From the IMG/VR virus record IMGVR_UViG_3300001242_000019, positions 53,366 to 117,365 of that record: a stretch of DNA of 64,000 bases; one strand, written 5' to 3'. Shown here piece after piece: positions 1 to 64,000 of the stretch (positions are counted from its first letter, which is position 1; each line of letters starts with the position of its first letter). Position numbers and translations under genes: made by a program. Source of the DNA: a virus. The notes beneath the pieces were generated by a model that ran no database searches, was not told where the DNA came from, and saw only the letters and a list, made by a program, of their open reading frames with translations.

Positions 1-460
1 GAGCAGGATTAATATAGCGAGTCCATAAGAGATCATCATTCTTTTGCTCGTTAATTAAAACATCCGGAATAACACCAGCATGAACAAAGATATGATTATC
101 AGTTCGAGCATAAGGACTAAGTCTACCTAAGAATTCAAGATGTTCTTCTGGAAATTCAGCACTCCAACGAGCATAGGATTCTAGCGTTGTATTACCGCCG
201 TTATAACAATAAGAAGCATAATCATATTGACCAGCTAAATAGCCAATTAACATAGCCTCATGGTTACCCATTAGGGCAATTGCTCCTTCGGAACAAAGTT
301 TCATAACATAATCTACAGTTTTAGCAGAGTTGGGTCCACGATCGATGTAATCACCGAGTAAGATAAGTTGATCTACCTTAGGGTCATAATTAGCCTTAGC
401 TAAGGCTCGTTCTAGCGGTTTAAAGTATCCATGTAAATCACTTGCTGTTAATACTCGCAC
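1..460 (-). CDS. Calcineurin-like metallophosphatase (N-terminal part; gene runs off the window)
   Basis: Reading from a GTG start at 460, preceded by GGAGGTGATACC, gives the metallophosphoesterase signature in order: SDLHG near residue 8, GDYIDRG near 37, GNHE near 64, and HAG near 133. This is the PrpA/ApaH type of serine/threonine or dinucleotide phosphatase, which holds two metal ions through these Asp, His and Asn residues. The C-terminus lies beyond base 1. Such enzymes are common in large phages; the substrate (phosphoprotein, Ap4A, or polynucleotide end) cannot be told from the sequence. Confidence 0.9.
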   Translation of the reverse strand, partial: MRVLTASDLHGYFKPLERALAKANYDPKVDQLILLGDYIDRGPNSAKTVDYVMKLCSEGAIALMGNHEAMLIGYLAGQYDYASYCYNGGNTTLESYARWSAEFPEEHLEFLGRLSPYARTDNHIFVHAGVIPDVLINEQKNDDLLWTRYINPA

Positions 461-480
461 GGTATCACCTCCATTACCTA

Positions 481-506
481 TAGTATACCATATTGTAACG
501 CAATTA
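481..506 (-). promoter_or_regulatory. Repeated phage promoter-like element (copy 1)
   Basis: Minus strand reads TATAATT, then GCGTTACAATATGG, then TATACT. The GTTACAA box followed by TGnTATAMT (extended -10) recurs ahead of most operons in the window. This copy lies just upstream of the phosphatase start. Confidence 0.6.
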
Positions 507-546
507 TACAGATAACCCGTGCTTAATTAAGCACGGGTTATCTGTA
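507..546 (-). terminator. Perfect 40-base palindrome after dUTPase
   Basis: The two 20-base arms are exact inverted repeats (CAGATAACCCGTGC inside). It begins one base beyond the dUTPase stop and separates it from the next promoter, as expected for an intrinsic terminator or transcript-end hairpin. Confidence 0.75.
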
Positions 547-981
547 TTAAGTAAGTCCTGTTGACATGAAGCCATGAGAACCACGGTCAGTTTCTTCGTG
601 ACGATTAACCAATCGAAAATCCAAAGAGGCACAAGGCATGACAATCATTTGCGCTATACGATCGCCTCGACGAATTTTCTTAGGCCAGAAACTAAGGTTC
701 ATCGTAATGGCATGGATCACTCCAATATAACCCGAGTCTACGGTTCCTGGAATCGTTAAGATTCCATTAACACTTAATCCACTACGTCCCGTAATACGTG
801 CAAAGAATCCTTGAGGTATACTAATCTGAGCGTTGACGGGTATCTTTACAACCTTAAAGGGCCATAGGATTATATCCTTAGTTGAGCACAAATCATAACC
901 GGCATCATGTCCAGGATGTTTACAGCGTGGCTCACTGATTGTTGTATCAGGAAGCACTATAGGTACTGTTAGTTTATGCAT
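547..981 (-). CDS. dut: dUTPase (trimeric dUTP diphosphatase)
   Basis: All five conserved dUTPase motifs are present in order: DAGYDL, GRSGLS, GTVDSGYIG, RRGDRIAQ and the C-terminal RGSHGFMSTG. The 144-residue length fits the trimeric family. It hydrolyses dUTP to dUMP and pyrophosphate, keeping uracil out of phage DNA and supplying dUMP to the ThyX encoded near 51 kb. The ATG at 981 has an AGGG upstream; a TTG at 999 is an alternative. It overlaps the end of the upstream gene by 8 bases, so the two are probably translated together. Confidence 0.95.
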   Translation of the reverse strand: MHKLTVPIVLPDTTISEPRCKHPGHDAGYDLCSTKDIILWPFKVVKIPVNAQISIPQGFFARITGRSGLSVNGILTIPGTVDSGYIGVIHAITMNLSFWPKKIRRGDRIAQMIVMPCASLDFRLVNRHEETDRGSHGFMSTGLT

Positions 982-1285
982 TTGAACCAACCCTATCAAT
1001 TAAGATTTTCCAATCAGTGGTTAATGATTTAGTGATCTCAATGGTATTAAATTTATCGCCCGCCTCGATGCCGTCAGCAATTTCTTCAAGGGTCTCAGAA
1101 GTACTTAAGCGAACTTCTCTACTGTCTTCGGTTAATTGACTTTCAGAAAACGTAGTGTATTCGGCATAGAGTTTAGTTTTCTTATTACCCTTGCGTAATT
1201 CTAAATGAAAGGTTTTAATACGTCCTTCTAGAATGGTCTGAGCAAGTTCTCTTAAGTCTCCGACATTAACATTGTTCTTAACTAT
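974..1285 (-). CDS. Unknown protein, apparent ATA start
   Basis: I do not recognise this 103-residue protein; it is acidic, mixed alpha/beta in character and has no clear motif. The strong site AAGGAGGTG ends 8 bases before an in-frame ATA at 1285, and there is no ATG, GTG or TTG at a proper distance. An in-frame TTG at 1309 lies upstream of the ribosome site and has none of its own. ATA is therefore my preferred start. It overlaps dut. Confidence 0.65.
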   Translation of the reverse strand: MVKNNVNVGDLRELAQTILEGRIKTFHLELRKGNKKTKLYAEYTTFSESQLTEDSREVRLSTSETLEEIADGIEAGDKFNTIEITKSLTTDWKILIDRVGSNA

Positions 1286-1334
1286 TTTAAACACCTCCTT
1301 AAAGTACAAACTTGGGAAGCTTACGTGACATAAC

Positions 1335-1907
1335 TTATTCCTTATCGAAGACCGTTACAGTTAGTTTCTTGCGACCCCATCGAACACTATCATCGTAACT
1401 TCCCATAAACAAATCAATAATGTGACCATGAATTGCACCTCCGGTATCTTCTGCAATTCCATAACCATAGCCTGGAACATAAATCTTAGATCCTAAAGGT
1501 ATTATCTTAGGATCTACAGCAATTGTTCCAACCTTAGGCCACACTCCGGTACATGTTCTACCGCCAGTCCAAGAATAGGCTACGGTATCTAATGTTATCT
1601 TATACTGACGTCCTTTGGGTTCACTGCGAGATGGTGTCGCTTGATGCTTTTTTAGCTCTGCGATGTCCGATCGCTGCTCAGCTATAATCTTTTCTTGCTT
1701 GGTCATTTCAGTCGTAACCAAATCTAATGTGTCCGTAGAATCCTTAAGACTCTTATTTAATGATTGGATCGTAGTTTGTTGTTCACTTATAAGTTTATTT
1801 GTATTTCCGACATAGTCATAGGCCGGAATAGCGATGGACGCTAGGATCATAAATCCTCCCAGCGCCACTGCTATTGGTTTTCTGCTAGATCGTTTAATAA
1901 TGTTCAC
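1335..1907 (-). CDS. Membrane-anchored 3D-domain cell-wall protein
   Basis: A basic N-terminus and hydrophobic stretch (about residues 13-30) look like a signal anchor, followed by a coiled-coil stalk (about 35-90). The C-terminus carries the 3D domain, named for three aspartates: AVDPKIIPLGS, AEDTGGAI and IIDLFM are readable. This double-psi-beta-barrel domain occurs in lytic transglycosylase-like peptidoglycan enzymes of Bacillota (YorM, YocH, Sps). The GTG start follows directly on the TAG stop of the upstream gene, so translation is coupled. It may help entry, lysis or wall remodelling; being placed among early genes is unusual for a lysin. Confidence 0.85.
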   Translation of the reverse strand: MNIIKRSSRKPIAVALGGFMILASIAIPAYDYVGNTNKLISEQQTTIQSLNKSLKDSTDTLDLVTTEMTKQEKIIAEQRSDIAELKKHQATPSRSEPKGRQYKITLDTVAYSWTGGRTCTGVWPKVGTIAVDPKIIPLGSKIYVPGYGYGIAEDTGGAIHGHIIDLFMGSYDDSVRWGRKKLTVTVFDKE

Positions 1908-2492
1908 CTACTCGTTATCTTCTGTGTAAGCATCCAATGTCTTGATCATGAGACTTGCTTCTGACTTTGTTAACTCGGCACTCTTAACTTTGCCGGTTAG
2001 CGCAGTCATCTGTTCTCTCATCCAATCTTTAGATACTTTCTTTTGCTTCATTAAGACAGCAATCTTATTGACTTGTGCATCCGTAATTAAGTCTTCATTT
2101 TTAGCATACGGATCTTCGACCTCGTCAATCAGGAGCATATCAATACCTAACATGTCACGTAAGGCTCTCCCCTTAGCTCGTGTCTCTGCTACTCGACACT
2201 TATGCTTAGCTACTTTAGCGCCGACATTAACGCTATCAGCATCTCCTAGAGCTGACCATTCATTGCCGTTTTTATCAACGGCTGTAGCAACAACAATAAT
2301 TAGCCCGCCGTTATCTTTGCCTGGAGTCTCTACGACTAGAGGTTGTTTAAAGCCTTTAAAGCCTTCTGCATGAGCTAATGTGATAAGTCCTCCATAGATG
2401 ATATAGTCTTTACCTTGGATGTTCTTGACAAATTCCGCTTTGAATTCATCGGATAACTCGCGCTTCTTAGCTGGAGCCTGAACGTCACTCAT
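1908..2492 (-). CDS. Putative single-strand annealing/recombination protein
   Basis: The 194-residue protein has a core with GDADSVNVGAKVAK, RVAETRAKGRALRDMLGI, a pattern I associate with phage and archaeal proteins of the Rad52/ERF-like annealing group. The C-terminal 50 residues (TDAQVNKIAVLMKQ onward) resemble the helical tail often attached to such proteins. Position between a helicase, RecA and SSB supports a recombination role. ATG at 2492 sits 8 bases after AAGGAGG. The assignment is by memory of pattern, so moderate. Confidence 0.6.
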   Translation of the reverse strand: MSDVQAPAKKRELSDEFKAEFVKNIQGKDYIIYGGLITLAHAEGFKGFKQPLVVETPGKDNGGLIIVVATAVDKNGNEWSALGDADSVNVGAKVAKHKCRVAETRAKGRALRDMLGIDMLLIDEVEDPYAKNEDLITDAQVNKIAVLMKQKKVSKDWMREQMTALTGKVKSAELTKSEASLMIKTLDAYTEDNE

Positions 2493-2513
2493 ATTAATTC
2501 CTCCTTGCATTAC

Positions 2514-2540
2514 CTATATTATAACATAATGTAACACACT
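2514..2540 (-). promoter_or_regulatory. Repeated phage promoter-like element (copy 2)
   Basis: Minus strand GTGTTACATTATG T TATAAT: the GTTACA box and a perfect extended -10 (TGTTATAAT), directly upstream of the annealing-protein operon. Confidence 0.65.
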
Positions 2541-2549
2541 TGTCTAAAC

Positions 2550-4472
2550 CTAGAGCTTTAGTAGAACTTTACTAGGTATCTCCCCGATAAATCGGCTTGG
2601 TGAATTGTTTTCAATCCCCTTAAATCCACGGCGAGCGTTAGCATATGTGATATAAAGTTCATCCTTAGCACGAGTCACCCCGACATAGCAAAGACGTCGT
2701 TCTTCCTCCAAGGCTTCCGGTGTATTGATTGAATTGGCATGTGGAAATAGGTTCTCTTCCATACCTACGAGAAAGACAATAGGGCTTTCCATTCCCTTGC
2801 TGGCATGAACACTCATCATCTTAATAGACTTCGGTTTGTTTTCGCTATCCTTCGTAGAAGCTAGGGCAATATTCTCTAAAAACTCTGTTAGGTCGGGAGC
2901 ATCTGATAACAACTCATAGCTCTTAGCAATACTGATTAACTCATCTAGATTAGCCTTACGGTCTAATGACTCTGGTGTATTTTCATTAACCAAATTATCA
3001 TAGTAACTCGTATTTTTCCAGATGAGATCCAGCATATCTGTTACGGGTGTGTTGCTATAGCTACTCCCTACAGAATAAGCACTGCTTAATTTACTGAGTG
3101 TACTCATTGCTGACTCTAACGAGGCTTGAGATTTAGATTGCTTACACGTAAAGGTATTAGCCGAGTCATAAGCGCTAAGATTAAAATTCTCTGCTTGAGA
3201 TAGGATGTTCTTAATTGATGTAGATCCTAGGGCGTCAAGCGTATTGAGTATTCGCTCCATAGCTAGATCATCGTCATTGTTAGAAACGATTTTGAGCCAA
3301 GCTAAGATATCTTTGACTTCTTTACGCCCATAAAAACTGAAGACACCCGTCATATCATAAGGAATTTGAAAGTTCATAAACTTATCTTCGAAGGCTCGTG
3401 ATTGATAGTTCGTACGATACAAGACCATGATATCATCATAGTTATAGCCGCCATGGCGTACTAAGTTTTGAATTTCATCCGCTACAAAACGTGCTTCGTC
3501 GTCGCCCGTAGGTGCCTCATAAAGCTTAATCTGATTACCAACCTTACGCTTTGAAAAGATGGTCTTGTCTAATTGCTTAAGATTGTTTTTGATAATAGCA
3601 TTACCGGCATAAACTACGGTTTGAGTTGATCGATAGTTTTGTTCAAGCTTAATGATTTTCGGGTTATACTCTTCAATAAAGTTGTGCAGATTTTGAATGT
3701 CTGCCCCTCTCCAGGAATAAATAGCCTGGGCATCATCAGTTACAGCAAAGATGTTATTTGTATTGCCCGCTAATAACTTAACGAGTTGATACTGAGCATA
3801 GTTACTGTCCTGTGTTTCATCAAGGAGTATATACTTGAATTTATTTTGGTAGTATTCACGAGCTATACTAGATTGTTTAAGTAATTGACACGTCTTCATG
3901 ATCAAGTCATCGAAATCTAGGCATTTAATCTTAGTAAGTCTTTTCTGATAGTCAAGATAACAATCGCCCACCAAAGCTCGGTCATAATCTTTACTCGTAT
4001 TCAAATAATCACTAGGTGTTAGAAGTTTATTCTTCTGAGTGCTAATGCGACTAAGAATCCTGCCCTCATTAACATAATTATTGTTTGGAGCGACCTTCTT
4101 AAGAACTTCTTTGATGATCTTCTTTTGTTCATCGGCATCAATGATTGTAAACTTAGGACTAAGACCAATTTCATTTGCATACCTGCGTAATATCTTAACG
4201 CAAATACTATGATAGGTTCCCATCCATATATCCGATGCTAAAACATCACCAATGTATCCCTTGATACGTTCTTTCATCTCAGTAGCTGCTTTGTTCGTAA
4301 AGGTTACAGTCAAAATGTTACGAGCCTTAATACCTTCTTCGATCATATAAGCGATGCGGCGGGTAAGAACTGCCGTTTTACCCGCGCCAGGCCCCGCAAT
4401 AACAAGACAGGACTCATCAAATGTCTCGGTAATTGCTTCGAGTTGAGCATCATTAAGTCCATCAAGTAACAT
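2550..4472 (-). CDS. UvrD/Rep/PcrA-family 3'-5' DNA helicase (SF1A)
   Basis: The 640-residue protein has the full set of superfamily 1A motifs: Walker A AGPGAGKT near residue 28, TFTNKAATEM (Ia), DETQDSN (II), DDAQAIYSWRGA (III), LEQNYRST (IV), VHASKGME (V) and RRLCYVGVTRA (VI). It unwinds DNA with ATP hydrolysis in replication restart, repair or recombination. The ATG at 4472 has AAGGAG at 7 bases; a GTG codon just before it is less likely. The start overlaps the zinc-finger gene upstream by 11 bases. Confidence 0.95.
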   Translation of the reverse strand: MLLDGLNDAQLEAITETFDESCLVIAGPGAGKTAVLTRRIAYMIEEGIKARNILTVTFTNKAATEMKERIKGYIGDVLASDIWMGTYHSICVKILRRYANEIGLSPKFTIIDADEQKKIIKEVLKKVAPNNNYVNEGRILSRISTQKNKLLTPSDYLNTSKDYDRALVGDCYLDYQKRLTKIKCLDFDDLIMKTCQLLKQSSIAREYYQNKFKYILLDETQDSNYAQYQLVKLLAGNTNNIFAVTDDAQAIYSWRGADIQNLHNFIEEYNPKIIKLEQNYRSTQTVVYAGNAIIKNNLKQLDKTIFSKRKVGNQIKLYEAPTGDDEARFVADEIQNLVRHGGYNYDDIMVLYRTNYQSRAFEDKFMNFQIPYDMTGVFSFYGRKEVKDILAWLKIVSNNDDDLAMERILNTLDALGSTSIKNILSQAENFNLSAYDSANTFTCKQSKSQASLESAMSTLSKLSSAYSVGSSYSNTPVTDMLDLIWKNTSYYDNLVNENTPESLDRKANLDELISIAKSYELLSDAPDLTEFLENIALASTKDSENKPKSIKMMSVHASKGMESPIVFLVGMEENLFPHANSINTPEALEEERRLCYVGVTRAKDELYITYANARRGFKGIENNSPSRFIGEIPSKVLLKL

Positions 4473-4800
4473 CACTGTTCTCCTTCTTGAGCCAGGTATT
4501 TATATCACCACCGCATTTAACACAGAGATTTAGCTTATTAGCACATGTCGTACAAATTTTAGGTGTATTTGTATTGTGATAGCCAAAGACATTATCACAT
4601 ACTCGACATGTATAATCCGTGAATGCTTGACCAGCAATCATACCACTACGTAAATAATGACATGTCCGGCAGAGTTGAACCTTATGACGTCTATGACTAT
4701 CACGATCAGTGTTATAGTCTTGAAGCATCTTTAAAGTATGCTCTGCTAAGGACTTGCCGTAGTGAGTTGCCATATGAATATCTTGTTTAGTCCATGGCAT
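4462..4800 (-). CDS. Small protein with multiple CxxC zinc ribbons
   Basis: The 112-residue protein holds several CxxC pairs: CRTCHYL, CRVCDNV, CTTCANK and CVKCGG, which should bind two zinc ions. It lies between the acidic gene downstream of RecA and the UvrD helicase, so it may be a helicase partner or a nucleic-acid-binding adaptor, but no family is recognised. ATG at 4800 has GGAG at 8 bases. Confidence 0.8.
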   Translation of the reverse strand: MPWTKQDIHMATHYGKSLAEHTLKMLQDYNTDRDSHRRHKVQLCRTCHYLRSGMIAGQAFTDYTCRVCDNVFGYHNTNTPKICTTCANKLNLCVKCGGDINTWLKKENSDVT

Positions 4801-4812
4801 AAATCTCACTCC

Positions 4813-5268
4813 TTAAAATGGTAGATATTCTCCAGGAACCTTATTAATTGGAATAGGTTCTTCACCTTTGACACTTACAAGAGGTTCGCCTAGATCAGTA
4901 TATTCTCCTGTAAAGATAACATCTGTTGATGGACATGTTGCTGCCATAAGTTCCTCGTCATTAATAAAGTCTTCACTGTCTTGTTGTTCAAGATACTCTT
5001 CATCATTTCCAGCTTCTCCCGGAAATCCACGAAGAACTTCTTCTTCATTAGTTAACCAAGCTTGGAATTCATCATTATTTATTGGAGAAACTTCTTCGTC
5101 ATTCACTTGAACAACATCAAGTAATGCTTCAATAGTGGCTAAGTTAGTTAATAACTTAGCCCTATAGATAGTATTATCCAAGTGAATACCCGAGTCGACT
5201 AGCTGTTTACTTGAATTTGTTAGTAAACGCAAGGTATTTAACAAGCGTTGTTCGCTTAAAACAATCAT
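4813..5268 (-). CDS. Acidic unknown protein after RecA
   Basis: The 151-residue protein has an N-terminal helical half and a strongly acidic second half (EEEVLRGFPGEAGNDEEYLE). Its ATG overlaps the recA stop (ATGA), implying coupled translation and perhaps a shared task. No family recognised. Confidence 0.75.
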   Translation of the reverse strand: MIVLSEQRLLNTLRLLTNSSKQLVDSGIHLDNTIYRAKLLTNLATIEALLDVVQVNDEEVSPINNDEFQAWLTNEEEVLRGFPGEAGNDEEYLEQQDSEDFINDEELMAATCPSTDVIFTGEYTDLGEPLVSVKGEEPIPINKVPGEYLPF

Positions 5269-6488
5269 ACGGGTTCACCTTCCTCTTCATCGGAACCTAC
5301 TGTAGTTTCATCAGCAATGACTTCGATAAAGACTTCAGCAAGTTCTGCATCTTCGGCAACGATTTGATCAACTTCTTCGACATCTAGGCCCATAGTCTTT
5401 ACTTCTCCAGCAAGTAACCGAGCCATCATTAATGTACGAATCTCCGTATAGAAATCAGGATTGTTCTGGAAGAACGCTAATAGTTTGGCAGCGCCATTCC
5501 ATTTCATAAGAACACCATCTTGCTGAATGACGGATTCATCCTTTTGAACAACCATAACACCATCACGGACGACACAATCTCCATCATCCTTTTCGTAAAA
5601 GATCCACGCTCCAGACTTACGAAGGATTCCCTGCTCACAGGCTGCGTTTGTGATCTCTCCGATTAAATCAATACCTTCGCCATACTTAACGATGTACTGG
5701 CATTTCTTATAAGGATTAGTATACGTACATCGGTTTTTACGAACACGACATTGAACTTTCATGGCTTCTTCTTCGTCATAACCATCCTTGGCCTCTAGTT
5801 TGATCTTATTAAAATCAACTCGCTGACTAGCAAAGAATCCAAGCGCCTTACCACCGGTAGTTACCGTGGGTTTATACTTATCCATGGTGGCGCGAAACTG
5901 ATTGATAAAGATGCACGTTGTTTTAGTCTTGTTGGCGATCGCTACGATCTTACGCATTAACTTGCTCATCATACGTGCGGTCTCGGCCACACCTACCTCG
6001 GCCATTTGCGAGTTCATCTCTCGGATGGTTGATAGGCCTGCTACTGAGTTAACTACAACACCTCGAAGATCATTCGATCGAATTAAGGCCTCAAGAACAT
6101 CTAATCCGTTTTCAGCACCCAAGTCATCCATGTCCCAATAGATAATACGGTTAAGATCAACCCCATGGACGTCTTTAGCATAGTCTGGATCATAACTGGC
6201 CTCTGTTTCAAACCAACCCCAGACTCCTTCTGGGTGTACTTTCTGATCATCAGAGATAATCTCTAGAGCCATGCTCGTCTTACCTGAACTTTGTTCTCCT
6301 GCAAACTCAATGACACGACCGACAGCACAACCGCCGCCCATCGCCATATTGAGTTCTAAGCTCGGTGTAGGAATGAATTCAATCTTTAGCTGTTCCATCA
6401 TGTTAACCGCTCGATCAACAACAACCTTGCCAGCTTTCTTATTGATCCCGTCAATGATTTTATCAAGAACTCCTTTGGCTACTGCCAT
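5265..6488 (-). CDS. recA: RecA-family recombinase
   Basis: Walker A GEQSSGKT (residues 64-71), the Walker B region GVVVNSVAGL, the MAW-like segment with SKLMRKI, and the L2 signature INQFRATM...TTGGKAL are in the RecA order. The 407 residues are slightly longer than cellular RecA because of an acidic C-terminal tail, as in phage UvsX-type recombinases. It forms filaments on single-stranded DNA and pairs it with duplex DNA. ATG at 6488 follows AAGGAGG by 6 bases. It sits with SSB, DnaE and the helicase in one operon. Confidence 0.95.
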   Translation of the reverse strand: MAVAKGVLDKIIDGINKKAGKVVVDRAVNMMEQLKIEFIPTPSLELNMAMGGGCAVGRVIEFAGEQSSGKTSMALEIISDDQKVHPEGVWGWFETEASYDPDYAKDVHGVDLNRIIYWDMDDLGAENGLDVLEALIRSNDLRGVVVNSVAGLSTIREMNSQMAEVGVAETARMMSKLMRKIVAIANKTKTTCIFINQFRATMDKYKPTVTTGGKALGFFASQRVDFNKIKLEAKDGYDEEEAMKVQCRVRKNRCTYTNPYKKCQYIVKYGEGIDLIGEITNAACEQGILRKSGAWIFYEKDDGDCVVRDGVMVVQKDESVIQQDGVLMKWNGAAKLLAFFQNNPDFYTEIRTLMMARLLAGEVKTMGLDVEEVDQIVAEDAELAEVFIEVIADETTVGSDEEEGEPV

Positions 6489-6489
6489 G

Positions 6490-6786
6490 TTAATCCTCCT
6501 TCTTGTGTTCACAACACTTACATAGCTTGGGTGAATGTATAATTAAAGGATCATTATCGCATTCAGAATCCCAAATACGTACGGTAAGTTTACCATCGTC
6601 ATCAACATCAACTAGGACTACAGTATCATCATTCAATGACACCCATATACCAAGATTTCCACCATCAGTAGTAGGCATTGCGGTTAATTCGCCAACAGAA
6701 GTTTGAACTTTAAGTCTTGGTGCATCAGAGTATTCCTTAATTTGATCTAGAATGCGCTTAGCCTCTTCGGGAGTTGGTCGATTCAA
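6490..6786 (-). CDS. Unknown protein with C-terminal CxxC
   Basis: The 98-residue protein begins at TTG (6786), 8 bases after GGAGG. The middle is beta-rich and acidic (VVLVDVDDDGKLTVRIWD), and the tail has CKCCEHKKED, a possible metal site. Ends two bases before recA. Confidence 0.7.
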   Translation of the reverse strand: MNRPTPEEAKRILDQIKEYSDAPRLKVQTSVGELTAMPTTDGGNLGIWVSLNDDTVVLVDVDDDGKLTVRIWDSECDNDPLIIHSPKLCKCCEHKKED

Positions 6787-6799
6787 CTTAATTACCTCC

Positions 6800-6982
6800 T
6801 TATTTTGCAGACTTATAGATATTCAATCCCATCTTGACTTCTTCACGGCCAGGGATTGCTATATTTCCTTCACTCGAAGCAATGATTATGCTTTTACCAG
6901 AGCTACTTAGCCCATAGGACTGAGCAAGATCTACTTCGATCAAGAGTTTGTCACCTTGAACTTCAACTTTGATGTTTTTCAA
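6800..6982 (-). CDS. Small conserved phage-type protein
   Basis: A 60-residue beta-rich protein (KLLIEVDLAQSYGLSSSGKS, then IPGREEVKMGLNIYK). I recall similar small proteins in Bacillota phages next to replication genes but cannot name a function. TTG start at 6982 follows AAAGGAG and overlaps the region of the preceding stop. Confidence 0.7.
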   Translation of the reverse strand: MKNIKVEVQGDKLLIEVDLAQSYGLSSSGKSIIIASSEGNIAIPGREEVKMGLNIYKSAK

Positions 6983-6983
6983 A

Positions 6984-7298
6984 TCACTTATCTCCTTTCT
7001 TCTTTAACATACTACGCAAGGTAATTAAATTACTTAGAGGATAAGAAAGAGCCGGGTTTTTCCTACGCTCTGTTCGAATCATCATGATAGAATCATCGAG
7101 AAGCGTAGCGGGATTAGCATAACCTTTAAATTCTAATCCTGCTTCACTGGCGTACCGCATTCCAAGATCATTAATGATCTTTAATGTATTATCCTTAGCG
7201 CTATCAATAGATTGACCTTCTTCGAGATGTGATTGATAGATATACATCACCATGTTAATCAATCCTTCGATAGCGCCCTCTTTAGTTGCTTGATCCAT
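6984..7298 (-). CDS. Helical unknown protein downstream of SSB
   Basis: A 104-residue mostly helical protein. Its ATG overlaps the ssb stop codon (TAATG), so it is translated with SSB. No motif recognised. Confidence 0.7.
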   Translation of the reverse strand: MDQATKEGAIEGLINMVMYIYQSHLEEGQSIDSAKDNTLKIINDLGMRYASEAGLEFKGYANPATLLDDSIMMIRTERRKNPALSYPLSNLITLRSMLKKKGDK

Positions 7299-7774
7299 TA
7301 GAATGGCAGACTTCCGTCGTCGTCTAGATCTTCACCATCGTCTTCTGCTTCGGCGGCAGCTTTAGCGGCAGCCTTAGCTTTCTTAGCTTTAGCTTTAGCC
7401 TTAGCATCATCGTCATCGGACTTAGAGGATTTACTACCGGAATCGTCGCCATCATCTTTGCCACCGACAAAATTGGCTTTGATAATATTAAAGTTATGGT
7501 TATATGTGGTATCGCCGTCATCATCTTTACCTTCCCATGTCTCATAAGAGCAGGTTACGCCGATGTGTTTGCCGTCTTCGAAGTATTGTTCGATAAACTC
7601 AGCGGTCTTGCCGAAGGCTTTCATGAATAAGAAGTTGTTGATTTTGTTAGCTTCCTTATCTTTCTCACTGATATAGTCTTTACGAACGGAGAGTGTAAAG
7701 GTTAAATACTTCTTATCCCCCTTGCCATTCATTTTCAGCTTGCCAATACGTCCCTCAAAGATACAAATATTCAT
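7298..7774 (-). CDS. ssb: Single-stranded DNA-binding protein
   Basis: The N-terminal 100 residues fit an OB fold (FEGRIGKLKMNGKGDKKYL, a KAFGK segment, EQYFEDGKHIGVTCSYETWE). A long Asp/Ala/Lys-rich linker follows, ending in the acidic tip DDDGSLPF, close to the DDDIPF tip that recruits partner proteins in bacterial SSB. It coats single-stranded DNA during replication. It is the first gene of an operon headed by a repeated promoter element. Confidence 0.85.
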   Translation of the reverse strand: MNICIFEGRIGKLKMNGKGDKKYLTFTLSVRKDYISEKDKEANKINNFLFMKAFGKTAEFIEQYFEDGKHIGVTCSYETWEGKDDDGDTTYNHNFNIIKANFVGGKDDGDDSGSKSSKSDDDDAKAKAKAKKAKAAAKAAAEAEDDGEDLDDDGSLPF

Positions 7775-7810
7775 TACAAATCGCTCCTTCTCAACTTAAT
7801 TTAATACTAA

Positions 7811-7840
7811 TAGTATTCCATTTTGTAATGTAAATTATAC
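7811..7840 (-). promoter_or_regulatory. Repeated phage promoter-like element (copy 3)
   Basis: Minus strand TATAATTTACATTACAAAATGG then AATACT, 37 bases or more upstream of ssb. It matches the GTTACAA-box plus extended -10 pattern. Confidence 0.6.
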
Positions 7841-7860
7841 ACTACAATTTATAGGAGGAT

Positions 7861-7892
7861 CCTCCTGCTCCCCAAAGGGGAGGAGCAGGAGG
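7861..7892 (-). terminator. GC-rich hairpin after the polymerase gene
   Basis: CCTCCTG pairs with CAGGAGG and CTCCCC with GGGGAG around an AAA loop, with a 3-base bulge. It lies 12 bases past the dnaE stop. Confidence 0.7.
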
Positions 7893-7903
7893 CCCGACTA
7901 AAC

Positions 7904-10900
7904 CTAACAACCAAAGATTGCCATTAACGGATCATCAGAATCTAAGATCTCCTGGATCTTATCAACAACAGGCTTAGCGGTTTCCTCTGAAAGAATGGTC
8001 TTGATAAATTCTTTCGTAGCCATCACAGTAGCAATCGCTTGCTCAGCATCACCATAGGGACTCGGCTTAACGACAGGACTCTCAGCGTATTCATCTACGG
8101 GTTTAAGTTTAACATTTGGATCAGTTTTCTTCTTGCGGGTGATAATTTTCTTAGCCGTTAAGTTATTCCACTTAGCAGACTTCTCCCCCGTAACAATTAA
8201 GGTATTGCCTTTAACAAACTTAGCTTTATGATCAACGTGAACCTTGCCAAAGGCATTGAACCAGACATCAGAACCCTGAGTTTCAAGACAAACACGAGCG
8301 TATTCATTACCATTTTTCGTAGGACCTATCTTAACATCCTTAACGATGCCGCCTATTTCTACAAGCTCACCATCACCAACACTGGCCCAAGCAACGTAGG
8401 GTAAACCACCTAATGGGTGGCCTGAAACATAAAGTCCAATGTGCTCTTTCTCGTAAGCCAATTGAAGTTTCTCTGTAAAATCCTTTGGTTCTAATAATTC
8501 ACACATAGGATTCTTAACACCCTTAGTTGTCCGGATCTTAGGCTTACCATAAGCATCTAGTTCACCACGGAGATCACAGTAGTGATTCCAGACAATATGA
8601 CGATTCGGTTCAAAGCAATCAAAGGCTCCAACCTTAATTAAATTCGTCATAACCTTCTTGTTCACCGTTTTCTTATTAACGCGACTAAAGAAGTCCGTGA
8701 AGTCCGTGTAAGGTCTCGTGTCTTTAATGACATTAACAATGGCTTCTCCAACTCCACCAATTGTCACTAAGCCAAACCGAATGTTGGGCCCTTCGATAGT
8801 AAACCCTACGTCCGATAGATTAATATCCGGCGGAAGCATATCAATACCAATACGTCGACATTCCTGAACATTCGCAACGGTACTATCCTTATTACCAGCC
8901 TCCATAGAAAGCTGAGATGTCATAAATTCCGTAGCGTAATGAGTCTTTAACCATGCCGTCTGGTATGTAATTTCTGCATAACATCCAGCGTGTGGTCTGT
9001 TAAAACCATAACCGGCAAAGACCTTAATCTGATCGAATAAATGATTCAAGAACTCTTCAGTATAGTTTAAGCTTAATCCTCCGACTAGGTTCTTACTGGT
9101 ATTGCCATGTAAGAATTCAGGTCGTAATGCTTCAACTTCATCGACCTTTTTCTTACCCATGACTCGACGAATACTATCGGCACCACCTAATGTATAGCCT
9201 GCGAATTGTCGAACTGCTTGAATGATTTGCTCTTGATAAATAAACACGCCGCTACCCTGCATTAAAATAGGTTCTAAGTCAGGATGTTCAAAGGTAAGCT
9301 TAGCACCATGTCGATTCTCAACATATTGTTCAACCATGGTTAGTCCATTATCTAACTTAGCATCAATAGGCCCTGGCCTATATAGAGCTAATAAGTCAAT
9401 GATAATATCAAAGGTATCAGGTTTAACATCCTTAACAAGCCGTGTCATACCGCCGGATTCTAACTGAAAGATTGAGTGAGTATGACCATCTTGAAGAGTC
9501 TTATAAGTTGCTGGATCATCAAGTTCAATTTCATCAATGTCAATATCGACACCATGAATCGCTTTAATACTAATCAATGTTTTATCGATTGTTGTTAGTG
9601 TCTTAAGGCCTAACACATCAAGCTTTAGTGCGCCAACATAATCCAGAGCGGACATATCCCATGCAGCAACCGGAAGAACTGCAGTGTCTGATGCGCTCAT
9701 GAGTGGAATGTAATCCGTCACAGGGCCTGGCGTAATCACAACTCCGGCAGCATGAATACCACGCTGTCGAATGACACCCTCTAAACGTTTCGCATCATGC
9801 ATAACTTCGGGATAGTTATTAAGCTTAGTCACAAAGGCCTTGACATCTTTAACAAAGTTCTCACCATAACGTTCTTTAGACTTATCGGTTGTGTCATCTG
9901 CAATACCAAAGAGTTTATCTAATGTAACGTCTGATTGGTCTGGCATCTTATCTGGTATAAGCTTTGCTAAAGCATCCGTGTCAGCGAAACCGTAATCACG
10001 AACTCGCATAACGTCACGAATGGCTGACTTCACACCGATTCTACCGAAGGTTGCAATCTGAGCAACATGATCTCTGCCATATTTTTGCATGAGATAGTCA
10101 ATCATTTCACCGCGGCGCTCATAATCCCAGTCCATATCAATGTCTGGCATGGATTCACGTTCTGGATTTAAGAACCGTTCAAACATAAAACCATGTCTAA
10201 TGGGATCCATCTTGGTGATCTTCAAACAGTTCGATAGTAAGCTACCTGCAGCCGATCCACGGCCTGGGCCATAGCGAATCTTACGTCGTGTTGCTTCGGC
10301 ACACATGTCCTCTAAGATTAAAAAGTAACTTGCATACCCCTTAGGATTAATAACACCTAGTTCCATGTCAAGTCTCTTAATATAAGTCTCGGGACTATCA
10401 TAGCATTTCTCACGTTCCATGATATCTATGAGTCCTTCATATGATTGACGCTTAAGCCATGTCTCAGGACTATAGCCCTCAGGCACCGGAAACTCTGGCA
10501 TAAGTCGTTGACCTAACTTAGGTTTAAAATTACACTTAGCAGTAATACGTACCGTATTGTCAATAGCATAACTATAATACGATTCATACGTAGAGTCCTG
10601 AGCCCACGCGTCCATCTCATCGCCATCGCAAAGGTAATAGTCCGGCCCGCCAGGGAAACGCCAACGAGTTGGATCGTCTTTAAGCTTATTGATCTGAATA
10701 CAGAGTAATGTATCGTGAACATCAGCATCCGTATCATAGATATAGTGAACGTCCTTGGTCGCTACGAGTGGTACGCCATTCGTTTTGTGCATCTCAATAA
10801 GCCAAGTGTTAACAACCTTTTGTTCCATGGTTGAATTACTTTGAAGCTCCATGTAAACTTCATCGAAGATCGATTGTAGTCGTTCAATAAATTCATTGGC

Positions 10901-11488
10901 TTCGTTGATTTCACCTTTAAGTACATGCTGCGGTACCCGACCACCAATACATGCTGTTGAACAAATTAATCCCTTGCCTAGACCGTGGGCTTCGATAAAA
11001 TCTAAGTCCGTACGTTCTTTACGGTCAAAGTAACCTGTCGTACTAGCATCGGATATGATCTTCATTAGGTTCTTAAATCCTGTCTCGTCTTTAATCCAGA
11101 CAATTAAGTGGTAGTTATCATAACCAAGATCTGCCATATCATTACGAGAATGAATTCGACGATCCTCAGTCTCTTCTAATTCACAACCATAAATAACTTT
11201 GAAATCCTGGAAACCTTGGGCTTTAGCAGTATTAAAATCTCCACCGCAACAGCTTAAAGGCTTACCTCCCTTAGGTTCCTCAAGCCATACGCCACAAAAC
11301 GGACACTTCTTCCATTTCTTAGCTTCGTTATGAATTTCAATATAGCCGCAAAGATTTCGATGGTCTGTGATAGCTACAGCATTCTGGCCCATCTCACATG
11401 CTCTCTTAATGAGTTCTTTAATCTTAGCTGCTCCATCCAAAATGGAAAATTCTGTATGAACATGGAGATGTACGAAATCTCTAATAAT
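7904..11488 (-). CDS. dnaE: DNA polymerase III alpha subunit (DnaE type), apparent ATT start
   Basis: The 1194-residue replicative polymerase starts with a PHP domain (FVHLHVHTEFSILDG). The palm carries PDIDMDW, then QFAGYTLGGADSIRRVMGKK, GYGFNRPHAGCYAEITYQTA and a C-terminal OB fold. A zinc-ribbon-like insert with CPFC and CC lies within the PHP domain. The PHP signature requires starting upstream of the first TTG (11440). The only codons available before an in-frame TGA are ATT ATT at 11488 and 11485, 6 and 9 bases after GGAGG, so ATT is probably the start. No separate proofreading exonuclease is seen here; the PHP domain may proofread. Confidence 0.95.
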   Translation of the reverse strand: MIRDFVHLHVHTEFSILDGAAKIKELIKRACEMGQNAVAITDHRNLCGYIEIHNEAKKWKKCPFCGVWLEEPKGGKPLSCCGGDFNTAKAQGFQDFKVIYGCELEETEDRRIHSRNDMADLGYDNYHLIVWIKDETGFKNLMKIISDASTTGYFDRKERTDLDFIEAHGLGKGLICSTACIGGRVPQHVLKGEINEANEFIERLQSIFDEVYMELQSNSTMEQKVVNTWLIEMHKTNGVPLVATKDVHYIYDTDADVHDTLLCIQINKLKDDPTRWRFPGGPDYYLCDGDEMDAWAQDSTYESYYSYAIDNTVRITAKCNFKPKLGQRLMPEFPVPEGYSPETWLKRQSYEGLIDIMEREKCYDSPETYIKRLDMELGVINPKGYASYFLILEDMCAEATRRKIRYGPGRGSAAGSLLSNCLKITKMDPIRHGFMFERFLNPERESMPDIDMDWDYERRGEMIDYLMQKYGRDHVAQIATFGRIGVKSAIRDVMRVRDYGFADTDALAKLIPDKMPDQSDVTLDKLFGIADDTTDKSKERYGENFVKDVKAFVTKLNNYPEVMHDAKRLEGVIRQRGIHAAGVVITPGPVTDYIPLMSASDTAVLPVAAWDMSALDYVGALKLDVLGLKTLTTIDKTLISIKAIHGVDIDIDEIELDDPATYKTLQDGHTHSIFQLESGGMTRLVKDVKPDTFDIIIDLLALYRPGPIDAKLDNGLTMVEQYVENRHGAKLTFEHPDLEPILMQGSGVFIYQEQIIQAVRQFAGYTLGGADSIRRVMGKKKVDEVEALRPEFLHGNTSKNLVGGLSLNYTEEFLNHLFDQIKVFAGYGFNRPHAGCYAEITYQTAWLKTHYATEFMTSQLSMEAGNKDSTVANVQECRRIGIDMLPPDINLSDVGFTIEGPNIRFGLVTIGGVGEAIVNVIKDTRPYTDFTDFFSRVNKKTVNKKVMTNLIKVGAFDCFEPNRHIVWNHYCDLRGELDAYGKPKIRTTKGVKNPMCELLEPKDFTEKLQLAYEKEHIGLYVSGHPLGGLPYVAWASVGDGELVEIGGIVKDVKIGPTKNGNEYARVCLETQGSDVWFNAFGKVHVDHKAKFVKGNTLIVTGEKSAKWNNLTAKKIITRKKKTDPNVKLKPVDEYAESPVVKPSPYGDAEQAIATVMATKEFIKTILSEETAKPVVDKIQEILDSDDPLMAIFGC

Positions 11489-11499
11489 TAATCACCTCC

Positions 11500-11760
11500 T
11501 TAATCTGGTATTACGATCTCGGCAATTTTACTTTTGCCCATTTCGTAAAGTTGTTCTTCACTAAGTAAAACAGTCTTAGTTTGATCAGCAAACCATTGTA
11601 GGATTTCATCAGAACCAAGTTCTATTGGCTCTAAGGCAGGTCCCTTATCAGCAGTAAACGTAAGTAAAGTAGATGCAGGATAAATACTACCATTCTTATT
11701 GGGATAACTTCCACTTAGTGGTGGTCCATGACCTTCAGAGTTTGATAATTTATATCCCAT
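11500..11760 (-). CDS. Small unknown protein with the IxxIxIPD C-terminal motif
   Basis: An 86-residue protein starting at ATG 11760, 6 bases after GGCGG and overlapping the HNH gene end. No domain recognised. It ends MGKSKIAEIVIPD, one of about ten proteins here with this ending. Confidence 0.75.
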   Translation of the reverse strand: MGYKLSNSEGHGPPLSGSYPNKNGSIYPASTLLTFTADKGPALEPIELGSDEILQWFADQTKTVLLSEEQLYEMGKSKIAEIVIPD

Positions 11761-12148
11761 TGCATGCCGCCTTTCTTTTAGCCAGATAGGTTCGCAGGTC
11801 CATAGTTCCCTTATCATTATTACACCGCTTACAACAACAGGCATAATTATCTAAGGAATCGCGCCCTCGTCCAGAATAGTCTGCTCGGCAAACAATATGA
11901 TCGACTGTAACTTCTGGATCATTAGGGTCTAAGCGAGCATGACAAATATAACAAGTATAATTATCACGAATCAATGCCTCTTGTCTCATACGCTTCTTGT
12001 CTTCTTTAGTAACGAGAAGTCTGATAGCATTGCTATTAATCCACTCAGCACCTTGACGGCGAACTAATTGATTAGCGATCATCTTCCGACAGGGTTTCAG
12101 AAGTTTGCCTGTGGGATGATACACATCAATTATTGCTGCTTCTTTCAT
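11750..12148 (-). CDS. HNH endonuclease
   Basis: The 132-residue protein has a C-terminal HNH zinc-finger fold: CYIC, VDHIVCR, then NYACCCKRCNNDKG. The N-terminus has a basic region that may contact DNA. It may be a free-standing homing nuclease or a host-genome nuclease. Its gene overlaps both neighbours and shares their orientation, so it is fully integrated into the operon. Confidence 0.9.
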   Translation of the reverse strand: MKEAAIIDVYHPTGKLLKPCRKMIANQLVRRQGAEWINSNAIRLLVTKEDKKRMRQEALIRDNYTCYICHARLDPNDPEVTVDHIVCRADYSGRGRDSLDNYACCCKRCNNDKGTMDLRTYLAKRKAACNGI

Positions 12149-12150
12149 GT

Positions 12151-12354
12151 TTAGTCCTCCGGAATAGAGATGTTAAGAATACGTTGTCTACCCTTCTCAT
12201 GAAGTAATTCTTGATCAGTATAACTTATAGTTTCATAACTACATCCTGGGCAAATTAGCCATAGATCACCATAATGATCGATTGTATAATGATAATAAAC
12301 AACATACCTCCATTGACAATTAGGGCACTCAACTTCTACATTAAATCGCTTCAC
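12151..12354 (-). CDS. Zinc-ribbon protein with IxxIxIPD C-terminal motif
   Basis: A 67-residue protein from a GTG at 12354 that matches the starts of its paralogues (short lead, then CPNC). It has CPNC and CPGC pairs making one zinc ribbon and ends KGRQRILNISIPED. It overlaps the upstream gene by 14 bases. It is related to the genes at 13550, 13710, 13962 and 14196. Confidence 0.8.
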   Translation of the reverse strand: MKRFNVEVECPNCQWRYVVYYHYTIDHYGDLWLICPGCSYETISYTDQELLHEKGRQRILNISIPED

Positions 12355-13012
12355 CAATCTCAGCTTCTTTAGACTTTGACTTGTCATAGTATTTACCGGC
12401 AAGCTTAATGGCAATTACTTCTTGTTCGGCGTCAAACTTAGCAATCATTTCTGCTGTAGGATACGTATCAATTAATTCATTACGACGCCAAACATAAGAA
12501 TCCTTACGAGGCTTTGATAAGTCAACAAAACTATATGAAACGTCACGATCTTGAAGACCTAACTCTTTATTGAGTTGTAGTTCTAAGAATTGTTCTTCAG
12601 TGATGCGAGTAACAACATCGTAACCATGGTGAGACACGCGATAAGCAGTAACTAATACTACCATAGGAATGACATGGATGTCTTCAACATATCGTTGACA
12701 ACTAACAAACATAATATCTTTGTAAAGTACAACACTTTCCTGACCACCGACACCGTCCCATCCTTTAAGGGATTTGCTCGGATCAATGTCTCGACTTGTG
12801 TTTCGTTCTATTATGCTTGTTGGTCTTGATATGTCCGTGGGAAGTCTTGGTCTTACTAAATCCTTTTTTAAGGACTTCCTAATCTCCTTTTCTTTGGCGA
12901 GCGCTTCTTCAGGCGTTACTTGAGCCATACCGTGTTTCTTAGCAACAACATTAGCAGCATCGATAATCTCAAGAACTGATGTGCTCGGTACCTGCGGAGT
13001 CTTCTTGCTCAT
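12341..13012 (-). CDS. Unknown protein
   Basis: A 223-residue protein with a Lys/Glu-rich helical N-terminal third and a globular remainder (KGWDGVGGQESVVLY, YRVSHHGYDVVTRIT). No family recognised. ATG at 13012 overlaps the previous gene. Confidence 0.75.
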   Translation of the reverse strand: MSKKTPQVPSTSVLEIIDAANVVAKKHGMAQVTPEEALAKEKEIRKSLKKDLVRPRLPTDISRPTSIIERNTSRDIDPSKSLKGWDGVGGQESVVLYKDIMFVSCQRYVEDIHVIPMVVLVTAYRVSHHGYDVVTRITEEQFLELQLNKELGLQDRDVSYSFVDLSKPRKDSYVWRRNELIDTYPTAEMIAKFDAEQEVIAIKLAGKYYDKSKSKEAEIGEAI

Positions 13013-13547
13013 CTGGATCTTCCTCCTTTGTCATATCCTTAAAGAGCTTAACGTACCACTGATTAGCAATCACATCGTCTGTAATAGCTTTGAGTTCATC
13101 TTCGGATTCAATGACGCTCCACCAGGAACTCTGACCATAAATAACTTCTTTGAGTTCTGGCACAAACATCGCAGGATTATGCATTCGGTTAATACTTAAG
13201 ACTAATGTCTCAGGATGATGAGAAATTATAAGCCCTATATCTACTTCGCCGAGTAAGATTCCCAAGTAAGTTTTACCACCATATTCTTCACCACAAGGTC
13301 GTACACCGACTAAGCATCCTACTTTACGAGAATAAAGACCTGGAACAATAGCAGCTTCTTTAGGCTGTTCAATGGCGCTTATAGTTAATGGATACTCGAT
13401 ATATCGTGATTTAAAGCCGTCACATTCGACTTCGAATTCATCGTCTTCAACCTGTGATAGGTCTTGTTTGTTTAGTTTACATGCAAAAACTGTTTTACCA
13501 AAACTCTTTCCAAATCCACGATATTTACAGCGGCTACACTTATGCAT
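12969..13547 (-). CDS. Unknown protein with N-terminal Cys motif
   Basis: The 192-residue protein begins MHKCSRCKYRGFGKSFGKT and has CKLNK and CDGF further on, giving four cysteines that could hold one metal. The rest is a beta-rich domain of unknown type with an acidic tail. ATG at 13547 follows AGGAGG. Confidence 0.75.
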   Translation of the reverse strand: MHKCSRCKYRGFGKSFGKTVFACKLNKQDLSQVEDDEFEVECDGFKSRYIEYPLTISAIEQPKEAAIVPGLYSRKVGCLVGVRPCGEEYGGKTYLGILLGEVDIGLIISHHPETLVLSINRMHNPAMFVPELKEVIYGQSSWWSVIESEDELKAITDDVIANQWYVKLFKDMTKEEDPDEQEDSAGTEHISS

Positions 13548-13549
13548 AA

Positions 13550-13732
13550 TTAATCCTCCTTAATAATATCTTCAAGTAATTTTCTACCACGGTCATGTAA
13601 GAAATCTTCATAAGCCTTACTTACAAGCCATCTAGTATTACAATGGAAGCACCTGATATTACCTCCACGTTTTAATGATCCCATAGATACATAGTGTAAT
13701 AAATTACACTCAGGACAATGCGACGTAAACAT
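13550..13732 (-). CDS. Zinc-ribbon protein with IPD-like C-terminal motif
   Basis: A 60-residue protein, MFTSHCPEC then CFHC, a single zinc ribbon, ending RGRKLLEDIIKED. Start chosen at 13732, 6 bases after GGAG; the reading frame continues far upstream without a good start. It overlaps the next zinc-ribbon gene by 23 bases. Confidence 0.75.
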   Translation of the reverse strand: MFTSHCPECNLLHYVSMGSLKRGGNIRCFHCNTRWLVSKAYEDFLHDRGRKLLEDIIKED

Positions 13733-13949
13733 CATCTTCTCCTTCAAATACTGGTATTTTAATTTCTTGAATATATTTTCGACCTTGAATGTATTGAGAT
13801 CGTTCAGATTGATCTGTATAATAAATACGCTCAGTCCAACAATGATCGCATGAAGAACAATGTAATTTAAGATTTGTAAAGGCAACAAGAACAACATTAA
13901 AATGACATCGATGATTACACTCAGGACAACGAATTTTAAATAGGTTCAC
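13710..13949 (-). CDS. Zinc-ribbon protein with internal IPD-like motif
   Basis: A 79-residue paralogue (CPEC...CSSC) starting at GTG 13949, 8 bases after AGGAGG. The usual ending appears as GRKYIQEIKIP but is followed by 14 more residues; those extra codons overlap the next gene and hold its ribosome site. Confidence 0.8.
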   Translation of the reverse strand: MNLFKIRCPECNHRCHFNVVLVAFTNLKLHCSSCDHCWTERIYYTDQSERSQYIQGRKYIQEIKIPVFEGEDDVYVALS

Positions 13950-13961
13950 TCACCAAACCTC

Positions 13962-14183
13962 CTAGTCTGGTATTACAATATCGTCAAGCATTCGGCGACC
14001 ACGTTCATATAAATCTCGCTTCTCGGTTTCAGAACCAGGTTCTGCTTTACCGATTAATTCTTTCTCGATCCATGTATAAGCGCATGCGGGACACTTTAGA
14101 GTAGCACCACGATACCAATTATGTTTTGATTCAAATCTAACTCCTGCCTTACACACTGGACATAAGGTTTTGAATGTATACAC
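13962..14183 (-). CDS. Zinc-ribbon protein ending DDIVIPD
   Basis: A 73-residue paralogue with CPVC and CPAC, starting at GTG 14183 after AGGAGG. It ends RDLYERGRRMLDDIVIPD, nearly identical to the next gene, which suggests recent tandem duplication. Confidence 0.8.
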   Translation of the reverse strand: MYTFKTLCPVCKAGVRFESKHNWYRGATLKCPACAYTWIEKELIGKAEPGSETEKRDLYERGRRMLDDIVIPD

Positions 14184-14195
14184 TAATCAGACCTC

Positions 14196-14411
14196 CTAGT
14201 CTGGTATAACAATATCGTCGAAACACTTTTTACCTCGCTCATACAATGCCTTATCTGTTTGATTATCAGGAAGTCCTTCAATATTTTTCTCAGTCCAGAA
14301 ATGACCACAGTTAGTACATCCTATAGATAGATCATGATACACTAAAACATGAGTTGTGAAGGTATGAGTGTCTCCACATCTTGGGCAGGTAATTTTATAG
14401 TTGTTTGCCAA
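14196..14411 (-). CDS. Zinc-ribbon protein ending DDIVIPD
   Basis: A 71-residue paralogue with CPRC and CTNC and the ending ALYERGKKCFDDIVIPD. TTG start at 14411 with GGAGG upstream. It heads the run of tandem zinc-ribbon genes. Confidence 0.8.
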   Translation of the reverse strand: MANNYKITCPRCGDTHTFTTHVLVYHDLSIGCTNCGHFWTEKNIEGLPDNQTDKALYERGKKCFDDIVIPD

Positions 14412-14506
14412 ATTTTAGACCTCCATTTGCACAAAATCCTAATATTTGCTAAAATCCTGAAATCGGCCTGGATATATATGTGGATTTTTAGGCCCTTTAA
14501 GGCGAT

Positions 14507-14659
14507 TTACTTAGATCGCCTCTTATGCCACCATTCATAAATTGCACGGCTAGGAACTACCCATATCCAGCAAACAAGAAAGAGCCCAGCCCACCAAAGG
14601 CAAACGAGTGGAAATCGCCATCCATCATTTTCAATACTGGGCCCATCTAAGTTAAACAT
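14507..14659 (-). CDS. Small tryptophan-rich membrane protein
   Basis: A 50-residue ORF, start ATG at 14659 with GAGG upstream, overlapping the end of the upstream gene. One hydrophobic helix rich in Trp (LVCLWWAGLFLVCWIWVV) is followed by a basic tail (WWHKRRSK), so it probably spans the membrane once with the tail inside. Function unknown. Confidence 0.7.
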   Translation of the reverse strand: MFNLDGPSIENDGWRFPLVCLWWAGLFLVCWIWVVPSRAIYEWWHKRRSK

Positions 14660-14987
14660 CAGTATCCTCGTTTCTTTTACCAGCGGCTCCTAAGGTTAAA
14701 TAACCAGGGTGACAAATACCATTTTCATCGGGTTCACAAGCTTCCGGTACTTCAGCTATAACAAAACGATGACCACAAGAACAATCAATAGTGTAAACTT
14801 CGTTAATATTCCAGTCATCAAAAGCATCACCTAATTTACTTTGCAAAAACCCACGAAGAGCCATAGGATCTAAAGACGTTCCAATAACCTTGATGTCTTC
14901 CCAATTATAGCCGGTCTTACAATTCATGCATTCTGTGTCTGTGTCATTTTCTTCTTCATCGATCACTACATTGACACTTTTGACCAT
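14652..14987 (-). CDS. Cys-rich unknown protein
   Basis: A 111-residue protein with CMNC early and CSCGH later, which could form a split zinc site, and a very acidic N-terminus. It is the first gene after a repeated promoter element, with a ribosome site in the region before 14987. Confidence 0.75.
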   Translation of the reverse strand: MVKSVNVVIDEEENDTDTECMNCKTGYNWEDIKVIGTSLDPMALRGFLQSKLGDAFDDWNINEVYTIDCSCGHRFVIAEVPEACEPDENGICHPGYLTLGAAGKRNEDTDV

Positions 14988-15008
14988 TTAAATCACTCCT
15001 CATTACAT

Positions 15009-15036
15009 ATTATATCACAATTTGTAACAAAAATAC
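15009..15036 (-). promoter_or_regulatory. Repeated phage promoter-like element (copy 4)
   Basis: Minus strand TTTTTGTTACAAATTGTG then ATATAATA, ahead of the gene ending at 14652. Confidence 0.6.
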
Positions 15037-15063
15037 ACCGACCCACAAAGAGGTCGGTGTATT
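15032..15063 (-). terminator. Hairpin after the small gene downstream of GroES
   Basis: A 12-base stem AATACACCGACC / GGTCGGTGTATT, five bases after the stop of the 15068-15235 gene, and followed on the minus strand by a T-rich run that merges with the promoter element. Confidence 0.75.
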
Positions 15064-15067
15064 GCCG

Positions 15068-15235
15068 TTACGGTAATATTGATTTAAGTAATTGTTTTAA
15101 TAAAGCACTAAGAAGCTCTGGAGCTATTTCATATAGGCTAAATCGTACAATACCGCTAAAATCAATATTCCGCGAAGTACATTTTAGTTTCTTAATTTCA
15201 ACACTTTGCCTAATAGTAGGCTTATCGCAACACAT
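15068..15235 (-). CDS. Small unknown protein coupled to GroES
   Basis: A 55-residue ORF whose ATG overlaps the GroES stop (TAATG). It starts MCCDKPTIRQSVEIKKLKC and ends in a leucine-rich helix (ELLSALLKQLLKSILP). No family recognised; overlap with the upstream stop supports it being real. Confidence 0.6.
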   Translation of the reverse strand: MCCDKPTIRQSVEIKKLKCTSRNIDFSGIVRFSLYEIAPELLSALLKQLLKSILP

Positions 15236-15516
15236 TAGAGAATAGCCAGGATATCTCGTTCGTTAATTATCCAACAGTCTTTTTCATAAGCTTCGATAGG
15301 AACGCCCGTAAATTTAGCGAAGACCACTCGATCTCCAATTTGAACATCCATTGGAATTAATGCACCTTCTTCAGTACGAGTACCATTACCGATAGCCGTT
15401 ACAACGCCTATACGGTGTGGATCGTCTTTATGGTCGACTCCAACTAAGATAATCCCAGATTCTGTTGTTTCTTCTGAATCGACCTTAACAGCAAGTCGAG
15501 CACCTAATAATTTCAT
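15235..15516 (-). CDS. groES: GroES-like co-chaperonin
   Basis: The 93-residue protein follows the Cpn10 pattern: LLGARLAVKVDSEE, a mobile-loop region with SGIILVG, GVVTAIGNGTR, DVQIGDRVVFAKFTGVPIE and the ending ERDILAIL. Phage co-chaperonins such as T4 Gp31 pair with host GroEL to fold capsid proteins. No GroEL lies in the window. ATG at 15516 has GGAGG at 8 bases. Confidence 0.9.
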   Translation of the reverse strand: MKLLGARLAVKVDSEETTESGIILVGVDHKDDPHRIGVVTAIGNGTRTEEGALIPMDVQIGDRVVFAKFTGVPIEAYEKDCWIINERDILAIL

Positions 15517-15530
15517 TAAGTATGCCTCCA

Positions 15531-16559
15531 TTATGCAATGTTATTTAGTTTCTCAATCATCATGGGAAGTAGCTCATCAATGGCTATTCGCTTAATTCCG
15601 GAAATACCGGTATTTGGAGCGTAAACCATAGGAATTTTATGGATCTTAACAAGCTCCTTAACCAAGTTAGATGTATGATGACTAATTGATGTCCAAACGT
15701 GAACTAATCCGTTAACTCGGCGCAAAACATTGATGATTTCATCTTTATCAGCTTTAGGGTCGATATACTCAAACTCCGCTCCTAAATCCGTTAAGACATC
15801 CCTGTAATTGGCTTCTTCTCCGTAACCTCCCACGATGCCAACGGTGTACCCTTTTAATTGGCTTGTCGTAATATGAGGTAGTTTTGTTTGCGAGGTTTTC
15901 CTTTTGCTTACTTTGATCTGATTACTTAATAGTCCATCGTTTGGATAAACTTTAATAATCTTACCTGGAGTATTCTTATTGTCAGTATAATAAGCCACAC
16001 TGACAACAGATCCGACATTGACACTAAATTTCTCTACGTCATGTTTACTTAAAAGTACTTCATCTCCATCAACGATTGCCGTATAGCCTACATTGTTTTG
16101 TTCAATAATACCTAATGCTTCAACACGGGTACACGGCAGGGCATTTTTCTCTACGATCGTAAAGACATAGCGAATTGTAAATCCATCAGAAAGCATACCT
16201 GCACGTTCTGCTTTAATTAAATCACCATTTTCAGCATGAATTGCAGTAGTAATACTCTCGGGGATAAAAATAGAATTACCATCGATAACTAGTGAGCCGC
16301 CCGTTAATTTACGTTCAAATCGACCAATATTAGAGATTTCTTCGATAGACTCTTCTATTGGAATAGACGGTTTATTACAGATTGTTTCAGGTTTAAAGGA
16401 TCTCAGTAGATTTTCAATATCCATGAATTTCTCAATTTTCTCAAAGTAAACGCTACGTTGATTCGAAAGACGCGCATCTTCTAGTGCTGATATCTGCATA
16501 AGCCGAAAGATATCAGCACTGTCTTGAAGCGTTTGGTGTTGCTGCATATTTAAGTTCAT
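15531..16559 (-). CDS. Protein with C-terminal DUF2325 domain
   Basis: A 342-residue protein. The last 95 residues fit DUF2325 (GYTVGIVGGYGEEANYRDVL, then LVHVWTSISHHTSNLVKELV and a glycine-rich end), a Rossmann-like domain found in Bacillota with unknown biochemistry. The middle looks like beta-rich OB or SH3-like units. ATG at 16559 follows AAAGGAGG. Confidence 0.75.
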   Translation of the reverse strand: MNLNMQQHQTLQDSADIFRLMQISALEDARLSNQRSVYFEKIEKFMDIENLLRSFKPETICNKPSIPIEESIEEISNIGRFERKLTGGSLVIDGNSIFIPESITTAIHAENGDLIKAERAGMLSDGFTIRYVFTIVEKNALPCTRVEALGIIEQNNVGYTAIVDGDEVLLSKHDVEKFSVNVGSVVSVAYYTDNKNTPGKIIKVYPNDGLLSNQIKVSKRKTSQTKLPHITTSQLKGYTVGIVGGYGEEANYRDVLTDLGAEFEYIDPKADKDEIINVLRRVNGLVHVWTSISHHTSNLVKELVKIHKIPMVYAPNTGISGIKRIAIDELLPMMIEKLNNIA

Positions 16560-16592
16560 TTTCTCACCTCCTTTCAACAAGATTCGGTGAGA

Positions 16593-17309
16593 TTAGTTAG
16601 TAAACTGGTAATTTGGTGCTAATGTTTTAGCCATAGTAACAGCCGCAGTAAGATCATTCCAGAATTGCTTTTTGGCTAAAAGTTTAGCTTCTTTGGTTTG
16701 CTGTCTTAAGACATACTGAGGATGAAAGGTCGGCATCACTTGAATTCCATCAATTTCTCGCCAATTACCTCGTTCTTGAGTAATCTTTAAATTCGGATCG
16801 TCGCTTAGATATCGCAATGATTCATTACCTAGTGTTAAGATTACTTTAGGCTTAATAATAGCGATTTCATTAAGTAAATGGATTCCACATGCTGCAAGAT
16901 CATCTGAAATAGGCGATCGGCCCTCGGGTAAACGACACTTAATAATATTTGTAAGTCGAACAAGTTTACGGTCAACACCGGCTTTAATTAAGGTAATTGT
17001 AAAGAACATACCAGACTCTCCAACCAATGGAAGACCCATAAGATCTTCCACGGTCGAAGGTGCTTCTCCGATAATCATCAAAGGCGAATTAATTGGGCCT
17101 GATCCGGGTACTGGCCCGCGATTCTCTGATACTCGCAAGCTGCAAATTTTACAGCGATAAACATCAAGACTAAGCTTATTCTGATCATCAAAGTTATCGA
17201 AGACTTGACCCATCGCTTGGATAACATCAGAATCTTTAAATCCCTTATCAACTAAACGAGCTTCGACTCGACTTAATTCAGAATTTACTTTGTCGATGTA
17301 TTTACTCAC
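16593..17309 (-). CDS. Fe-S uracil-DNA glycosylase (family 4/5 type)
   Basis: Of 238 residues, CKIC (53-56), a Cys in NIIKCRLPEGRSP and one in the DDLAACGIHLLNE segment give the four ligands of the 4Fe-4S cluster of family 4/5 enzymes. Motif GEAP (81-84), LPLVGESG and THPQ-like TFHPQYV complete the active site. It removes uracil from DNA. With dUTPase and ThyX it indicates active exclusion of uracil. GTG at 17309 lies in the overlap with the upstream gene, 7 or 8 bases after GGGAG. Confidence 0.9.
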   Translation of the reverse strand: MSKYIDKVNSELSRVEARLVDKGFKDSDVIQAMGQVFDNFDDQNKLSLDVYRCKICSLRVSENRGPVPGSGPINSPLMIIGEAPSTVEDLMGLPLVGESGMFFTITLIKAGVDRKLVRLTNIIKCRLPEGRSPISDDLAACGIHLLNEIAIIKPKVILTLGNESLRYLSDDPNLKITQERGNWREIDGIQVMPTFHPQYVLRQQTKEAKLLAKKQFWNDLTAAVTMAKTLAPNYQFTN

Positions 17310-17677
17310 TGGCTTGCTCCCTTGACTTGTTTCTCGAGTTCTAATAATTTCCGGATCAGTTGTGCCTGACTCAAGTCCATCAGATCCGAGCGTTCCCCGG
17401 CTACTAGACAGGCAACGCATACAGGCTTTCCCTCGGCATTGTCCTCCAGATCACTAACTGGAATAAGTTCATTACATTCCGAACAATAATTTGCATCAAG
17501 TAGTTCAGAGGCTTTAACTGCGACATCGCAATCAGCACATTGGGTAATGACAAGTGATGAATCCTTGTTTTCCTTAGTGATATTTGGAGCTTCATCAGCC
17601 ATAGAAATAACGGCTTGTTTCTGGATATATCCCTTAAAACTAGTACTGGTTTTACAATGTGGACATAATTTTGGCAT
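17306..17677 (-). CDS. Zinc-finger protein upstream of the glycosylase
   Basis: A 123-residue protein with four CxxC pairs: CPHC, CADC, CSEC and CVAC, probably binding two zinc ions, and a helical C-terminus. The stop overlaps the glycosylase start (CAGTGAG). ATG at 17677 follows GGAGG. Confidence 0.8.
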   Translation of the reverse strand: MPKLCPHCKTSTSFKGYIQKQAVISMADEAPNITKENKDSSLVITQCADCDVAVKASELLDANYCSECNELIPVSDLEDNAEGKPVCVACLVAGERSDLMDLSQAQLIRKLLELEKQVKGASQ

Positions 17678-17716
17678 ATTAATCACCCTCCTAAAATTAC
17701 CGTTTCCTCTACGGCA

Positions 17717-17887
17717 TTAACTCATAGCGTGGCTTGTCTTTCGGTTTTTCCATGCTGAAACATACTCTTCATTATCCCAGTAAGGATCTACAATTGGTTC
17801 TTCATTGTACCGTGGCCTGTTCCAGTAGCGATATCCGGCCGCTCCTGCAAGTAAGCCGGATATCGCTGTAATTAAGATTGTCAGCAC
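17717..17887 (-). CDS. Small membrane protein
   Basis: A 56-residue ORF from GTG 17887 behind GAGGTG. The N-terminus is a glycine-containing membrane helix (MLTILITAISGLLAGAAGY), then a soluble Tyr/Trp/Glu-rich tail. An overlapping ATG frame gives no sensible protein. Confidence 0.65.
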   Translation of the reverse strand: MLTILITAISGLLAGAAGYRYWNRPRYNEEPIVDPYWDNEEYVSAWKNRKTSHAMS

Positions 17888-17929
17888 TCATAAATCACCT
17901 CACAGCAACGTCCTATTAGGATTACTCCC

Positions 17930-18187
17930 CTAACTATCTTCGTGATCAGCAGGCCATTTAGGATTAATGATTTTCATCATATCGCTGGTAATCTCAGAGA
18001 AAGCAATTGTACCATCAACAAGAATCGTAGCTACAATACTTTGCAATGCGGCCTTATAATCTGAACTATCGGCAAAATAAAGACTTTGAGCTGCAATATG
18101 AAGTAAATGAACTTCTTGATCTGACAACTTATTAACAGCAGCTTCTAGTTTGTCAAGTTGCTTACACTGTTCACACTGTCTCGCCAT
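17930..18187 (-). CDS. Small unknown protein with CxxC
   Basis: An 85-residue helical protein, MARQCEQCKQLDKLE at the start. ATG 18187 is inside the end of the upstream gene, whose last codons supply GGAG. No family recognised. Confidence 0.65.
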   Translation of the reverse strand: MARQCEQCKQLDKLEAAVNKLSDQEVHLLHIAAQSLYFADSSDYKAALQSIVATILVDGTIAFSEITSDMMKIINPKWPADHEDS

Positions 18188-19136
18188 TACCATCACTCTC
18201 CAGTGGCGCAATTTGAATATTTGTTAGCGCTAGTTGTAGTTGCTGATTAAGTGTCGTCATTGTGGCACCAAGTAATACTTCATAGTCATCGACCTTATTA
18301 CGAAGATCCATGATCTGTTTAGTATAGTTCTGAACCGTCTTTAATCTTAGGGCTCCGCGTTTACTGAGTAATTCAGCGAAATCAGCCATTAGTTCATTGG
18401 CTTCATGAACAACATCCCCTTGAAGTCGATTACCGATAAAATTACGTTGATCGACTGTATCGATCATAGGTAGCAGATCCATTGCCGTTGGTTCTATAGC
18501 CCAAGGATGTAAATCTTCGACTAGAGCTTTAATATCTTTGAGTCGATCGGTTGACGACTTAGGAATAAAGACCGCCTTACCACGACTCATGATACTTACA
18601 GGATTGGTTTCTTTAATCATTCGGGTTACAATCGTACGAACGGTATCTTTAGTATGATACTGAGTCCATTCGGTAAATAAGGCTTCGATGGATTGGACAA
18701 TTCCCTTATAATCATACTCGACTAAGAAACTAGAGTCCCAGCTAACACGCATGAGCTCATTGTCGCGATCGTATTCCATTTTACCAACGGTGATGTACAT
18801 AGGCTTTTCCTGAGCCTGGTCAATTACTTCGCGGACCAGGTGGCGCATGACTCGCTTGTTATCACAAGCTACTTCACGAACAAGTAACTTAGCAGTCTTT
18901 GTGTTGCCATCGTATTGGATTTCTAAAGTTTGGGCAGCCGTTGCCGTTGCTCGTCTATACGCATCATGAGGTTTGATCTCATTAGGCATATAACTTAGCG
19001 GCAGATTATTCTTGGTAAATAACTTGGTCAGATCATCTTTATGAATTTTGAGATCTGGAATATAATGAAATTCCAAGTGACCAAGTAAAATACTCGGATC
19101 AAGTTGATCATTAGTCTTTACAACAGTCGTTGTCAT
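18171..19136 (-). CDS. Unknown phage protein, DUF6744-like
   Basis: A 321-residue protein. The order FHYIPDLKIHKDDL, LPLSYMPNEIKPHDAYRRATA, MRHLVREVID, MYITVGKMEYDRDN and SRGKAVFIPK recalls a phage family I know as DUF6744, though this is from memory. The C-terminal 80 residues are coiled-coil-like. No catalytic motif is visible. Confidence 0.6.
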   Translation of the reverse strand: MTTTVVKTNDQLDPSILLGHLEFHYIPDLKIHKDDLTKLFTKNNLPLSYMPNEIKPHDAYRRATATAAQTLEIQYDGNTKTAKLLVREVACDNKRVMRHLVREVIDQAQEKPMYITVGKMEYDRDNELMRVSWDSSFLVEYDYKGIVQSIEALFTEWTQYHTKDTVRTIVTRMIKETNPVSIMSRGKAVFIPKSSTDRLKDIKALVEDLHPWAIEPTAMDLLPMIDTVDQRNFIGNRLQGDVVHEANELMADFAELLSKRGALRLKTVQNYTKQIMDLRNKVDDYEVLLGATMTTLNQQLQLALTNIQIAPLESDGNGETV

Positions 19137-19742
19137 TTAATTTCCTCCTAGCCATACGTAATCTACAGGGTCAAAACCAGCTTTAGCTACAAGTATTTCA
19201 CATTCTTTACGTGAGTCAGGCCAACCAGCTCGTCGATATAGAGCTTCTGGTTCTGATGCCGACCATAAGAGTTGATCCCTGGGTATAATCTCATTATAAT
19301 AAGGTTTCTTTTGATCCTTAAATTTCTCCTGATAATAAGCAGGTTTATAAGCTTGAAAGATCCCCTTGCCATCCTCAGAATGTGATGTATAATGCATACG
19401 CATAAGTTTCCCTTTTGGTTGTTTCTGAGTATTAGTCACTAGTTCCTTACGAATTGCTCGATTATAATAGTCCCGAGCCATATCTAAAATGTCTTCGGGC
19501 TCCCAAGCAGTTAACGATAACTCAGTCTTATAAAGCAACTTTTGACTGGTATTCGTTAACTTTAAGATCAATATTTCAACTTTACCAGCATATTCTTTAA
19601 ATAAGATCTTATGTCTAGTTGTTTCTTTAAAGTAAATAGGAGCATCATCCCAAGTTACTGCTCTTGTTCCATTATAATTAATAATCACTGGAACCTTACA
19701 AGTCGACTCTGTAAATCCACTACTAAGTAATAAATGCTTCAT
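19137..19742 (-). CDS. Unknown protein
   Basis: A 201-residue protein, basic overall, with RRAGWPDSRKECEILVAKAGF near the end. ATG 19742 overlaps the upstream stop (TGATG). No family recognised. Confidence 0.7.
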   Translation of the reverse strand: MKHLLLSSGFTESTCKVPVIINYNGTRAVTWDDAPIYFKETTRHKILFKEYAGKVEILILKLTNTSQKLLYKTELSLTAWEPEDILDMARDYYNRAIRKELVTNTQKQPKGKLMRMHYTSHSEDGKGIFQAYKPAYYQEKFKDQKKPYYNEIIPRDQLLWSASEPEALYRRAGWPDSRKECEILVAKAGFDPVDYVWLGGN

Positions 19743-20002
19743 CACCAGGGAACCATCTGCTTAACCATTGGGACACCGCGTTCTGTTAAATCATTGACAT
19801 AACGCTGAGCCAATTCTCCATGAGCGTATTCCTCACCGATGTCTCGAAGAATTCCATGACCACATTTAATACATTTCCATAGATCTCCGGAAGATAAACC
19901 TAAGACACGTTCTGACGTAATACCCATAGCTGGCTGAACTCGAACCAAGGCAACGCCAATTTCTTTTAATTCATAACGTGTACCACAAGTTGCACAGAGC
20001 AT
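19742..20002 (-). CDS. Zinc-ribbon protein
   Basis: An 86-residue protein starting MLCATCGTRYELKE with a second pair CIKCGHG, so one zinc ribbon, then a helical tail. ATG 20002 is 8 bases after AAGGAGG. Confidence 0.8.
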   Translation of the reverse strand: MLCATCGTRYELKEIGVALVRVQPAMGITSERVLGLSSGDLWKCIKCGHGILRDIGEEYAHGELAQRYVNDLTERGVPMVKQMVPW

Positions 20003-20015
20003 TAATTTGACCTCC

Positions 20016-20453
20016 TTAATCAATAATGTTTCTGGCCTTTAGATATTTCAAAATACGAGATGTAAACTCACTCATTGTAAAATAAGTTGATTCTTCGAAC
20101 GAATACCAGCCACCGATTTGATCTGGTGTTTCGAATTTAAGTTCAGATTGATCCGTCTTAAAAACAAAGACGGAAACATCGTGTAAGTGATTTCCGAGTT
20201 CAAATAAGTAAGAACATAATGGTCTTGGATTTTCTTGAATATCAAATTCGGAACAATCAACAGTATTAATCATAATCCTAGATTCTTCGAAAGTTTCTCG
20301 TACAGCACACTCATAAAGGGATTCATAGACTTCTTTATGGCCGCCAACGCCTACATAATTATGACTCTTTGGGTGTTTGATTAATAAGACCTTACGATCA
20401 TGAATCAAATAGACGTTAGCACACGGTTCAACAACCTTATTTAAGAATTCCAA
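20016..20453 (-). CDS. Nudix hydrolase
   Basis: The Nudix box reads GGHKEVYESL...RETFEES (about residues 37-59), including the REUxEE metal-binding glutamates. The 145-residue protein should hydrolyse a nucleoside diphosphate linked to another group, for example an oxidised dNTP, ADP-ribose, or an RNA cap. TTG start at 20453, 9 bases after GGAGG, directly behind a repeated promoter element. Confidence 0.9.
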   Translation of the reverse strand: MEFLNKVVEPCANVYLIHDRKVLLIKHPKSHNYVGVGGHKEVYESLYECAVRETFEESRIMINTVDCSEFDIQENPRPLCSYLFELGNHLHDVSVFVFKTDQSELKFETPDQIGGWYSFEESTYFTMSEFTSRILKYLKARNIID

Positions 20454-20473
20454 GTTAGTTAACCTCCATTACT

Positions 20474-20502
20474 TATAGTATAACCTTTTGTAACACAATT
20501 AT
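20474..20502 (-). promoter_or_regulatory. Repeated phage promoter-like element (copy 5)
   Basis: Minus strand ATAATTGTGTTACAAAAGG then TTATACTATA, ahead of the Nudix gene and overlapping the last codon of the gene upstream. Confidence 0.6.
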
Positions 20503-20891
20503 GCAATAACCCGTCCTAAAGATGTATCTTCACATTTTTGAAATCCGTCGAATTTATGACGTCTAAACCCATGATAGATAACATCAATATAGATACTACG
20601 AATACCATCAAGAACTGTACTGGCTGGTGTTAAATTAGGTGTAGTTATCATGAGTGTATCCGCACAAAGTACTCTATTAGAATAAGTTTCGGTAATAACT
20701 ATATCAATTCGGTCTGAGTACAAAAACTTGACGATAACCCTGTAATCGGGCATCGTCAAGATATAGATAGGATATTCTACTTTTGGCAACCACTTTCCAG
20801 ATCGATTAGAGCGTTTACGAAACGCTCTAAATCGAAATAACTTATCTTTCAGGGCGTCTTGAAGTTCAAAGCCTATTGTAACTCTATTCAT
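20499..20891 (-). CDS. Unknown basic protein
   Basis: A 130-residue basic protein with repeated aromatic and basic residues (RFRAFRKRSNRSGKWLPKVE). It lies two bases after the VWA gene. No family recognised. Confidence 0.65.
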   Translation of the reverse strand: MNRVTIGFELQDALKDKLFRFRAFRKRSNRSGKWLPKVEYPIYILTMPDYRVIVKFLYSDRIDIVITETYSNRVLCADTLMITTPNLTPASTVLDGIRSIYIDVIYHGFRRHKFDGFQKCEDTSLGRVIA

Positions 20892-20892
20892 A

Positions 20893-22695
20893 TTACACCT
20901 GACTAAAGATTGAACTCGCTACTTCGTCTTCGACATCAGCTAATTTAGAAACCGTAACGATATCATCACTAAAGAGTTTTAATGTACGGTCACTTGCTCC
21001 ATAGCCACCAGAACCGATCAAGACAGATTTCACTCTGAACTCTTTCTCTTTTTTGATCTTTAAAAACTCTTCAAGAAAACCTTTTTCTAAGTGAGAATCA
21101 CCATCTGTGATAAAGACAATGTCCGCTAATTTAAACTTATTCATCTTCAAGATCTTTAAGGCTTCTTTTAATGGTGGTTCAAAACTAGTGCCGCCGCCTG
21201 GAAATGTCTCAGCGATATCTAAGACAATATTAGGTTTTAAGCTGTCCTTAGGAACAATATAGACCCACTTAGGATCTACATAACTTTCAAATAGAATACA
21301 AGCGTAATCACGTCGTTGTTTTTGTGCGATTTCAAGCAATGCTAATGCTACCGCTTTAGACCATTTTTCCGCTTGACCACTCATTGAGCCTGAGACATCA
21401 ACACAACAGATAATCGGACCCTTGCCCTTTTTCTGAGTATTTTCAAGCTCGTATTGAAGAAGTTCCTTTTGATTATATTTGCGATAGAAATCACGTTTAA
21501 CAACTGGACCCGCTGCAAGTCTAAGTTTTTCACTAGGTAATATAGATTCAAGTTTATTACCTGTCGTGACGGACTTAATATTCGTAGCGCCATCCTTGGT
21601 TTTCTTCTTTTGATCATCCATAGCAAGCTCACGGAAACGACCAATCAGTTTCGAGAACTCTTTAAGTTTTGACGATCCACGGATGCGTTCGAGTGCGGCT
21701 TTCTTCTCTTCAATGGGTATGCGCTGCGCTATATCACCCTTTTCCATCCCCCATGCATTTAAGAAATCGCGAACCTCATCAATGTCTTTATCAGCCTTAT
21801 CGGCGGCCTTAGCCATGACTTGTTGAAGTTCTGTTGCGGCACCATTGTCAAGTTGTTCATCAATTTGCTGTTCCTTGGCATCGATGTCATCTTGAATCTC
21901 TTGCATTTGTTGTTGTAATTTAGCCATAGCTTCGGCTTCTTCATCGGTAACGCCTTGACCGTTACTACCACCACCAGCACCAGGGTTACCACCTTGACCA
22001 CCGGGATCTCCTTGACCATTGCCGGATTGCTTCTTTTTCATATCGTCAAGTTTCTTTTGAAGATCTTGTTTCTTCTTTTCTTGTTCGATAAGTCCGTTAA
22101 TGGCCTTTAAAATATCCGGATCCATTGGCGGCTTGCTTTGGCCTCCTCCGCCTCCAGAACCAGAACCTCCTCCGCTACCGCCAGGTTCTCCGTCTTCACC
22201 TTCGCCGCCTTCTCCTTCACTTTCTTCTCGCTTACGATTATAATCTTCTTTAATAGCGATGACACGGCGAGAAGCTTCTTGTTGCATAACTTCAGTGGCG
22301 ATTGCTGAACCTAGGATATCAAGTCTGGTATTTTGTCTTAAATTAGCATACTCAGGCGTGTCCATAAGCTCTGTTATAAGCTTGTGGTTTAACTTATGAC
22401 TGGCTTTCATTTCGCCTTGTTCGGCGACTTTAGGCGTATACTTAAACAACGCTCCGAATAAGTCTTGACTTAGTGTATCGAAAGTTTTTAAGTGTTCATG
22501 ACCAGCTCGTAAGTTATCTGCCATGGCAGGAGATTGACTGATAAGATCTTGATATATATCAATATCAGCCCAATCTACATTAACGGCATGATCTGTCTTG
22601 ACAATGGGTTTGAATTCCTGAGCGGTTTCACTAACTCCGAAGATAGAAGCAACTGACGGCCCTGCGACCGTCGGTTCTGCTATTTTTATAGTCAA
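20893..22695 (-). CDS. VWA-domain protein (ViaA/CoxE-like partner of the adjacent ATPase)
   Basis: The C-terminal half is a von Willebrand A domain with a complete MIDAS metal site (DVSGSMSG near residue 430, a later FPGGGTSF and FITDGDSH). The central part is a Gly/Ser/Pro-rich linker and Gln/Glu coiled coil, like the CobT/ViaA type. It lies just downstream of a MoxR/RavA ATPase, the same pairing as cellular RavA-ViaA, MoxR-VWA and magnesium or cobalt chelatase partners. TTG start at 22695 follows GAGGAG. Confidence 0.85.
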   Translation of the reverse strand: MTIKIAEPTVAGPSVASIFGVSETAQEFKPIVKTDHAVNVDWADIDIYQDLISQSPAMADNLRAGHEHLKTFDTLSQDLFGALFKYTPKVAEQGEMKASHKLNHKLITELMDTPEYANLRQNTRLDILGSAIATEVMQQEASRRVIAIKEDYNRKREESEGEGGEGEDGEPGGSGGGSGSGGGGGQSKPPMDPDILKAINGLIEQEKKKQDLQKKLDDMKKKQSGNGQGDPGGQGGNPGAGGGSNGQGVTDEEAEAMAKLQQQMQEIQDDIDAKEQQIDEQLDNGAATELQQVMAKAADKADKDIDEVRDFLNAWGMEKGDIAQRIPIEEKKAALERIRGSSKLKEFSKLIGRFRELAMDDQKKKTKDGATNIKSVTTGNKLESILPSEKLRLAAGPVVKRDFYRKYNQKELLQYELENTQKKGKGPIICCVDVSGSMSGQAEKWSKAVALALLEIAQKQRRDYACILFESYVDPKWVYIVPKDSLKPNIVLDIAETFPGGGTSFEPPLKEALKILKMNKFKLADIVFITDGDSHLEKGFLEEFLKIKKEKEFRVKSVLIGSGGYGASDRTLKLFSDDIVTVSKLADVEDEVASSIFSQV

Positions 22696-22741
22696 GTTAC
22701 ATCATCTCCTCGTCTTCATATTGTTCTAACCAATCATTATC

Positions 22742-24037
22742 TCAGAACGGCATAGCCTCTTCGTCATCGGTTGTGGTTCTTTTACGAGCGGCTGCTTTGG
22801 GAATTTGTAAAACTTCCTGAATCATCTCTTCATTCATTTTGATGATATCGTCACGTTTCTTCTCTAGATTCGTCACGTCACGTCCGGCAGTTTGAGCATC
22901 TTTAATGACTCGTTCAATCTTCTTGACGATTTGTTCATACTTAACACGAGCCTCTACAGCCGCTCCGGCTTTCTCTGTCTTATTATCGATACGTTCCGTA
23001 CGGTTCTTGATTTCTATAGCCGTATCATAAAGCTCTTTAACTTTGTCATCATAAGGATTGATTAGCTTCATAACATAGCTTTCAATGATCTTAATGTGTT
23101 CTTCTTTTTCCCACAAGACATGAATCAGAGACACAAAATCATCAAAATCAACACTTGTTCGGCCATTGATTAAGGCGTTCCCCTGAAGAACCTTAAAGCA
23201 GGCAACATACCGTCTATCAGAGAAGTAAATGCCTTCTTTGTTAAGTTCACGACCAAGCTTCTCGAAGGTCTTATAGATATCGTCCGGAATAAGAACTTCT
23301 TCCAGTATTTCGTGAATGGCTTCGAGTTCTTCGAGTGTCACTAAAGTGTGTTTAAAATGAGTCTTAATGGCGGGATTACGGCGCTCAACCGATTGTTTAG
23401 CCATCTTAACTTTGTTTGCCGGTTCTTTAACGTACTGAGCATTATGCCTAAACATGAGTCTATCGTAAAGCGCTGCTAAGCTTTCATCTTCTGGTGTTTC
23501 ATTCGAGGCACAAAACATAGAGTATAGCGGAACATCATTAGGCACACCGTCATTATAAAAGATACGTTCATTGATGATCGGAAGTAAGATGTTCAGAGTT
23601 GGTTCATTCGATTTCCAGATTTCATCCAAGAACACGATATGAGCCTCAGGCAAGCGGCCTTTAGATTTACGTTCGAACTTGTCCTTCTCCATACCTTTTA
23701 AACTATAAGGACCCAGTATATCCGCTGGATCTGACGTTTTGTTTAACAACCATTCAAAGTAATTTGCTTGATCGATATGTCCCGTGAAAGCACGAGTTAA
23801 TTCAGATTTTGCTGTTCCCGGAGGCCCCATGATAAACAGATGATTCTTAGTAACGACCGCTCGGATTATATCTTGTACTATTTCAATTCTTTCCACGAAT
23901 TGATCGTTGAGTTCATCAGCAATTGCCTTCAAATTAGCGATACCCTGTGCAGCCAAAATCTTTACGTCAACTGTTTGTTTCGGTGCGCTTACGACCAATA
24001 CATCCTCATCAGCACTGTCCATTAATGCCATTGCCAT
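22742..24037 (-). CDS. MoxR/RavA-family AAA+ ATPase
   Basis: Walker A GPPGTAKS at about 71-78, Walker B IVFLDEIWKS, sensor CASNETP and arginine-finger segment LYDRLMFR identify the MoxR/RavA clade. The C-terminal third is a helical, charged segment typical of RavA. With the VWA protein it likely remodels a protein complex or inserts a metal or cofactor. The ATG at 24037 is 11 bases from GGAGG; an ATT two bases before it would be better spaced. After the TGA stop the frame stays open for 14 codons (DNDWLEQYEDEEMM) to a TAA close to the next start. Confidence 0.9.
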   Translation of the reverse strand: MAMALMDSADEDVLVVSAPKQTVDVKILAAQGIANLKAIADELNDQFVERIEIVQDIIRAVVTKNHLFIMGPPGTAKSELTRAFTGHIDQANYFEWLLNKTSDPADILGPYSLKGMEKDKFERKSKGRLPEAHIVFLDEIWKSNEPTLNILLPIINERIFYNDGVPNDVPLYSMFCASNETPEDESLAALYDRLMFRHNAQYVKEPANKVKMAKQSVERRNPAIKTHFKHTLVTLEELEAIHEILEEVLIPDDIYKTFEKLGRELNKEGIYFSDRRYVACFKVLQGNALINGRTSVDFDDFVSLIHVLWEKEEHIKIIESYVMKLINPYDDKVKELYDTAIEIKNRTERIDNKTEKAGAAVEARVKYEQIVKKIERVIKDAQTAGRDVTNLEKKRDDIIKMNEEMIQEVLQIPKAAARKRTTTDDEEAMPF

Positions 24038-24066
24038 AATTAACAATTCCTCCTTAAATTCTTCTT

Positions 24067-24095
24067 CTTAGTATTACAAATTGTAACGCGAATTA
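24067..24095 (-). promoter_or_regulatory. Repeated phage promoter-like element (copy 6)
   Basis: Minus strand TATAATTCGCGTTACAATTTGT then AATACT, upstream of the MoxR gene. Confidence 0.6.
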
Positions 24096-24108
24096 TACTC
24101 TCCTTTCT

Positions 24109-24136
24109 CCTATTATATCACATTTTGTTACATAAA
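24109..24136 (-). promoter_or_regulatory. Second promoter-like element before MoxR (copy 7)
   Basis: Minus strand AATTTATGTAACAAAATGTG then ATATAATA. This tandem arrangement of two copies in front of the ATPase is unique in the window. Confidence 0.55.
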
Positions 24137-24184
24137 TTAAGTGTTTCAATCCACACATCTAACGAGATGTGACAAAGAGTGAAA

Positions 24185-24216
24185 TCCTCCACCTCCCGAG
24201 AGGGAGAGGTGGAGGA
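24185..24216 (-). terminator. GC-rich hairpin
   Basis: TCCTCCACCT pairs with AGGTGGAGGA, with an inner CCC/GGG and a GAGA loop, four bases past the stop of the small gene at 24221. Confidence 0.75.
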
Positions 24217-24220
24217 TGAA

Positions 24221-24433
24221 CTAGAAGCTTTTTCTAACTTTCTCTTGAATAATCTCGACGGTACGAATATTGGAATCCGCAGTGAGTTCTTCATCATAGA
24301 TACCGATATTCATTTCTTCAGAAACTTGTTCTGCAGCCTCTTTGAAAAGTTCACGAGCTTGATCCTTTGGAATTAGATAATACTCATTCATGATCTCTTC
24401 AAGTGTTTTTGCATACCGCATGACCAAGTAAAT
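24221..24433 (-). CDS. Small acidic helical protein, apparent ATT start
   Basis: A 70-residue acidic helical protein (LEEIMNEYYLIPKDQARELF). The reading frame opens after a TGA and has ATT at 24433 exactly 6 bases after GGAGG; the TTG at 24427 and ATG at 24421 lie 12 and 18 bases away. ATT is thus the best-placed start. It overlaps the upstream gene. Confidence 0.65.
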   Translation of the reverse strand: MYLVMRYAKTLEEIMNEYYLIPKDQARELFKEAAEQVSEEMNIGIYDEELTADSNIRTVEIIQEKVRKSF

Positions 24434-24917
24434 TCAACTCCTCCCAACTAGTAATAGTTTCAGACCTTAAGACTAGACAGCATTCGACATCCCATCCATA
24501 AAGATTAAAATCACGAGCATGTTGAGGAAAACGAGTAGCTATTTGACCCATACTTGTCAAATGAATTACATCAAAGATCTTAGCAGCTTGTTCAAAATCT
24601 GGAATATGATGATGCTTAAAGGTTGTATTTTCCGGTTCGTGAATTCCAACGAGATTTACAAACCGGATCAAATCCATTTGAGTATCAATCGTATAAACAC
24701 GAGCTAGTGGATCGATCGTTAAGATAGAAGCTTCTGTATAATTTCTAAATTGTTCATGCGTACACCATTCATGCCATTGAGATAAGAACTTTTGATCTGG
24801 AGTGTAAGTCGAACACCAAAGACCACCATTAGGCTTGCAGACATATGAGTAATTCTCAATGGGTTTGAATAATTTAGGATCATAAAGCTTTCCGAACTTA
24901 ATCTGCCGCGGCAACAT
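24399..24917 (-). CDS. Unknown phage protein with GLW...WxEWC pattern
   Basis: A 172-residue protein. The segment CKPNGGLWCSTY, SQWHEWC, then ASILTIDPLARVYTIDT recalls a phage family with a KPxGLW...WKEWC pattern that I have seen but cannot name. Function unknown; the shape could suit a nucleotide-binding or ADP-ribosyl-type fold, which is only a guess. The start overlaps the upstream gene end. Confidence 0.65.
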   Translation of the reverse strand: MLPRQIKFGKLYDPKLFKPIENYSYVCKPNGGLWCSTYTPDQKFLSQWHEWCTHEQFRNYTEASILTIDPLARVYTIDTQMDLIRFVNLVGIHEPENTTFKHHHIPDFEQAAKIFDVIHLTSMGQIATRFPQHARDFNLYGWDVECCLVLRSETITSWEELNLLGHAVCKNT

Positions 24918-25662
24918 CCTTAGTCACCACCAAGTCACTAATTTCTCGAATCGTTGCGTGAATTCCCCATAGTGTAAATAAGTGATCCTTTCTATGAACA
25001 CTGCGATTTTCCCAATAACGAATAGTAATCGATGGGAAGGTTTCTTTTAATAAAGCAAATAAGAGTTCTCGATTCTTATCGCAATCAAGTAGCCTGTGTT
25101 CACTTTCATCTTGAACGAAGATATAACCTTGATTCTCTAGGTCTTCCCGAGCTTGAACTTTCTTAGTCTTATCGGTTGTCGGAGACTTCGACCATGAAGA
25201 AATTCGATCAAAGGAAAAGCTGAATTTGATATCAACCGTACCATAAGGCCCATAATCAAAATCAAAGATATGACTACCAGACATTTGATTTCCCCACCAG
25301 GATGCAATGCCATCTCTAAGGTTTCTCAATGTATTAGGAATCATATCGATTGGCATAGCTTCGCCTAACTGACGTTCTAATTCATGAATTCGGCCGTTAA
25401 GCTTACGAACTTTAGCGTGTTGTTCTTCAATTCGAGCAGCCGCTTGGGATGCGTAGCCAATAGGTTCTGCGAGTTCTTTGAGGTAATGATCTAGTAAACT
25501 GCACATATTATCACGCATACCAATCGAAAGTGTGTCACTTTCAATCATCTCATGGACATAGCTAAGACCATGATGCATGTCTTTAATGCCCTTTAGAGCG
25601 ACGATCTTTTGATCGTCGCTCAACGTAAGAATTGTTGGATCTAACTCTTTTATTTCAAGCAT
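24898..25662 (-). CDS. Unknown protein
   Basis: A 254-residue protein with a helical, coiled-coil-prone N-terminal 110 residues and a beta-rich C-terminal domain. No family recognised. ATG 25662 is behind AAGGAG. Confidence 0.7.
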   Translation of the reverse strand: MLEIKELDPTILTLSDDQKIVALKGIKDMHHGLSYVHEMIESDTLSIGMRDNMCSLLDHYLKELAEPIGYASQAAARIEEQHAKVRKLNGRIHELERQLGEAMPIDMIPNTLRNLRDGIASWWGNQMSGSHIFDFDYGPYGTVDIKFSFSFDRISSWSKSPTTDKTKKVQAREDLENQGYIFVQDESEHRLLDCDKNRELLFALLKETFPSITIRYWENRSVHRKDHLFTLWGIHATIREISDLVVTKDVAAAD

Positions 25663-25674
25663 TGGTTCATCTCC

Positions 25675-25860
25675 TTAGTTTATTTCATCGCATTCATGTC
25701 GTAGTTCACAAGAGCTACAAAGACTAATGTTACATCCAGGACACTGACAATTCTCAGGGCCAATCATAGCACCGCAATGATCACAAGGATAGCTGTTATC
25801 TCGCTCCCAAGCATCGTCTAAATAAGTAATATTTGTGCTCTGTCCTCTAACTTCTGACAC
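25675..25860 (-). CDS. Small zinc-finger protein
   Basis: A 61-residue protein with seven cysteines in the pattern CDHC, CQCPGC and CSSC plus HEC, enough for two zinc ions in a cross-brace or ribbon. GTG 25860 overlaps the helicase stop (TTAGTG). Confidence 0.75.
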   Translation of the reverse strand: MSEVRGQSTNITYLDDAWERDNSYPCDHCGAMIGPENCQCPGCNISLCSSCELRHECDEIN

Positions 25861-27605
25861 TAATTCATCAGCTCCTTTAAGGCTTTAGATTGACTTTCAG
25901 AATTTCCATATAAGGCATTAGCCAGATTCTGCTTTTTCTTAATAGCAGCATAGACGGCTTCATCTAATGTCTCACGAGTCATCAAGTTATAGACAAAGAC
26001 TTTCTTAAACTTAGAATTAATACGCCGGATTCTCCCATTGCGTTGAGTATACGTAGCCGGACCCCAAGGTAAATCGTAATTAATCACATACTTACCTTTT
26101 TCTAAGTTTAATCCTGTTGCCATGGCTTCGGTGCCAATTAGAATTTTAACTGTTGTATCGTTCCTGAAGGCCTCTTGGATAATATCTTTCTCCTTAATAC
26201 CGTATTTACCAGTATAAGTTAAGCACTTCGTGATTTTACTAAGTTCACGTCTTAAGATCTGAGTCATACGTTCGAACTTCGTAAAGATTACGATCTTATC
26301 GCCTTGTGTCACAATCTCACTAACTAATTCTTTAAGTAAATCTAGCTTTGGACTCGACATATCTCGTTTCACAATTGAGGAGTATGTTTTAGTTACGGAT
26401 TCTGATTTACTCATCGTGAATAGTTCTGGACTGCTAGAGGCTCCGATCTTGAGATTTAACATCCCCTGCATACCTTTACTCATAGCATCCGCTTCATCGA
26501 GTTTGCCGCGTTGTCTCAGTGCGTCAACTTTAACCTGAAGCTCAGACATCTGTTCATCAATAGCTTTAATTAAAGCTATTTGAACCGGTGTTGGATCTAC
26601 ATAAAACTCTGACGTAATAACGTCTGGTAAGTCAACTTCAACTTCTTCAGCAGTACGCCTGAGGATATATTCGCCAACTTCATCGTGAAGTTCATCTAAG
26701 TGTCTATAGCCGATAAATTCGTTAAAGCGTCCAGTATAAGCATACTTAATAAAGCGCTTACTGAACTTGCTAAACTTACCAAAGACCTTAGGATCGGCAA
26801 TTTGAAAGATACCAAAGAGTTCATCCGGCCGGTTCATCATTGGTGTGCCTGTTAAAAACATCCAGTATTTAGGCTTAAGTTTACACATGGCTAAATTCGT
26901 AACGCCTTTATAATTCTTGGCGTAATGGATTTCGTCACAAATGATCAAATCATATTTTCCAATTAAAGCGTCAAGATCTGGACCGCGAAGTAAATCATAG
27001 TTAATTACAGTATATCTAATACCCTGACTTTGAGCGTCTTTAATAATCTTAGCTCGTTTCTTAGGTGTCCCATCAATCATCACGGAGGACTCATAAGTGA
27101 ACTTGTTAATGCCTTCTCGAATCCATTGGCCTTTTAGAGAATTTAGACAGACAATTAAGACATTCTTAATATTACCATCAGCGATCATCTTTTGAGCAGC
27201 ACCGAGTGAACTCGGTGTCTTACCTAAGCCAACATCATCACAGAGTAAGGCAAAGCCTTTTTCTTTGACTCGGTATGCTAAAAAGTTAGCACCGAATTCT
27301 TGAAATTTGTACAAGACTAGTTTAATATCAGGTATTGAGTCCTTGGGTATAGCATAATACCATTGAGGCGGCGGAGGTGGGGTTTCACCTAGGATTTTAT
27401 GGCGTGGTGTGATATAAACAATCTCACCCTTGAAAAGTTCCTCAAAATCATCGAAGCTACCTACGGGCGTCGTCCACTTTTTGTCTTCAGGATGATACCG
27501 TGCACCAGCAACTTGCTTTAATCGATCAATATAGTCTCGATGATAGTTACAAGTTACATCTAAGATCAAACCATTATCTTGCAGTTCGACTTGTAGCAAT
27601 AGCAT
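25860..27605 (-). CDS. SNF2-family helicase/translocase (SMARCAL1-like)
   Basis: The 581-residue protein has an N-terminal HARP-like segment (residues 1-60, LILDVTCNYHRDYIDRLK, KKWTTP), then Walker A DDVGLGKT (123-130), DEIHYAKN (DEAH box), LTGTPMMNRP and the C-terminal motifs IVIFTKFERM, GTEAMATGLNLEKG and QRNGRIRRI. SMARCAL1-type proteins anneal or remodel forked DNA, fitting a replication-fork role. ATG 27605 is close to AAGGAGG. Confidence 0.93.
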   Translation of the reverse strand: MLLLQVELQDNGLILDVTCNYHRDYIDRLKQVAGARYHPEDKKWTTPVGSFDDFEELFKGEIVYITPRHKILGETPPPPPQWYYAIPKDSIPDIKLVLYKFQEFGANFLAYRVKEKGFALLCDDVGLGKTPSSLGAAQKMIADGNIKNVLIVCLNSLKGQWIREGINKFTYESSVMIDGTPKKRAKIIKDAQSQGIRYTVINYDLLRGPDLDALIGKYDLIICDEIHYAKNYKGVTNLAMCKLKPKYWMFLTGTPMMNRPDELFGIFQIADPKVFGKFSKFSKRFIKYAYTGRFNEFIGYRHLDELHDEVGEYILRRTAEEVEVDLPDVITSEFYVDPTPVQIALIKAIDEQMSELQVKVDALRQRGKLDEADAMSKGMQGMLNLKIGASSSPELFTMSKSESVTKTYSSIVKRDMSSPKLDLLKELVSEIVTQGDKIVIFTKFERMTQILRRELSKITKCLTYTGKYGIKEKDIIQEAFRNDTTVKILIGTEAMATGLNLEKGKYVINYDLPWGPATYTQRNGRIRRINSKFKKVFVYNLMTRETLDEAVYAAIKKKQNLANALYGNSESQSKALKELMN

Positions 27606-27611
27606 CCCTCC

Positions 27612-27914
27612 TTATTTTAATGTCCAGTGAGCTGCCCTTGCAAGCTCAAGCTCGATGAGGCCACGTTCTAAGGCCTCATCAACAAGAGCTTTAAAGATTG
27701 GTTTTTGAGCAAGCCAATACTGATAATCATCAATGATTAAATCTTCATTATCTTCATACTCTATTAATTCTTCAGCACGATTTGCTAAGTAACAAATTGT
27801 ATTCATTAGATGTTCATCTTCAAAATCCTTAGAGTAAAGTTCTTTACCATCTTCTGTTGTCCAGACGGCTTCATTGAGATACCACTTGACTGTTAAGGGT
27901 ATTCGACGTTTCAT
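27612..27914 (-). CDS. Conserved small phage protein
   Basis: A 100-residue protein with VWTTEDGKELYSKDFED and HLMNTICYL, matching a small protein common in Bacillota phages (pattern W-T-x-D-G-x-E-I/L ... D-x-H-L-x-N-T). Function not known to me. ATG 27914 lies within the end of the upstream gene. Confidence 0.7.
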   Translation of the reverse strand: MKRRIPLTVKWYLNEAVWTTEDGKELYSKDFEDEHLMNTICYLANRAEELIEYEDNEDLIIDDYQYWLAQKPIFKALVDEALERGLIELELARAAHWTLK

Positions 27915-28689
27915 CCGGATCACCGGCTTCGGCCATGTCTCTAGTATCCTTCCAAAGGCCTGAAGCCCATACACTCGACGTCGCCAACATAAAAGAATAA
28001 AGTTCTTCATCCGTCGGTTCTTCACCTATGATTGAGACATAACTTCGTTCTTGGTCATCGACATTAAAGAGAAGATTAACTAAAATACTGTAGGCTAATT
28101 GATCGGCAAGAAGTTCCTTCATGTCGATTTTCTTTATGCCCAGGAGATCCATAAGAACCTTATCATACTCACGAGACTTAGCCCATCGATCCTCAAGATC
28201 GGCTTCTTTAATCCAATCACTTACCGTATGTTTAACGCCTGCGTTATAAGCAGCACATTGTTCTGGTACTAAAATATAACGCTCCGGTAAGGCTTCGTTT
28301 GTTTCTTGGTTACGACCACTAACGCGTCCAATTGGATAACTACGACAAACGGTGGGTCGCTCCTTGTAGACTGAACACTTACCGCCTTTAAGAAAACTGC
28401 AAGCAGATCGTGTGCGTCCTGGAATTTTAATTCTTGGTTCAACCATATTTAAAAGTACCATGGGCCACTTACTTCTGCCGCCCGGTTGAATATGAATATA
28501 GTTCATGATTTCTTGAGTTGGAATCTTAAGCTCTCTATGAAGCTTGATAACGTCCCATGGATTAAGTAATACATCGATATCATGGCAGCAGGTACCGCAT
28601 TGATGACAGTTAAAATCAAATTCATCAGTAAGCTCTAAAAATGGAATACTTCCATCATCAATTCCGTTAGCTATGGCTTGAGTTGACAT
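27871..28689 (-). CDS. YkgJ-family cysteine-cluster protein
   Basis: The 272-residue protein opens with the cluster CHQCGTCCHD near residue 30, then CSFLKGGKCSVYKERPTVCRSYP, the YkgJ zinc/iron-cluster pattern. The remaining 120 residues are helical. Family members are thought to bind a metal cluster; function is unknown. ATG 28689 follows GAGGAGG. Confidence 0.85.
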   Translation of the reverse strand: MSTQAIANGIDDGSIPFLELTDEFDFNCHQCGTCCHDIDVLLNPWDVIKLHRELKIPTQEIMNYIHIQPGGRSKWPMVLLNMVEPRIKIPGRTRSACSFLKGGKCSVYKERPTVCRSYPIGRVSGRNQETNEALPERYILVPEQCAAYNAGVKHTVSDWIKEADLEDRWAKSREYDKVLMDLLGIKKIDMKELLADQLAYSILVNLLFNVDDQERSYVSIIGEEPTDEELYSFMLATSSVWASGLWKDTRDMAEAGDPDETSNTLNSQVVSQ

Positions 28690-28973
28690 TCTATTTCCTC
28701 CTCGTAAAGTTTCTTAAGTTCTTTGAGTTGATTGATCATTAACTCAATTGTTTTAGTTTGAGAAAATGCCAAGATAATTGAGTTAGTATTAGAAAAATCA
28801 ATACAAGTACCTTTACATGGTGATGAAACATCAGTTCCTATTTCACGCCCAGGGATTCCAGGACTAAATATCATAGCAACAGTCCCTTGTTCGGCATTAT
28901 AGCCAGTGACCATATCGATATCACCACTGCCATCAAAATCTGCAATAGATATTTCTAAGTTTCGATAAATCAA
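28671..28973 (-). CDS. Unknown protein
   Basis: A 100-residue protein, beta-rich at first (LEISIADFDGSGDIDMVTGY), with a helical C-terminus. The DGSGDIDMV segment resembles an Asp-rich calcium-type loop. It may act with the YkgJ protein because their genes overlap. TTG start, GGAGG upstream. Confidence 0.65.
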   Translation of the reverse strand: MIYRNLEISIADFDGSGDIDMVTGYNAEQGTVAMIFSPGIPGREIGTDVSSPCKGTCIDFSNTNSIILAFSQTKTIELMINQLKELKKLYEEEIECQLKP

Positions 28974-28975
28974 TA

Positions 28976-29224
28976 TTAATCCTCCTTACTCTTTTCTTTA
29001 AATATTGCGTAAGTCATATTTAATCGTGCTATAGTCTGTCTAATAAACTTTACAGCACAAGGCTTACAACACGGAGCACCAACACGTCCACCGTGACTGC
29101 AAGCCAATATTCCTTCGGCCTGTCCACCACCATGAGATCTAGTGCCTCTTCCAAAGTAGTATTCAAAGGCCTTATCAGCAATAGTAATTTGGTCATATAC
29201 ACTAAATTGTTCGTTAATGTCCAT
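28976..29224 (-). CDS. Small Cys/His-rich protein
   Basis: An 82-residue protein with GRGTRSHGGG, CSHGGRVGAPCCKPC, possibly one metal site. No family recognised. ATG at 29224 with AGGAGG upstream. Confidence 0.7.
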   Translation of the reverse strand: MDINEQFSVYDQITIADKAFEYYFGRGTRSHGGGQAEGILACSHGGRVGAPCCKPCAVKFIRQTIARLNMTYAIFKEKSKED

Positions 29225-29250
29225 GTTGTAAACCTCCTGTTGTTAAGTCT

Positions 29251-29268
29251 AGGGAGGTTTCCCTCCCT
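29251..29268 (-). terminator. Short hairpin after the SPFH gene
   Basis: AGGGAGG pairs with CCTCCCT around a TTTC loop, six bases past the SPFH stop. Confidence 0.6.
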
Positions 29269-29273
29269 ATAAA

Positions 29274-30218
29274 TTACTTCGCCGGTGTAGCGGACGCGCC
29301 ACCCAGTAATAGATTCGCACCAGCCGGTGTATAGATTACTTCAACTTTATCATTAAATTTCTCAATAGATTTTAGTTGAAGCATCTTATCTGTTAAGCTG
29401 GCACTAATGGTTTCATTCGCTTTGGCTTCAGCTTCGGCAGCTACTTGTTTAGCTTGAGCATTAATCTTGGCATTATCAAGATTCATTTGGGCTTCGATTA
29501 AAGTTTTAGCTGCAGCCGATGTCGCTTGCTTTGTAGCATTTTCAGCGGCGATCTTGGCTTCAAAGCTCCCCTTAACGGAATCCGGCAATGTAATCCGTCT
29601 AAAGTTAAAACCTTCGATAACAAGGCCAACTTCAGCAAGTTCGGTTCTCATACGGGTTAATACTTTACCGGCAATTTCATCGCGTTTATCGTTCATGTCT
29701 AAAATAGAATAGGTACCGGTCGTGGCCATTAAATCACTATTAAGTGTGTTACGAAGAACGTTGTGAGCAATCGTTTCGATACTAGCTCCACGATACTTCT
29801 TATAGAGTTTTTCAACATCACCAACATGATAAGCAACAGAGACGTCAACATTGACATTAGGACCTTCTTTGCTCGGCGTATCAAGGGAGTCATTGCTTGG
29901 CGATCCTTCGTCTGCTCCGGCTGTGAGGATCAAATACTCTGTAGAAACGGGATACTCAACAAATTGACTTGTGAAAGGATTGACAAACTTGTAACCAAGT
30001 GTATCCTTAACGGTAATTTCACCGTTAATCTTGTTTTGAATAATACCAACGTAACCAGGTTTAACCCGATCAAAGGATACAAAAAGGAACCCTGCGATAA
30101 ACATAAATATAATGACTAGGGCAGCACCACCAATCATTGTATTACGTGCTTTAATCATGTCTCTGCGACGACGCTCACTTGGGCTCATCTGTTCGTTTTC
30201 GAAGTCTTTGTAACTCAT
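29274..30218 (-). CDS. SPFH/prohibitin-like membrane protein
   Basis: One membrane helix near residues 28-50 is followed by a Band-7 domain (VKPGYVGIIQNKINGEI, VDVSVAYHVGDVEKLYKKY, VLRNTLNS, LAEVGLVIEGFNFRRI) and an Ala/Gln/Lys helical tail with repeated QAKQVAAEAEAKAN. Some large phages carry such scaffolds, which oligomerise on membranes; cellular homologues hold protease or phage-exclusion complexes. ATG 30218. Confidence 0.9.
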   Translation of the reverse strand: MSYKDFENEQMSPSERRRRDMIKARNTMIGGAALVIIFMFIAGFLFVSFDRVKPGYVGIIQNKINGEITVKDTLGYKFVNPFTSQFVEYPVSTEYLILTAGADEGSPSNDSLDTPSKEGPNVNVDVSVAYHVGDVEKLYKKYRGASIETIAHNVLRNTLNSDLMATTGTYSILDMNDKRDEIAGKVLTRMRTELAEVGLVIEGFNFRRITLPDSVKGSFEAKIAAENATKQATSAAAKTLIEAQMNLDNAKINAQAKQVAAEAEAKANETISASLTDKMLQLKSIEKFNDKVEVIYTPAGANLLLGGASATPAK

Positions 30219-30354
30219 CTCTTTTCTCTTCCTCTCTCTTATCGAGTCCTACATTCTTGGTTATGCGATCTCCGATCCAAGTTAAGGCCGGACGCGCAAA
30301 AAACCAGATTAGGACAATGATCATGATTAAAAACATCAATGCACGTAGAAACAT
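30175..30354 (-). CDS. Small membrane protein overlapping the SPFH gene
   Basis: A 59-residue ORF, ATG 30354, 8 bases after AAAGGAGG. The N-terminus is a membrane helix (FLRALMFLIMIIVLIWFFA), and the rest is highly charged. Its last 15 codons overlap the SPFH gene in another frame, so the two are probably co-translated membrane partners. Confidence 0.75.
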   Translation of the reverse strand: MFLRALMFLIMIIVLIWFFARPALTWIGDRITKNVGLDKREEEKRDELQRLRKRTDEPK

Positions 30355-30383
30355 TTAACTAACCTCCTTTCCAACGAATCACG

Positions 30384-30695
30384 TTAATCCTCCTTTAGCC
30401 TTACTGACACCTCTAACAAAGTATAAACAAACTTGCTTATCTCAGCCGTTAGCTGATTAGCAACTTTATCTTTAAAGTTGTTACGATAACCATCACTTAA
30501 AGCATTTTCAACTAGCTTATTGATATGAAGTTTAATCGTATGATCAATCGCATCTTTGTCAGATTTGAGAAGACGAAGTATCTCTTCGGAAAAGATTTGT
30601 CTGATTAGATCTTTCAAATCATCTTTAGAGATACCCATTTCGTTGTGAATCAGATTTTTAACAGCAGCATAGTTGCTACCAATAGTTCGACTCAT
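30384..30695 (-). CDS. Helical unknown protein
   Basis: A 103-residue highly helical, acidic/basic mixed protein without a recognised domain. ATG 30695 overlaps the upstream stop. Confidence 0.7.
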   Translation of the reverse strand: MSRTIGSNYAAVKNLIHNEMGISKDDLKDLIRQIFSEEILRLLKSDKDAIDHTIKLHINKLVENALSDGYRNNFKDKVANQLTAEISKFVYTLLEVSVRLKED

Positions 30696-31006
30696 TTTGA
30701 TACTCCAATTATTCCATCAGGATATTGTTCGAACTCGGCGATAAGTTGACCAAGCCATGGAATGGCAAATTCATACGTGCCCCATCCGTTAGGTGCATCG
30801 TAGACTTTAAACCGTTCAGGGTCAGACATCATAAGACTTAAACCATCCCACAAGGCAGGTAATACGGATTTTGCCGTTTGTCCTGCGGAATTATATAAAG
30901 CATTATAAACTCCGGCTGCTGACCACATTTTGCCAAGATTATGAGTAATGTTTTTATCTACGACAGTTACTTCTTCCATTTGAGTTAACCGGATATCTAA
31001 ACTCAT
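30692..31006 (-). CDS. Conserved phage protein (NITHNLGKM pattern)
   Basis: A 104-residue protein with DKNITHNLGKMWSAAGVYNALY and APNGWGTYEFAIPWL. This pattern is common to many phage small proteins next to DNA-modifying genes, but no function is known to me. ATG 31006, GGGAGG upstream. Confidence 0.8.
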   Translation of the reverse strand: MSLDIRLTQMEEVTVVDKNITHNLGKMWSAAGVYNALYNSAGQTAKSVLPALWDGLSLMMSDPERFKVYDAPNGWGTYEFAIPWLGQLIAEFEQYPDGIIGVSK

Positions 31007-31008
31007 GA

Positions 31009-32505
31009 TTAATCCTCCCAAATAGCTGAATTCGTATCGCGATCATCGCGAATTCTCACAAAACGCGGGTGTCTGAACTTTCCTGAGGCTAATCGTTCCA
31101 TGGCTTCAAGTTCAATAACTTTACCGAGATAATCACGATCAAAGTGATCGGTCATGTCTTTACGGATAGCATCGGTCATCCCTGAGGCCTTACCACAATC
31201 AAGTAATAAATAATGTGGAAGACGAGGAATACCAAGAACATCAGGATCAATAAAATCCTTAACTTTTACATTAAGTTCAAAAGCTTTAGCCTCAGTAATC
31301 CACTGACCGAATTTAATAGCGCCCAGCATACCGACATATTTACCTTCGTTAGCACCCTCCCAGCCAGTTACGATACAATCGGCCGTCAACATTTTCTTAA
31401 CCTTATACCAATTCTTAGTAGGGCGGCCACCTTCCATGTACTTTGCGTCAATGTGTTTAAACATGCCGCCTTCGAATCCCTTGGCGAGTATGTCACGTAA
31501 ATACTGTTCTTTGTCTTTAATCGTATAACGACTCAAAATCAGCGGGAATGTTTCGGGATCATAACCAGGTAAGTTAGGAATCACATCGTTGAATAAGGCT
31601 GTAAGTTTCATACGACGGTATTTCCATTCCAGTTTTGTCAGATCAACTTTACCTTCTTGTAAGATGTCAAAGACTACAAGAACTAAATCCGTATTGTCTC
31701 GACCATCCTTAGAGTTTAAGTTGCCTGATACCGTAGCGCAATCGATCATACCGGCTTCTTCTAGGGTTTCTTTCGTCAAACTTGGATCATCAATTCCATT
31801 ACGAGGTAATAACTCACAATCCAAGATTGTACCCCATAACTCCTTAGGCCATTGAATGGTTTCGATGTGTGGCAAGTTATCCGTTTTCTCAATAGGCTTA
31901 GTACCATCTGTTACGCTGGCATTACGCCCAAAAGTTCTAGTCTTATCTGGTGTTCCATGAGCTGTAATCCGAATCCCATCATACTTTTGTTCTAAGACAT
32001 AGTTTGGATCATCAATCAACGCTCGATGCTTACGGATCGTATACTCAATAATGTCTTCGCCTTCTAATCGCTCACACTTATCATTAAAGGTTTGAGCGTT
32101 CTGAGGCCATAAGATACGTGGTTTATAATCATCCGTATCGATGGTCTTATAAGCACTAGTAGGTGGCGTATAGCGAGCTGGAGATGTATGCTGAGGCCCT
32201 GAAACATCTCCTTGATTTTCCTGATAAAATTTAGCTAATTTAGATTTAATCAGCTTTTCGTATTCATTACGAGCTTTAACTTCACTGACACCGGCATATT
32301 TACCGGCGACACTCATTGTTCCGCCGCGCTTGCCGTAAAAACCCGTAGCGTAATAATAATTCGTTGCAGGGTCATGGCTCATAATAGCAATATAGACCTT
32401 ATCTGATCCGCCTTGCTGATTATATAAATCTGTGCGTTCAATTTCATCTCCTGTAAATTGAACGCCATTTCTACCACGACCATAACCCTGAATTTCAGTA
32501 CTCAA
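31009..32505 (-). CDS. WGR-domain/ATP-dependent DNA ligase fusion
   Basis: Residues 1-95 look like a WGR domain (YYATGFYGKRGG, YAGVSEVKARNEYEKLIKSKL). From about 160 to the end is an ATP-dependent DNA ligase: motif I KYDGIR (K174 forms the AMP adduct), RTFGRNA, DCELL, GFEGGMFKH and a WYKVKK motif V. It seals nicks during replication and repair. The WGR domain, known from PARPs and bacterial proteins, may target breaks. TTG start at 32505 behind GAGGTG; it heads an operon after a promoter element. Confidence 0.93.
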   Translation of the reverse strand: MSTEIQGYGRGRNGVQFTGDEIERTDLYNQQGGSDKVYIAIMSHDPATNYYYATGFYGKRGGTMSVAGKYAGVSEVKARNEYEKLIKSKLAKFYQENQGDVSGPQHTSPARYTPPTSAYKTIDTDDYKPRILWPQNAQTFNDKCERLEGEDIIEYTIRKHRALIDDPNYVLEQKYDGIRITAHGTPDKTRTFGRNASVTDGTKPIEKTDNLPHIETIQWPKELWGTILDCELLPRNGIDDPSLTKETLEEAGMIDCATVSGNLNSKDGRDNTDLVLVVFDILQEGKVDLTKLEWKYRRMKLTALFNDVIPNLPGYDPETFPLILSRYTIKDKEQYLRDILAKGFEGGMFKHIDAKYMEGGRPTKNWYKVKKMLTADCIVTGWEGANEGKYVGMLGAIKFGQWITEAKAFELNVKVKDFIDPDVLGIPRLPHYLLLDCGKASGMTDAIRKDMTDHFDRDYLGKVIELEAMERLASGKFRHPRFVRIRDDRDTNSAIWED

Positions 32506-32522
32506 TGTTTATCACCTCATTA

Positions 32523-32554
32523 CTATTGTATCACAATTTGTAACAAATTATACT
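32523..32554 (-). promoter_or_regulatory. Repeated phage promoter-like element (copy 8)
   Basis: Minus strand TATAATTTGTTACAAATTGTG then ATACAATAG, ahead of the ligase gene. Confidence 0.65.
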
Positions 32555-32983
32555 CTAATCAGGGATCTTAATATCTAAGATTGAGTATCGACCGCGTTCA
32601 TAGAGTTCTGTCATTGGCATTTCTTCTTCAAGCAATAAACCTAGACGTTCGCGTTCGTCAATTGTTAAACCAAATCGGATAATGTCATCTCTCGTATTCG
32701 CAACCTGCGAATCACCAGATTCTTGTCAGCCCCAGCCGGTATAATCGCATCCAGCTCGAATAGCACCATAACGACCGTCTTTGAGTTTAACGACGATGAC
32801 CCAATTGGCACCGTCGTTTTCACCATCAGCTTTAGCAATAACTTCTACAACATCTTCAATTGTAAATGGCGAACAATCAACCGTAAGAACACCTGGAATA
32901 AATGCTGTAGGTTTTGATTCTGTACCATCGGCATAAGCAAAGACATAGGGCCAATTATAGTCATCATCAAGTTCTGGTAACAT
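32555..32983 (-). CDS. Conserved phage protein with an in-frame TGA (32726-32728)
   Basis: ATG 32983 gives 85 residues ending GCDYTGWG, then TGA. The same frame stays open for 56 more codons, starting QESGDSQVANTRDDIIRFG and ending ERGRYSILDIKIPD before a TAG. The ending is the C-terminal motif shared by about ten proteins here, so the downstream half looks like the true end of this protein. It has no start codon or ribosome site of its own. Phage relatives I recall read GWDCQ here, which would place the TGA at a cysteine. Options are readthrough or recoding, a recent nonsense mutation, or a sequencing error. Confidence 0.7.
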
Positions 32984-33003
32984 TTAGTTTGGCCTCCTTG
33001 TCT

Positions 33004-33381
33004 TTACTCGGGAATTTGAATATCAGCAATCAAGTCGCGACCTCGTTGTTCCTCTTCGCTAATAACATTTTCGTCCATGTGCATGATCGTCATAGCGATC
33101 GACTGAATCAGTCTAGAAATAGTAATAAAGTCATGGGCTGGCTTTGTTCTTGGCTCTGCATTGAGAACATCAACTATTTTCTCATACTTTTCTTGAATAC
33201 AATCTTGATACTTTAGAGTTTGATTTACATCTTCTTTAGTATTGATCATTTCATGAAACAAAGCCGATGTAAAGTCTGCAAAAGCTAAAGCAAGTACTGC
33301 ATAATCTAATCCAATACCGGTATTTGCCATAGCTTCAGAAAGCTTATTAACATTAGCTTGTCGTTCTTCCTGGGTTAACAT
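33004..33381 (-). CDS. Helical protein with IQIPE C-terminal motif
   Basis: A 125-residue helical protein. It ends RGRDLIADIQIPE, the shared ending. ATG 33381 behind a ribosome site. No other family match. Confidence 0.75.
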   Translation of the reverse strand: MLTQEERQANVNKLSEAMANTGIGLDYAVLALAFADFTSALFHEMINTKEDVNQTLKYQDCIQEKYEKIVDVLNAEPRTKPAHDFITISRLIQSIAMTIMHMDENVISEEEQRGRDLIADIQIPE

Positions 33382-33406
33382 TTATTTCACCACCTTTCTA
33401 ATATAT

Positions 33407-33438
33407 AATTTCCGCTCCCTGGAAGGGAGGAGCGGAAA
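33407..33438 (-). terminator. GC-rich hairpin
   Basis: AATTTCCGCTCCC pairs with GGGAGGAGCGGAAATT (bulged GAG), directly after the stop of the 33439 gene. The left arm continues into the ORF end. Confidence 0.7.
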
Positions 33439-33726
33439 TTAATAATACTTAATTAGATCATGATAACTAGTAAGTTCTTCCCATTGTTTATCGGGAATAG
33501 TTTGAAGTTCTAATAGAACTGAACTAACAAAAGTCTCGCCATCTTCATGCTTTAACACTTCATTAAGAAGACCAGCAAGTTCTGACATTGACATTGTTTT
33601 AAATCTAGTAACCAAGGAATAAAGATCCATAACTTCTTTTGGACCCTTATCGTGATAAGTATATGATCCGAATTCTTTAATTGCAGATTCAATAGCCTTA
33701 ATACATTCATCTGCAGTAACTGGCAT
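33439..33726 (-). CDS. Helical unknown protein
   Basis: A 95-residue helical protein with no recognised motif. ATG 33726 with AAGGAGG upstream. Confidence 0.7.
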   Translation of the reverse strand: MPVTADECIKAIESAIKEFGSYTYHDKGPKEVMDLYSLVTRFKTMSMSELAGLLNEVLKHEDGETFVSSVLLELQTIPDKQWEELTSYHDLIKYY

Positions 33727-33755
33727 ACTAACTCCTCCTTATTACTTAATTAAAC

Positions 33756-33992
33756 TCATATTGACTTCAAAGAACATAGTGCTGTATCAAGCATCGTAAC
33801 GCCAACTTCATGTCGGTAATCATACATATCGATACCGAATTCTCGCTCAGCTATACGTTCAATACCATTATAGATACGAATACGAAAGCCTCCATCAAAA
33901 CGACTTGTGGCCAATAAGGCATATAACCCACCTCGATCGAGACGAGTAACATTTCCATTAACACCGGTCACTTTACTCCATTCTTCTTCCAT
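33756..33992 (-). CDS. Small beta-rich unknown protein
   Basis: A 78-residue protein with alternating hydrophobic residues (FRIRIYNGIERIAEREFG). It lies two bases after the RecJ gene and is probably co-translated with it. Confidence 0.65.
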   Translation of the reverse strand: MEEEWSKVTGVNGNVTRLDRGGLYALLATSRFDGGFRIRIYNGIERIAEREFGIDMYDYRHEVGVTMLDTALCSLKSI

Positions 33993-33994
33993 AA

Positions 33995-35635
33995 TTAAGA
34001 CTCCTTAAAGTCTTCGATCTTAAGTTGAAGACTTCGTTTGTTATTCCAAACGTTAATATCCGGAGAGAAGACAATATCAACAAAAACTGGAGTACCCATT
34101 TCTTCAAATTGTTCTGCCATATTCCAACCGACAAATTCATAGGTTTTCTTATCACTTCGGCATATTAATTTCAAGTGCTGTTTATTAGCACCCATATAAT
34201 TTGCCGTTTCAATTCTAAGATCACGCATCATGAAATTAGGTCTGGAATTCCCCTTACCGAAGGGTGCAAGTTGTTGAAGACTCTCAGTAAACTCCATTGT
34301 CATTTGACTTGGCTCTACTTCAAAGTCAGCACGGATTCGACGAATCAAACTTTCTTCGGTTAAGATACAGTTATCTAGTACGGCTTGTTTAAATAGCTCT
34401 AGATTATCCTGATGTATCGTAAGGCCACAGGCTACCTTATGACCGCCGAATGCCGTGAGCATAGACTTATGTTTACCTATTGCATCAAACATGTCATAGC
34501 CATCAATTGAGCGCCCTGAGCCCTTAATAAACTCCGTGTGTTCGACATTCGTAAGTAAAATCACTGGACGATTAAGTTCTTCTCGAATCTTACCAGCAAT
34601 CAAACCGAGTAATCCTTCAGGAAGACCGACTTCATAGTGAACACAGATTAGATCCTCAGTATCTCGAAGTTTTTCTAATAAGCGTTCATAGACCTGGGCT
34701 TGTAATTCCTGACGATCCTTATTATGCTGAACTAATTCCTTAGCAATTCGTAAGGCCTTAAGTGGTGATTTAGTAATTAATAACTCAACAGCCTTATGCG
34801 CTGTCTCTAGGCGACCAGTGGCGTTGATACAAGGTGCCAAAACAAAGCCAACGTTATAAGGTGTAATTTCTTTATCTTTCAGTTCTTTAACGCCTAATAG
34901 CCATTCAAGACCAATACGCTTCGTATGCTTAATAGCGTCAAGGCCGTATTTAACGATAATTCGGTTCTCATCGACTAAGTCAACAACATCCGCTATCGTC
35001 CCTAATGTAACGAGATCCAAATACTTATTAACAACAAGAGGATCAAATCCATAACGGCGATATAATACAGCAGCGAACTTCCAGGCCACCCCAACACCAG
35101 CCAAACTATCAAAAGGATATTTGTGATTACTACACTTAGGATCAATAATGGCAGCAGCCTTAGGTAATTCTGCCTGAGGCTCATGATGATCCGTAATAAT
35201 GACTTCGATTCCCAAGGTTTTAGCATACTCGACCTCCTTAATTCCAGAGATTCCGCAGTCACATGTAATAATCAACTTTGTTCCATTGGCATGAAGTATA
35301 GCAATAGCATCACAATTTAGACCGTAACCTTCTGAGCGGTCGGGAATATAATAATCCACATCATAGCCAAGTTCGCGGAAGGTTAAGACAAGTAAAGCCG
35401 TACTAGTGACACCGTCAACATCGTAATCTCCATAAACAGTTAACTTCTTGCCTTTATACTTATCCACAGTATCCACAGCCTTATCCACATTGGGAAGTAA
35501 GCTAGGATCATGAAGATCTCGAAGTGTACTATTTAAGAACTTATCTTTATCAGTAACACCTTTTTTATCCAAGATAAGCTCGATGAGATTATCATTAGAA
35601 AGGCATTGAGCGCCTATGCTCCATCGTTTCTCCAA
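33995..35635 (-). CDS. recJ: RecJ-like single-strand DNA exonuclease (DHH family)
   Basis: DHH-family motifs DYDVDG (about 70-75), DCGISG, TDHHEP (149-151) and GVGVAWK are followed by CINATGRLETA and the C-terminal DHHA1 motif SGRSIDGYDMF...AFGGHKVACG. The 546 residues match RecJ. It degrades single-stranded DNA 5' to 3' in recombination and mismatch repair. TTG start (35635) after GAGGAG gives the usual MEKRWSI opening. The start overlaps the membrane-protein gene by 41 bases. Confidence 0.93.
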   Translation of the reverse strand: MEKRWSIGAQCLSNDNLIELILDKKGVTDKDKFLNSTLRDLHDPSLLPNVDKAVDTVDKYKGKKLTVYGDYDVDGVTSTALLVLTFRELGYDVDYYIPDRSEGYGLNCDAIAILHANGTKLIITCDCGISGIKEVEYAKTLGIEVIITDHHEPQAELPKAAAIIDPKCSNHKYPFDSLAGVGVAWKFAAVLYRRYGFDPLVVNKYLDLVTLGTIADVVDLVDENRIIVKYGLDAIKHTKRIGLEWLLGVKELKDKEITPYNVGFVLAPCINATGRLETAHKAVELLITKSPLKALRIAKELVQHNKDRQELQAQVYERLLEKLRDTEDLICVHYEVGLPEGLLGLIAGKIREELNRPVILLTNVEHTEFIKGSGRSIDGYDMFDAIGKHKSMLTAFGGHKVACGLTIHQDNLELFKQAVLDNCILTEESLIRRIRADFEVEPSQMTMEFTESLQQLAPFGKGNSRPNFMMRDLRIETANYMGANKQHLKLICRSDKKTYEFVGWNMAEQFEEMGTPVFVDIVFSPDINVWNNKRSLQLKIEDFKES

Positions 35636-36041
35636 TATTATCACACTCCTCAGGTTTACGATCGAAAATCGTTGTTTTCCTACCATCAGGATCAAACAAA
35701 TTAGACTTTACAACAGGTTTTTCAGCTCTTAGATCGTCCATGTGTTTAGCCCACATATTACCTAGTTCACTAGGTTCACTTTCATAAGAGATTTTAATAT
35801 TAGCAATAAATGCAAAGGGTAATAATACGATCGAAACAACACTTGCTATAAACCAAAAGAATACCGTACCAGCAAGGCGAATAGGTGATGCTAAGATCGT
35901 AATCCCTGTGATCTCGGATGTTTTACCCCATGGTGTTGTTGTTTCACTCGTAATCATATCAATCCAAAACTGTCGCGTTACAATATGACGTATTGAAAGT
36001 GGAAAGTAAAGAAAGCTTTTAATTCCGTCCCAGTCAATCAT
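35595..36041 (-). CDS. Small membrane protein
   Basis: A 148-residue protein with a hydrophobic helix (IRLAGTVFFWFIASVVSIVLL and onward to FIANI, about residues 53-78) and charged tail ending in MPF. No family recognised. ATG overlaps the upstream stop. Confidence 0.75.
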   Translation of the reverse strand: MIDWDGIKSFLYFPLSIRHIVTRQFWIDMITSETTTPWGKTSEITGITILASPIRLAGTVFFWFIASVVSIVLLPFAFIANIKISYESEPSELGNMWAKHMDDLRAEKPVVKSNLFDPDGRKTTIFDRKPEECDNIGETMEHRRSMPF

Positions 36042-36190
36042 TTGATCACCTTCCTAATGGCTTTATACTTAGCTTTACGCATCATGCGTTTAAACATGGC
36101 TTCGGGTCCTTCAATTATAGCTTGAATATCACCTAACATGCCAACCATCTTATAAAGATCCTGTCGTATCTTACTTATGGGATTTGCCAT
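36038..36190 (-). CDS. Small basic protein
   Basis: A 50-residue basic helical protein ending in MMRKAKYKAIRKVIK. ATG 36190 is 8 bases after AAGGAGG. Function unknown. Confidence 0.65.
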   Translation of the reverse strand: MANPISKIRQDLYKMVGMLGDIQAIIEGPEAMFKRMMRKAKYKAIRKVIK

Positions 36191-36210
36191 ATTAATTCCT
36201 CCTTGCTTCA

Positions 36211-36258
36211 AGTATATCAAAGGGTTCAGATAATTTAACCTGAACCCTTTGATATACT
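36211..36258 (-). terminator. Long 19-base-pair hairpin
   Basis: AGTATATCAAAGGGTTCAG pairs perfectly with its inverted copy around a 10-base loop. It separates the 36286 gene from the 36190 start, acting as a terminator or as a leader hairpin of the downstream operon. Confidence 0.75.
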
Positions 36259-36275
36259 CCGTATGACTACGGAGT
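36256..36275 (-). terminator. Second hairpin in tandem
   Basis: ACTCCGTA / TACGGAGT with a TGAC loop, touching the long hairpin next to it and 10 bases past the stop of the 36286 gene. Tandem hairpins suggest strong termination. Confidence 0.6.
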
Positions 36276-36285
36276 AGATATGTAG

Positions 36286-36579
36286 TTACTTAGGGCTTGC
36301 AAGAATACGAATTTTAGACTGACTACTACACTTAGCTCCATTAGCAGATGCTCGTAATCGCTCTGTGCCTTTATTCTGAAAATAAGCATAGATATCTGAT
36401 TCACTTGGATTATATGGTTTACTTTTAGAAATTAAAGGTCTAGAATATTGTCTATTTGGAATGTCTGGAAATTCTGCACGACACATTGCAATGGTCTTTC
36501 CGTGAGTCTTTAAGTGGGAAGGATTTAAGTCATAAAATTCCCTCCCACAATAAGGACATGTAATTTTATCCAACGTCAT
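36286..36579 (-). CDS. Zinc-finger protein of MucR/Ros type
   Basis: The 97-residue protein starts MTLDKITCPYCGREFYDLN and continues HLKTHG and MCRAEFPDIP, the pattern C-x2-C ... H-x3-H followed by a Y/C-R-x-x-FP tail, as in Ros/MucR-like or endonuclease-associated zinc fingers. The rest is basic. It likely binds DNA. ATG 36579 overlaps the upstream gene end. Confidence 0.7.
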   Translation of the reverse strand: MTLDKITCPYCGREFYDLNPSHLKTHGKTIAMCRAEFPDIPNRQYSRPLISKSKPYNPSESDIYAYFQNKGTERLRASANGAKCSSQSKIRILASPK

Positions 36580-36952
36580 CGAGTTGAGCCTGTTCGAGTT
36601 TAAATTGTGCTGTAAGGAACTCATGATCCGCTTCAAAATCATAGTTTTGAAAGAGCGGTTGAACAGCAATTAATTCATCGTCCGTTATAACTTCAGCAGT
36701 GAATGGAATAGCGCCACTAGCAGCAAGTTCCGGATGTTCAGCAATACCTTGTTTGATAACTTCTTCATCAATTACATAACGCATAATTAACGCGCCTTCG
36801 TCCGAATCTTCTTTAGGAAGTAGGCCTAAATACGTATTGTCGTTGCTCTCAACTACGGCAACCACATTAAATTCATGTGATTGATTATCATTGTCGAAAA
36901 CACAGACCATAGCACCTATGAATTTACGTTTAAGTTTTTCTAAGGATGTCAT
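36566..36952 (-). CDS. Unknown acidic protein
   Basis: A 128-residue protein, beta-rich at the start (FIGAMVCVFDNDNQSHEFNV) and acidic. First gene after a repeated promoter element; GGAGG upstream of ATG 36952. Confidence 0.7.
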   Translation of the reverse strand: MTSLEKLKRKFIGAMVCVFDNDNQSHEFNVVAVVESNDNTYLGLLPKEDSDEGALIMRYVIDEEVIKQGIAEHPELAASGAIPFTAEVITDDELIAVQPLFQNYDFEADHEFLTAQFKLEQAQLDDVG

Positions 36953-36982
36953 TTGAATTCCTCCAATTCATTTTATTACATT

Positions 36983-37009
36983 AAGTATAACATATTGTAA
37001 CAAATTAAG
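36983..37009 (-). promoter_or_regulatory. Repeated phage promoter-like element (copy 9)
   Basis: Minus strand TTAATTTGTTACAATATG T TATACTTA: GTTACAA box and extended -10 ahead of the 36566 gene. Confidence 0.65.
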
Positions 37010-37040
37010 CTAGTTCGTGATATTGTCAGAAATGTCAATA

Positions 37041-37235
37041 CTAATCCGGTATTATAATTTCACGGATTTTATCACGACCTATTTCTTCACGAGATTTCAA
37101 TCGTGAAGTTAGATACCTACTAGGGATATCAAAACAATGCTTGGTTTTATTACATAATTCGCATGATCCATAGCTTACAATGCCATTTGATTGATTGGTA
37201 TAATTATTTGTTAAACACTGATTGCAAATAAACAT
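37041..37235 (-). CDS. Zinc-ribbon protein with IPD C-terminal motif
   Basis: A 64-residue protein: CNQC and CELC form a zinc ribbon, and the ending is IGRDKIREIIIPD. ATG 37235 has a purine-rich site upstream within the preceding gene. Confidence 0.75.
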   Translation of the reverse strand: MFICNQCLTNNYTNQSNGIVSYGSCELCNKTKHCFDIPSRYLTSRLKSREEIGRDKIREIIIPD

Positions 37236-37237
37236 AC

Positions 37238-37585
37238 TTATACCTCCGGTATAACAATAGAACGAATTTGAGCGGCCCCTGTTTCTTGTAGAGCATTGTC
37301 AATTGATCCATTCTTTCCCCATTCTAAGCCTGCTCTATATGCTTCATCCGGTGTAGGATTAGTATCACCAAAGATAGGATGAACAACGCCAAACCAATCA
37401 CGGATACGCTTCGCGTCATCATGGCCATAATAGCCTGACATATAACCAATATTAGCATAAGCATTAGGATTCATAGTAAGATAAAGTTTCATAAACTCTT
37501 GGGCTTCTTCTCGTGTATCACACCGGTCAATACCATTGCTCATTAAATCACCATAAGAATTTAGATTATAACCTTTCCATCGCAT
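37238..37585 (-). CDS. Unknown protein with IVIPEV ending
   Basis: A 115-residue protein with a helical AYRAGLEWGKN segment, the ending GAAQIRSIVIPEV being a looser copy of the shared motif. Its ATG overlaps the anti-repressor stop. Confidence 0.7.
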   Translation of the reverse strand: MRWKGYNLNSYGDLMSNGIDRCDTREEAQEFMKLYLTMNPNAYANIGYMSGYYGHDDAKRIRDWFGVVHPIFGDTNPTPDEAYRAGLEWGKNGSIDNALQETGAAQIRSIVIPEV

Positions 37586-38346
37586 CAGGCTATCATCCCC
37601 TTTTTCTTAAGCAATCTCTCGATAAAAATAATACCCTTATTGGATACATACGTTACGGCTTTGAAGAACTGTTTGTCTTCAGGGCCGCATGGTCGCTGTT
37701 CAACAACAAAGTAATCTCGATCCATATACTCCTGATAAGGCGTATTATCACTCATAAGAATCTTTTCTTCACGTAAGAATTCAAAGAGTTTATTACGACC
37801 AATACCTAAGCTTTTGGCAACTTTCTTCATTGATTGATTGCCTTCGGCGTTCATAAAGGTATCAAACGATTTAGCCTTTGGAAGCAATACTAAATTAGTT
37901 TGCTCTAAAGCTAGTTTTTCTTGCTCTAGTACGACGTTCTTCTTTTCAGAAGCTAACCAGGCTTCGATCAATTCGATCTTCGTTTGAGGCATCGTGAAGC
38001 TAATCTGAGCCTTGCCTGTTCTTAAGTTTTCTAGCAAGTCATAAACCCAGTCATAAAACTCATTAGCTTTTGGCTGATGACTGAAACGACAAATTTCATA
38101 AACACCTTTTGCCGAATAAAGATTCGTCTTATAAGTCTTCCCATCAGTTGCCGTCAATATGACGGTAGCTGAAAAAGCATCAAGTCGAGTCTTATTACGG
38201 CTATGAATTTTATCGATAGCCTTTTGTGGATTGGCATACTCTAAGGCTTCACCGATTTGCTTACGAGTTATGAAATATTCCCCTTTACTATCTTGATATA
38301 AATCACAACTTATAGCACCAAATTGTTCTGATTTAATTAGGTTCAT
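37585..38346 (-). CDS. ant: Phage anti-repressor (BRO-N plus KilAC domains)
   Basis: The 253-residue protein has a BRO-N type N-terminal domain (FITRKQIGEALEYANPQKAI, YSAKGVYEICRFSHQPKA) and a C-terminal KilAC domain (SMKKVAKSLGIGRNKLFEFL, VEQRPC...KGIIFIERLL). Such proteins counter repressors or regulate phage genes by binding DNA. ATG 38346 follows GAGGAG. Confidence 0.9.
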   Translation of the reverse strand: MNLIKSEQFGAISCDLYQDSKGEYFITRKQIGEALEYANPQKAIDKIHSRNKTRLDAFSATVILTATDGKTYKTNLYSAKGVYEICRFSHQPKANEFYDWVYDLLENLRTGKAQISFTMPQTKIELIEAWLASEKKNVVLEQEKLALEQTNLVLLPKAKSFDTFMNAEGNQSMKKVAKSLGIGRNKLFEFLREEKILMSDNTPYQEYMDRDYFVVEQRPCGPEDKQFFKAVTYVSNKGIIFIERLLKKKGMIA

Positions 38347-38635
38347 TCTTTTTCTCCTCTTCGTTAAAAAAGTAACATGCAATTCCAGCAATAAGGAGCA
38401 TAGCGATATATGGAATCATCTTAATATCGCCATAGTTAATAGTACAACCTAATAAACTGCCGAGAAATAAGAATAATAATACACTCCACCGAGTCCACCG
38501 AATAAACTTAAGGCTCCTATTAATCTCAGCAATACGATGTTGATGATCTAAATTAGGCTCATGAGATATCTCTGGCTGTTTATAACAACGACGTCGATAA
38601 GCTTTAGAGTCTTCGATGACTAATATCTTTGCCAT
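38333..38635 (-). CDS. Membrane protein with two helices
   Basis: A 100-residue protein: a basic soluble N-terminus, then helices WSVLLFLFLGSLLGC and MIPYIAMLLIAGIACYFF with a charged tail. ATG 38635 follows AAGGAGG, about 20 bases past the tRNA-like gene. Confidence 0.75.
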   Translation of the reverse strand: MAKILVIEDSKAYRRRCYKQPEISHEPNLDHQHRIAEINRSLKFIRWTRWSVLLFLFLGSLLGCTINYGDIKMIPYIAMLLIAGIACYFFNEEEKKNEPN

Positions 38636-38655
38636 AACAGCCTCCTTGAATATAG

Positions 38656-38767
38656 TGAGGGTTTGATGGTATCGAACCATCAAGGTTAACCAAACGGCAT
38701 AAACTTCCCCGCTCTCGGCAGACTTGAACTGCGTAGACCTAACGTATCCTGGCACCTGCCAACCCTC
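38656..38767 (-). tRNA. Enlarged tRNA gene, possibly Leu(CAA)
   Basis: GAGGGTT at 38767 pairs with AACCCTC at the 3' end, then A73. The T arm (GATGG-TTCGATA-CCATC) is normal. The 112-base length exceeds the 87 usual for Leu. A GCAG-TTCAAGT-CTGC hairpin would give a canonical CAA anticodon loop, but linker and D loop are enlarged, and a GCGG/CCGT hairpin with loop GGAAGTTTATG fills the variable region. CCA is not encoded. Confidence 0.65.
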
Positions 38768-38776
38768 ATGTAGTTA

Positions 38777-38995
38777 TTATAGAGCTTTTTCTGGCGCTTT
38801 AAGCCAAACTTCTTGAACATTACCAGAGGCTCCACAGGCAAGACAAGTAATTGAATAATTATCAGTTTTACTATTCTTACCGTCTTTTTGTACTAGTCCG
38901 TGATATTTTGTTTTAGGACTCGCACAAAAAGGACAATAAAGTATCGTTGCCTTAAGTGTATTTTTAGCAAAGATCTTAAGTAGATTTCGCATCAT
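38777..38995 (-). CDS. Small zinc-ribbon protein
   Basis: A 72-residue protein with CPFC and CLAC pairs, one zinc ribbon; the start region is basic (MMRNLLKIFAKNTLK). ATG 38995 is 8 bases after GAGGAG. It lies immediately upstream of a tRNA-like gene. Confidence 0.75.
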   Translation of the reverse strand: MMRNLLKIFAKNTLKATILYCPFCASPKTKYHGLVQKDGKNSKTDNYSITCLACGASGNVQEVWLKAPEKAL

Positions 38996-39000
38996 ACAAA

Positions 39001-39300
39001 TCACTCCTCGTCTACGTATCTCTTACGAAGTGATATAGGTTTATTCCAAACTGAATCTGGCTCATCATCATCGTCATCTTGTTCAAAGCTTAAGACGAAT
39101 GTAATACCAGCTTTGAGTAAGAAAATACCGATTAAGACACCTGGAACTAATAAGAATAGAAGATGCTTGACCTTAATAACATTCTTGAATAAATCAAGAA
39201 TGTTATCAGGATTTAAAGCATCTTCCACCATCATCCAAATGCCTGCAACAATAGTTATGATCAGTAGTATGATGTTAATAATTATACCGGCTGTAATCAT
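39001..39300 (-). CDS. Two-helix membrane protein
   Basis: A 99-residue protein with helices ITAGIIINIILLIITIVAGI and LLFLLVPGVLIGIFLLKAGI, and an acidic loop and tail (DDDDDEPD). ATG 39300 with GGAGG upstream. Function unknown. Confidence 0.75.
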   Translation of the reverse strand: MITAGIIINIILLIITIVAGIWMMVEDALNPDNILDLFKNVIKVKHLLFLLVPGVLIGIFLLKAGITFVLSFEQDDDDDEPDSVWNKPISLRKRYVDEE

Positions 39301-39322
39301 TGATAACCTCCTTGGATTTAAT

Positions 39323-39490
39323 TGGGGTGATCGACGAGAATTGAACTCGCAACTCTGCCACAGGTCTTCTTAAAGTACGTATTGCTTTCACAACCGTCAT
39401 GTCAAGCCATGTTAGGTAGCGATCCTATCACGTTCCTCCTGACTATCAGCTTTCTGCAAGACAGCTTCTACCGATTGAAATACGATCACC
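39323..39490 (-). tRNA. Interrupted tRNA gene (His-like ends, ~90-base insert)
   Basis: Including encoded CCA the gene is 168 bases. Ends pair as G-1:C73 plus GTGATCG/CGATCAC, a histidine-tRNA hallmark. The T arm GCGAG-TTCAATT-CTCGT and a D arm TTTC/GAAG are present. CTGTC pairs with GGCAG as an anticodon stem, with AGTT as variable loop, but about 90 bases lie between them. That insert contains TTGTGAA, a perfect His anticodon loop sequence, though without a matching stem. The insert boundary is unknown. Confidence 0.65.
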
Positions 39491-39497
39491 ATGTTAA

Positions 39498-39752
39498 TTA
39501 ACGAATTAGTGAATCTTCAACGCGTTTTCCTTCGCAATGAAACGCCAGAACAATCTTTTGTAGTTCCGGGCGTTTTTCTGGATGTTTTTCCATAATTTCA
39601 GCAACTAATTTAGGAATGTCGTTTTCCTTAGAGAATTCCATGAGCGCATTTTGAAACTCTTTAATAGTACTCATAGTTTGCCGGTTTACTTCGGCAATTG
39701 CTACTCCCTTATTGATAATATCATCAAGTTCAGCCATTAGATTACGATCCAT
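39498..39752 (-). CDS. Helical unknown protein
   Basis: An 84-residue helical acidic/basic protein without a recognised family. ATG 39752 follows GAGGAGG, which also codes for the end of the next gene upstream. Confidence 0.7.
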   Translation of the reverse strand: MDRNLMAELDDIINKGVAIAEVNRQTMSTIKEFQNALMEFSKENDIPKLVAEIMEKHPEKRPELQKIVLAFHCEGKRVEDSLIR

Positions 39753-39754
39753 GT

Positions 39755-39904
39755 TTATTCCTCCTCTCTATTCATTTTTCGGATTACTTCCTCTTTACTA
39801 AGAAAGCGACCCTTCTTCATATCATAGACACTAGGATAATCGCCTATGAGTTCTCTCACAAATTCAGGAAATATTTCGGCTTCAGCTTGCTCGTCTTTAA
39901 TCAT
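39755..39904 (-). CDS. Small acidic protein
   Basis: A 49-residue ORF (MIKDEQAEAEIFPEFVRELI onward), ATG 39904 overlapping the end of the upstream ORF; ends KMNREEE, its last codons holding the ribosome site of the next gene. Function unknown. Confidence 0.6.
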   Translation of the reverse strand: MIKDEQAEAEIFPEFVRELIGDYPSVYDMKKGRFLSKEEVIRKMNREEE

Positions 39905-40061
39905 GATGTTCCAACTTTACATACGTTGAACACGTAATGTACTCAAAATAACCTGGGTCACCAGGCATAAGTATATGATTAGGTACAATTTCAAGAACGT
40001 TAGCACGACAGAAGCCACTGTAATTAAAATCACACTTAACGATATCGCATTTAACGATCAA
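39897..40061 (-). CDS. Small Cys-containing protein
   Basis: A 54-residue ORF with TTG start 40061, 9 bases after GGAG (an ATG directly after GGAG is too close). It reads MIVKCDIVKCDFNYSGFCRA and ends EHHD. Four cysteines and histidines could bind metal. Its stop overlaps the next start. Confidence 0.55.
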   Translation of the reverse strand: MIVKCDIVKCDFNYSGFCRANVLEIVPNHILMPGDPGYFEYITCSTYVKLEHHD

Positions 40062-40085
40062 TAAAATCATCTCCTTTAATTACGT

Positions 40086-40246
40086 CGGCAAGGGAAAGAT
40101 TCGAACTTTCGAACATCACTCGTAGATAGTTTAGAGCTCAGTACCGGTTGCTGGGAAATAGTTTTGACGATCATAAACTTCCTCCGTCTAGACCTTTAAC
40201 TATCGTATCCCTTGACTAGCGCCTTCAACCGCTCGGCCACCTCGCC
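40086..40246 (-). tRNA. Interrupted tRNA-Ser-like gene (~70-base insert)
   Basis: GGCGAGG pairs with CCTTGCC, G73 follows. D arm (GCC-GAGCGGTTGAA-GGC) and T arm (GAAAG-TTCGAAT-CTTTC) are of the Ser type, and CGAGTGATGTTCG suits a long variable arm. The 161-base gene is about 70 bases too long. GATAGTT ... AACTATC can pair around the insert, which holds a GACG/CGTC hairpin with the loop GGAAGTTTATG. The anticodon cannot be assigned. Confidence 0.65.
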
Positions 40247-40261
40247 ATGAGAATAATAAGT

Positions 40262-40504
40262 TTAAGCTTTATGATACCTTTTGCCGTCCCTAGTTGCAAT
40301 AGCTCTTCCAAGAGCTAACTCGTGACCTATCTTTTTATTGAAGACATCTTCAAAACAACATTTGGCAATCCCCTTAGAGCCGTCTGGCAAAATGACGACG
40401 GTTCTATTACCAGAGTAGATCACCTGAGCAAGAACTGGAACATTGACTTCGACAAACTGAACCTCTGCTTCTTCAATACAATTAGCACCCGACGTGTTTC
40501 TCAT
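40262..40504 (-). CDS. Small conserved phage protein
   Basis: An 80-residue protein with VVILPDGSKGIAKCCFED and IGHELALGRAIA, matching a small phage family of the form PDGxKGxAKC...G..LAL.RA. Function unknown. ATG 40504 with AGGAGG upstream. Confidence 0.75.
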   Translation of the reverse strand: MRNTSGANCIEEAEVQFVEVNVPVLAQVIYSGNRTVVILPDGSKGIAKCCFEDVFNKKIGHELALGRAIATRDGKRYHKA

Positions 40505-40529
40505 AAATCCTTCCTCCTCTTAATTAATA

Positions 40530-40649
40530 TGGCACCGAGGACGGGATTTGAACCCGCCTATTACGTTTACCGCTCCCCATAGAAGATTACATCTCTTTAC
40601 AGCGGAGAGGCGCGCCGGATACGCTCCCTAACCACTTGGGTACCTCGGT
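40530..40649 (-). tRNA. Enlarged tRNA gene (possible Arg CCG or class II)
   Basis: ACCGAGG pairs with CCTCGGT, followed by G73 and encoded CCA. D arm CCC-AAGTGGTTA-GGG and T arm GCGGG-TTCAAAT-CCCGT are sound. After the D arm, GCGT-ATCCGGC-GCGC would be an anticodon arm with CCG. About 50 bases including a CCGCT/AGCGG hairpin then fill the variable region, too long for any standard tRNA. A CTGTAAA (Tyr-like) sequence also occurs in the insert. Confidence 0.65.
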
Positions 40650-40777
40650 GATAATTGCTTGGAACGACTCACCATATCATATCGCTCCCGTCCCCTTCGC
40701 CACTTATCTCTACGTCTATTTTAGGGGCTTTCCATCTAAAATTAATAGTTAAGATAAATCTTAACTAAAGATAACAA

Positions 40778-40851
40778 TGGCAGCCGTCTGAGAGAATTGA
40801 ACTCTCCCTTCGCTATGAAGAGTAGCGCGTGCTTCCTTACACTATCCGGCC
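40778..40851 (-). tRNA. tRNA, loop reads CTT (Lys) but atypical
   Basis: A 74-base gene with CCA encoded. Anticodon stem CGCTA/TAGCG with 7-base loop CTCTTCA reads CTT at positions 34-36, with an unusual C at 37. D arm GTG-TAAGGAAG-CAC, T arm GAGAG-TTCAATT-CTCTC. The acceptor GGCCGGA/GACGGCT has two mismatches next to the T stem plus an extra A. Isotype uncertain (Lys or Glu). Confidence 0.7.
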
Positions 40852-40855
40852 ATGA

Positions 40856-40930
40856 TGGATTCTGTTGCGAGAATCGAACTCGCCCTTCACTGCCTGGTAG
40901 CAGGGCGTGCGTCCGTACACCAATAGAATC
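40856..40930 (-). tRNA. tRNA-like gene with odd anticodon arm
   Basis: Acceptor GATTCT/AGAATC and T arm GCGAG-TTCGATT-CTCGC are clear, D arm GTG-TACGGACG-CAC. The anticodon arm CTGC-TACCAG-GCAG has only a six-base loop; ACC would be the anticodon if standard. It lies head-to-tail with the previous gene, five bases apart. Confidence 0.65.
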
Positions 40931-40951
40931 ATGTAATACGTTGAAATAATT

Positions 40952-40983
40952 TACATAGCGTCTCTCTTGAGAGACGCTATGTA
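40952..40983 (-). terminator. 15-base-pair hairpin after the coiled-coil gene
   Basis: TACATAGCGTCTCTC is followed by its inverted copy, 13 bases past the stop of the 40996 gene. A partial copy (GAGACGCTATGTAAGC) also lies at about 42096-42110. Confidence 0.75.
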
Positions 40984-40995
40984 ACGATTAAATCT

Positions 40996-42015
40996 TTACT
41001 TCTGAGTTTTATCTTTCACTAAGGCCTCAAGACTATTAACCATTCGCGAATTGGCTTGAGATTCGATAGCTGCCGTAGCGGTTTCCTGAATTTTGCTATA
41101 TGCAGTTTTCAAATCTTCATTTAGTCTCGTTAATTCGTCATTCGCTTTATTGAGCTGAGCCTCTAGCATGGCAACCTTATTTTCAAGTATCGTCTTTTCA
41201 GAAGTTGTCTTGGATTCGATTGCTCTCTTTTCAAATCCGAAACTTGTTCCAGCTTTCTTTTCGCCTTCAGCTTCTCCAGCTTTTCTGGCAGCGTCAACTA
41301 ATTGCGGAATTTCTTCCACTTTAGCCTTAAGGTCGTCAATCGTTTCTTCCCTTGTTGTTACCAGTTCAAGTCTTGTTTTGACTTCACTTTCAAGTTCCGA
41401 TAACTGTTTTTCACGTACCTTTTTCTCATCTTCCCAATCGTTATCGTCAAGTTGCTTCTTCCTTGCGAAGTCGTACGTGTATTCTTCTTGATCCCTGGCA
41501 CGTTTCCGTTTAACTTCTTCGTCTTGCAGATAGGTTTCATTCAAATGAGCAGCTTTTTCAGCCTTCAAATCAGCTTTTAATTGATCAAGTTCAGCCTGCA
41601 TTCTTGCTTTGTCTTCATCGAAAGCAGCCTTAAACTTATCTTTGGTTTCCCTATTTGCATTGACCAACGCAGTTAAGGCGAACGCTTCTTTTTCAATGTC
41701 AAACAGCTCTTTCAGTTCGGATTCTTTGAGGGCGATTGCTTCTTGTAAATCATTGAATGTTTTAATTTCTTCCGTAAAACTATTCGCTAAATTACCAAGT
41801 ATGCTGGCGACACTCTTCTGCAATTTTGCAATTTGGTCTTCAACATTAAGACCAACAGTTTCAGTGGCTTTAGTCAAAGTCTCTCCGGCTTTTTTCATGG
41901 ACATTTCTTTGGCTGGATCAACTATGATACCTTCACTAGCTTTTAACAATTCCAAGGCCTCGGAATAAGCAGATAAGATTTCCTTCTTCGTGTTGTTTTC
42001 GGTTACGATTTTCAT
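40996..42015 (-). CDS. Coiled-coil protein
   Basis: A 339-residue protein that is almost wholly coiled coil, rich in Glu, Lys and Ala from about residue 90 to 330, with a central KRKRARDQEEYTYDFARKK. Similar long coiled-coil proteins occur in bacteria and phages with unknown function. Its position inside the tRNA island, as a separate unit with its own terminator, suggests a later insertion. ATG 42015 follows GAGGAGG. Confidence 0.8.
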   Translation of the reverse strand: MKIVTENNTKKEILSAYSEALELLKASEGIIVDPAKEMSMKKAGETLTKATETVGLNVEDQIAKLQKSVASILGNLANSFTEEIKTFNDLQEAIALKESELKELFDIEKEAFALTALVNANRETKDKFKAAFDEDKARMQAELDQLKADLKAEKAAHLNETYLQDEEVKRKRARDQEEYTYDFARKKQLDDNDWEDEKKVREKQLSELESEVKTRLELVTTREETIDDLKAKVEEIPQLVDAARKAGEAEGEKKAGTSFGFEKRAIESKTTSEKTILENKVAMLEAQLNKANDELTRLNEDLKTAYSKIQETATAAIESQANSRMVNSLEALVKDKTQK

Positions 42016-42211
42016 TTCTTTTCCTCCTCATATTCTTTACAACTAGATAATATTTAATAAGCCATCAGGCTATATACAAAACGCCTCGAAGAGACGCTAT
42101 GTAAGCAAATTAAGATCATATAGGCTTGAGTTATTTAAGCTCAACTTAGCTCATTGTCCTGCAATTACTACAGGCTACAGAGTACCTATATAATCAAAAC
42201 TAACAAATGAT
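42016..42211 (-). other. 196-base leader/intergenic region without a gene
   Basis: Between the tRNA-like gene at 42212 and the coiled-coil gene. It contains hairpins (TTGAGCTTAAATAACTCAA; CCTGTAGTAATTGCAGG) and a partial copy of the downstream terminator arm. No ORF or tRNA is seen. Confidence 0.5.
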
Positions 42212-42296
42212 CGCGGAAGTGCAGAATTGAACTGCAAGAGTTTAATACTGATGTCTGACGCATCTAACATATTTCTCTGTCACCAAGACCTTCCAG
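42212..42296 (-). tRNA. Class II tRNA-like gene; TCA possible in the anticodon loop
   Basis: An 85-base gene with acceptor TGGAAG/CTTCCG and T arm TGCAG-TTCAATT-CTGCA. The length fits Leu, Ser or Sec tRNAs. The clearest middle hairpin is GATG-CGTCAGA-CATC, whose loop contains TCA, able to read UGA, but position 33 would be G rather than U, and an outer AATAT/GTATT pairing competes. Isotype is open. CCA is not encoded. Confidence 0.6.
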
Positions 42297-42301
42297 ATGA
42301 T

Positions 42302-42383
42302 TGGGCAGGGCAAAGGGATTCGAACCCCTGATAGCGATCATAAACTTCCTTCGCTCGTTTTAAACCACTAAACTATACCCCGC
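42302..42383 (-). tRNA. tRNA-like gene with 13-base anticodon loop
   Basis: Acceptor CGGGGTA/TGCCCTG with G-1:C73 and encoded CCA (His-like). D arm GTTT-AGTGGTTTA-AAAC and T arm AGGGG-TTCGAAT-CCCTT are clear. The anticodon stem AGCGA/TCGCT closes a 13-base loop, AGGAAGTTTATGA, containing the 11-base motif found in three other RNAs of the island. No His anticodon is visible. Confidence 0.65.
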
Positions 42384-42399
42384 ATGAGAATAATATTGT

Positions 42400-42592
42400 A
42401 GCGGATAGAAGGGCTCGAACCCCCAACCGTATATAAGCTACTTATATGCTTTCGTCCGGACTAATCACATACTCCTCACTTATACAGTTAATCTCCAAAG
42501 AATTACTTTATTCATGTGATCAACATGGTTTATATAACTCCGTAATTAACCGCTATCTCTCGATAGCCGCTCTACCATTGAGCTATATCCGC
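42400..42592 (-). tRNA. Interrupted tRNA gene (~118-base insert)
   Basis: Acceptor GCGGATA/TATCCGC, D arm GCTC-AATGGTA-GAGC and T arm GGGGG-TTCGAGC-CCTTC are clear. After the D arm comes GCTATC-GAGA-GATAGC, a tetraloop hairpin instead of an anticodon arm, then about 110 bases with further stems (ATCACAT/ATGTGAT; ATATAAG-TAG-CTTATAT). The 193-base total is far above normal. No group I intron core was recognised. Confidence 0.65.
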
Positions 42593-42601
42593 AAAATTAG
42601 C

Positions 42602-43058
42602 TGGCGGACCCGACGGGGAGCCGCCCCCCGTGTCCAGAATGTCTACCCTTTGTCCCTGTTACTACTGAGAAATCTGAGTGTCTAACCTACTGGAATTGCA
42701 ACCAGCGCTTATTAAACCCTCGCCTCCACCACCTGCATTATACGATGCAGGAAACATGCGTTAATAGACGGGACTCGAACCCGCACGGGACTTTCGTCTT
42801 CCACATTTGCATGCAGCCATAGTTAATTCTTTGACCTCGCTTTATTTCAAGCGTGCGTATGCCAACTTCGCCACTATTAACTACCCAGTCTTCGACCTTC
42901 AGGAGTCGTTGGGTACTCTCCGTTTTAGGGCTGTAGTTCCTAATTAATTAAAATTAGGCAGCGTTTTTCATAGGTGTAGCATTTGCTTTAATGTCGTCTT
43001 TCCGACTGTCATCTCAGAGGACATACTCTATTCACCCTGTCGAAACTAACTCGGGCCC
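42602..43058 (-). ncRNA. ssrA: tmRNA (ssrA), interrupted by a tRNA gene
   Basis: The 5' end GGGCCCG...TTAGTTTCGACAGGGTG matches the tmRNA start consensus, and the 3' end CGGGTCC-G-CCA pairs with it. The tag frame at 42954-42986 (minus) reads GCA AAT GCT ACA CCT ATG AAA AAC GCT GCC TAA, giving ANATPMKNAA after the tRNA-borne alanine. Pseudoknot-like stems follow. A 123-base tRNA gene (42759-42881) lies inside; without it the RNA is 334 bases, a normal tmRNA size. The T loop reads GGCGGCT instead of TTCRANY. It would rescue stalled ribosomes and tag proteins. Confidence 0.85.
42759..42881 (-). tRNA. Enlarged Leu-like tRNA nested inside the tmRNA gene
   Basis: GTTAATA pairs with TATTAAC, T arm GCGGG-TTCGAGT-CCCGT, and a Leu-type D arm (GGCGAAGTTGGCATACGC). 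The middle has CGCTT-GAAATA-AAGCG, a 6-base loop, then about 35 extra bases before a GGA...TCC variable arm. The 123-base gene starts right after the TACCCA/TGGGTA pseudoknot stem of the tmRNA. Confidence 0.7.
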
Positions 43059-43074
43059 ATAATTCAGTGAGTTT

Positions 43075-43162
43075 CCTCACTAAGGAGAATACCAGATAAG
43101 GAGTGGGGTAATGACTCCTTAAACCATAAAGGGTAATGGCTCTGATATTCTATTTAGTGAGG
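43075..43162 (-). ncRNA. 88-base three-way-junction RNA with twin loops
   Basis: CCTCACTAA (43075) pairs with TTAGTGAGG (43162), extended by AGAATA/TATTCT and CAGA/TCTG. Inside are two hairpins, TAAGGAGT/ACTCCTTA and CCAT/ATGG, whose loops both carry GGGTAATG (CATTACCC on the minus strand). It lies between a small gene and the tmRNA, so it may be a processed leader, terminator or small RNA. Confidence 0.6.
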
Positions 43163-43171
43163 ATATCATCA

Positions 43172-43390
43172 CTAAGATCGTCTAAACAATCTAGCAAACC
43201 ATGATAACCTCTTAGGTTTAATAATTGGCACTGGATAGACCTCTCTAGGAGAAGTTGCTATAAAATGACCACATCGTAAGCAACTCCATCCCGTTGGATG
43301 AAATACTTTACTATCGATAAGGATCGTGATGTTATTTAGTGTCGCTTGGGTAAAAGAAGAGCATTCATTTGGACATTTCTCATTTACCAT
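43172..43390 (-). CDS. Small Cys-containing protein
   Basis: A 72-residue protein with CPNEC and CLRCGH, a possible zinc site, and a basic end (RLSWFARLFRRS). ATG 43390 overlaps the upstream stop. Confidence 0.65.
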   Translation of the reverse strand: MVNEKCPNECSSFTQATLNNITILIDSKVFHPTGWSCLRCGHFIATSPREVYPVPIIKPKRLSWFARLFRRS

Positions 43391-43785
43391 TTTTCAACAT
43401 AAGTCTCGAATGTAAGTTCTATGAGATCATCATCATGAGCCTTACAACGAAAGGCATACGTACGAGAACCGTATTCATCCTGTGATTCATACGATAAATC
43501 ACCATATGTTCGATGATAATAGACAGCGCCCTTACGGAACCAGCCGTTCTTTTTCTTGGCAGTGTTTATAATCAGCTCGATGGCTAAATCATTATTCTCT
43601 TCGATAGCGTTGATAATAGCTAGAGCTTCTGCACACTGAGGGTGATAATTAGCTAATGGTAATTCTATATCACCTCCAGGATGATCGCTGTACTCTTCAG
43701 CAGCCTCAGCAATATGACTCTTAATTTCTTTAAAGTCAATTTCAACTTTGAAACGTTTGTTATCAACAATACGTTCGATTAACAC
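43384..43785 (-). CDS. Unknown protein
   Basis: A 133-residue acidic protein starting at GTG 43785, 7 bases after GGAGG. No family recognised (YHPQCAEALAIINAIEEN, YAFRCKAHDDDLIELTFE). Confidence 0.7.
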   Translation of the reverse strand: MLIERIVDNKRFKVEIDFKEIKSHIAEAAEEYSDHPGGDIELPLANYHPQCAEALAIINAIEENNDLAIELIINTAKKKNGWFRKGAVYYHRTYGDLSYESQDEYGSRTYAFRCKAHDDDLIELTFETYVEKW

Positions 43786-43811
43786 AAATCCACCTCCTAA
43801 GTTATTTAAGT

Positions 43812-43850
43812 TTTCTCCACCCTTCCCGAAAGGGAAGAAGGGTGGAGAAA
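43812..43850 (-). terminator. Strong hairpin ending the large structured RNA
   Basis: TTTCTCCACCCTTCCC pairs with GGGAAGAAGGGTGGAGAAA, GAA loop, followed on the minus strand by a T-containing run. It lies at the 3' edge of the large non-coding RNA. Confidence 0.75.
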
Positions 43851-43869
43851 CCACTTGTGATCCATTTAA

Positions 43870-44665
43870 AGGCTAGTTGTAATCGCCACAATTAGCTATA
43901 AAGACGAACGCTAGTAGGCCAGCGTCTTGCACAATAGGCGGCGTTTCAACCCGCTTCCCGCCGCAAGGGTTTCATATAAGCATCTTCCATCCACTTTAGC
44001 TCCATGTGGATCTTATTCGCATGCCCGTCGCGCCGGTAATTGTGCGCCGCGTGGCCTGGTGTTTCAACTCACTCTAACACCTGTGAGTTTATCTTCGGCT
44101 ATTTTCAACCCTATTTCATCAGCCCTTCGGGTTATGCGGTATGGTCTTGGCGTTTTCAACTACTCTCAACGCCTACGTAGTTCTCACATCATCTTCATTA
44201 AGCGTCTCAGCCCGTCTCACGCCTATATCAAATCGGGCTTATCCATAATAAATAACGATAATAGTACTACTCTAAATCTATAGGGCCGTAAGCTTCCTCC
44301 CATATAAATTATACCAACTGTAGTAATATTCTTATAACATGTACTTAGCGTTCCCAGCTAAGCACCCTGGATCTAGAAATACTCCTAGATCACTACTATT
44401 AACTGGAATTTCATGATGTATTTAGCCTTGCAATAGCCTTATACTAGAATTTCCAGAAACGACCGCCTCCACATTACTAATCAAACTTAAGTCGAGGTAC
44501 GTCCATTCCAGACACCCTTAAGCATGATAGCGATCGACATCCACTCCTGTACCGGAGGAGCTACATGTTACGTTTAGTGATTTATTACTTCACTAACCTC
44601 AACGCCAAGAATCATAAATATCAGATCGTCATCCGATAGATCAATCCAGTGGCGCTGAAGTTAAC
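43870..44665 (-). ncRNA. Very large structured RNA (GOLLD/ROOL-like candidate)
   Basis: About 790 bases without a credible gene, between a promoter element (44680-44708) and a strong terminator. The minus strand folds into many hairpins; three modules end in nearly the same purine-rich linker: AGTTGAAAACGCC, AGTTGAAACACC and GGTTGAAACGCCGCC. Size, dense structure and location beside phage tRNAs resemble the GOLLD and ROOL RNA classes, which occur in phages and assemble into multimeric particles. I cannot assign the class without a covariance-model search. Confidence 0.7.
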
Positions 44666-44679
44666 AAAGTATCTATTAC

Positions 44680-44708
44680 TATTATATAACATTTTGTAAC
44701 ATAAATAC
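44680..44708 (-). promoter_or_regulatory. Repeated phage promoter-like element (copy 10)
   Basis: Minus strand ATTTATGTTACAAAATG then TTATATAATAG, placed to start transcription at the 5' end of the large structured RNA. Confidence 0.65.
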
Positions 44709-44789
44709 ATTGTTTTGTTGGCGGCCCAATGACTAAGGGCCGCCAAATACTTACTAAACAGTTGCACTCTAAATTTATAAAATAGCAAT

Positions 44790-44858
44790 GATGCATTGCT
44801 GGACTCGAACCAGCACTCAACGCGTCAACGTCAGCTCTGCCAATTAAGCTATCTGCAT
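44790..44858 (-). tRNA. tRNA-like gene, possible Val (GAC), short anticodon loop
   Basis: 69 bases. D arm GCTT-AATTGGCA-GAGC and T arm GCTGG-TTCGAGT-CCAGC are standard; acceptor ATGCA/TGCAT. The anticodon arm GACG-TTGACG-CGTT has a six-base loop reading GAC. Possible Val, unverified. Confidence 0.65.
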
Positions 44859-44864
44859 TTGAAT

Positions 44865-44934
44865 CATACAATACAAGGAGTCGAACCTTGTGCTCACCCT
44901 TACGGGGCAGCTCTACGCGTTAAGCTAATTGCAT
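44865..44934 (-). tRNA. tRNA-like gene with short anticodon loop
   Basis: 70 bases. Acceptor ATGCAAT/ATTGTAT, D arm GCTT-AACGCGTA-GAGC, T arm CAAGG-TTCGACT-CCTTG. The anticodon arm GCCC-CGTAA-GGGT has a five-base loop; GTA would be read if Tyr. The D loop lacks the GG pair. Confidence 0.6.
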
Positions 44935-44939
44935 GAAGT

Positions 44940-44985
44940 CTTATTTAAAACATAACACGTTACCTCCTGTAAGAATTTATTTAAC
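44940..44985 (-). other. Strong ribosome site followed by minimal reading frames
   Basis: Minus strand ACAGGAGGTAACGTGTTATG then TTT TAA. The site is as strong as those of real genes but the frames are only 2 (ATG) or 5 (GTG) codons long. It could be a leader peptide or a decoy ribosome site just before the tRNA at 44934. Confidence 0.4.
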
Positions 44986-45260
44986 CACATGGAGTCCAGA
45001 GACTTACACTCTGGAATGTTTGGAGACTATTGCAAATTCGTCTCACTGGTGTGTTTTAGATCGAAGGTCATAACTCTAAGTTCTGGTTCCGTGGCACACC
45101 ACCCATTCACGGACCAAGATCGGAATACCTTTACGTGTATAGCTAACACACAACCGATACCTTTAACGTCTTTTAGTTATTATTAATTATCACAAGACAT
45201 AAACTTCCTCTTGTGTGCTTAATCCCGACCATAGCCTATCATAAAGCCGATAATTAAATA
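44985..45260 (-). ncRNA. Structured RNA candidate with 11-base loop hairpin
   Basis: No ORF. Minus-strand stems: CACAAGA/TCTTGTG with loop GGAAGTTTATG (45190s), TCCGTG/CACGGA, GAGAC/GTCTC, CCAGAG/CTCTGG, and distant GTGTGT/ACACAC. The first hairpin is the same as in three tRNA-like genes. Class unknown. Confidence 0.5.
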
Positions 45261-45274
45261 TAACTCGTATTCCG

Positions 45275-45866
45275 TCACTCCATATAACTTTACCATCGCT
45301 TTACTCTACTGTACCGCTACCCTACACCACTTCGCCTTGCCGTTACTCTACTCTACCATACCGTTACATTACCCCTCGTTGCGTTACCTTTGCACTACCC
45401 TGCTGTACCGTTGCACTACTTTTCCTTACCACAACCGTACTTTACCACGCCTTGACGCGACTATACCCTACGCTACTTTACCATGACTGAACACTACCGC
45501 GCCTCGCCTTACCATAACATTACAGTACCATACCCTACTTTACCTTGACGCAACAGTATTCTACTTTACCTTTACACACACAGTACAATAATTCACAACA
45601 CCATACCATGACGGAACACCACTAGGCTAGGCCTTACCACTGCAATACCCTGCTTAACTTCACTCCACCGCAACTTTACCCTACCCTACTTCACCGCTAC
45701 GCTACCTTACTTCGCCATTACGTTACCATGCTGTACCATTACAGGACTGGGCTAGACTCTACCATAACATCACTTCGCTTTGCCTTACCGTGACTGAACC
45801 TAACCCTACAATCACGAGACAACACCGAGCCTCACTTTGCCATAACCCCGCTCAACTATACCATTA
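45275..45866. repeat. Pentamer-periodic region, about 590 bases
   Basis: The minus strand repeats degenerate five-base units of the form GTNNN or GCNNN (for example GGTAG CGTAG CGGTG AAGTA GGGTA), with some slips in phase; the plus strand shows TTACC, CTACC, GTACC and so on. It fills the whole stretch between the RNA island and the stop codon of the 45864 gene and encodes nothing recognised. Possible roles are protein-array binding, origin or structural RNA. Confidence 0.8.
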
Positions 45867-46499
45867 CTTTGCTGTGGCTAATACTGTTTGAGAAATCGAC
45901 TCAATAACAGTAAAGCTGTTAACTTTAAACTGTCCAAAACTACCATTCCGGAATTGGCCTAAACCCTTAAGTTCTCCGAAGTTAAGGATCTCTTTAATCG
46001 TATCACTCGTAATTTCCTTATGGTTTACCAGTGTGATATCGAAAGATAATTTTGCACCAGCATGAACAACATCACTCTTGGCTAGTGTTACTCGTGGACC
46101 CTGCGCGGTCATAGCCCGTAATGGTCGCTCGAAAACTGAATCACATTTCATGATATTAACGCCATTGCGGACAAATCGAATCTTGCGAGGCGTCACAAAG
46201 ATGAAGTTTTCAAGCTTAGATTTAAGATTCTTAATCTTAAGTTGATCCTTTAGATTGTTACCGGCATCACGCAGAAAACCAAGTATCATGTAATTATAGA
46301 TAAATAAGCCATCTTCGTCTTCCATAAACGTTGTCCATCCGGAAGTATCGTCTTCAACGATATTCTGAGCTTCTTCGGCAGCTACTTCGGGTATCACTTT
46401 AGTGGCTATATATTTTGTATAAACGTCACGATTCTTTGGAACAGTTCCTAGTTGATCTTCAAGCAGCTCAATTTCTACTTTCATTACGGTCTTTTCCAA
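45864..46499 (-). CDS. Conserved phage protein with glycine-rich GLGQFRNG motif
   Basis: A 211-residue protein with LEDQLGTVPKNRDVY, IYNYMILGFLRDAG, FVTPRKIRF, RPLRAMTAQGPRVTLAKSD and GLGQFRNGSFGQF. I recall this order of blocks from a family in Bacillota phages. The glycine-rich end resembles the loop of RAMP-fold RNA-binding proteins, but that is inference. TTG 46499 follows GGAG by 7 bases; an ATG five codons in is possible. Confidence 0.75.
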   Translation of the reverse strand: MEKTVMKVEIELLEDQLGTVPKNRDVYTKYIATKVIPEVAAEEAQNIVEDDTSGWTTFMEDEDGLFIYNYMILGFLRDAGNNLKDQLKIKNLKSKLENFIFVTPRKIRFVRNGVNIMKCDSVFERPLRAMTAQGPRVTLAKSDVVHAGAKLSFDITLVNHKEITSDTIKEILNFGELKGLGQFRNGSFGQFKVNSFTVIESISQTVLATAK

Positions 46500-46689
46500 G
46501 TAAGTCTCCTCTTTCCTTTAAATCAGACACGCACCCAAAGCAAGTGATGAGATAGGACGGCTTCTTTTGGCTCCCTAGTTAAACTAGATCAAGACCTCGT
46601 CTCAGAAGTTATTCCGTTGACTCTTCTCAAGAGCTTGTATATTAAGCACCGGATTACTTAATATAAGTTTGTGCCTGAAACTTAATTAT
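46500..46689 (-). promoter_or_regulatory. 190-base structured leader
   Basis: No gene. Minus strand holds the hairpins TATATTAAG/CTTAATATA, CTCTTGAGAAGAG and CTAGTTTAACTAG, followed by GGGAGCCAAAAGAAGCC and the ribosome site of the 45864 gene. It may be a regulatory leader; no known riboswitch class was recognised. Confidence 0.4.
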
Positions 46690-47043
46690 TTAACAGTTAC
46701 CGCCGGGGCCTGTGGCCTTCTGTAATTCTCGTTCGGTTTTCTCCCATGCTTCGATATCGATAAGTTCCGTAACGTCATACATTTGCTCATTGAGCCATAC
46801 GTAGCAGGTATGACACTTAGTGCAAATCATAACCTGGAGTGAATCCTTAGAGACATTCTTTGTTTTATCCGCTCTCATAAAGGGAACAAGAACTTCAACG
46901 TAGCCGCCGTGTCTAAAATGAACATTGTCACATTGACATTGAAAGAAAAATAAGTCACCAGCCTCGCTGATTTTCTTCGGTGTTACCTTTTTACTGAATT
47001 CATCAGCACCCATCGAGATCATAACTGCATCTTTATCTGGCAT
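46690..47043 (-). CDS. Unknown protein with CQC and CTKC motifs
   Basis: A 117-residue protein with FFFQCQCDNVHFRHGG and ICTKCHTCYVW, a probable zinc-binding fold similar in layout to small phage zinc proteins. ATG 47043 with AAGGAG upstream. Confidence 0.75.
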   Translation of the reverse strand: MPDKDAVMISMGADEFSKKVTPKKISEAGDLFFFQCQCDNVHFRHGGYVEVLVPFMRADKTKNVSKDSLQVMICTKCHTCYVWLNEQMYDVTELIDIEAWEKTERELQKATGPGGNC

Positions 47044-47073
47044 TTAATCCAACTCCTTTATTTAATTGAGATA

Positions 47074-47106
47074 TCTCCCGCTCCCCGAAAGGGGAGGAGC
47101 GGGAGA
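47074..47106 (-). terminator. GC-rich hairpin
   Basis: TCTCCCGCTCCCC / GGGGAGGAGCGGGAGA with a GAAA loop, 10 bases past the stop of the 1179-residue gene. Confidence 0.8.
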
Positions 47107-47116
47107 TTCGATACTC

Positions 47117-47950
47117 TTATTCGCTATCTTCAGTAGTCGTGTTGGTTGATTCGACGTCTACTTTCTTTTTATGAGAACGTTTTTCTTTAACTGGTTCCGG
47201 TGCTCCGAACCCTTTCATCATTTGTGACATCATCATCATCGGCATCATGGATTCCATGCCTTCGCCCATATCACCACCGCTGAACATTGACATCATCATC
47301 ATGGGCATCATAGCCGCCATGGGATCAACTGCTCCGTCAACTGGTGCTGTTCCGCCGAACATATTACCCATTCCGCCGCCCATCATTTGACTTATCATCA
47401 TCATGGGCATCATTGCTTCCATTGGGTTTTTCTTATCTGAACTACCATAACCAGGAGAACCTGGCTTTGGCTTACTACCAAACATATCGCCACCGCTGAA
47501 CATAGACATCATGATCATGGGCATCATAGCCTGTAAACTACCGGTATTCGGCGTAGCACCCATCATGTTAAACATTGAAACAACTTTGATAAAGAAGTTC
47601 CAACCGAACATGCTGCGGCTTGGGACGATGGTCTCGATCTTCTCTTCGATGGGGTTAAATACCGAAATGTTTTGACCAACCTTAGAAATGACATAGTAAG
47701 GTTTGCCATTAGAGATGATTAAATCACCGGCCACGACTGCTTGAGCAGGCATACGGAAGATCATGTTGTTGGCGTCGATTACCATTTCCATAACATCAAT
47801 ACAAGAGCCCTGTTCCGGATCATAGCACCGGTACGATCCATTGTCACCTTTGATTGCGATACCCATCATTGAGAGTTTGAACATATCCGTTGTGTCTTTA
47901 CCAATTGCGCTTCCGAAGATCTTTTCTAAATTCATGCCTGCAAATGCCAT
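47117..47950 (-). CDS. Internal start: C-terminal product of the large gene
   Basis: ATG 47950 lies in frame inside the large gene with AAGGGAGGAAAAAACA before it, as good as any ribosome site here. The 277-residue product begins exactly where a family known as a stand-alone phage protein begins, which suggests a fusion that kept its old start. Confidence 0.55.
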   Translation of the reverse strand: MAFAGMNLEKIFGSAIGKDTTDMFKLSMMGIAIKGDNGSYRCYDPEQGSCIDVMEMVIDANNMIFRMPAQAVVAGDLIISNGKPYYVISKVGQNISVFNPIEEKIETIVPSRSMFGWNFFIKVVSMFNMMGATPNTGSLQAMMPMIMMSMFSGGDMFGSKPKPGSPGYGSSDKKNPMEAMMPMMMISQMMGGGMGNMFGGTAPVDGAVDPMAAMMPMMMMSMFSGGDMGEGMESMMPMMMMSQMMKGFGAPEPVKEKRSHKKKVDVESTNTTTEDSE

Positions 47951-50656
47951 TGTTTTTTCCTCCCTTAAGTCAGCGACCACTAGGTCTGCTGCTGTTAATG
48001 TTGCGCCCCATGGGCTAGTTAATACCGGATCTACTCCTGTTACTGGTATGGTTAATTTCGCGATATCACGAGATCCAATTTCGAATACTGGACTTACACT
48101 TCCGGATTTATCAATTGATACTAGTGGTATTTGATGTGGCAAAATAGCCTTTGGAATAGGAACTCCAAACTTCTTAAACTCACCCCAATGTTCTGGGTAA
48201 AGAAAGACATTCCAATCACCAACACGGACGTTGATTGCGCCATTATCATCGATCATTATAGTCCAATTAGATTTTGATTGATCTTCTGACGGATCATGAC
48301 TATAAGCCGTTAATTTACGATGACCAGTAACTGAGTAATGTATTGAGTTAATCTTAAAATCATCTGGCACAACAATCCAACGAAAATCCATGCTTGAAGT
48401 ATTTGGACAAAGTACTTTAAATTCGGTGCCAAGTGAAAATACCGACGAGATAGAAAAATCCAATTTAGGTTCTTTCTTAGCCGTTAATGCTTCCATGATT
48501 TCGGGCCAATCACTTAAGTCAATATTGAGCTGATAAGTGGAATTTGTAGTACGAATTACCGTGTGTGATTTAACTTCAAGAAGTTCCGTGAGCAAAATAT
48601 CATGAACACGCGTTATCGTTGCCTCTTTTCCAGAAGCATAATGATACTTATTAGTATCAATCTTACTACCTTTAGGTACGGCAAACCAATTGGCATTACT
48701 ATTGTCAAACTTATGATTATTTAAGATAACCGTATCGATTTCAAGATCAGATTTTAAGAACTCGTCGAGCTTTAACTTAGAGGTCATATCTGGCTCTTGC
48801 TTCTTAATCGGCATTATGGGTTTAGGACATTTTCCAGAATAAGTCTCTTGAAGTTTAGGCCACATATCTGGGAAGATATCAATAGTAAAGTTACCAGCCG
48901 AAACTCTTAAGTTTCCATTACTTCCAACATAAACATGCCAATCAGACTGATCTAGTACAGGTTCATGTTTGATCTCCAGGATACCTAGATCATTGTAATC
49001 AAGTTTATCCCAGTCCATATCTGGTGGAATTCCAATCCATCCAAAACTACCGGCTCGTACATCCATATCATGTTTAGCCGATAAAACGCGGACTCTAGTT
49101 CCGACAGGAAATAAATCAGATAAGGTTTTCCTTGATTCAACTTGCGGCAAAATAGCCTTAGGACAAATTCCTGGGTAAGCCGCATTAAGTTTTGGCCAAT
49201 GTTCGGGAAAGATTCGAATACCATAATTGGCAATAACACTCATAGAACCATTTGAATCGATAAGATGATGCCAATCTGATGAGTTATGCATAGCACTTTC
49301 ATCGAGTTCACGAATACCTAAATCATCATATATCGATTTATCCCAGTCCATATCTGGTGGAATTCCAATCCAAGTAGGCATATTATTAATAACCTTAAGA
49401 TTACTCTTAACCTTAAGAACTTGGATCTTAGTACTGATTGGCATAAGGTCTAACATGGTCTTAGGTCTCATTTTGTAATTAATAGCGAACGCTTTGTCCC
49501 AGTCTTCGATATTAAAAACAAGATTGAAGTTATCCGTTATGATACGATCTCCATGGATTCCACGAACTGTCGTTGTATTGACGGATGGTAAATACTTATC
49601 TTCGATCATCCGATCCTGTTTAATACTTGTATGAGCAATTAATGGTAAGGCATATTTAACATTGCCTTCCGTATAACCACGTAAAATACCAATTCTAACA
49701 GTATCATCAACCTTGATGTACGTATCAGCTTTGGATTTAGGTTCAGGTTTGGGCTCTGGTTCGGTCCAATCATCAACATCAAAGTTAGTTCTACCATGTC
49801 CATCAAGACGAACTACGAATCGCTCAGATAAATTATCCGATATATACTCAACAATTTCATACCGTTCTGATCGAATTTCATATTTCTCTTGAAGTTTTGC
49901 TTCTTGCTCGGCAGATATTTCCGATTTGAGTGGTATAGAAAAGAAGTTAGTAAAACGTTGATCGAAGATAAACGTCTTTAATTTACCAAGTCTAACTCCT
50001 TTTCCAACGGCCAAGTAATCACGAATAGATTGTAATTTAGACTTACTCCAGTCTTCTGGATTGAAATTAATATCTGAGTAGTTATCCGTAGATAATATCG
50101 TTCGTTCGACGACTGTCAAGTCTTTGACAAACTTAACACTAGAGACTGTGTCATCTTCAATTCGGATTTCATAATTCTCTAAGATTCTTTCTTCTTGGGA
50201 ACTCGAAGTGGCTGATTTAAGTGGTAAGGCAAACCAATTAGCATCGTCGATATCGTCATATTGCTCACGATATAATTTCCCAACACGAACAGTATCACCA
50301 ACTTCAAGGTATTCAGCGAGTGCGCCATCACCTTGATCTTCAAGTTCATCTTCTTCCCAGTCTTCTGGATCAAAGTTGACATCATCATAATCATCCATAG
50401 TAATCGGTGTACGATCCTGCGGTGTTAGATCCTTGGTAATATCGTCGTCTACGTATTCAATTTTATAAGTCTCACCTTCGATTTCATACTTGGCCTTGAG
50501 CCTACGCTCTTGTTGGGATGTTGTGTTACGATGCAGTGGTAAAATAAAGGTATCTGCATCACCACCAAACGTGGATTCTCTTAATGTACCAATTCGAACT
50601 CTAGTTCCTTCTTCAATTGGATATTCTTCAAATGGTTGGTAGTTATAATCTTTCAC
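47117..50656 (-). CDS. Large repeat protein fused to a Met-rich C-terminal domain
   Basis: Residues 1 to about 300 hold three repeats of GDTVRVGKLYREQYDDIDDANWFALPLK type, and residues 400-700 two of GTRVRVLSAKHDM...WIGIPPDMDWDK; both look like beta-rich units. From residue 903 (MAFAGMNLEKIFGSAIGKDT) runs a domain known from Bacillota phages (FKLSMMGIAI, YRCYDPEQG, VDVMEMVIDANNMIFRMP), with a tail of MMPMMMMSMFSGGDM-like repeats. That ATG (47950) has its own GGGAGG 8 bases away, so a 277-residue protein is probably also made. Start GTG 50656. Confidence 0.85.
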   Translation of the reverse strand: MKDYNYQPFEEYPIEEGTRVRIGTLRESTFGGDADTFILPLHRNTTSQQERRLKAKYEIEGETYKIEYVDDDITKDLTPQDRTPITMDDYDDVNFDPEDWEEDELEDQGDGALAEYLEVGDTVRVGKLYREQYDDIDDANWFALPLKSATSSSQEERILENYEIRIEDDTVSSVKFVKDLTVVERTILSTDNYSDINFNPEDWSKSKLQSIRDYLAVGKGVRLGKLKTFIFDQRFTNFFSIPLKSEISAEQEAKLQEKYEIRSERYEIVEYISDNLSERFVVRLDGHGRTNFDVDDWTEPEPKPEPKSKADTYIKVDDTVRIGILRGYTEGNVKYALPLIAHTSIKQDRMIEDKYLPSVNTTTVRGIHGDRIITDNFNLVFNIEDWDKAFAINYKMRPKTMLDLMPISTKIQVLKVKSNLKVINNMPTWIGIPPDMDWDKSIYDDLGIRELDESAMHNSSDWHHLIDSNGSMSVIANYGIRIFPEHWPKLNAAYPGICPKAILPQVESRKTLSDLFPVGTRVRVLSAKHDMDVRAGSFGWIGIPPDMDWDKLDYNDLGILEIKHEPVLDQSDWHVYVGSNGNLRVSAGNFTIDIFPDMWPKLQETYSGKCPKPIMPIKKQEPDMTSKLKLDEFLKSDLEIDTVILNNHKFDNSNANWFAVPKGSKIDTNKYHYASGKEATITRVHDILLTELLEVKSHTVIRTTNSTYQLNIDLSDWPEIMEALTAKKEPKLDFSISSVFSLGTEFKVLCPNTSSMDFRWIVVPDDFKINSIHYSVTGHRKLTAYSHDPSEDQSKSNWTIMIDDNGAINVRVGDWNVFLYPEHWGEFKKFGVPIPKAILPHQIPLVSIDKSGSVSPVFEIGSRDIAKLTIPVTGVDPVLTSPWGATLTAADLVVADLREEKTMAFAGMNLEKIFGSAIGKDTTDMFKLSMMGIAIKGDNGSYRCYDPEQGSCIDVMEMVIDANNMIFRMPAQAVVAGDLIISNGKPYYVISKVGQNISVFNPIEEKIETIVPSRSMFGWNFFIKVVSMFNMMGATPNTGSLQAMMPMIMMSMFSGGDMFGSKPKPGSPGYGSSDKKNPMEAMMPMMMISQMMGGGMGNMFGGTAPVDGAVDPMAAMMPMMMMSMFSGGDMGEGMESMMPMMMMSQMMKGFGAPEPVKEKRSHKKKVDVESTNTTTEDSE

Positions 50657-50676
50657 GAACTCACCTCTCTTTATTT

Positions 50677-50715
50677 ATATGTTTCCCCTCCCGCAAGGGA
50701 GGAGGGGAAACATAT
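50677..50715 (-). terminator. GC-rich hairpin after thyX
   Basis: ATATGTTTCCCCTCCC / GGGAGGAGGGGAAACATAT with a GCAA loop, four bases past the thyX stop. Confidence 0.8.
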
Positions 50716-50719
50716 TAGA

Positions 50720-51523
50720 TTAATAGTTGGCTAAGATTTCTAAGGCCTGCACTTTAGTTTTAATCTTGCTGGCACAGGCTTTATTTTGATAATCGTTTTC
50801 TGGACAATAACCTAAGACCTTACAGCTAGGCCCGGCGTTGACAAAGAGATCGGGAGCAGCCTGTTTGCATAAAGCCAACATCTTGTTTGCCATGTCTCTG
50901 ATTTCTTCTTGCGCATTAACACACGTTCGAATTGTAAACCAGTCAAGTAAGGCATGAGCATTCATTCCGATAAGGGCCTTAAACTCCGTAGCTTGCGGCT
51001 TCATAAAACGAAGATCCTCTTCAGGTAGATTCATAATAATTCCTTGAGCGTACCATTCTTCGAGGATTTCTAAGATCTGAATTGTATTTAGATCAAGGTA
51101 AACGAATTCATCTTGGATTAAAATCGAGACATCATTACCACTTTTAAAGAACAAAGACTTAACGGGTATCTTAACTCTTGCTTTAACATTCATAATACGT
51201 TTAGGCATAACGACACTGTATTGGCGATTACCAAGCTTAGAGCGGCCGGATTTAATGATATACGATGCAATTCTTTTACGTACGAGTTGAACTTCAGTGG
51301 TTCGTGAGAAACCTTCTACGCCAAAGATAAAGTAATCGAATTCTACGGCCGCCTTATGACCTGAGTTTACAATGTTATTAACGATCTCCTGATCATAAGG
51401 AGAAGCTACAATTTCGGCCAAAGATCTTTCAGACCGAACAAAACGTGCAGCGAGATCGGTATATGTTTTTCCGCCCCCTGCAATTAACATGACATTACCT
51501 TCACCAACATAAGTTATTTTCAA
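50720..51523 (-). CDS. thyX: Flavin-dependent thymidylate synthase
   Basis: The C-terminal ThyX signature is clear: ALLDWFTIRTCVNAQEEIRD, the Met/Leu-Cys-x-x-AP segment and GPSCKVLGYCPE. The substrate motif usually RHRxxS reads RKRIASYIIKSGR, so His is replaced by Lys. The enzyme methylates dUMP to dTMP using FAD and methylenetetrahydrofolate. It lies with a gene (51520) overlapping its start. Confidence 0.85.
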   Translation of the reverse strand: MKITYVGEGNVMLIAGGGKTYTDLAARFVRSERSLAEIVASPYDQEIVNNIVNSGHKAAVEFDYFIFGVEGFSRTTEVQLVRKRIASYIIKSGRSKLGNRQYSVVMPKRIMNVKARVKIPVKSLFFKSGNDVSILIQDEFVYLDLNTIQILEILEEWYAQGIIMNLPEEDLRFMKPQATEFKALIGMNAHALLDWFTIRTCVNAQEEIRDMANKMLALCKQAAPDLFVNAGPSCKVLGYCPENDYQNKACASKIKTKVQALEILANY

Positions 51524-52428
51524 GTAACGGCCTCCTTGACTTTCTTTACTTTAGGTAAAATACCGGCCTTAATTAAAACACTAACAGCATTAGGCTCGGT
51601 GATTGCCTGAAATTGCGCATAAATATCGTCGAATGAATAATTGACTGCTTGGTTATACTTGTCTTTATATTTACTTCCAGGATAACTCTCGCGTTCGACA
51701 GTGGTAATATACGTTAACGGAATACTAATAGGATAATGATCCTTTTCGCTATTATGGCGATAACCAATTATACTAGTAATAAATCGATAAAGATCATTAC
51801 TGTTCTCACTATAAAGTTTCATCCCAACGACTAACGTTTCGATTTGCTTTGTCGATAAGAAACAAAGACGTAACGGCTCACTATAACTATAAATAGCATA
51901 ATCATGAGTAATCTTATTAACTAGATCATCTTTGAGTTTATCAGCATCAAAATTAAGAAGTTTCTGCGTTTCTTCAGGTAAGGCGTTATATTCAGCAATT
52001 TGCTTAAACACCTTCTGAACTGGGATTTTATAATCACAACGCATCGTCCCTAAGAATTCACGCACTTGATAATAGACTGATCTAGGCGCTTGACTACGCA
52101 ACATAGTCATACACTTAGTCATAACTATTTGATCGTCGGTCCTAGACGTTACGACGTCTGCTTCATAAGGATCAAGAACAATTGTATGATATTCTTGGGT
52201 ACTAAACTGAACAATACCTGTTGGATAATACCGGTACCAATGATAGTATTTATAACCATCTTTGTGCATCGGAATCTCTTCGAAACATTTCATGAGTTTA
52301 ATCCGTAAATCAGCCACTATTTCATCGCACTCTTCAAGAACCTCTAGAATTTTAATGGCCTTGAAGAGATGCTCAATAGGCTGCTCGAAGACTGAACTAC
52401 ATTGTATTAATTCATAGCCGCTTGCCAT
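51520..52428 (-). CDS. Unknown protein coupled to thyX
   Basis: A 302-residue helical protein with YKYYHWYRYYPTGIVQF and YSEPLRLCFLSTKQIETL. No family recognised; its stop overlaps the thyX ATG, so a linked role is likely. ATG 52428 has GGAG at 8 bases. Confidence 0.75.
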   Translation of the reverse strand: MASGYELIQCSSVFEQPIEHLFKAIKILEVLEECDEIVADLRIKLMKCFEEIPMHKDGYKYYHWYRYYPTGIVQFSTQEYHTIVLDPYEADVVTSRTDDQIVMTKCMTMLRSQAPRSVYYQVREFLGTMRCDYKIPVQKVFKQIAEYNALPEETQKLLNFDADKLKDDLVNKITHDYAIYSYSEPLRLCFLSTKQIETLVVGMKLYSENSNDLYRFITSIIGYRHNSEKDHYPISIPLTYITTVERESYPGSKYKDKYNQAVNYSFDDIYAQFQAITEPNAVSVLIKAGILPKVKKVKEAVT

Positions 52429-52451
52429 GATCATCTCTCCTTAGCAATTCA

Positions 52452-53195
52452 TTAGATTCCGATGGCGAAATCCATAAGGCCTTTAAGTGATGCGCGGACA
52501 TCCTTAGAGGCAATGGAAATATTGAGTTTAGCTAAGCGAGATTTGTCGCTGCATTCATTGCTGTATTTACTGACGTTGCGGACATACGTCTGAGCTTTAG
52601 CAATTAACTCTTTAACGCCTTCGTCCTTGTTAACGGCTTTCTTCCAGGTGCGTTCGGCTTCATTGACTTTGCGAGTTAAGCGAGTCGTTGCAAGACCGTG
52701 CTTGGTATTTAACACTCGATATTCTTGCTGTGCAACTTGTTTCTCGGCATACGTTAAATCAGGGTCTTCAAGCCATGGTGATTCTGGTGCATTCAAATCA
52801 TGTTCGTTCAAAGCTTCTTTGGCTTCCTGCCATGCATCATAAAGCATGCGAGTGTTTGACTGATCCGCCAAAGCCTCAAGACGTTGATCTGTAAAGATGC
52901 CACCACCGTAGTAATTATTATTACTGAAGAAGTTAACAAACTGAGACATTTCTTGACTATGATTATTAAGGCGTGAGATAACGCTGTCTTCCCATTCTCC
53001 AATAATCTTTATGGCAAAGTCTTTCTCGTCCTTTTCTAGTTCTCCCGTATGGTCGCCGATGGCTTCGATGGCAGCACTGAGTCCACTGAAGTCGATATCC
53101 TTGAAGATATTAAAGACATTGGTTTGCAATTGAGCTCCAGCCGAGATAACTAAACCTGTTTCTTGAGTCTTAACATTACCGACGTTTTGATCCAT
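52452..53195 (-). CDS. Unknown helical protein
   Basis: A 247-residue protein, mostly helical, with a charged central coiled region; part of the thyX operon right after a repeated promoter element. No family recognised. Confidence 0.75.
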   Translation of the reverse strand: MDQNVGNVKTQETGLVISAGAQLQTNVFNIFKDIDFSGLSAAIEAIGDHTGELEKDEKDFAIKIIGEWEDSVISRLNNHSQEMSQFVNFFSNNNYYGGGIFTDQRLEALADQSNTRMLYDAWQEAKEALNEHDLNAPESPWLEDPDLTYAEKQVAQQEYRVLNTKHGLATTRLTRKVNEAERTWKKAVNKDEGVKELIAKAQTYVRNVSKYSNECSDKSRLAKLNISIASKDVRASLKGLMDFAIGI

Positions 53196-53217
53196 GTTAA
53201 TTACACACTCCTCTATC

Positions 53218-53258
53218 GTATTACATTTAGTGTTACCAATTGTGATTAAAATATACTA
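53218..53258 (-). promoter_or_regulatory. Repeated phage promoter-like element (copy 11, divergent)
   Basis: Minus strand GTATATTTTAATCACAATTGGTAACACTAAATG. It has a GGTAACA core rather than GTTACAA, so it is the weakest match. It lies just upstream of the 52452 gene. Confidence 0.45.
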
Positions 53259-53259
53259 A

Positions 53260-53289
53260 TGTCCCCTCCCAAAAGGAGGGAGGGGACAT
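53260..53289 (-). terminator. GC-rich hairpin after the tRNA-like gene
   Basis: TGTCCCCTCCC / GGAGGGAGGGGACA with an AAAA loop, directly after the tRNA-like gene at 53298. Confidence 0.75.
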
Positions 53290-53297
53290 TGTAAATT

Positions 53298-53367
53298 ATA
53301 GCCATGTGAGGATCAAACTCACGCATCACCGTTATTAACGGGACTCTATTCACTGAGCTAATGGCTA
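53298..53367 (-). tRNA. Degenerate tRNA-like gene
   Basis: 70 bases. Acceptor TAGCCAT/ATGGCTA and T arm GTGAG-TTTGATC-CTCAC are perfect, D arm GCTC-AGTGAATA-GAGT. The D loop lacks GG and the T loop has T in place of C56, which normally pairs with G19. The anticodon arm is CCGTT-AAT-AACGG (3-base loop), or CCG-TTAATAA-CGG with a canonical loop reading AAT. It may be a tRNA-like decoy or a decaying gene. Confidence 0.6.
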
Positions 53368-53590
53368 ATATTATTAAATAGTACTTGCAATACAAAGACT
53401 TAAAATAACTAGGTACTCGTCTAGCCGATTCATCGTCGGTGTTTTTATATATAATCCGTTCGCGTCTTCGCATGTCATCCCCTCCGCGTTGCTCGTGCAG
53501 ATTCGACTTACTTGGGAGTCTTCAATTGTTTCGACTACTAGGTTACTTATAATGAGCATTTCCCTAAGTTACTTAAGCATGCTTTCGTAT
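53368..53590 (-). other. 223-base region between a tRNA-like gene and the next operon
   Basis: Short frames exist on the minus strand, one (ATG 53473) with GGAGGGG upstream, but it runs through the tRNA-like gene and the terminator, so I do not call it. No clear structure or function. Confidence 0.4.
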
Positions 53591-54256
53591 TTAATGCAGT
53601 TTAAATGGATTTTTACGATTCTCATTCATGAGCTCGGAAATATCAACGACAACGCAATTCTTAAGCATCTCTGCAAGGTTCGGAGGCAGATTACTAGGTT
53701 GAGCTGGAGTTTGACTTGATTGACAATGACCACAACTACATGGTGGCGCTTCCGAAGCGGGCGATGAGCTACTCGGAGTAGGATCAGTCGCTGCCTTGGG
53801 CATTGTTAGTTTCGATAGAAAGTCCTTGATAGAATTATCTACACTCTTGACGACTTCAAAGCTATGCATAGCAGAACCAGCCAATTGAAGAATCGCCATA
53901 ACCATGATCCGCGGATCACTCTGACCCGATGCTAGATCGGCATTCATAAGCTCCTTAATAAAGGCATGGATCTTATTTCGCATTTCGTTTGCTGCTTTTT
54001 CAGCTTCATTGTATGCTCCTTCATTAGGATAAGAAGCCATTATCTGATGTAAGGAGAAAACCTGAAGTGATTCGAGGACTTCATAACCCTCAATATTAGG
54101 ATTGGCTTCGTGGAACTTATTAGTAAATTCTGTTAAGCCGTTTACGGTTGCTACAAGATTAGCCTGGTGAGGCGTTAATTCCGGTTTTGCTTGATTCATG
54201 ATTCCTGAAATAATCTCGCGTAGTTTTTCACTTAAATCACTCGGTAATTGTTGCAT
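53591..54256 (-). CDS. Unknown protein with Cys-rich segment
   Basis: A 221-residue helical protein with a Pro/Ser-rich linker and CSCGHC near residue 180. ATG 54256 has GAGGAG at 10 bases and lies in the end of the upstream gene. Confidence 0.7.
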   Translation of the reverse strand: MQQLPSDLSEKLREIISGIMNQAKPELTPHQANLVATVNGLTEFTNKFHEANPNIEGYEVLESLQVFSLHQIMASYPNEGAYNEAEKAANEMRNKIHAFIKELMNADLASGQSDPRIMVMAILQLAGSAMHSFEVVKSVDNSIKDFLSKLTMPKAATDPTPSSSSPASEAPPCSCGHCQSSQTPAQPSNLPPNLAEMLKNCVVVDISELMNENRKNPFKLH

Positions 54257-54644
54257 TAGTAGCACTCTCCTCTTTATTTTGGTTAGAAATTGATTCTACG
54301 ATCGATGCGCTGATAAGACTTTCAAGCGATGTAGCGATACTAAGTACAATGACTTCGCCTGGAAACTGATTCTTCTTAGCTATCTCTTTAATGGCAAGTA
54401 GCATATCAAAACCAGCATCACTAAAACTTTCAATGATCTTAGTGGCTTCTTCTGCTCCGTGTTCATCTCTCATAATATCATACATACTCTGAGAGATAGC
54501 ACCGGACATTCCAGCAATAATGGCTGAGATATCAAATTTCTTAGGCGAAGTAGTAACTAGATCATAAATTGCTTTCATAACGGTGTCTAGTACTACATCA
54601 CGACTTTCAATATGGTCAGCGGGTAAATAATCTTCTCTACTCAA
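54237..54644 (-). CDS. Helical protein
   Basis: A 135-residue protein resembling its upstream neighbour in length and helical pattern (DISAIIAGMSGAISQSMY; IKEIAKKNQFPGEV). The two may be distant paralogues. TTG start 54644. Confidence 0.65.
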   Translation of the reverse strand: MSREDYLPADHIESRDVVLDTVMKAIYDLVTTSPKKFDISAIIAGMSGAISQSMYDIMRDEHGAEEATKIIESFSDAGFDMLLAIKEIAKKNQFPGEVIVLSIATSLESLISASIVESISNQNKEESATNATITE

Positions 54645-54969
54645 TCGGTGTCTCTTCCTTTCTCAACGAATCAATAAGATACATATTCACCATGTTTAGA
54701 GCGACAGACTGAACACCCATAGATACAGAGACTTTCTTATTGTAGAGTTCAAGGCATTTCAAAATGTACTCAGCTTGCTTAGTTGCCTGGTCAATAACGC
54801 CTTCTACGGTAAGCTCTTTAGGTGTTGACTGCATAATAACATCAATGATAAGCTCTGAAAAGGCAGTGACTAATTCCTGTGATGTAACGCTTTCGTTACC
54901 CTCAAGAAATTGATCAACTGCCTTCGATAATTGAACTGCTAGTCCATCTTCTTCTGATACTTCTGGCAT
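54637..54969 (-). CDS. Helical protein
   Basis: A 110-residue acidic protein, again similar in layout to the two downstream genes (LVTAFSELIIDVIMQSTPKEL). Three successive genes of this type suggest a duplicated helical family. ATG 54969 follows GGAGG. Confidence 0.65.
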   Translation of the reverse strand: MPEVSEEDGLAVQLSKAVDQFLEGNESVTSQELVTAFSELIIDVIMQSTPKELTVEGVIDQATKQAEYILKCLELYNKKVSVSMGVQSVALNMVNMYLIDSLRKEETPIE

Positions 54970-55037
54970 AAGTTTAAGCCTCCTAATTCAGTACAAATAT
55001 TAATTTGATTATACCATTAGAGGCACTTTATGTCAAT

Positions 55038-55062
55038 TAGTATTACAAATTGTAATGGTTTA
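55038..55062 (-). promoter_or_regulatory. Repeated phage promoter-like element (copy 12)
   Basis: Minus strand AACCATTACAATTTG T AATACT, ahead of the 54637 gene; extended -10 TGTAATACT. Confidence 0.6.
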
Positions 55063-55066
55063 CAGT

Positions 55067-55690
55067 TTAAAATGGAACATCGTCCAGGGCTCCGGCGCTG
55101 AAGGTGTCGCCTGCTAGTGTTTCAGTTGTTCCGACGGCTCCGTCTACTTCAACTCCACCTTCAGTTACTGAACTGCCTCCTGTAGAAATTGTAGCTACAA
55201 GTCCGCTACCTGAACTAATTTGAGTACCTTCGGGCATATCGTCAGCATAGCGCCAATAAATAACTCGGAACTCCCAGCCAGTATAATAAAAGTCTTTAGC
55301 TAACGTCTTAGCAAGTTCTGCAGCGTCAAGATTAATATCGACGGATTTACCATCGATATTAACTTTAGCCTTAATAATCTTAGGTTTAGTTGGGCTAGGC
55401 TGAAGAATAGTAGGCTGCCATTCGCCGATTAAGGCAACGCGACGTGGTGATGCTACTTTATCGACTGGGCCAAAGACTTCATGGAGTTTATCAGCATTAG
55501 CACCAAATGCGACAATCGGAACAAACATGTTATCGCGAATCTTACGAGCCTCCCCATTAACTACCTTGTCTTGAGGCATGCCATATGGCATATAGAGACT
55601 ACCGCGAAGTGTATTCCCTTTAGATGGATCTTTACTTGAAAACAAAACCAAGTTAGTCGTTTTACCTACGAGTGTGTTAACTTGAAACAT
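55067..55690 (-). CDS. Possible second SSB-like protein (acidic DDVPF tip)
   Basis: A 207-residue protein with a beta-rich N-terminal domain, a Gly/Ser/Thr-rich linker and the tip GALDDVPF, matching the D-D-x-P-F end that recruits partners to bacterial SSB. The OB fold is not certain from sequence. It could load a partner on single-stranded DNA, or be a divergent SSB. ATG 55690. Confidence 0.6.
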   Translation of the reverse strand: MFQVNTLVGKTTNLVLFSSKDPSKGNTLRGSLYMPYGMPQDKVVNGEARKIRDNMFVPIVAFGANADKLHEVFGPVDKVASPRRVALIGEWQPTILQPSPTKPKIIKAKVNIDGKSVDINLDAAELAKTLAKDFYYTGWEFRVIYWRYADDMPEGTQISSGSGLVATISTGGSSVTEGGVEVDGAVGTTETLAGDTFSAGALDDVPF

Positions 55691-55718
55691 GTTGATTCCT
55701 CCTTTAATTTAGTTTAGG

Positions 55719-55937
55719 TTAAGTGAATCCTTTCCCTTCTTCCCTTTCGGGAAGGGAAGAAGGGAAAGGTGAACTAAGTTTATACTTTCGATACATGAAA
55801 TCAACACGGGCAAGGGCAATATTCAGTTGTTCAATGGCTAAGTCAATATGACTAGGCTCAGCGTTGTCAAAGGCATTGAACGCTACATCACGTTGCGCCA
55901 ATGCCTCTTCAACTTCCTTGGGCATAGGTTGAATCAT
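55719..55937 (-). CDS. Small helical protein with terminator inside its end
   Basis: A 72-residue protein; its final 18 residues (SSPFPSSLPEREEGKGFT) are encoded by the terminator hairpin itself. ATG 55937 follows GAGGTG. Function unknown. Confidence 0.65.
   Translation of the reverse strand: MIQPMPKEVEEALAQRDVAFNAFDNAEPSHIDLAIEQLNIALARVDFMYRKYKLSSPFPSSLPEREEGKGFT
55729..55768 (-). terminator. Hairpin inside the end of a coding region
   Basis: CCTTTCCCTTCTTCCC pairs with GGGAAGAAGGGAAAGG on the same strand, a 16-base-pair stem that overlaps codons of the 55719 gene. Confidence 0.7.
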
Positions 55938-55944
55938 GAACACC

Positions 55945-56076
55945 TCATCTCATGTTATTCCAAGAACGATACTGTTCAATAGCGGATTTAATATCCTGCT
56001 CAGTCCATGGACGGCTAAGGGTTTTAGTTAACATACAAAAGACACCGAGTAGAATTGATACACCAAGGATTGTCAT
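55945..56076 (-). CDS. Small membrane protein
   Basis: A 43-residue protein with one helix (MTILGVSILLGVFCML) and a basic/acidic tail. ATG 56076 follows AAGGAG by 9 bases. Confidence 0.65.
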   Translation of the reverse strand: MTILGVSILLGVFCMLTKTLSRPWTEQDIKSAIEQYRSWNNMR

Positions 56077-56103
56077 GTTGATCAACTCCTTTAAGTGTGT
56101 TTT

Positions 56104-56140
56104 ATTTCCCTTCTCCCGAAGGGAGGAGAGAAGGGAAATA
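56104..56140 (-). terminator. GC-rich hairpin
   Basis: ATTTCCCTTCTCCC / GGGAGGAGAGAAGGGAAAT with a GAA loop, five bases after the stop of the 56145 gene and upstream of the 56076 start. Confidence 0.7.
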
Positions 56141-56144
56141 AACA

Positions 56145-56405
56145 TTAAGCTTTCTTATTAAGGGTGAGAATGCTTAAAACATCGCCAACAAAGTTTACAG
56201 CAGAACTGAGTAATTGAACAGGGACGTTAACAACTTGATTCACAATATTGTTAGGATCAGTATGTGTCAAATTGGCCGTGGCTAATGCCGTTTGTACTGC
56301 GGATGTGATTATGGCTTGAAGTTGTTCCTGGGTCATTGTGATCGTCTGTGGTATCGGTTGTGGTTCTTTATCACCGTCTTGATCGGTATTACGATCGCGT
56401 TCCAT
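56145..56405 (-). CDS. Unknown protein
   Basis: An 86-residue protein, acidic N-terminus, then helical (TQEQLQAIITSAVQTALATA) and a hydrophobic C-terminal helix (LLSSAVNFVGDVLSIL). Possibly membrane-associated. ATG 56405 with AGGAGG upstream. Confidence 0.65.
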   Translation of the reverse strand: MERDRNTDQDGDKEPQPIPQTITMTQEQLQAIITSAVQTALATANLTHTDPNNIVNQVVNVPVQLLSSAVNFVGDVLSILTLNKKA

Positions 56406-56430
56406 GAGTCATTCCTCCTTATTTAATGTA

Positions 56431-56465
56431 ATAATCCCTTCCTGCAAAGCAAGGAAGGGATTATG
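56431..56465 (-). terminator. Hairpin
   Basis: AATCCCTTCCTGC / GCAAGGAAGGGATT on the plus strand with an AAA loop, 8 bases past the 56473 stop. Confidence 0.6.
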
Positions 56466-56472
56466 AAATGAC

Positions 56473-56742
56473 TTAGAACATAGGAAAATTAATCTTAGGA
56501 AGTAAATCAGCAACTGTTAATGTATAGCCATTCCATTGAGCTACTTTAGAATCCACTACAATGGCTATACGATCAACACACTTAATTAAATCCCAATTAC
56601 TCCAGCCGTTATGTTCGTGAAGTTCAACCAATGCTTTGATATAAGTCTCAACCTTAGCTTGAAGTTCTGGAGACTGATCGTCCAAATTAGTTTCAACCAT
56701 TCTCTTAATATAGTCGGTTAAATCCTTATCTGATAATGCCAT
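56473..56742 (-). CDS. Unknown protein
   Basis: An 89-residue helical protein (HEHNGWSNWDLIKCVDRIAI). ATG 56742 after GGAG. No family recognised. Confidence 0.65.
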   Translation of the reverse strand: MALSDKDLTDYIKRMVETNLDDQSPELQAKVETYIKALVELHEHNGWSNWDLIKCVDRIAIVVDSKVAQWNGYTLTVADLLPKINFPMF

Positions 56743-56827
56743 TAACATCTCCTCCAATCATGACTTGTATTATAGTATTCTAGGTGCTATACTTAAAACA
56801 TTATCAGGATTGACAATACATAAACAA

Positions 56828-56858
56828 CAAGAACCCCTCGAACTTGCAATTCGAAGGG
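56828..56858 (-). terminator. Minus-strand hairpin
   Basis: On the minus strand GAGCCCTTCGAA pairs with TTCGAGGGGTTC (two G-U pairs) and is followed by TTGTTGTTT, so it may terminate transcription from the right. Confidence 0.55.
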
Positions 56859-56889
56859 CTCTCTCTCAGAATGCAACGCCATGCATTGA

Positions 56890-56912
56890 GATTTGTTACA
56901 TAAATTATACCA
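56890..56912 (-). promoter_or_regulatory. Repeated phage promoter-like element (copy 13, partial)
   Basis: Minus strand TATAATTTATGTAACAAATC: TATAATT and GTAACAA boxes without a clear -10 downstream. Weaker than the others. Confidence 0.4.
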
Positions 56913-56971
56913 TAGAGTGAACAAGTCTACAAGAGGCTTTGTGATACTAGGTAAATTTATATAACAAATCT

Positions 56972-57004
56972 TAAAGCCGGTAGTTGCATAAGCTACCGGC
57001 TTTT
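56972..57004. terminator. Bidirectional hairpin bordering the structured RNA unit
   Basis: AAAGCCGGTAG pairs with CTACCGGCTTT and is followed by a T run on both strands. Confidence 0.75.
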
Positions 57005-57019
57005 ACTATGCAATAATTG

Positions 57020-57376
57020 AATAAGTTAGATGTCCCAGTCCTGACAAGACTGAACCTTATGGTGCGACATCCACGTCAATGTTAGTGGTTTTAAGGGGAA
57101 TCAAACACACTATAAAAACCCTGGGTAACATTGCAACCCTCAGAATCGAGATGCAGTAGCATGTAATAGCGAGTACCTTTACTCTCGCCTGGACCTACGT
57201 GCTGGATGGACGGCCGAATAACCGTCTCAAATGGGCTGGAGGTTTCTGGATGAAGATCAGAGGAGTACACGCATTAAACCCGCTGGGCAGAAATGGCGAT
57301 GGTAGTGTGCTTGGTAGTAATACCGTAGCTGAGTAAAGGATATTACATAGGCTCCGAAGAAGTAATAAGGCAATCT
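57020..57376 (+). ncRNA. Structured RNA candidate upstream of an HNH gene
   Basis: The plus strand folds well: GATGTC/GACATC around CAGTC/GACTG, GCGAGTA/TACTC-GC, GACGG/CCGTC with loop CCGAATAA, CTGGAT/ATCAG, GGTA-GTAA-TACC. It has no ORF, is bordered by hairpins, and precedes a plus-strand HNH gene. It could be an intron-like or transposon-associated RNA, but I could not find a group I or II core, and the flanking genes are on the other strand. Confidence 0.55.
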
Positions 57377-57418
57377 CCTGACGCCCGCATATTACTTATT
57401 TATGCGGGCGTCAGGAGA
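57377..57418. terminator. 17-base-pair hairpin before the HNH gene
   Basis: TCTCCTGACGCCCGCAT and its perfect inverted copy around ATTACTTATTT-like loop bases. It lies between the structured RNA and the HNH ORF. Confidence 0.75.
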
Positions 57419-57465
57419 TAACTATACCCATTCACCAAAGAAGTAATAGTTAAGGAGTGTTGATA

Positions 57466-57852
57466 ATGGGTCACAATCCAATGAATAATATTAAATGTAG
57501 TACAGGTGAAATTGCACTAACATATCAAGACTATTTAAACACAGCTCATTGGAAAGCACTAAGGATTCAGGTAGCTGAACGTGATAAGTATACCTGTCAA
57601 CGATGTAATGGAATCTTTAAGAACTATTTTCATATACATCACAACACTTATAAGAGATTAGGTAAAGAAAAACTATCGGATTTAACCTTCTACTGTAATA
57701 AATGTCATTCTGTAATTCATAATGATCGAAAGAACAAACGTGGTTTCAATAGATCATATAGTGCTATAATATCTCAAAAGATGTCTAAGATGAACGAAGA
57801 ACAAATTGAGCTTGTACTAATTTACATAGACAAGCTCAATTCAGAACGATAG
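57466..57852 (+). CDS. HNH endonuclease (only plus-strand gene)
   Basis: A 128-residue protein with CQRCNG, FHIHHNTYKRLGKEKL and CNKCHSVIH, the HNH/HNHc fold. ATG 57466 has GGAG at 8 bases. It lies with the structured RNA as a mobile-looking unit between two minus-strand operons; its stop ends two bases before the AAA gene end. A homing role is likely. Confidence 0.85.
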   Translation: MGHNPMNNIKCSTGEIALTYQDYLNTAHWKALRIQVAERDKYTCQRCNGIFKNYFHIHHNTYKRLGKEKLSDLTFYCNKCHSVIHNDRKNKRGFNRSYSAIISQKMSKMNEEQIELVLIYIDKLNSER

Positions 57853-57853
57853 C

Positions 57854-59590
57854 CTACGCTGATCTTAATGCTAAGACAGAATCAAGAATCTCGTTATCAA
57901 GAATCTTATCAGGTTTAGACATCGCTACGGAATAAGCAAGTCTGATACAGTTCTTAATATCCCGTCCATTGAGTTTATAATCAGCAAGCGTACTAACACG
58001 AGAGAAGACCTCATCATGAATTACGATATCAAGAGCGTCTGCTTTATAAAGCAGACTTCTCCAAATAGTCGCTCTCTCTATACTAGAGAGTTCAGCATAT
58101 TCAATAGTAGCCGTGGCTCTGCTCTTGAAGGCTTCGTCGAGATTGTCAATCAGATTTGTTGTCATAAACAATATCCCATTGAATCTCTCAAGCAGACGGA
58201 GTAATATAGCCGTCATAGCATTTCTTTGAATGTCAGCACCGAGTCGCTTAACGGCGAAGACATCGACTTCATCGAGTAATACTATAGCATTCCAGCTAAT
58301 GGCGATATCCATGATATTAGACAAACTCGATTCCATGGATTCTGGTGATACGCCAAGATCTCCTACAGAAACATAATAGATCGGCATCCGTAAGAACTCT
58401 GCAACGGATTCAGCCGTCATTGTTTTGCCGCAGCCCGGAGGGCCATAAAGCAAGAAGATCTTACCGTTACCTTTTCCTTCGATACTATCAAGAGAAGGCA
58501 TGTTATTTGTTAGACTAGATAAGAAGATACTCTTGTATGTGGCTGGAACAATCAATTCATCGAACGCTGTATCTGAAAACACAATATCCTTGATGCTATC
58601 GATTTTCATTCGTAACCAGTCTTTGGTCGTAAAGGAGAATCCGAAGACAATCGGTGATGCCATCCATAGATCAGTTTCAGGAATAGATTGTATTACACCA
58701 TCGTCATCATCGAATGGGTCTCCAGTGTACCACTCGTCATCAAGACTAGAGTTAAGAACTCTCATGGCATTAATATCAACCATGACTCGACCATCGACCT
58801 TAGTTCGGATGTCGCCAAACCATGAACCAGGCCTAAATGCAAAGTCATTATAGCTACAATACGACGGTTCTTTAGTATACTTAACATAAGTTCTTCCACG
58901 TTCTGTTAATCTAGCCTTGATTTCTAGAGTAATGGGTGTTAGTCCGATATCTTCGAGCTTGCTGGCATGATCTTTAAAGGGTAAATCAAATTCAGCCAGA
59001 TTCTTAACGTAGCCGTCTTTACCCTTTGAGATAATATTGATTGACAATATTAATCTCATAGAGAATATGTTTCTACGAAGCATGATCTCGTCTAATGTAC
59101 CGGAATACTCACATCCTTCTTCATCCTTAAATAATATTTCAAGGTTTTTGTCCTTATTGGCTATGTTGATAAAGAGCGGAATAGGTACCGGACGCGTGAT
59201 GTCTGCTAATTTGTTAATGTCTTTAAACTTTGACTTAAAGTAACAATAACAAATATAACACATGACTAACATTTGATTGCCGTCGTCACTTTCATCAAAT
59301 TTGTCATCGATTGTAGCTGATTTTAATCTTTCAGCGCGGTACTCAACCCAGCTAAAGGAATCCGACGTATGAATTGACAAGAGAATATCCATAGAAGAGA
59401 TTTTAACGGTCCCTGTTCTCGTTATGATATCGGCATTATATAAACGCCTGGAAATTTCGTTTCTGACCTCAAACATAAGCTCATTATCCTCAAGTGACAT
59501 TGAAAATAAATCATGAGATAGAGCTAATATTTGCTCTGTACAATCAGTCGTTTTGAGTAATATGTCTTCTACTGAATCTGTTTTAAACAA
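57854..59590 (-). CDS. AAA+ ATPase
   Basis: A 578-residue protein. The N-terminal 370 residues have no recognised domain; the C-terminal part is an AAA core (Walker A GPPGCGKT near 381, Walker B IVLLDEVDVF, sensor FMTTNLI, arginine finger AFKSRA). It resembles protein-remodelling ATPases of the BCS1/spastin/FtsH-like class. Likely a remodeller of a phage or host complex. ATG 59590 behind AGGAGG. Confidence 0.85.
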   Translation of the reverse strand: MFKTDSVEDILLKTTDCTEQILALSHDLFSMSLEDNELMFEVRNEISRRLYNADIITRTGTVKISSMDILLSIHTSDSFSWVEYRAERLKSATIDDKFDESDDGNQMLVMCYICYCYFKSKFKDINKLADITRPVPIPLFINIANKDKNLEILFKDEEGCEYSGTLDEIMLRRNIFSMRLILSINIISKGKDGYVKNLAEFDLPFKDHASKLEDIGLTPITLEIKARLTERGRTYVKYTKEPSYCSYNDFAFRPGSWFGDIRTKVDGRVMVDINAMRVLNSSLDDEWYTGDPFDDDDGVIQSIPETDLWMASPIVFGFSFTTKDWLRMKIDSIKDIVFSDTAFDELIVPATYKSIFLSSLTNNMPSLDSIEGKGNGKIFLLYGPPGCGKTMTAESVAEFLRMPIYYVSVGDLGVSPESMESSLSNIMDIAISWNAIVLLDEVDVFAVKRLGADIQRNAMTAILLRLLERFNGILFMTTNLIDNLDEAFKSRATATIEYAELSSIERATIWRSLLYKADALDIVIHDEVFSRVSTLADYKLNGRDIKNCIRLAYSVAMSKPDKILDNEILDSVLALRSA

Positions 59591-59604
59591 GATAATCTTC
59601 CTCC

Positions 59605-60336
59605 TTATAATAATACCTTACGGTATTTGTCTCGTAATTTGGATTCAAGACCACAGCGATTACAATCACCATACTTCATATCACGAATATGATTAATAAT
59701 CGTTACGGGATCGTCTGTGATGTGGCCTATAATAAAGCACTGATCGGCTTCACCGGCATGGATATAACCATTGTAGTCAATCGAAGGATTACAGAACTTT
59801 AACAGCTTTCTCTCAAGATAAGCTATAAGCTCAGGCATGGTTGATACCGCATTACTTCGAACTAAAGACCTAAGATTAAAGCACTTAGGTCCCAATTGAT
59901 TACCCGTAGGAATGTTATTAACAACGGCACGACCTAATGGATAAATACTACGGATCTTGTGTTCATAAGTCAGAAGCTTGTGCTTTATAATCGGAATCTT
60001 TAGTGGATAGTATTGCGGATCATTGGTTATTTGTAGGTCAATGCCTAGATTAAGAACCTTAGCAGTTAACTCTGGATCACGTAGAAACATACCATTACTT
60101 AAGATAAGTAATCTGGTTGATGGAATCATCTCCTGGAATGTTTCCATGATGTCAATAAAGTCCGGGTGTTCGGTTGGTTCTCCGCCTGAAACCAGTAAGA
60201 CGAGCGGAGTACTAATACTCAAGAACTTAACAAGCTCTTTAAGTGTATCAGCCGTCATATGGTCTTCTTCTGGCCCAGCATTAATAAAACAATGCGAACA
60301 TCCCATATGACATTGATTTGTGATTCTTACTAACAC
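59605..60336 (-). CDS. Radical SAM enzyme
   Basis: CHMGCSHC (C9, C13, C16) is the CX3CX2C cluster motif, followed by LVSGGEPTEHPDF and further Cys (CFNLRSL, CGLESKL). A 243-residue protein cutting S-adenosylmethionine to start radical chemistry. Substrate unknown: a peptide or a tRNA/nucleotide modification. GTG 60336. Confidence 0.85.
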   Translation of the reverse strand: MLVRITNQCHMGCSHCFINAGPEEDHMTADTLKELVKFLSISTPLVLLVSGGEPTEHPDFIDIMETFQEMIPSTRLLILSNGMFLRDPELTAKVLNLGIDLQITNDPQYYPLKIPIIKHKLLTYEHKIRSIYPLGRAVVNNIPTGNQLGPKCFNLRSLVRSNAVSTMPELIAYLERKLLKFCNPSIDYNGYIHAGEADQCFIIGHITDDPVTIINHIRDMKYGDCNRCGLESKLRDKYRKVLL

Positions 60337-60348
60337 AGCATCAACTCC

Positions 60349-60570
60349 TTACTCAAATGTCTTGGCTTCACGATCGTCTGGTTCTTTAAGTAAATCATAG
60401 TCTTCACGCTTCTCGTCAGAGACTTCAGGGTTCTTACTACAATACATCCAGCAGCCACCGCATGCTCTAACGGCATCCATTGAACAAATGGCCTGACACA
60501 TGCATTTATTCGAAGCGCAATCACCATCGTCATCAGCACACTGATGATAGTTTACTTGATTTTGATTCAT
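60349..60570 (-). CDS. Cysteine-rich small protein
   Basis: A 73-residue protein with Cys at about 11, 18, 23, 25, 29, 37, 40 and 44 (CMCQAIC, CGGCWMYC). It may hold a metal cluster and perhaps be a substrate or partner of the adjacent radical SAM enzyme; that is inference. ATG overlaps the next stop. Confidence 0.7.
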   Translation of the reverse strand: MNQNQVNYHQCADDDGDCASNKCMCQAICSMDAVRACGGCWMYCSKNPEVSDEKREDYDLLKEPDDREAKTFE

Positions 60571-60785
60571 AACTTATCCTCCCTCTTCTTGAGCATAATA
60601 TTGAATAAAGAATATTTCACATAACAGTCTGTCATGCTATTGAATATTTCTTCTAAAACTGATAGATCATCATCAGCATGATCCTTAACGATCTGCTTGA
60701 GCTCTTTTTCAAGCAGATCGCGTTGAACTTGAATTTCGTCCATCTTAGTAGAAATATCAGCAACTTGTTTTAAAATATCATCCAA
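60567..60785 (-). CDS. Small coiled-coil protein
   Basis: A 72-residue helical protein (QVQRDLLEKELKQIVKDHAD). ATG 60785 with AAGGAGG upstream. Function unknown. Confidence 0.7.
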   Translation of the reverse strand: MDDILKQVADISTKMDEIQVQRDLLEKELKQIVKDHADDDLSVLEEIFNSMTDCYVKYSLFNIMLKKREDKL

Positions 60786-60797
60786 GATTAGTCCTCC

Positions 60798-61253
60798 TTA
60801 AATAACATTATGCATGAATCTAAAGACATAACCTCGTAAATGTGGAACCCAGATCGTACCCATGAATTCAGGTGCTGGTATGGCTTTACAACGCCACTCT
60901 TGATTCACTGGTATGATAACAACTAAGTTTTCATTATTGCAATCAGCAATGGCTCTAATCTGCCAGTCTTTACCATCATGATCAACCCAGATCTCATCAA
61001 CTTGTGGAACAGCACGAACAATATTACCAGTACTTAAAACAACTGGCGACGTTGCAATAGAACCCGATCGATTATAAAACAGGTTATTAATTTCTTGCTG
61101 AGTCACATGAATCGTAGGATCTGTCCTCTTAAACCAATCAAGCTCAACACAACGATTAGGACAATGAGCTTCACGTTTAGGCGGCATACTTTCTAGATTA
61201 ACTTCATAAAACTTAGACTTACAACCAGGACATATTAGCCTTACTTCATCCAT
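60798..61253 (-). CDS. Unknown protein with CPGC
   Basis: A 151-residue protein: CPGC and CPNRC near the N-terminus, then a beta-rich part (WVDHDGKDWQIRAIAD). Probably zinc-binding. ATG 61253 in the overlap with the upstream gene; GTG at 61262 possible. Confidence 0.7.
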   Translation of the reverse strand: MDEVRLICPGCKSKFYEVNLESMPPKREAHCPNRCVELDWFKRTDPTIHVTQQEINNLFYNRSGSIATSPVVLSTGNIVRAVPQVDEIWVDHDGKDWQIRAIADCNNENLVVIIPVNQEWRCKAIPAPEFMGTIWVPHLRGYVFRFMHNVI

Positions 61254-61258
61254 GATTA

Positions 61259-61612
61259 TCACCAGCCAATCATAATCTTAGGCGGTTTAGGCATTTCTTG
61301 ATCTTGAACTTTCCACAAGTGAAGACAATAAGGATGCATATTAACATAATCGGATTTAGCCGGATGATACTGAACAACGCACTCATCTTCTAAGAAGAAT
61401 AGGCCTTTGATATAACACATCTCTTCCCAAGTTAAGCAACGATTAGATAAACTAACAGAAACATGATCCCAGCCCATGCCCCAGCTAAATACTACCAAAG
61501 CCTCTTCTTTAGATTCTGGGAGAATTATATTAGCAATTCCTCCCTCTCCTAATTGTGATGCGGTTACGACCTGAATGAGTGAATCACTTTTGATTTGCTC
61601 TAAGGTTTTAAT
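61259..61612 (-). CDS. DUF7694-like protein, apparent ATT start
   Basis: The block GMGWDHVSVSLSNRCLTWEE, VVQYHPAKSDYVNMHPYCLH matches a phage family I know as DUF7694. Reading in frame upstream of the first GTG gives IKTLEQIKSDSLIQVV, and the only start after the in-frame TAA is ATT at 61612, 7 bases after GGAGG. Total 117 residues. It overlaps the PRTase gene end. Confidence 0.75.
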   Translation of the reverse strand: MKTLEQIKSDSLIQVVTASQLGEGGIANIILPESKEEALVVFSWGMGWDHVSVSLSNRCLTWEEMCYIKGLFFLEDECVVQYHPAKSDYVNMHPYCLHLWKVQDQEMPKPPKIMIGW

Positions 61613-62112
61613 ATTGACTCCTCCTTATGATATCGATATAAGCTTTCAACGTCTGGATCCTGAGTTACTGAACCATCATAGATAACAAAGGTCTTAAATA
61701 AAGCACCACCAAGTCTCACGATCTCAGCCTTAACGGCGTTTCGAGTCTTACCGGAATAAAAGCTGTCATCAATAAAGATAAAGGCACGATCTTTAATTAG
61801 GTCTTTGAGATAAGTTAATCGATCAATTGGTATACCCTTACGCATACCACCATTAACAACGATTATGGGCAAAGATTCATAAATACCAGGTTCAGTTATA
61901 TGCCAATTATCAAAGAACCGACCAAATTTACCAGAGACAATAAATGCCGGAGATTCAAGACGAGATTCAACAATCCAAAAGTAAGCTTTCTTATAGATCT
62001 GATTTACAATAGGATTTTGCTGTACGGCTTGATCTAGGTGATTGAAAAACTCTTCTCCGCCTTGATGCTTCTCAAGCATTTCTTTAACGATTAGATCCAG
62101 TTCATTTTGCAT
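61600..62112 (-). CDS. Phosphoribosyltransferase-like protein
   Basis: A 170-residue protein with the PRPP loop FIFIDDSFYSGKT near residue 112, as in type I PRTases. The nucleobase pocket is not recognisable. It may salvage nucleotides or modify a substrate. ATG 62112 overlaps the upstream gene end. Confidence 0.8.
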   Translation of the reverse strand: MQNELDLIVKEMLEKHQGGEEFFNHLDQAVQQNPIVNQIYKKAYFWIVESRLESPAFIVSGKFGRFFDNWHITEPGIYESLPIIVVNGGMRKGIPIDRLTYLKDLIKDRAFIFIDDSFYSGKTRNAVKAEIVRLGGALFKTFVIYDGSVTQDPDVESLYRYHKEESILKP

Positions 62113-62431
62113 TGGCTTTCTCTCGCTTTCTCAAATAATAACGTAGAGTAGCTAGGCCATTAAGTAAATGACCTTCACTTAAATCTGGAGTATTAACAAA
62201 TTCTTCTAATGAACGATGTTTGTTTGCATCATACCAAGAACAAACATCGTTCATATTGTCCATCTCATCCTTACCGGCTACAAAGATAAAGGACACAATA
62301 GTTACAATACCAATTAAAACAGAACTATGAATACAATAACGTACAGGAATAACATTGTACTCCAATAATATTAAAGAACTAATCATTGCGACTATAAAGC
62401 CGACAGTAACTTTAGCGCCTCTCATTGTCAT
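62102..62431 (-). CDS. Membrane protein with two helices
   Basis: A 109-residue protein with helices VTVGFIVAMISSLILL and VLIGIVTIVSFIFVAG, then a soluble tail. Three ATG codons lie behind GGGAGG; the second (62431) is chosen. Confidence 0.7.
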   Translation of the reverse strand: MTMRGAKVTVGFIVAMISSLILLEYNVIPVRYCIHSSVLIGIVTIVSFIFVAGKDEMDNMNDVCSWYDANKHRSLEEFVNTPDLSEGHLLNGLATLRYYLRKREKANAK

Positions 62432-62648
62432 CATGCCTCCCGTATATTTCACGATACTTAGATGCATGTTTATAAAAATCAACGTACGTGGCGATAACCA
62501 TAAGTATAATCGCCACGACAACGACGATCACAACAAAGTTAATTAAGAAACTAGGTGTAACAATATCACGACCCATGAGAAAACCTATGAATAATTGGAT
62601 TGGTAACATGCACGCAGTTAGGATCACTACCTTGGTCTTATAATCCAT
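62412..62648 (-). CDS. Two-helix membrane protein
   Basis: A 78-residue protein with helices VVILTACMLPIQLFIGFLM and FVVIVVVVAIILMVIA and a charged tail. It overlaps the previous gene and probably works with it. Confidence 0.75.
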   Translation of the reverse strand: MDYKTKVVILTACMLPIQLFIGFLMGRDIVTPSFLINFVVIVVVVAIILMVIATYVDFYKHASKYREIYGRHDDNERR

Positions 62649-63021
62649 CGCTAATCACATGCTTATAGAGTCCATTAAAGGATCCTGCTGGATAATACTG
62701 ACTACTAAACTCTCTATACTCTCGCTTGGCCCATTCTTCAGACAAATCACGAGTCACGACGACCCAATCATTATTCTGCCAGCCGTCGCGAATAATATCT
62801 TGATTACTAACAATAGCTTGCTTAAAGGCATCACCCATCCATAAGCGAGCATGACCAACATTAACTTCGCCACCATAGGCCCATTTACCACTTGATTTAA
62901 ACCAATCAACACGGATCACAAGATCTGGTTTAGATTTTTTAACAGGCTCAACAACAAGAGTAGCAATAAAGGACTCTACTACTCCTTGGGCCGGACTAGG
63001 GCTAAACATAGCCTTATCTAT
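62638..63021 (-). CDS. Unknown protein, apparent ATA start
   Basis: A 127-residue protein (VNVGHARLWMGDAFKQAIV; WAKREYREFSSQY). GGAGG ends 8 bases before ATA 63021; the ATC before it is 5 bases away, the first ATG is 20 bases away and a GTG (63039) lies upstream of the ribosome site. ATA is preferred but uncertain. The start overlaps the upstream gene. Confidence 0.65.
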   Translation of the reverse strand: MDKAMFSPSPAQGVVESFIATLVVEPVKKSKPDLVIRVDWFKSSGKWAYGGEVNVGHARLWMGDAFKQAIVSNQDIIRDGWQNNDWVVVTRDLSEEWAKREYREFSSQYYPAGSFNGLYKHVISDGL

Positions 63022-63223
63022 GATAAACGCCTCCTTCACTTTCGAATCTGTGCATAACGCTTAATAACTCACAATATTCACCACCATGAATCCTGTAAAG
63101 ACTGCTTTTATAAACCTCCTCCCAATTACCAGTTTCTTTGGCTTTCACAATTCGCTTAATGTCGGTCTGCTTAGTATAGCTTGGTGTACGTTTTGACCTA
63201 ATTAGATCTAAGACTTGCTTCAT
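63014..63223 (-). CDS. Small basic/acidic protein
   Basis: A 69-residue protein with ATG 63223 and AAAGGAGG upstream. First gene behind a repeated promoter element; no family recognised. Confidence 0.7.
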   Translation of the reverse strand: MKQVLDLIRSKRTPSYTKQTDIKRIVKAKETGNWEEVYKSSLYRIHGGEYCELLSVMHRFESEGGVYHR

Positions 63224-63266
63224 ATATTACCTCCTTTGAGGTTAATTCGTAAAAGAATAGCCTAAT

Positions 63267-63297
63267 ATAGTATTACACTTTGTAATGCAAACTATAC
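63267..63297 (-). promoter_or_regulatory. Repeated phage promoter-like element (copy 14)
   Basis: Minus strand TATAGTTTGCATTACAAAGTG T AATACT, matching the extended -10 pattern ahead of the operon starting at 63223. Confidence 0.6.
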
Positions 63298-63321
63298 TAA
63301 GCCAATTAAGGTGTGGGTCTA

Positions 63322-63359
63322 GCTTATAGTTTGGACAAATTATATTCCAAACTATAAGC
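63322..63359. repeat. 14-base inverted repeat
   Basis: GCTTATAGTTTGGA and its inverted copy with a 10-base AT-rich loop, upstream of the promoter element. A possible operator site, or an RNA hairpin. Confidence 0.55.
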
Positions 63360-63401
63360 AAAAGCCACATCGCAAGCACTCGGAATAACCGGTGATCAAA
63401 A

Positions 63402-63445
63402 AAAGGGGAGCGTAGCCTATGACAAGATAGGCTACGCTCCCCTTT
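63402..63445. terminator. 18-base-pair hairpin
   Basis: AAAGGGGAGCGTAGCCTA and its perfect inverted copy around TGACAAGA. It ends the operon containing the 63497 gene. Confidence 0.8.
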
Positions 63446-63496
63446 ATATTATGAGGATAACTTAGTGAGTATACAATCTAATAATTAAGTTGTCAA

Positions 63497-63673
63497 CTAT
63501 GGATCATGCCATGTTAGCTCAACCCATGTATTGCGTTGCTTACGCTTAGGCATGACTTTCAAAAACGGAGCAATAACCCATTTAGCAAACAGATCAATCG
63601 AAATGTTAAACACCTGGATAAAATCATAGTAACACCAATGAGTATGACAATCACAATAATCATATGTTCCCAT
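63497..63673 (-). CDS. Small Cys/His-rich protein
   Basis: A 58-residue ORF with MGTYDYCDCHTHWCYYDF at the start and a basic tail. ATG 63673 has GGAGG at 6 or 7 bases. An overlapping frame encodes a 34-residue hydrophobic peptide, so which one is real is open. Confidence 0.5.
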   Translation of the reverse strand: MGTYDYCDCHTHWCYYDFIQVFNISIDLFAKWVIAPFLKVMPKRKQRNTWVELTWHDP

Positions 63674-63684
63674 GGAATTCCTCC

Positions 63685-63960
63685 TTAAATTAAAGAATGC
63701 GGTTCACATTTGTCTGACGAGATACCTTCAACTCTAGGTGGAACAACTCCCAATGCAACGTCAATCATATTCGTTAAATTAACAATACGTAAAGCAGATC
63801 CTTCTTTAAACTTAGGATCACATCCACAACCACGATAGTTTTTAACAACATCAGGACAATTTAAACACGTAGGATTAAGTAAACATCGAAGGTCAATAAG
63901 ATCTTCTTTATCAGCATTAACCGTTAACCTAAACATAATTTGCTCTATAATGGCTTTCAC
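63685..63960 (-). CDS. Small Cys-rich protein
   Basis: A 91-residue protein with CLLNPTCLNCPD and CGCDPK, a likely zinc or cluster site. GTG 63960 is 9 bases after AGGAG; a TTG nearby is too close. Continues the same operon style as its neighbours. Confidence 0.65.
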   Translation of the reverse strand: MKAIIEQIMFRLTVNADKEDLIDLRCLLNPTCLNCPDVVKNYRGCGCDPKFKEGSALRIVNLTNMIDVALGVVPPRVEGISSDKCEPHSLI

Positions 63961-64000
63961 TGATATCAACTCCTATATTTAGTTTTCTTTGCCCTGTCTC

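Follow-up and report, generated by a model that had tools for sequence, protein, structure and literature searches.

The window, a 64,000-nucleotide stretch at the end of a virus record of 117,365 bases, carries most of its genes on the minus strand, where a cluster of structured RNAs includes a predicted gene for tmRNA, the nearly universal bacterial RNA that frees stuck ribosomes. The gene follows the standard order of tmRNA genes and contains a tRNA body, and its features are listed here from 5′ to 3′ on the minus strand:

42602–43058, minus strand: tmRNA gene in standard order with a tRNA body inside, 457 nt including the encoded CCA
43052–43058, minus strand: 5′ strand of the acceptor stem, GGGCCCG, pairing with 42606–42612
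43035–43045, minus strand: TTTCGACAGGG, the 5′ block of the tRNA-like domain of tmRNA, read directly
42954–42986, minus strand: tag frame ANATPMKNAA followed by TAA, with the stop within a helix-5-like hairpin
42882–42921, minus strand: pseudoknot-type element PK2, GGAG/CTCC and TACCCA/TGGGTA, read from the sequence and ending one base before the inner tRNA
42759–42881, minus strand: nested tRNA body with Leu-like D and T arms, a G-1/C73 pair and an expanded anticodon region, positions 1 to 72 spanning 120 nt
42724–42751, minus strand: PK3-like hairpin CCTGCAT/ATGCAGG, then GTGGTGGAG, placed by alignment and common to the phage G tmRNA
42613–42637, minus strand: CTGGAC and an aberrant T arm with a 6-bp stem (ACGGGG/CCCCGT) and the loop GGCGGCT, read directly
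42602–42612, minus strand: 3′ strand of the acceptor stem, CGGGTCC, with discriminator G and CCA (42604–42602), read directly

Genes on the record include those for DNA polymerase III alpha, helicases, a RecA/UvsX-like recombinase, a RecJ-like exonuclease and a dUTPase. For the gene adjoining the RNA cluster (42015–40996), the closest relatives come from Bacillus phage G (37% identity) and Lysinibacillus phages, which points to a large phage with distant kinship to phage G and a host probably belonging to the Bacillota. No genes for RNA ligase, KptA, RtcB or SmpB were found in the 117-kb record, which is probably a fragment; phage G, by contrast, has KptA and RNA ligase genes.

The ends of the RNA form an acceptor stem in which all seven pairs of GGGCCCG (43058–43052) with CGGGTCC (42612–42606) could be read directly, as the initial annotation had proposed, including G3-U70, the determinant for alanine; the discriminator at position 73 is a G. 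The annotation had also named a tmRNA 5′ block at the start of the gene, the tag with its stop codon and the T loop GGCGGCT, and these were found at 43045–43035, 42986–42954 and 42625–42619, respectively. The sequence TTCGACAGGG occurs once in the whole record, inside the 5′ block, which, as in phage G, corresponds to the 5′ end of RF00023, and both the TTCGAC(A/G)GG block behind the 5′ acceptor strand and a GGAC preceding the T arm (42637–42632) are present, as they are in phage G. The tag codons (GCA AAT GCT ACA CCT ATG AAA AAC GCT GCC TAA, resume codon GCA) specify 10 residues, and the RF04321 alignment takes in AAAGCAAAUGCUACACC...GCUGCCUAA of the tag region. The T arm lacks the canonical tmRNA form of a 5-bp stem with a TTCGANT loop, and has the GGCGGCT loop on a stem of 6 bp instead. 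From 5′ to 3′ the RNA consists of GGGCCCG, TTTCGACAGGG, a helix-2 strand, a short hairpin, AAAGCAAATGC..., the tag with TAA in a hairpin, the PK2-type element, the inner tRNA, a hairpin followed by GTGGTGGAG, more hairpins, the return strand of helix 2, CTGGAC, the T arm, CGGGTCC, G and CCA. This order of 5′ block, tag and 3′ block excludes the permuted two-piece form (RF04321), where the 3′ part of the acceptor comes first.

Rfam scores, which had been suggested as a check on the tmRNA assignment, did not bear it out: with the insert in place none of the Rfam tmRNA families reached threshold on the locus in Infernal searches, with RF00023 giving 11.1 bits over the T arm of the inner tRNA alone and RF04321 giving 21.8 bits versus a cut-off of 47, and ARAGORN at default settings did not call a tmRNA at the locus. 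The sub-threshold score is likely to be due to the aberrant T arm and the insert, but is also compatible with decay or modification of the tmRNA. Local alignment of the RNA lacking the inner segment with the phage G tmRNA, itself an Rfam match of 67.6 bits, gave a score of 426, while shuffled sequences had a mean of 256 (sd 19), corresponding to a z of about 8.9 with 0/500 shuffles as good, and the 5′ and 3′ halves aligned separately each exceeded 500/500 shuffles. A sequence HMM built from 18 standard tmRNAs scored 16.6 bits for the full RNA and 12.0 for the empty form, with 2.9 as the best of 200 shuffles; the full RNA scores higher probably because the T arm of the inner tRNA matches the model. 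On these sequence grounds, the similarity to phage G and HMM scores above those of shuffles, the locus is accepted as derived from a tmRNA.

The inner tRNA has an acceptor stem GTTAATAG/CTATTAAC of 8 bp counting G-1/C73, a D arm (GTGGCGAAGTTGGCATACGCAC) close to the tRNA-Leu D arms of other phage contigs (for example GTGGCGGAATGGCAGACGCAC) and a T arm (GCGGGTTCGAGTCCCGT) with a canonical T loop, and thus follows the cloverleaf order of 7-bp acceptor, D arm and T arm; a cloverleaf-compatible fold lies at most 2.9 kcal/mol from the minimum free energy (MFE). In Infernal the Rfam tRNA model gave it 27.4 bits, with an E of 7e-5 over the 117-kb record, just short of the gathering threshold of 29. 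When the minus strand of the window was scanned for the combination of acceptor stem, D arm and T arm, disregarding the anticodon region, five matches emerged, all within 39.3–42.9 kb and one of them the inner tRNA; shuffles gave an expectation of 0.017 per strand. We also looked for a regular anticodon arm (5-bp stem, 7-nt loop, U33) in the inner tRNA, which is absent; its place is taken by a CGCUU-GAAAUA-AAGCG hairpin with a 6-nt loop and two extra hairpins, and no spliced alternative gave the inner tRNA a convincing anticodon arm. With such an irregular hairpin and the extra ones, the inner element may not decode. The original description of the segment as a tRNA-like gene thus holds for the acceptor, D and T arms, and fails for the anticodon arm.

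This tRNA occupies the linker that joins the PK2-type and PK3-type elements, directly behind the pseudoknot-type stem ending at 42882, as had been noted. Its removal leaves an RNA of normal length, which on recheck came to 333 nt versus the 334 claimed. The alignment with phage G crosses the insertion point without a counterpart of the inner tRNA, and phage G therefore has an empty site, while the MFE fold of the full RNA equals that of the empty RNA plus a closed, independent inner domain. The initial annotation had itself considered that the segment might be an ordinary tmRNA pseudoknot; this was ruled out, since pseudoknot-type elements persist on either side of it. The claim of a tmRNA gene split by a tRNA gene can be retained as that of a standard-order gene with a tRNA body in its pseudoknot linker, based on anatomy and phage G homology, and we consider this nested anatomy very probably real.

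The tmRNA of Bacillus phage G (NC_023719, 412060–412371) shares the standard order, 5′ block, helix 5, GTGGTGGAG and CTGGAC, and is likewise located in a tRNA cluster, but has no inserted tRNA, a canonical T arm (CTGGACGCGGGTTCGACTCCCGC) and another tag (AKLNITNNELQVA). Further relatives were sparse: blastn of the locus against phages gave no match, a tmRNA-pattern search of the viral collection gave no further match, and no close relative of the locus was found in that collection, so that the tmRNA is known from one metagenomic contig. Neither tRNAs nor a tmRNA occur on two contigs that carry a related neighbour gene, and Moorella phage MTATph1 had no tmRNA above threshold. As a separate observation, MTATph1 has a 55-nt match across the whole tRNA model (95128–95182, minus strand), representing a shortened tRNA-like gene.

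A 2025 survey of 97,179 tmRNAs distinguished three gene forms, being standard, with a T-loop group I intron, and permuted (PMC11915505). None of these fits a standard-order gene interrupted by a tRNA, in agreement with the initial annotation that a different route would be involved, and the arrangement described here is a form outside these three. In the permuted two-piece tmRNAs of Caulobacter and other alpha-proteobacteria, beta-proteobacteria and cyanobacteria, tRNA-processing enzymes also cut the transcript and the pieces are base-paired, as predicted here, but those genes are circularly permuted and lose an intervening spacer, whereas the present gene keeps the standard order and is broken between two pseudoknots. 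The permuted tmRNA of the metagenome-assembled genome GCA-2688965 similarly has an intact tRNA gene, for tRNA-Ala, within the tmRNA gene (PMC11915505), but in the intervening sequence that is discarded anyway, and not in the body of a non-permuted gene. Group I introns also interrupt standard-order tmRNA genes, but at the T loop and with splicing and ligation, in contrast to a tRNA body in a pseudoknot linker. The Tetrahymena pyriformis mitochondrial LSU rRNA (cited in PMC10085705) is likewise a discontinuous functional RNA, whose two coding segments have a tRNA gene between them, but it is a mitochondrial rRNA of rearranged order.

No other standard-order nested case was present among about 189 ARAGORN tmRNA calls in the viral contigs examined. 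Nine overlaps with tRNAs were recorded for these calls, of which eight were at two contigs (L063 and L107) where the 3′ end of the tmRNA is merely followed by tRNAs, without a TTCGAC block nearby, and the ninth (L262) was a single irregular tRNA call inside a permuted tmRNA. We also found no tRNA within the body of a standard-order tmRNA in the open-access literature. The survey rejected candidates overlapping tRNA matches of >42 bits unless they were permuted and strong (PMC11915505), and this blind spot in the largest survey means that more nested cases may have been missed.

We propose that one tRNA-body gene of the phage cluster entered the single-stranded linker between the second and third pseudoknot-type elements, and that the transcript most likely folds as a tmRNA in which the inner tRNA forms a closed domain of its own. 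The acceptor and T stems are the main features by which RNase P and RNase Z recognize their substrates. Because tRNAs are normally processed in this way, host RNase P would cut before the inner acceptor stem, at about 42882/42881, and RNase Z or exonucleases would cut after the inner tRNA, at about 42760/42759, thus releasing the tRNA and leaving a non-permuted two-piece tmRNA. The 5′ piece of about 177 nt would contain the acceptor 5′ strand, tag and PK2, and the 3′ piece of about 157 nt PK3, helix 2, the T arm, the acceptor 3′ strand and CCA; the 7-bp acceptor stem and helix 2 would hold them together, and the new ends would lie near PK2 and PK3, which should slow exonucleases. Swaps of tmRNA pseudoknots 2–4 cause only minor loss (reviewed in PMC4236655), so an insert in the linker should be tolerated, and natural two-piece tmRNAs function after tRNA enzymes cut permuted transcripts (PMC11915505; PMC10085705). 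In the tRNA-like domain, the T arm is where EF-Tu binds (PMC4236655), so that its aberrant form here could weaken function. We infer transcription, processing, rescue and tagging, and give the mechanism as a whole, from excision of the nested tRNA to the two-piece tmRNA, about an even chance; if the RNA is functional, excision of the inner tRNA would be the likelier outcome. If true, evolution would have reached two-piece tmRNAs in a second way, and the tRNA lodged within a standard-order tmRNA would illustrate the modularity of the tmRNA ring.

The tmRNA could instead be active as a one-piece RNA of ~457 nt that keeps the inner tRNA as an extra structural domain, which we consider possible but rather unlikely. 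The inner tRNA is a closed side domain leaving the rest of the fold unchanged, the pseudoknot regions of tmRNA are tolerant, and the irregular anticodon region suggests that it is perhaps not a processed, decoding tRNA, but the acceptor stem (8 bp with G-1/C73) and canonical T loop, the features on which RNase P and RNase Z mainly rely, are intact. We give a similarly low standing to decay of the tmRNA gene or loss of its rescue function, with the tRNA insertion and altered T arm reflecting relaxed selection; the aberrant T arm and G73, the Rfam scores below threshold and the irregular arms of nearby tRNA-like genes all point in this direction, yet the 7/7 acceptor pairs with G3-U70, 5′ block, tag frame and stop, helix 2 and encoded CCA have remained intact.

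A complete tag frame with stop argues against the RNA being a decoy that binds up host SmpB or alanyl-tRNA synthetase, a very unlikely reading for which there is a precedent in the tag-less tmRNA-like RNA of phage DS6A (PMC11915505) and in which the modified T arm could yield a dead-end complex. It is less probable still that the inner segment is an intron, with its flanks ligated after removal: tmRNA introns are known (group I, in the T loop) and phage G has the RNA ligase and KptA genes, but Rfam showed no group I intron match, the site is the PK2–PK3 linker and not the T loop, the 117-kb record had no RNA ligase, KptA or RtcB match, and the borders coincide exactly with the ends of the tRNA. 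That there is no tmRNA and the features arose by chance would fit the lack of an Rfam tmRNA match at threshold, but is scarcely credible, with 0/500 shuffles reaching the similarity to the phage G tmRNA, whole and for each half, and with 5′ block, tag, CTGGAC, acceptor and CCA all in the correct order.

The nested gene is surrounded by other tRNA-shaped and structured RNAs on the same strand:

39327–39489, 40087–40246, 40534–40649, 42306–42382 and 42401–42592, minus strand: tRNA-like genes, 77–192 nt overall, in which the acceptor and T arms (and mostly also the D arm) are intact and the anticodon region is expanded or altered
42401–42592, minus strand: the next tRNA-like gene, 9 bases past the CCA of the tmRNA, 192 nt, with a 7/7 acceptor stem, intact D and T arms and about 115 extra nt in the anticodon region
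44866–44937, 44790–44859, 53298–53367 and 40856–40928, minus strand: four tRNA-like genes of near-normal length, with predicted anticodon loops of 3–5 nt
43059–43172, minus strand: structured RNA of very high stability, immediately upstream of the tmRNA (fold z -6.67, 0/200 shuffles)

Besides the inner tRNA, the arm scan thus detected four genes of 77–192 nt with intact acceptor, D and T arms and altered anticodon regions, to which the gene at 40246–40087 adds a fifth of similar kind, and Lys(CTT) is the only regular-looking tRNA gene of the cluster. The same scan in phage G gave regular lengths only. For the expanded genes generally a spliced-tRNA model was rejected: only the Cys-like gene 39489–39327 gives a clean spliced anticodon arm, with a 5-bp stem and a TTGCAGA loop (CTGTC-TTGCAGA-GGCAG, 93 nt removed), and introns are therefore not claimed for the others. 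An Rfam search of the inserts found no group I intron or other Rfam element. Candidate readings for the expanded genes are introns, decoys or nuclease-resistant tRNAs, and phage tRNAs were previously proposed to escape host anticodon nucleases by altering their anticodon loops (PMC10264068), but through mutations within the loop, unlike the rebuilt arms seen here. The irregular cluster thus raises the separate question of the role of phage tRNAs. A bolder reading, less likely than not, is that the locus combines a fourth tmRNA gene form, non-permuted and made two-piece by excision of a nested tRNA, with a cluster whose tRNA bodies have systematically rebuilt or expanded anticodon regions and would be tRNA-shaped RNAs serving other functions, for example as decoys or nuclease-resistant tRNAs.

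In phage G, three sequences (L030:2369–2489, L030:2500–2620 and L029:8085–8232) have the appearance of tRNA ends with long inserts; they are located among 17 regular phage G tRNAs and are not called by ARAGORN or Rfam. Within the window, the 12-nt sequence AGGAAGTTTATG forms the loop of three hairpins with differing stems (40172–40183, 42339–42350 and 45198–45209, minus strand), all in the RNA cluster and one of them replacing an anticodon loop, with no other exact copy in the window. In the structured RNA at 43059–43172 (minus strand), a long shared stem bears two hairpins with ATTACCC in their loops. A structured non-coding segment of about 450 nt (43880–44330, minus strand; z -2.9) had no Rfam match, and about 580 nt at 45287–45870 (minus strand) consist of degenerate G-rich repeats of the GGTAAAGTAGGGTAGCG kind.
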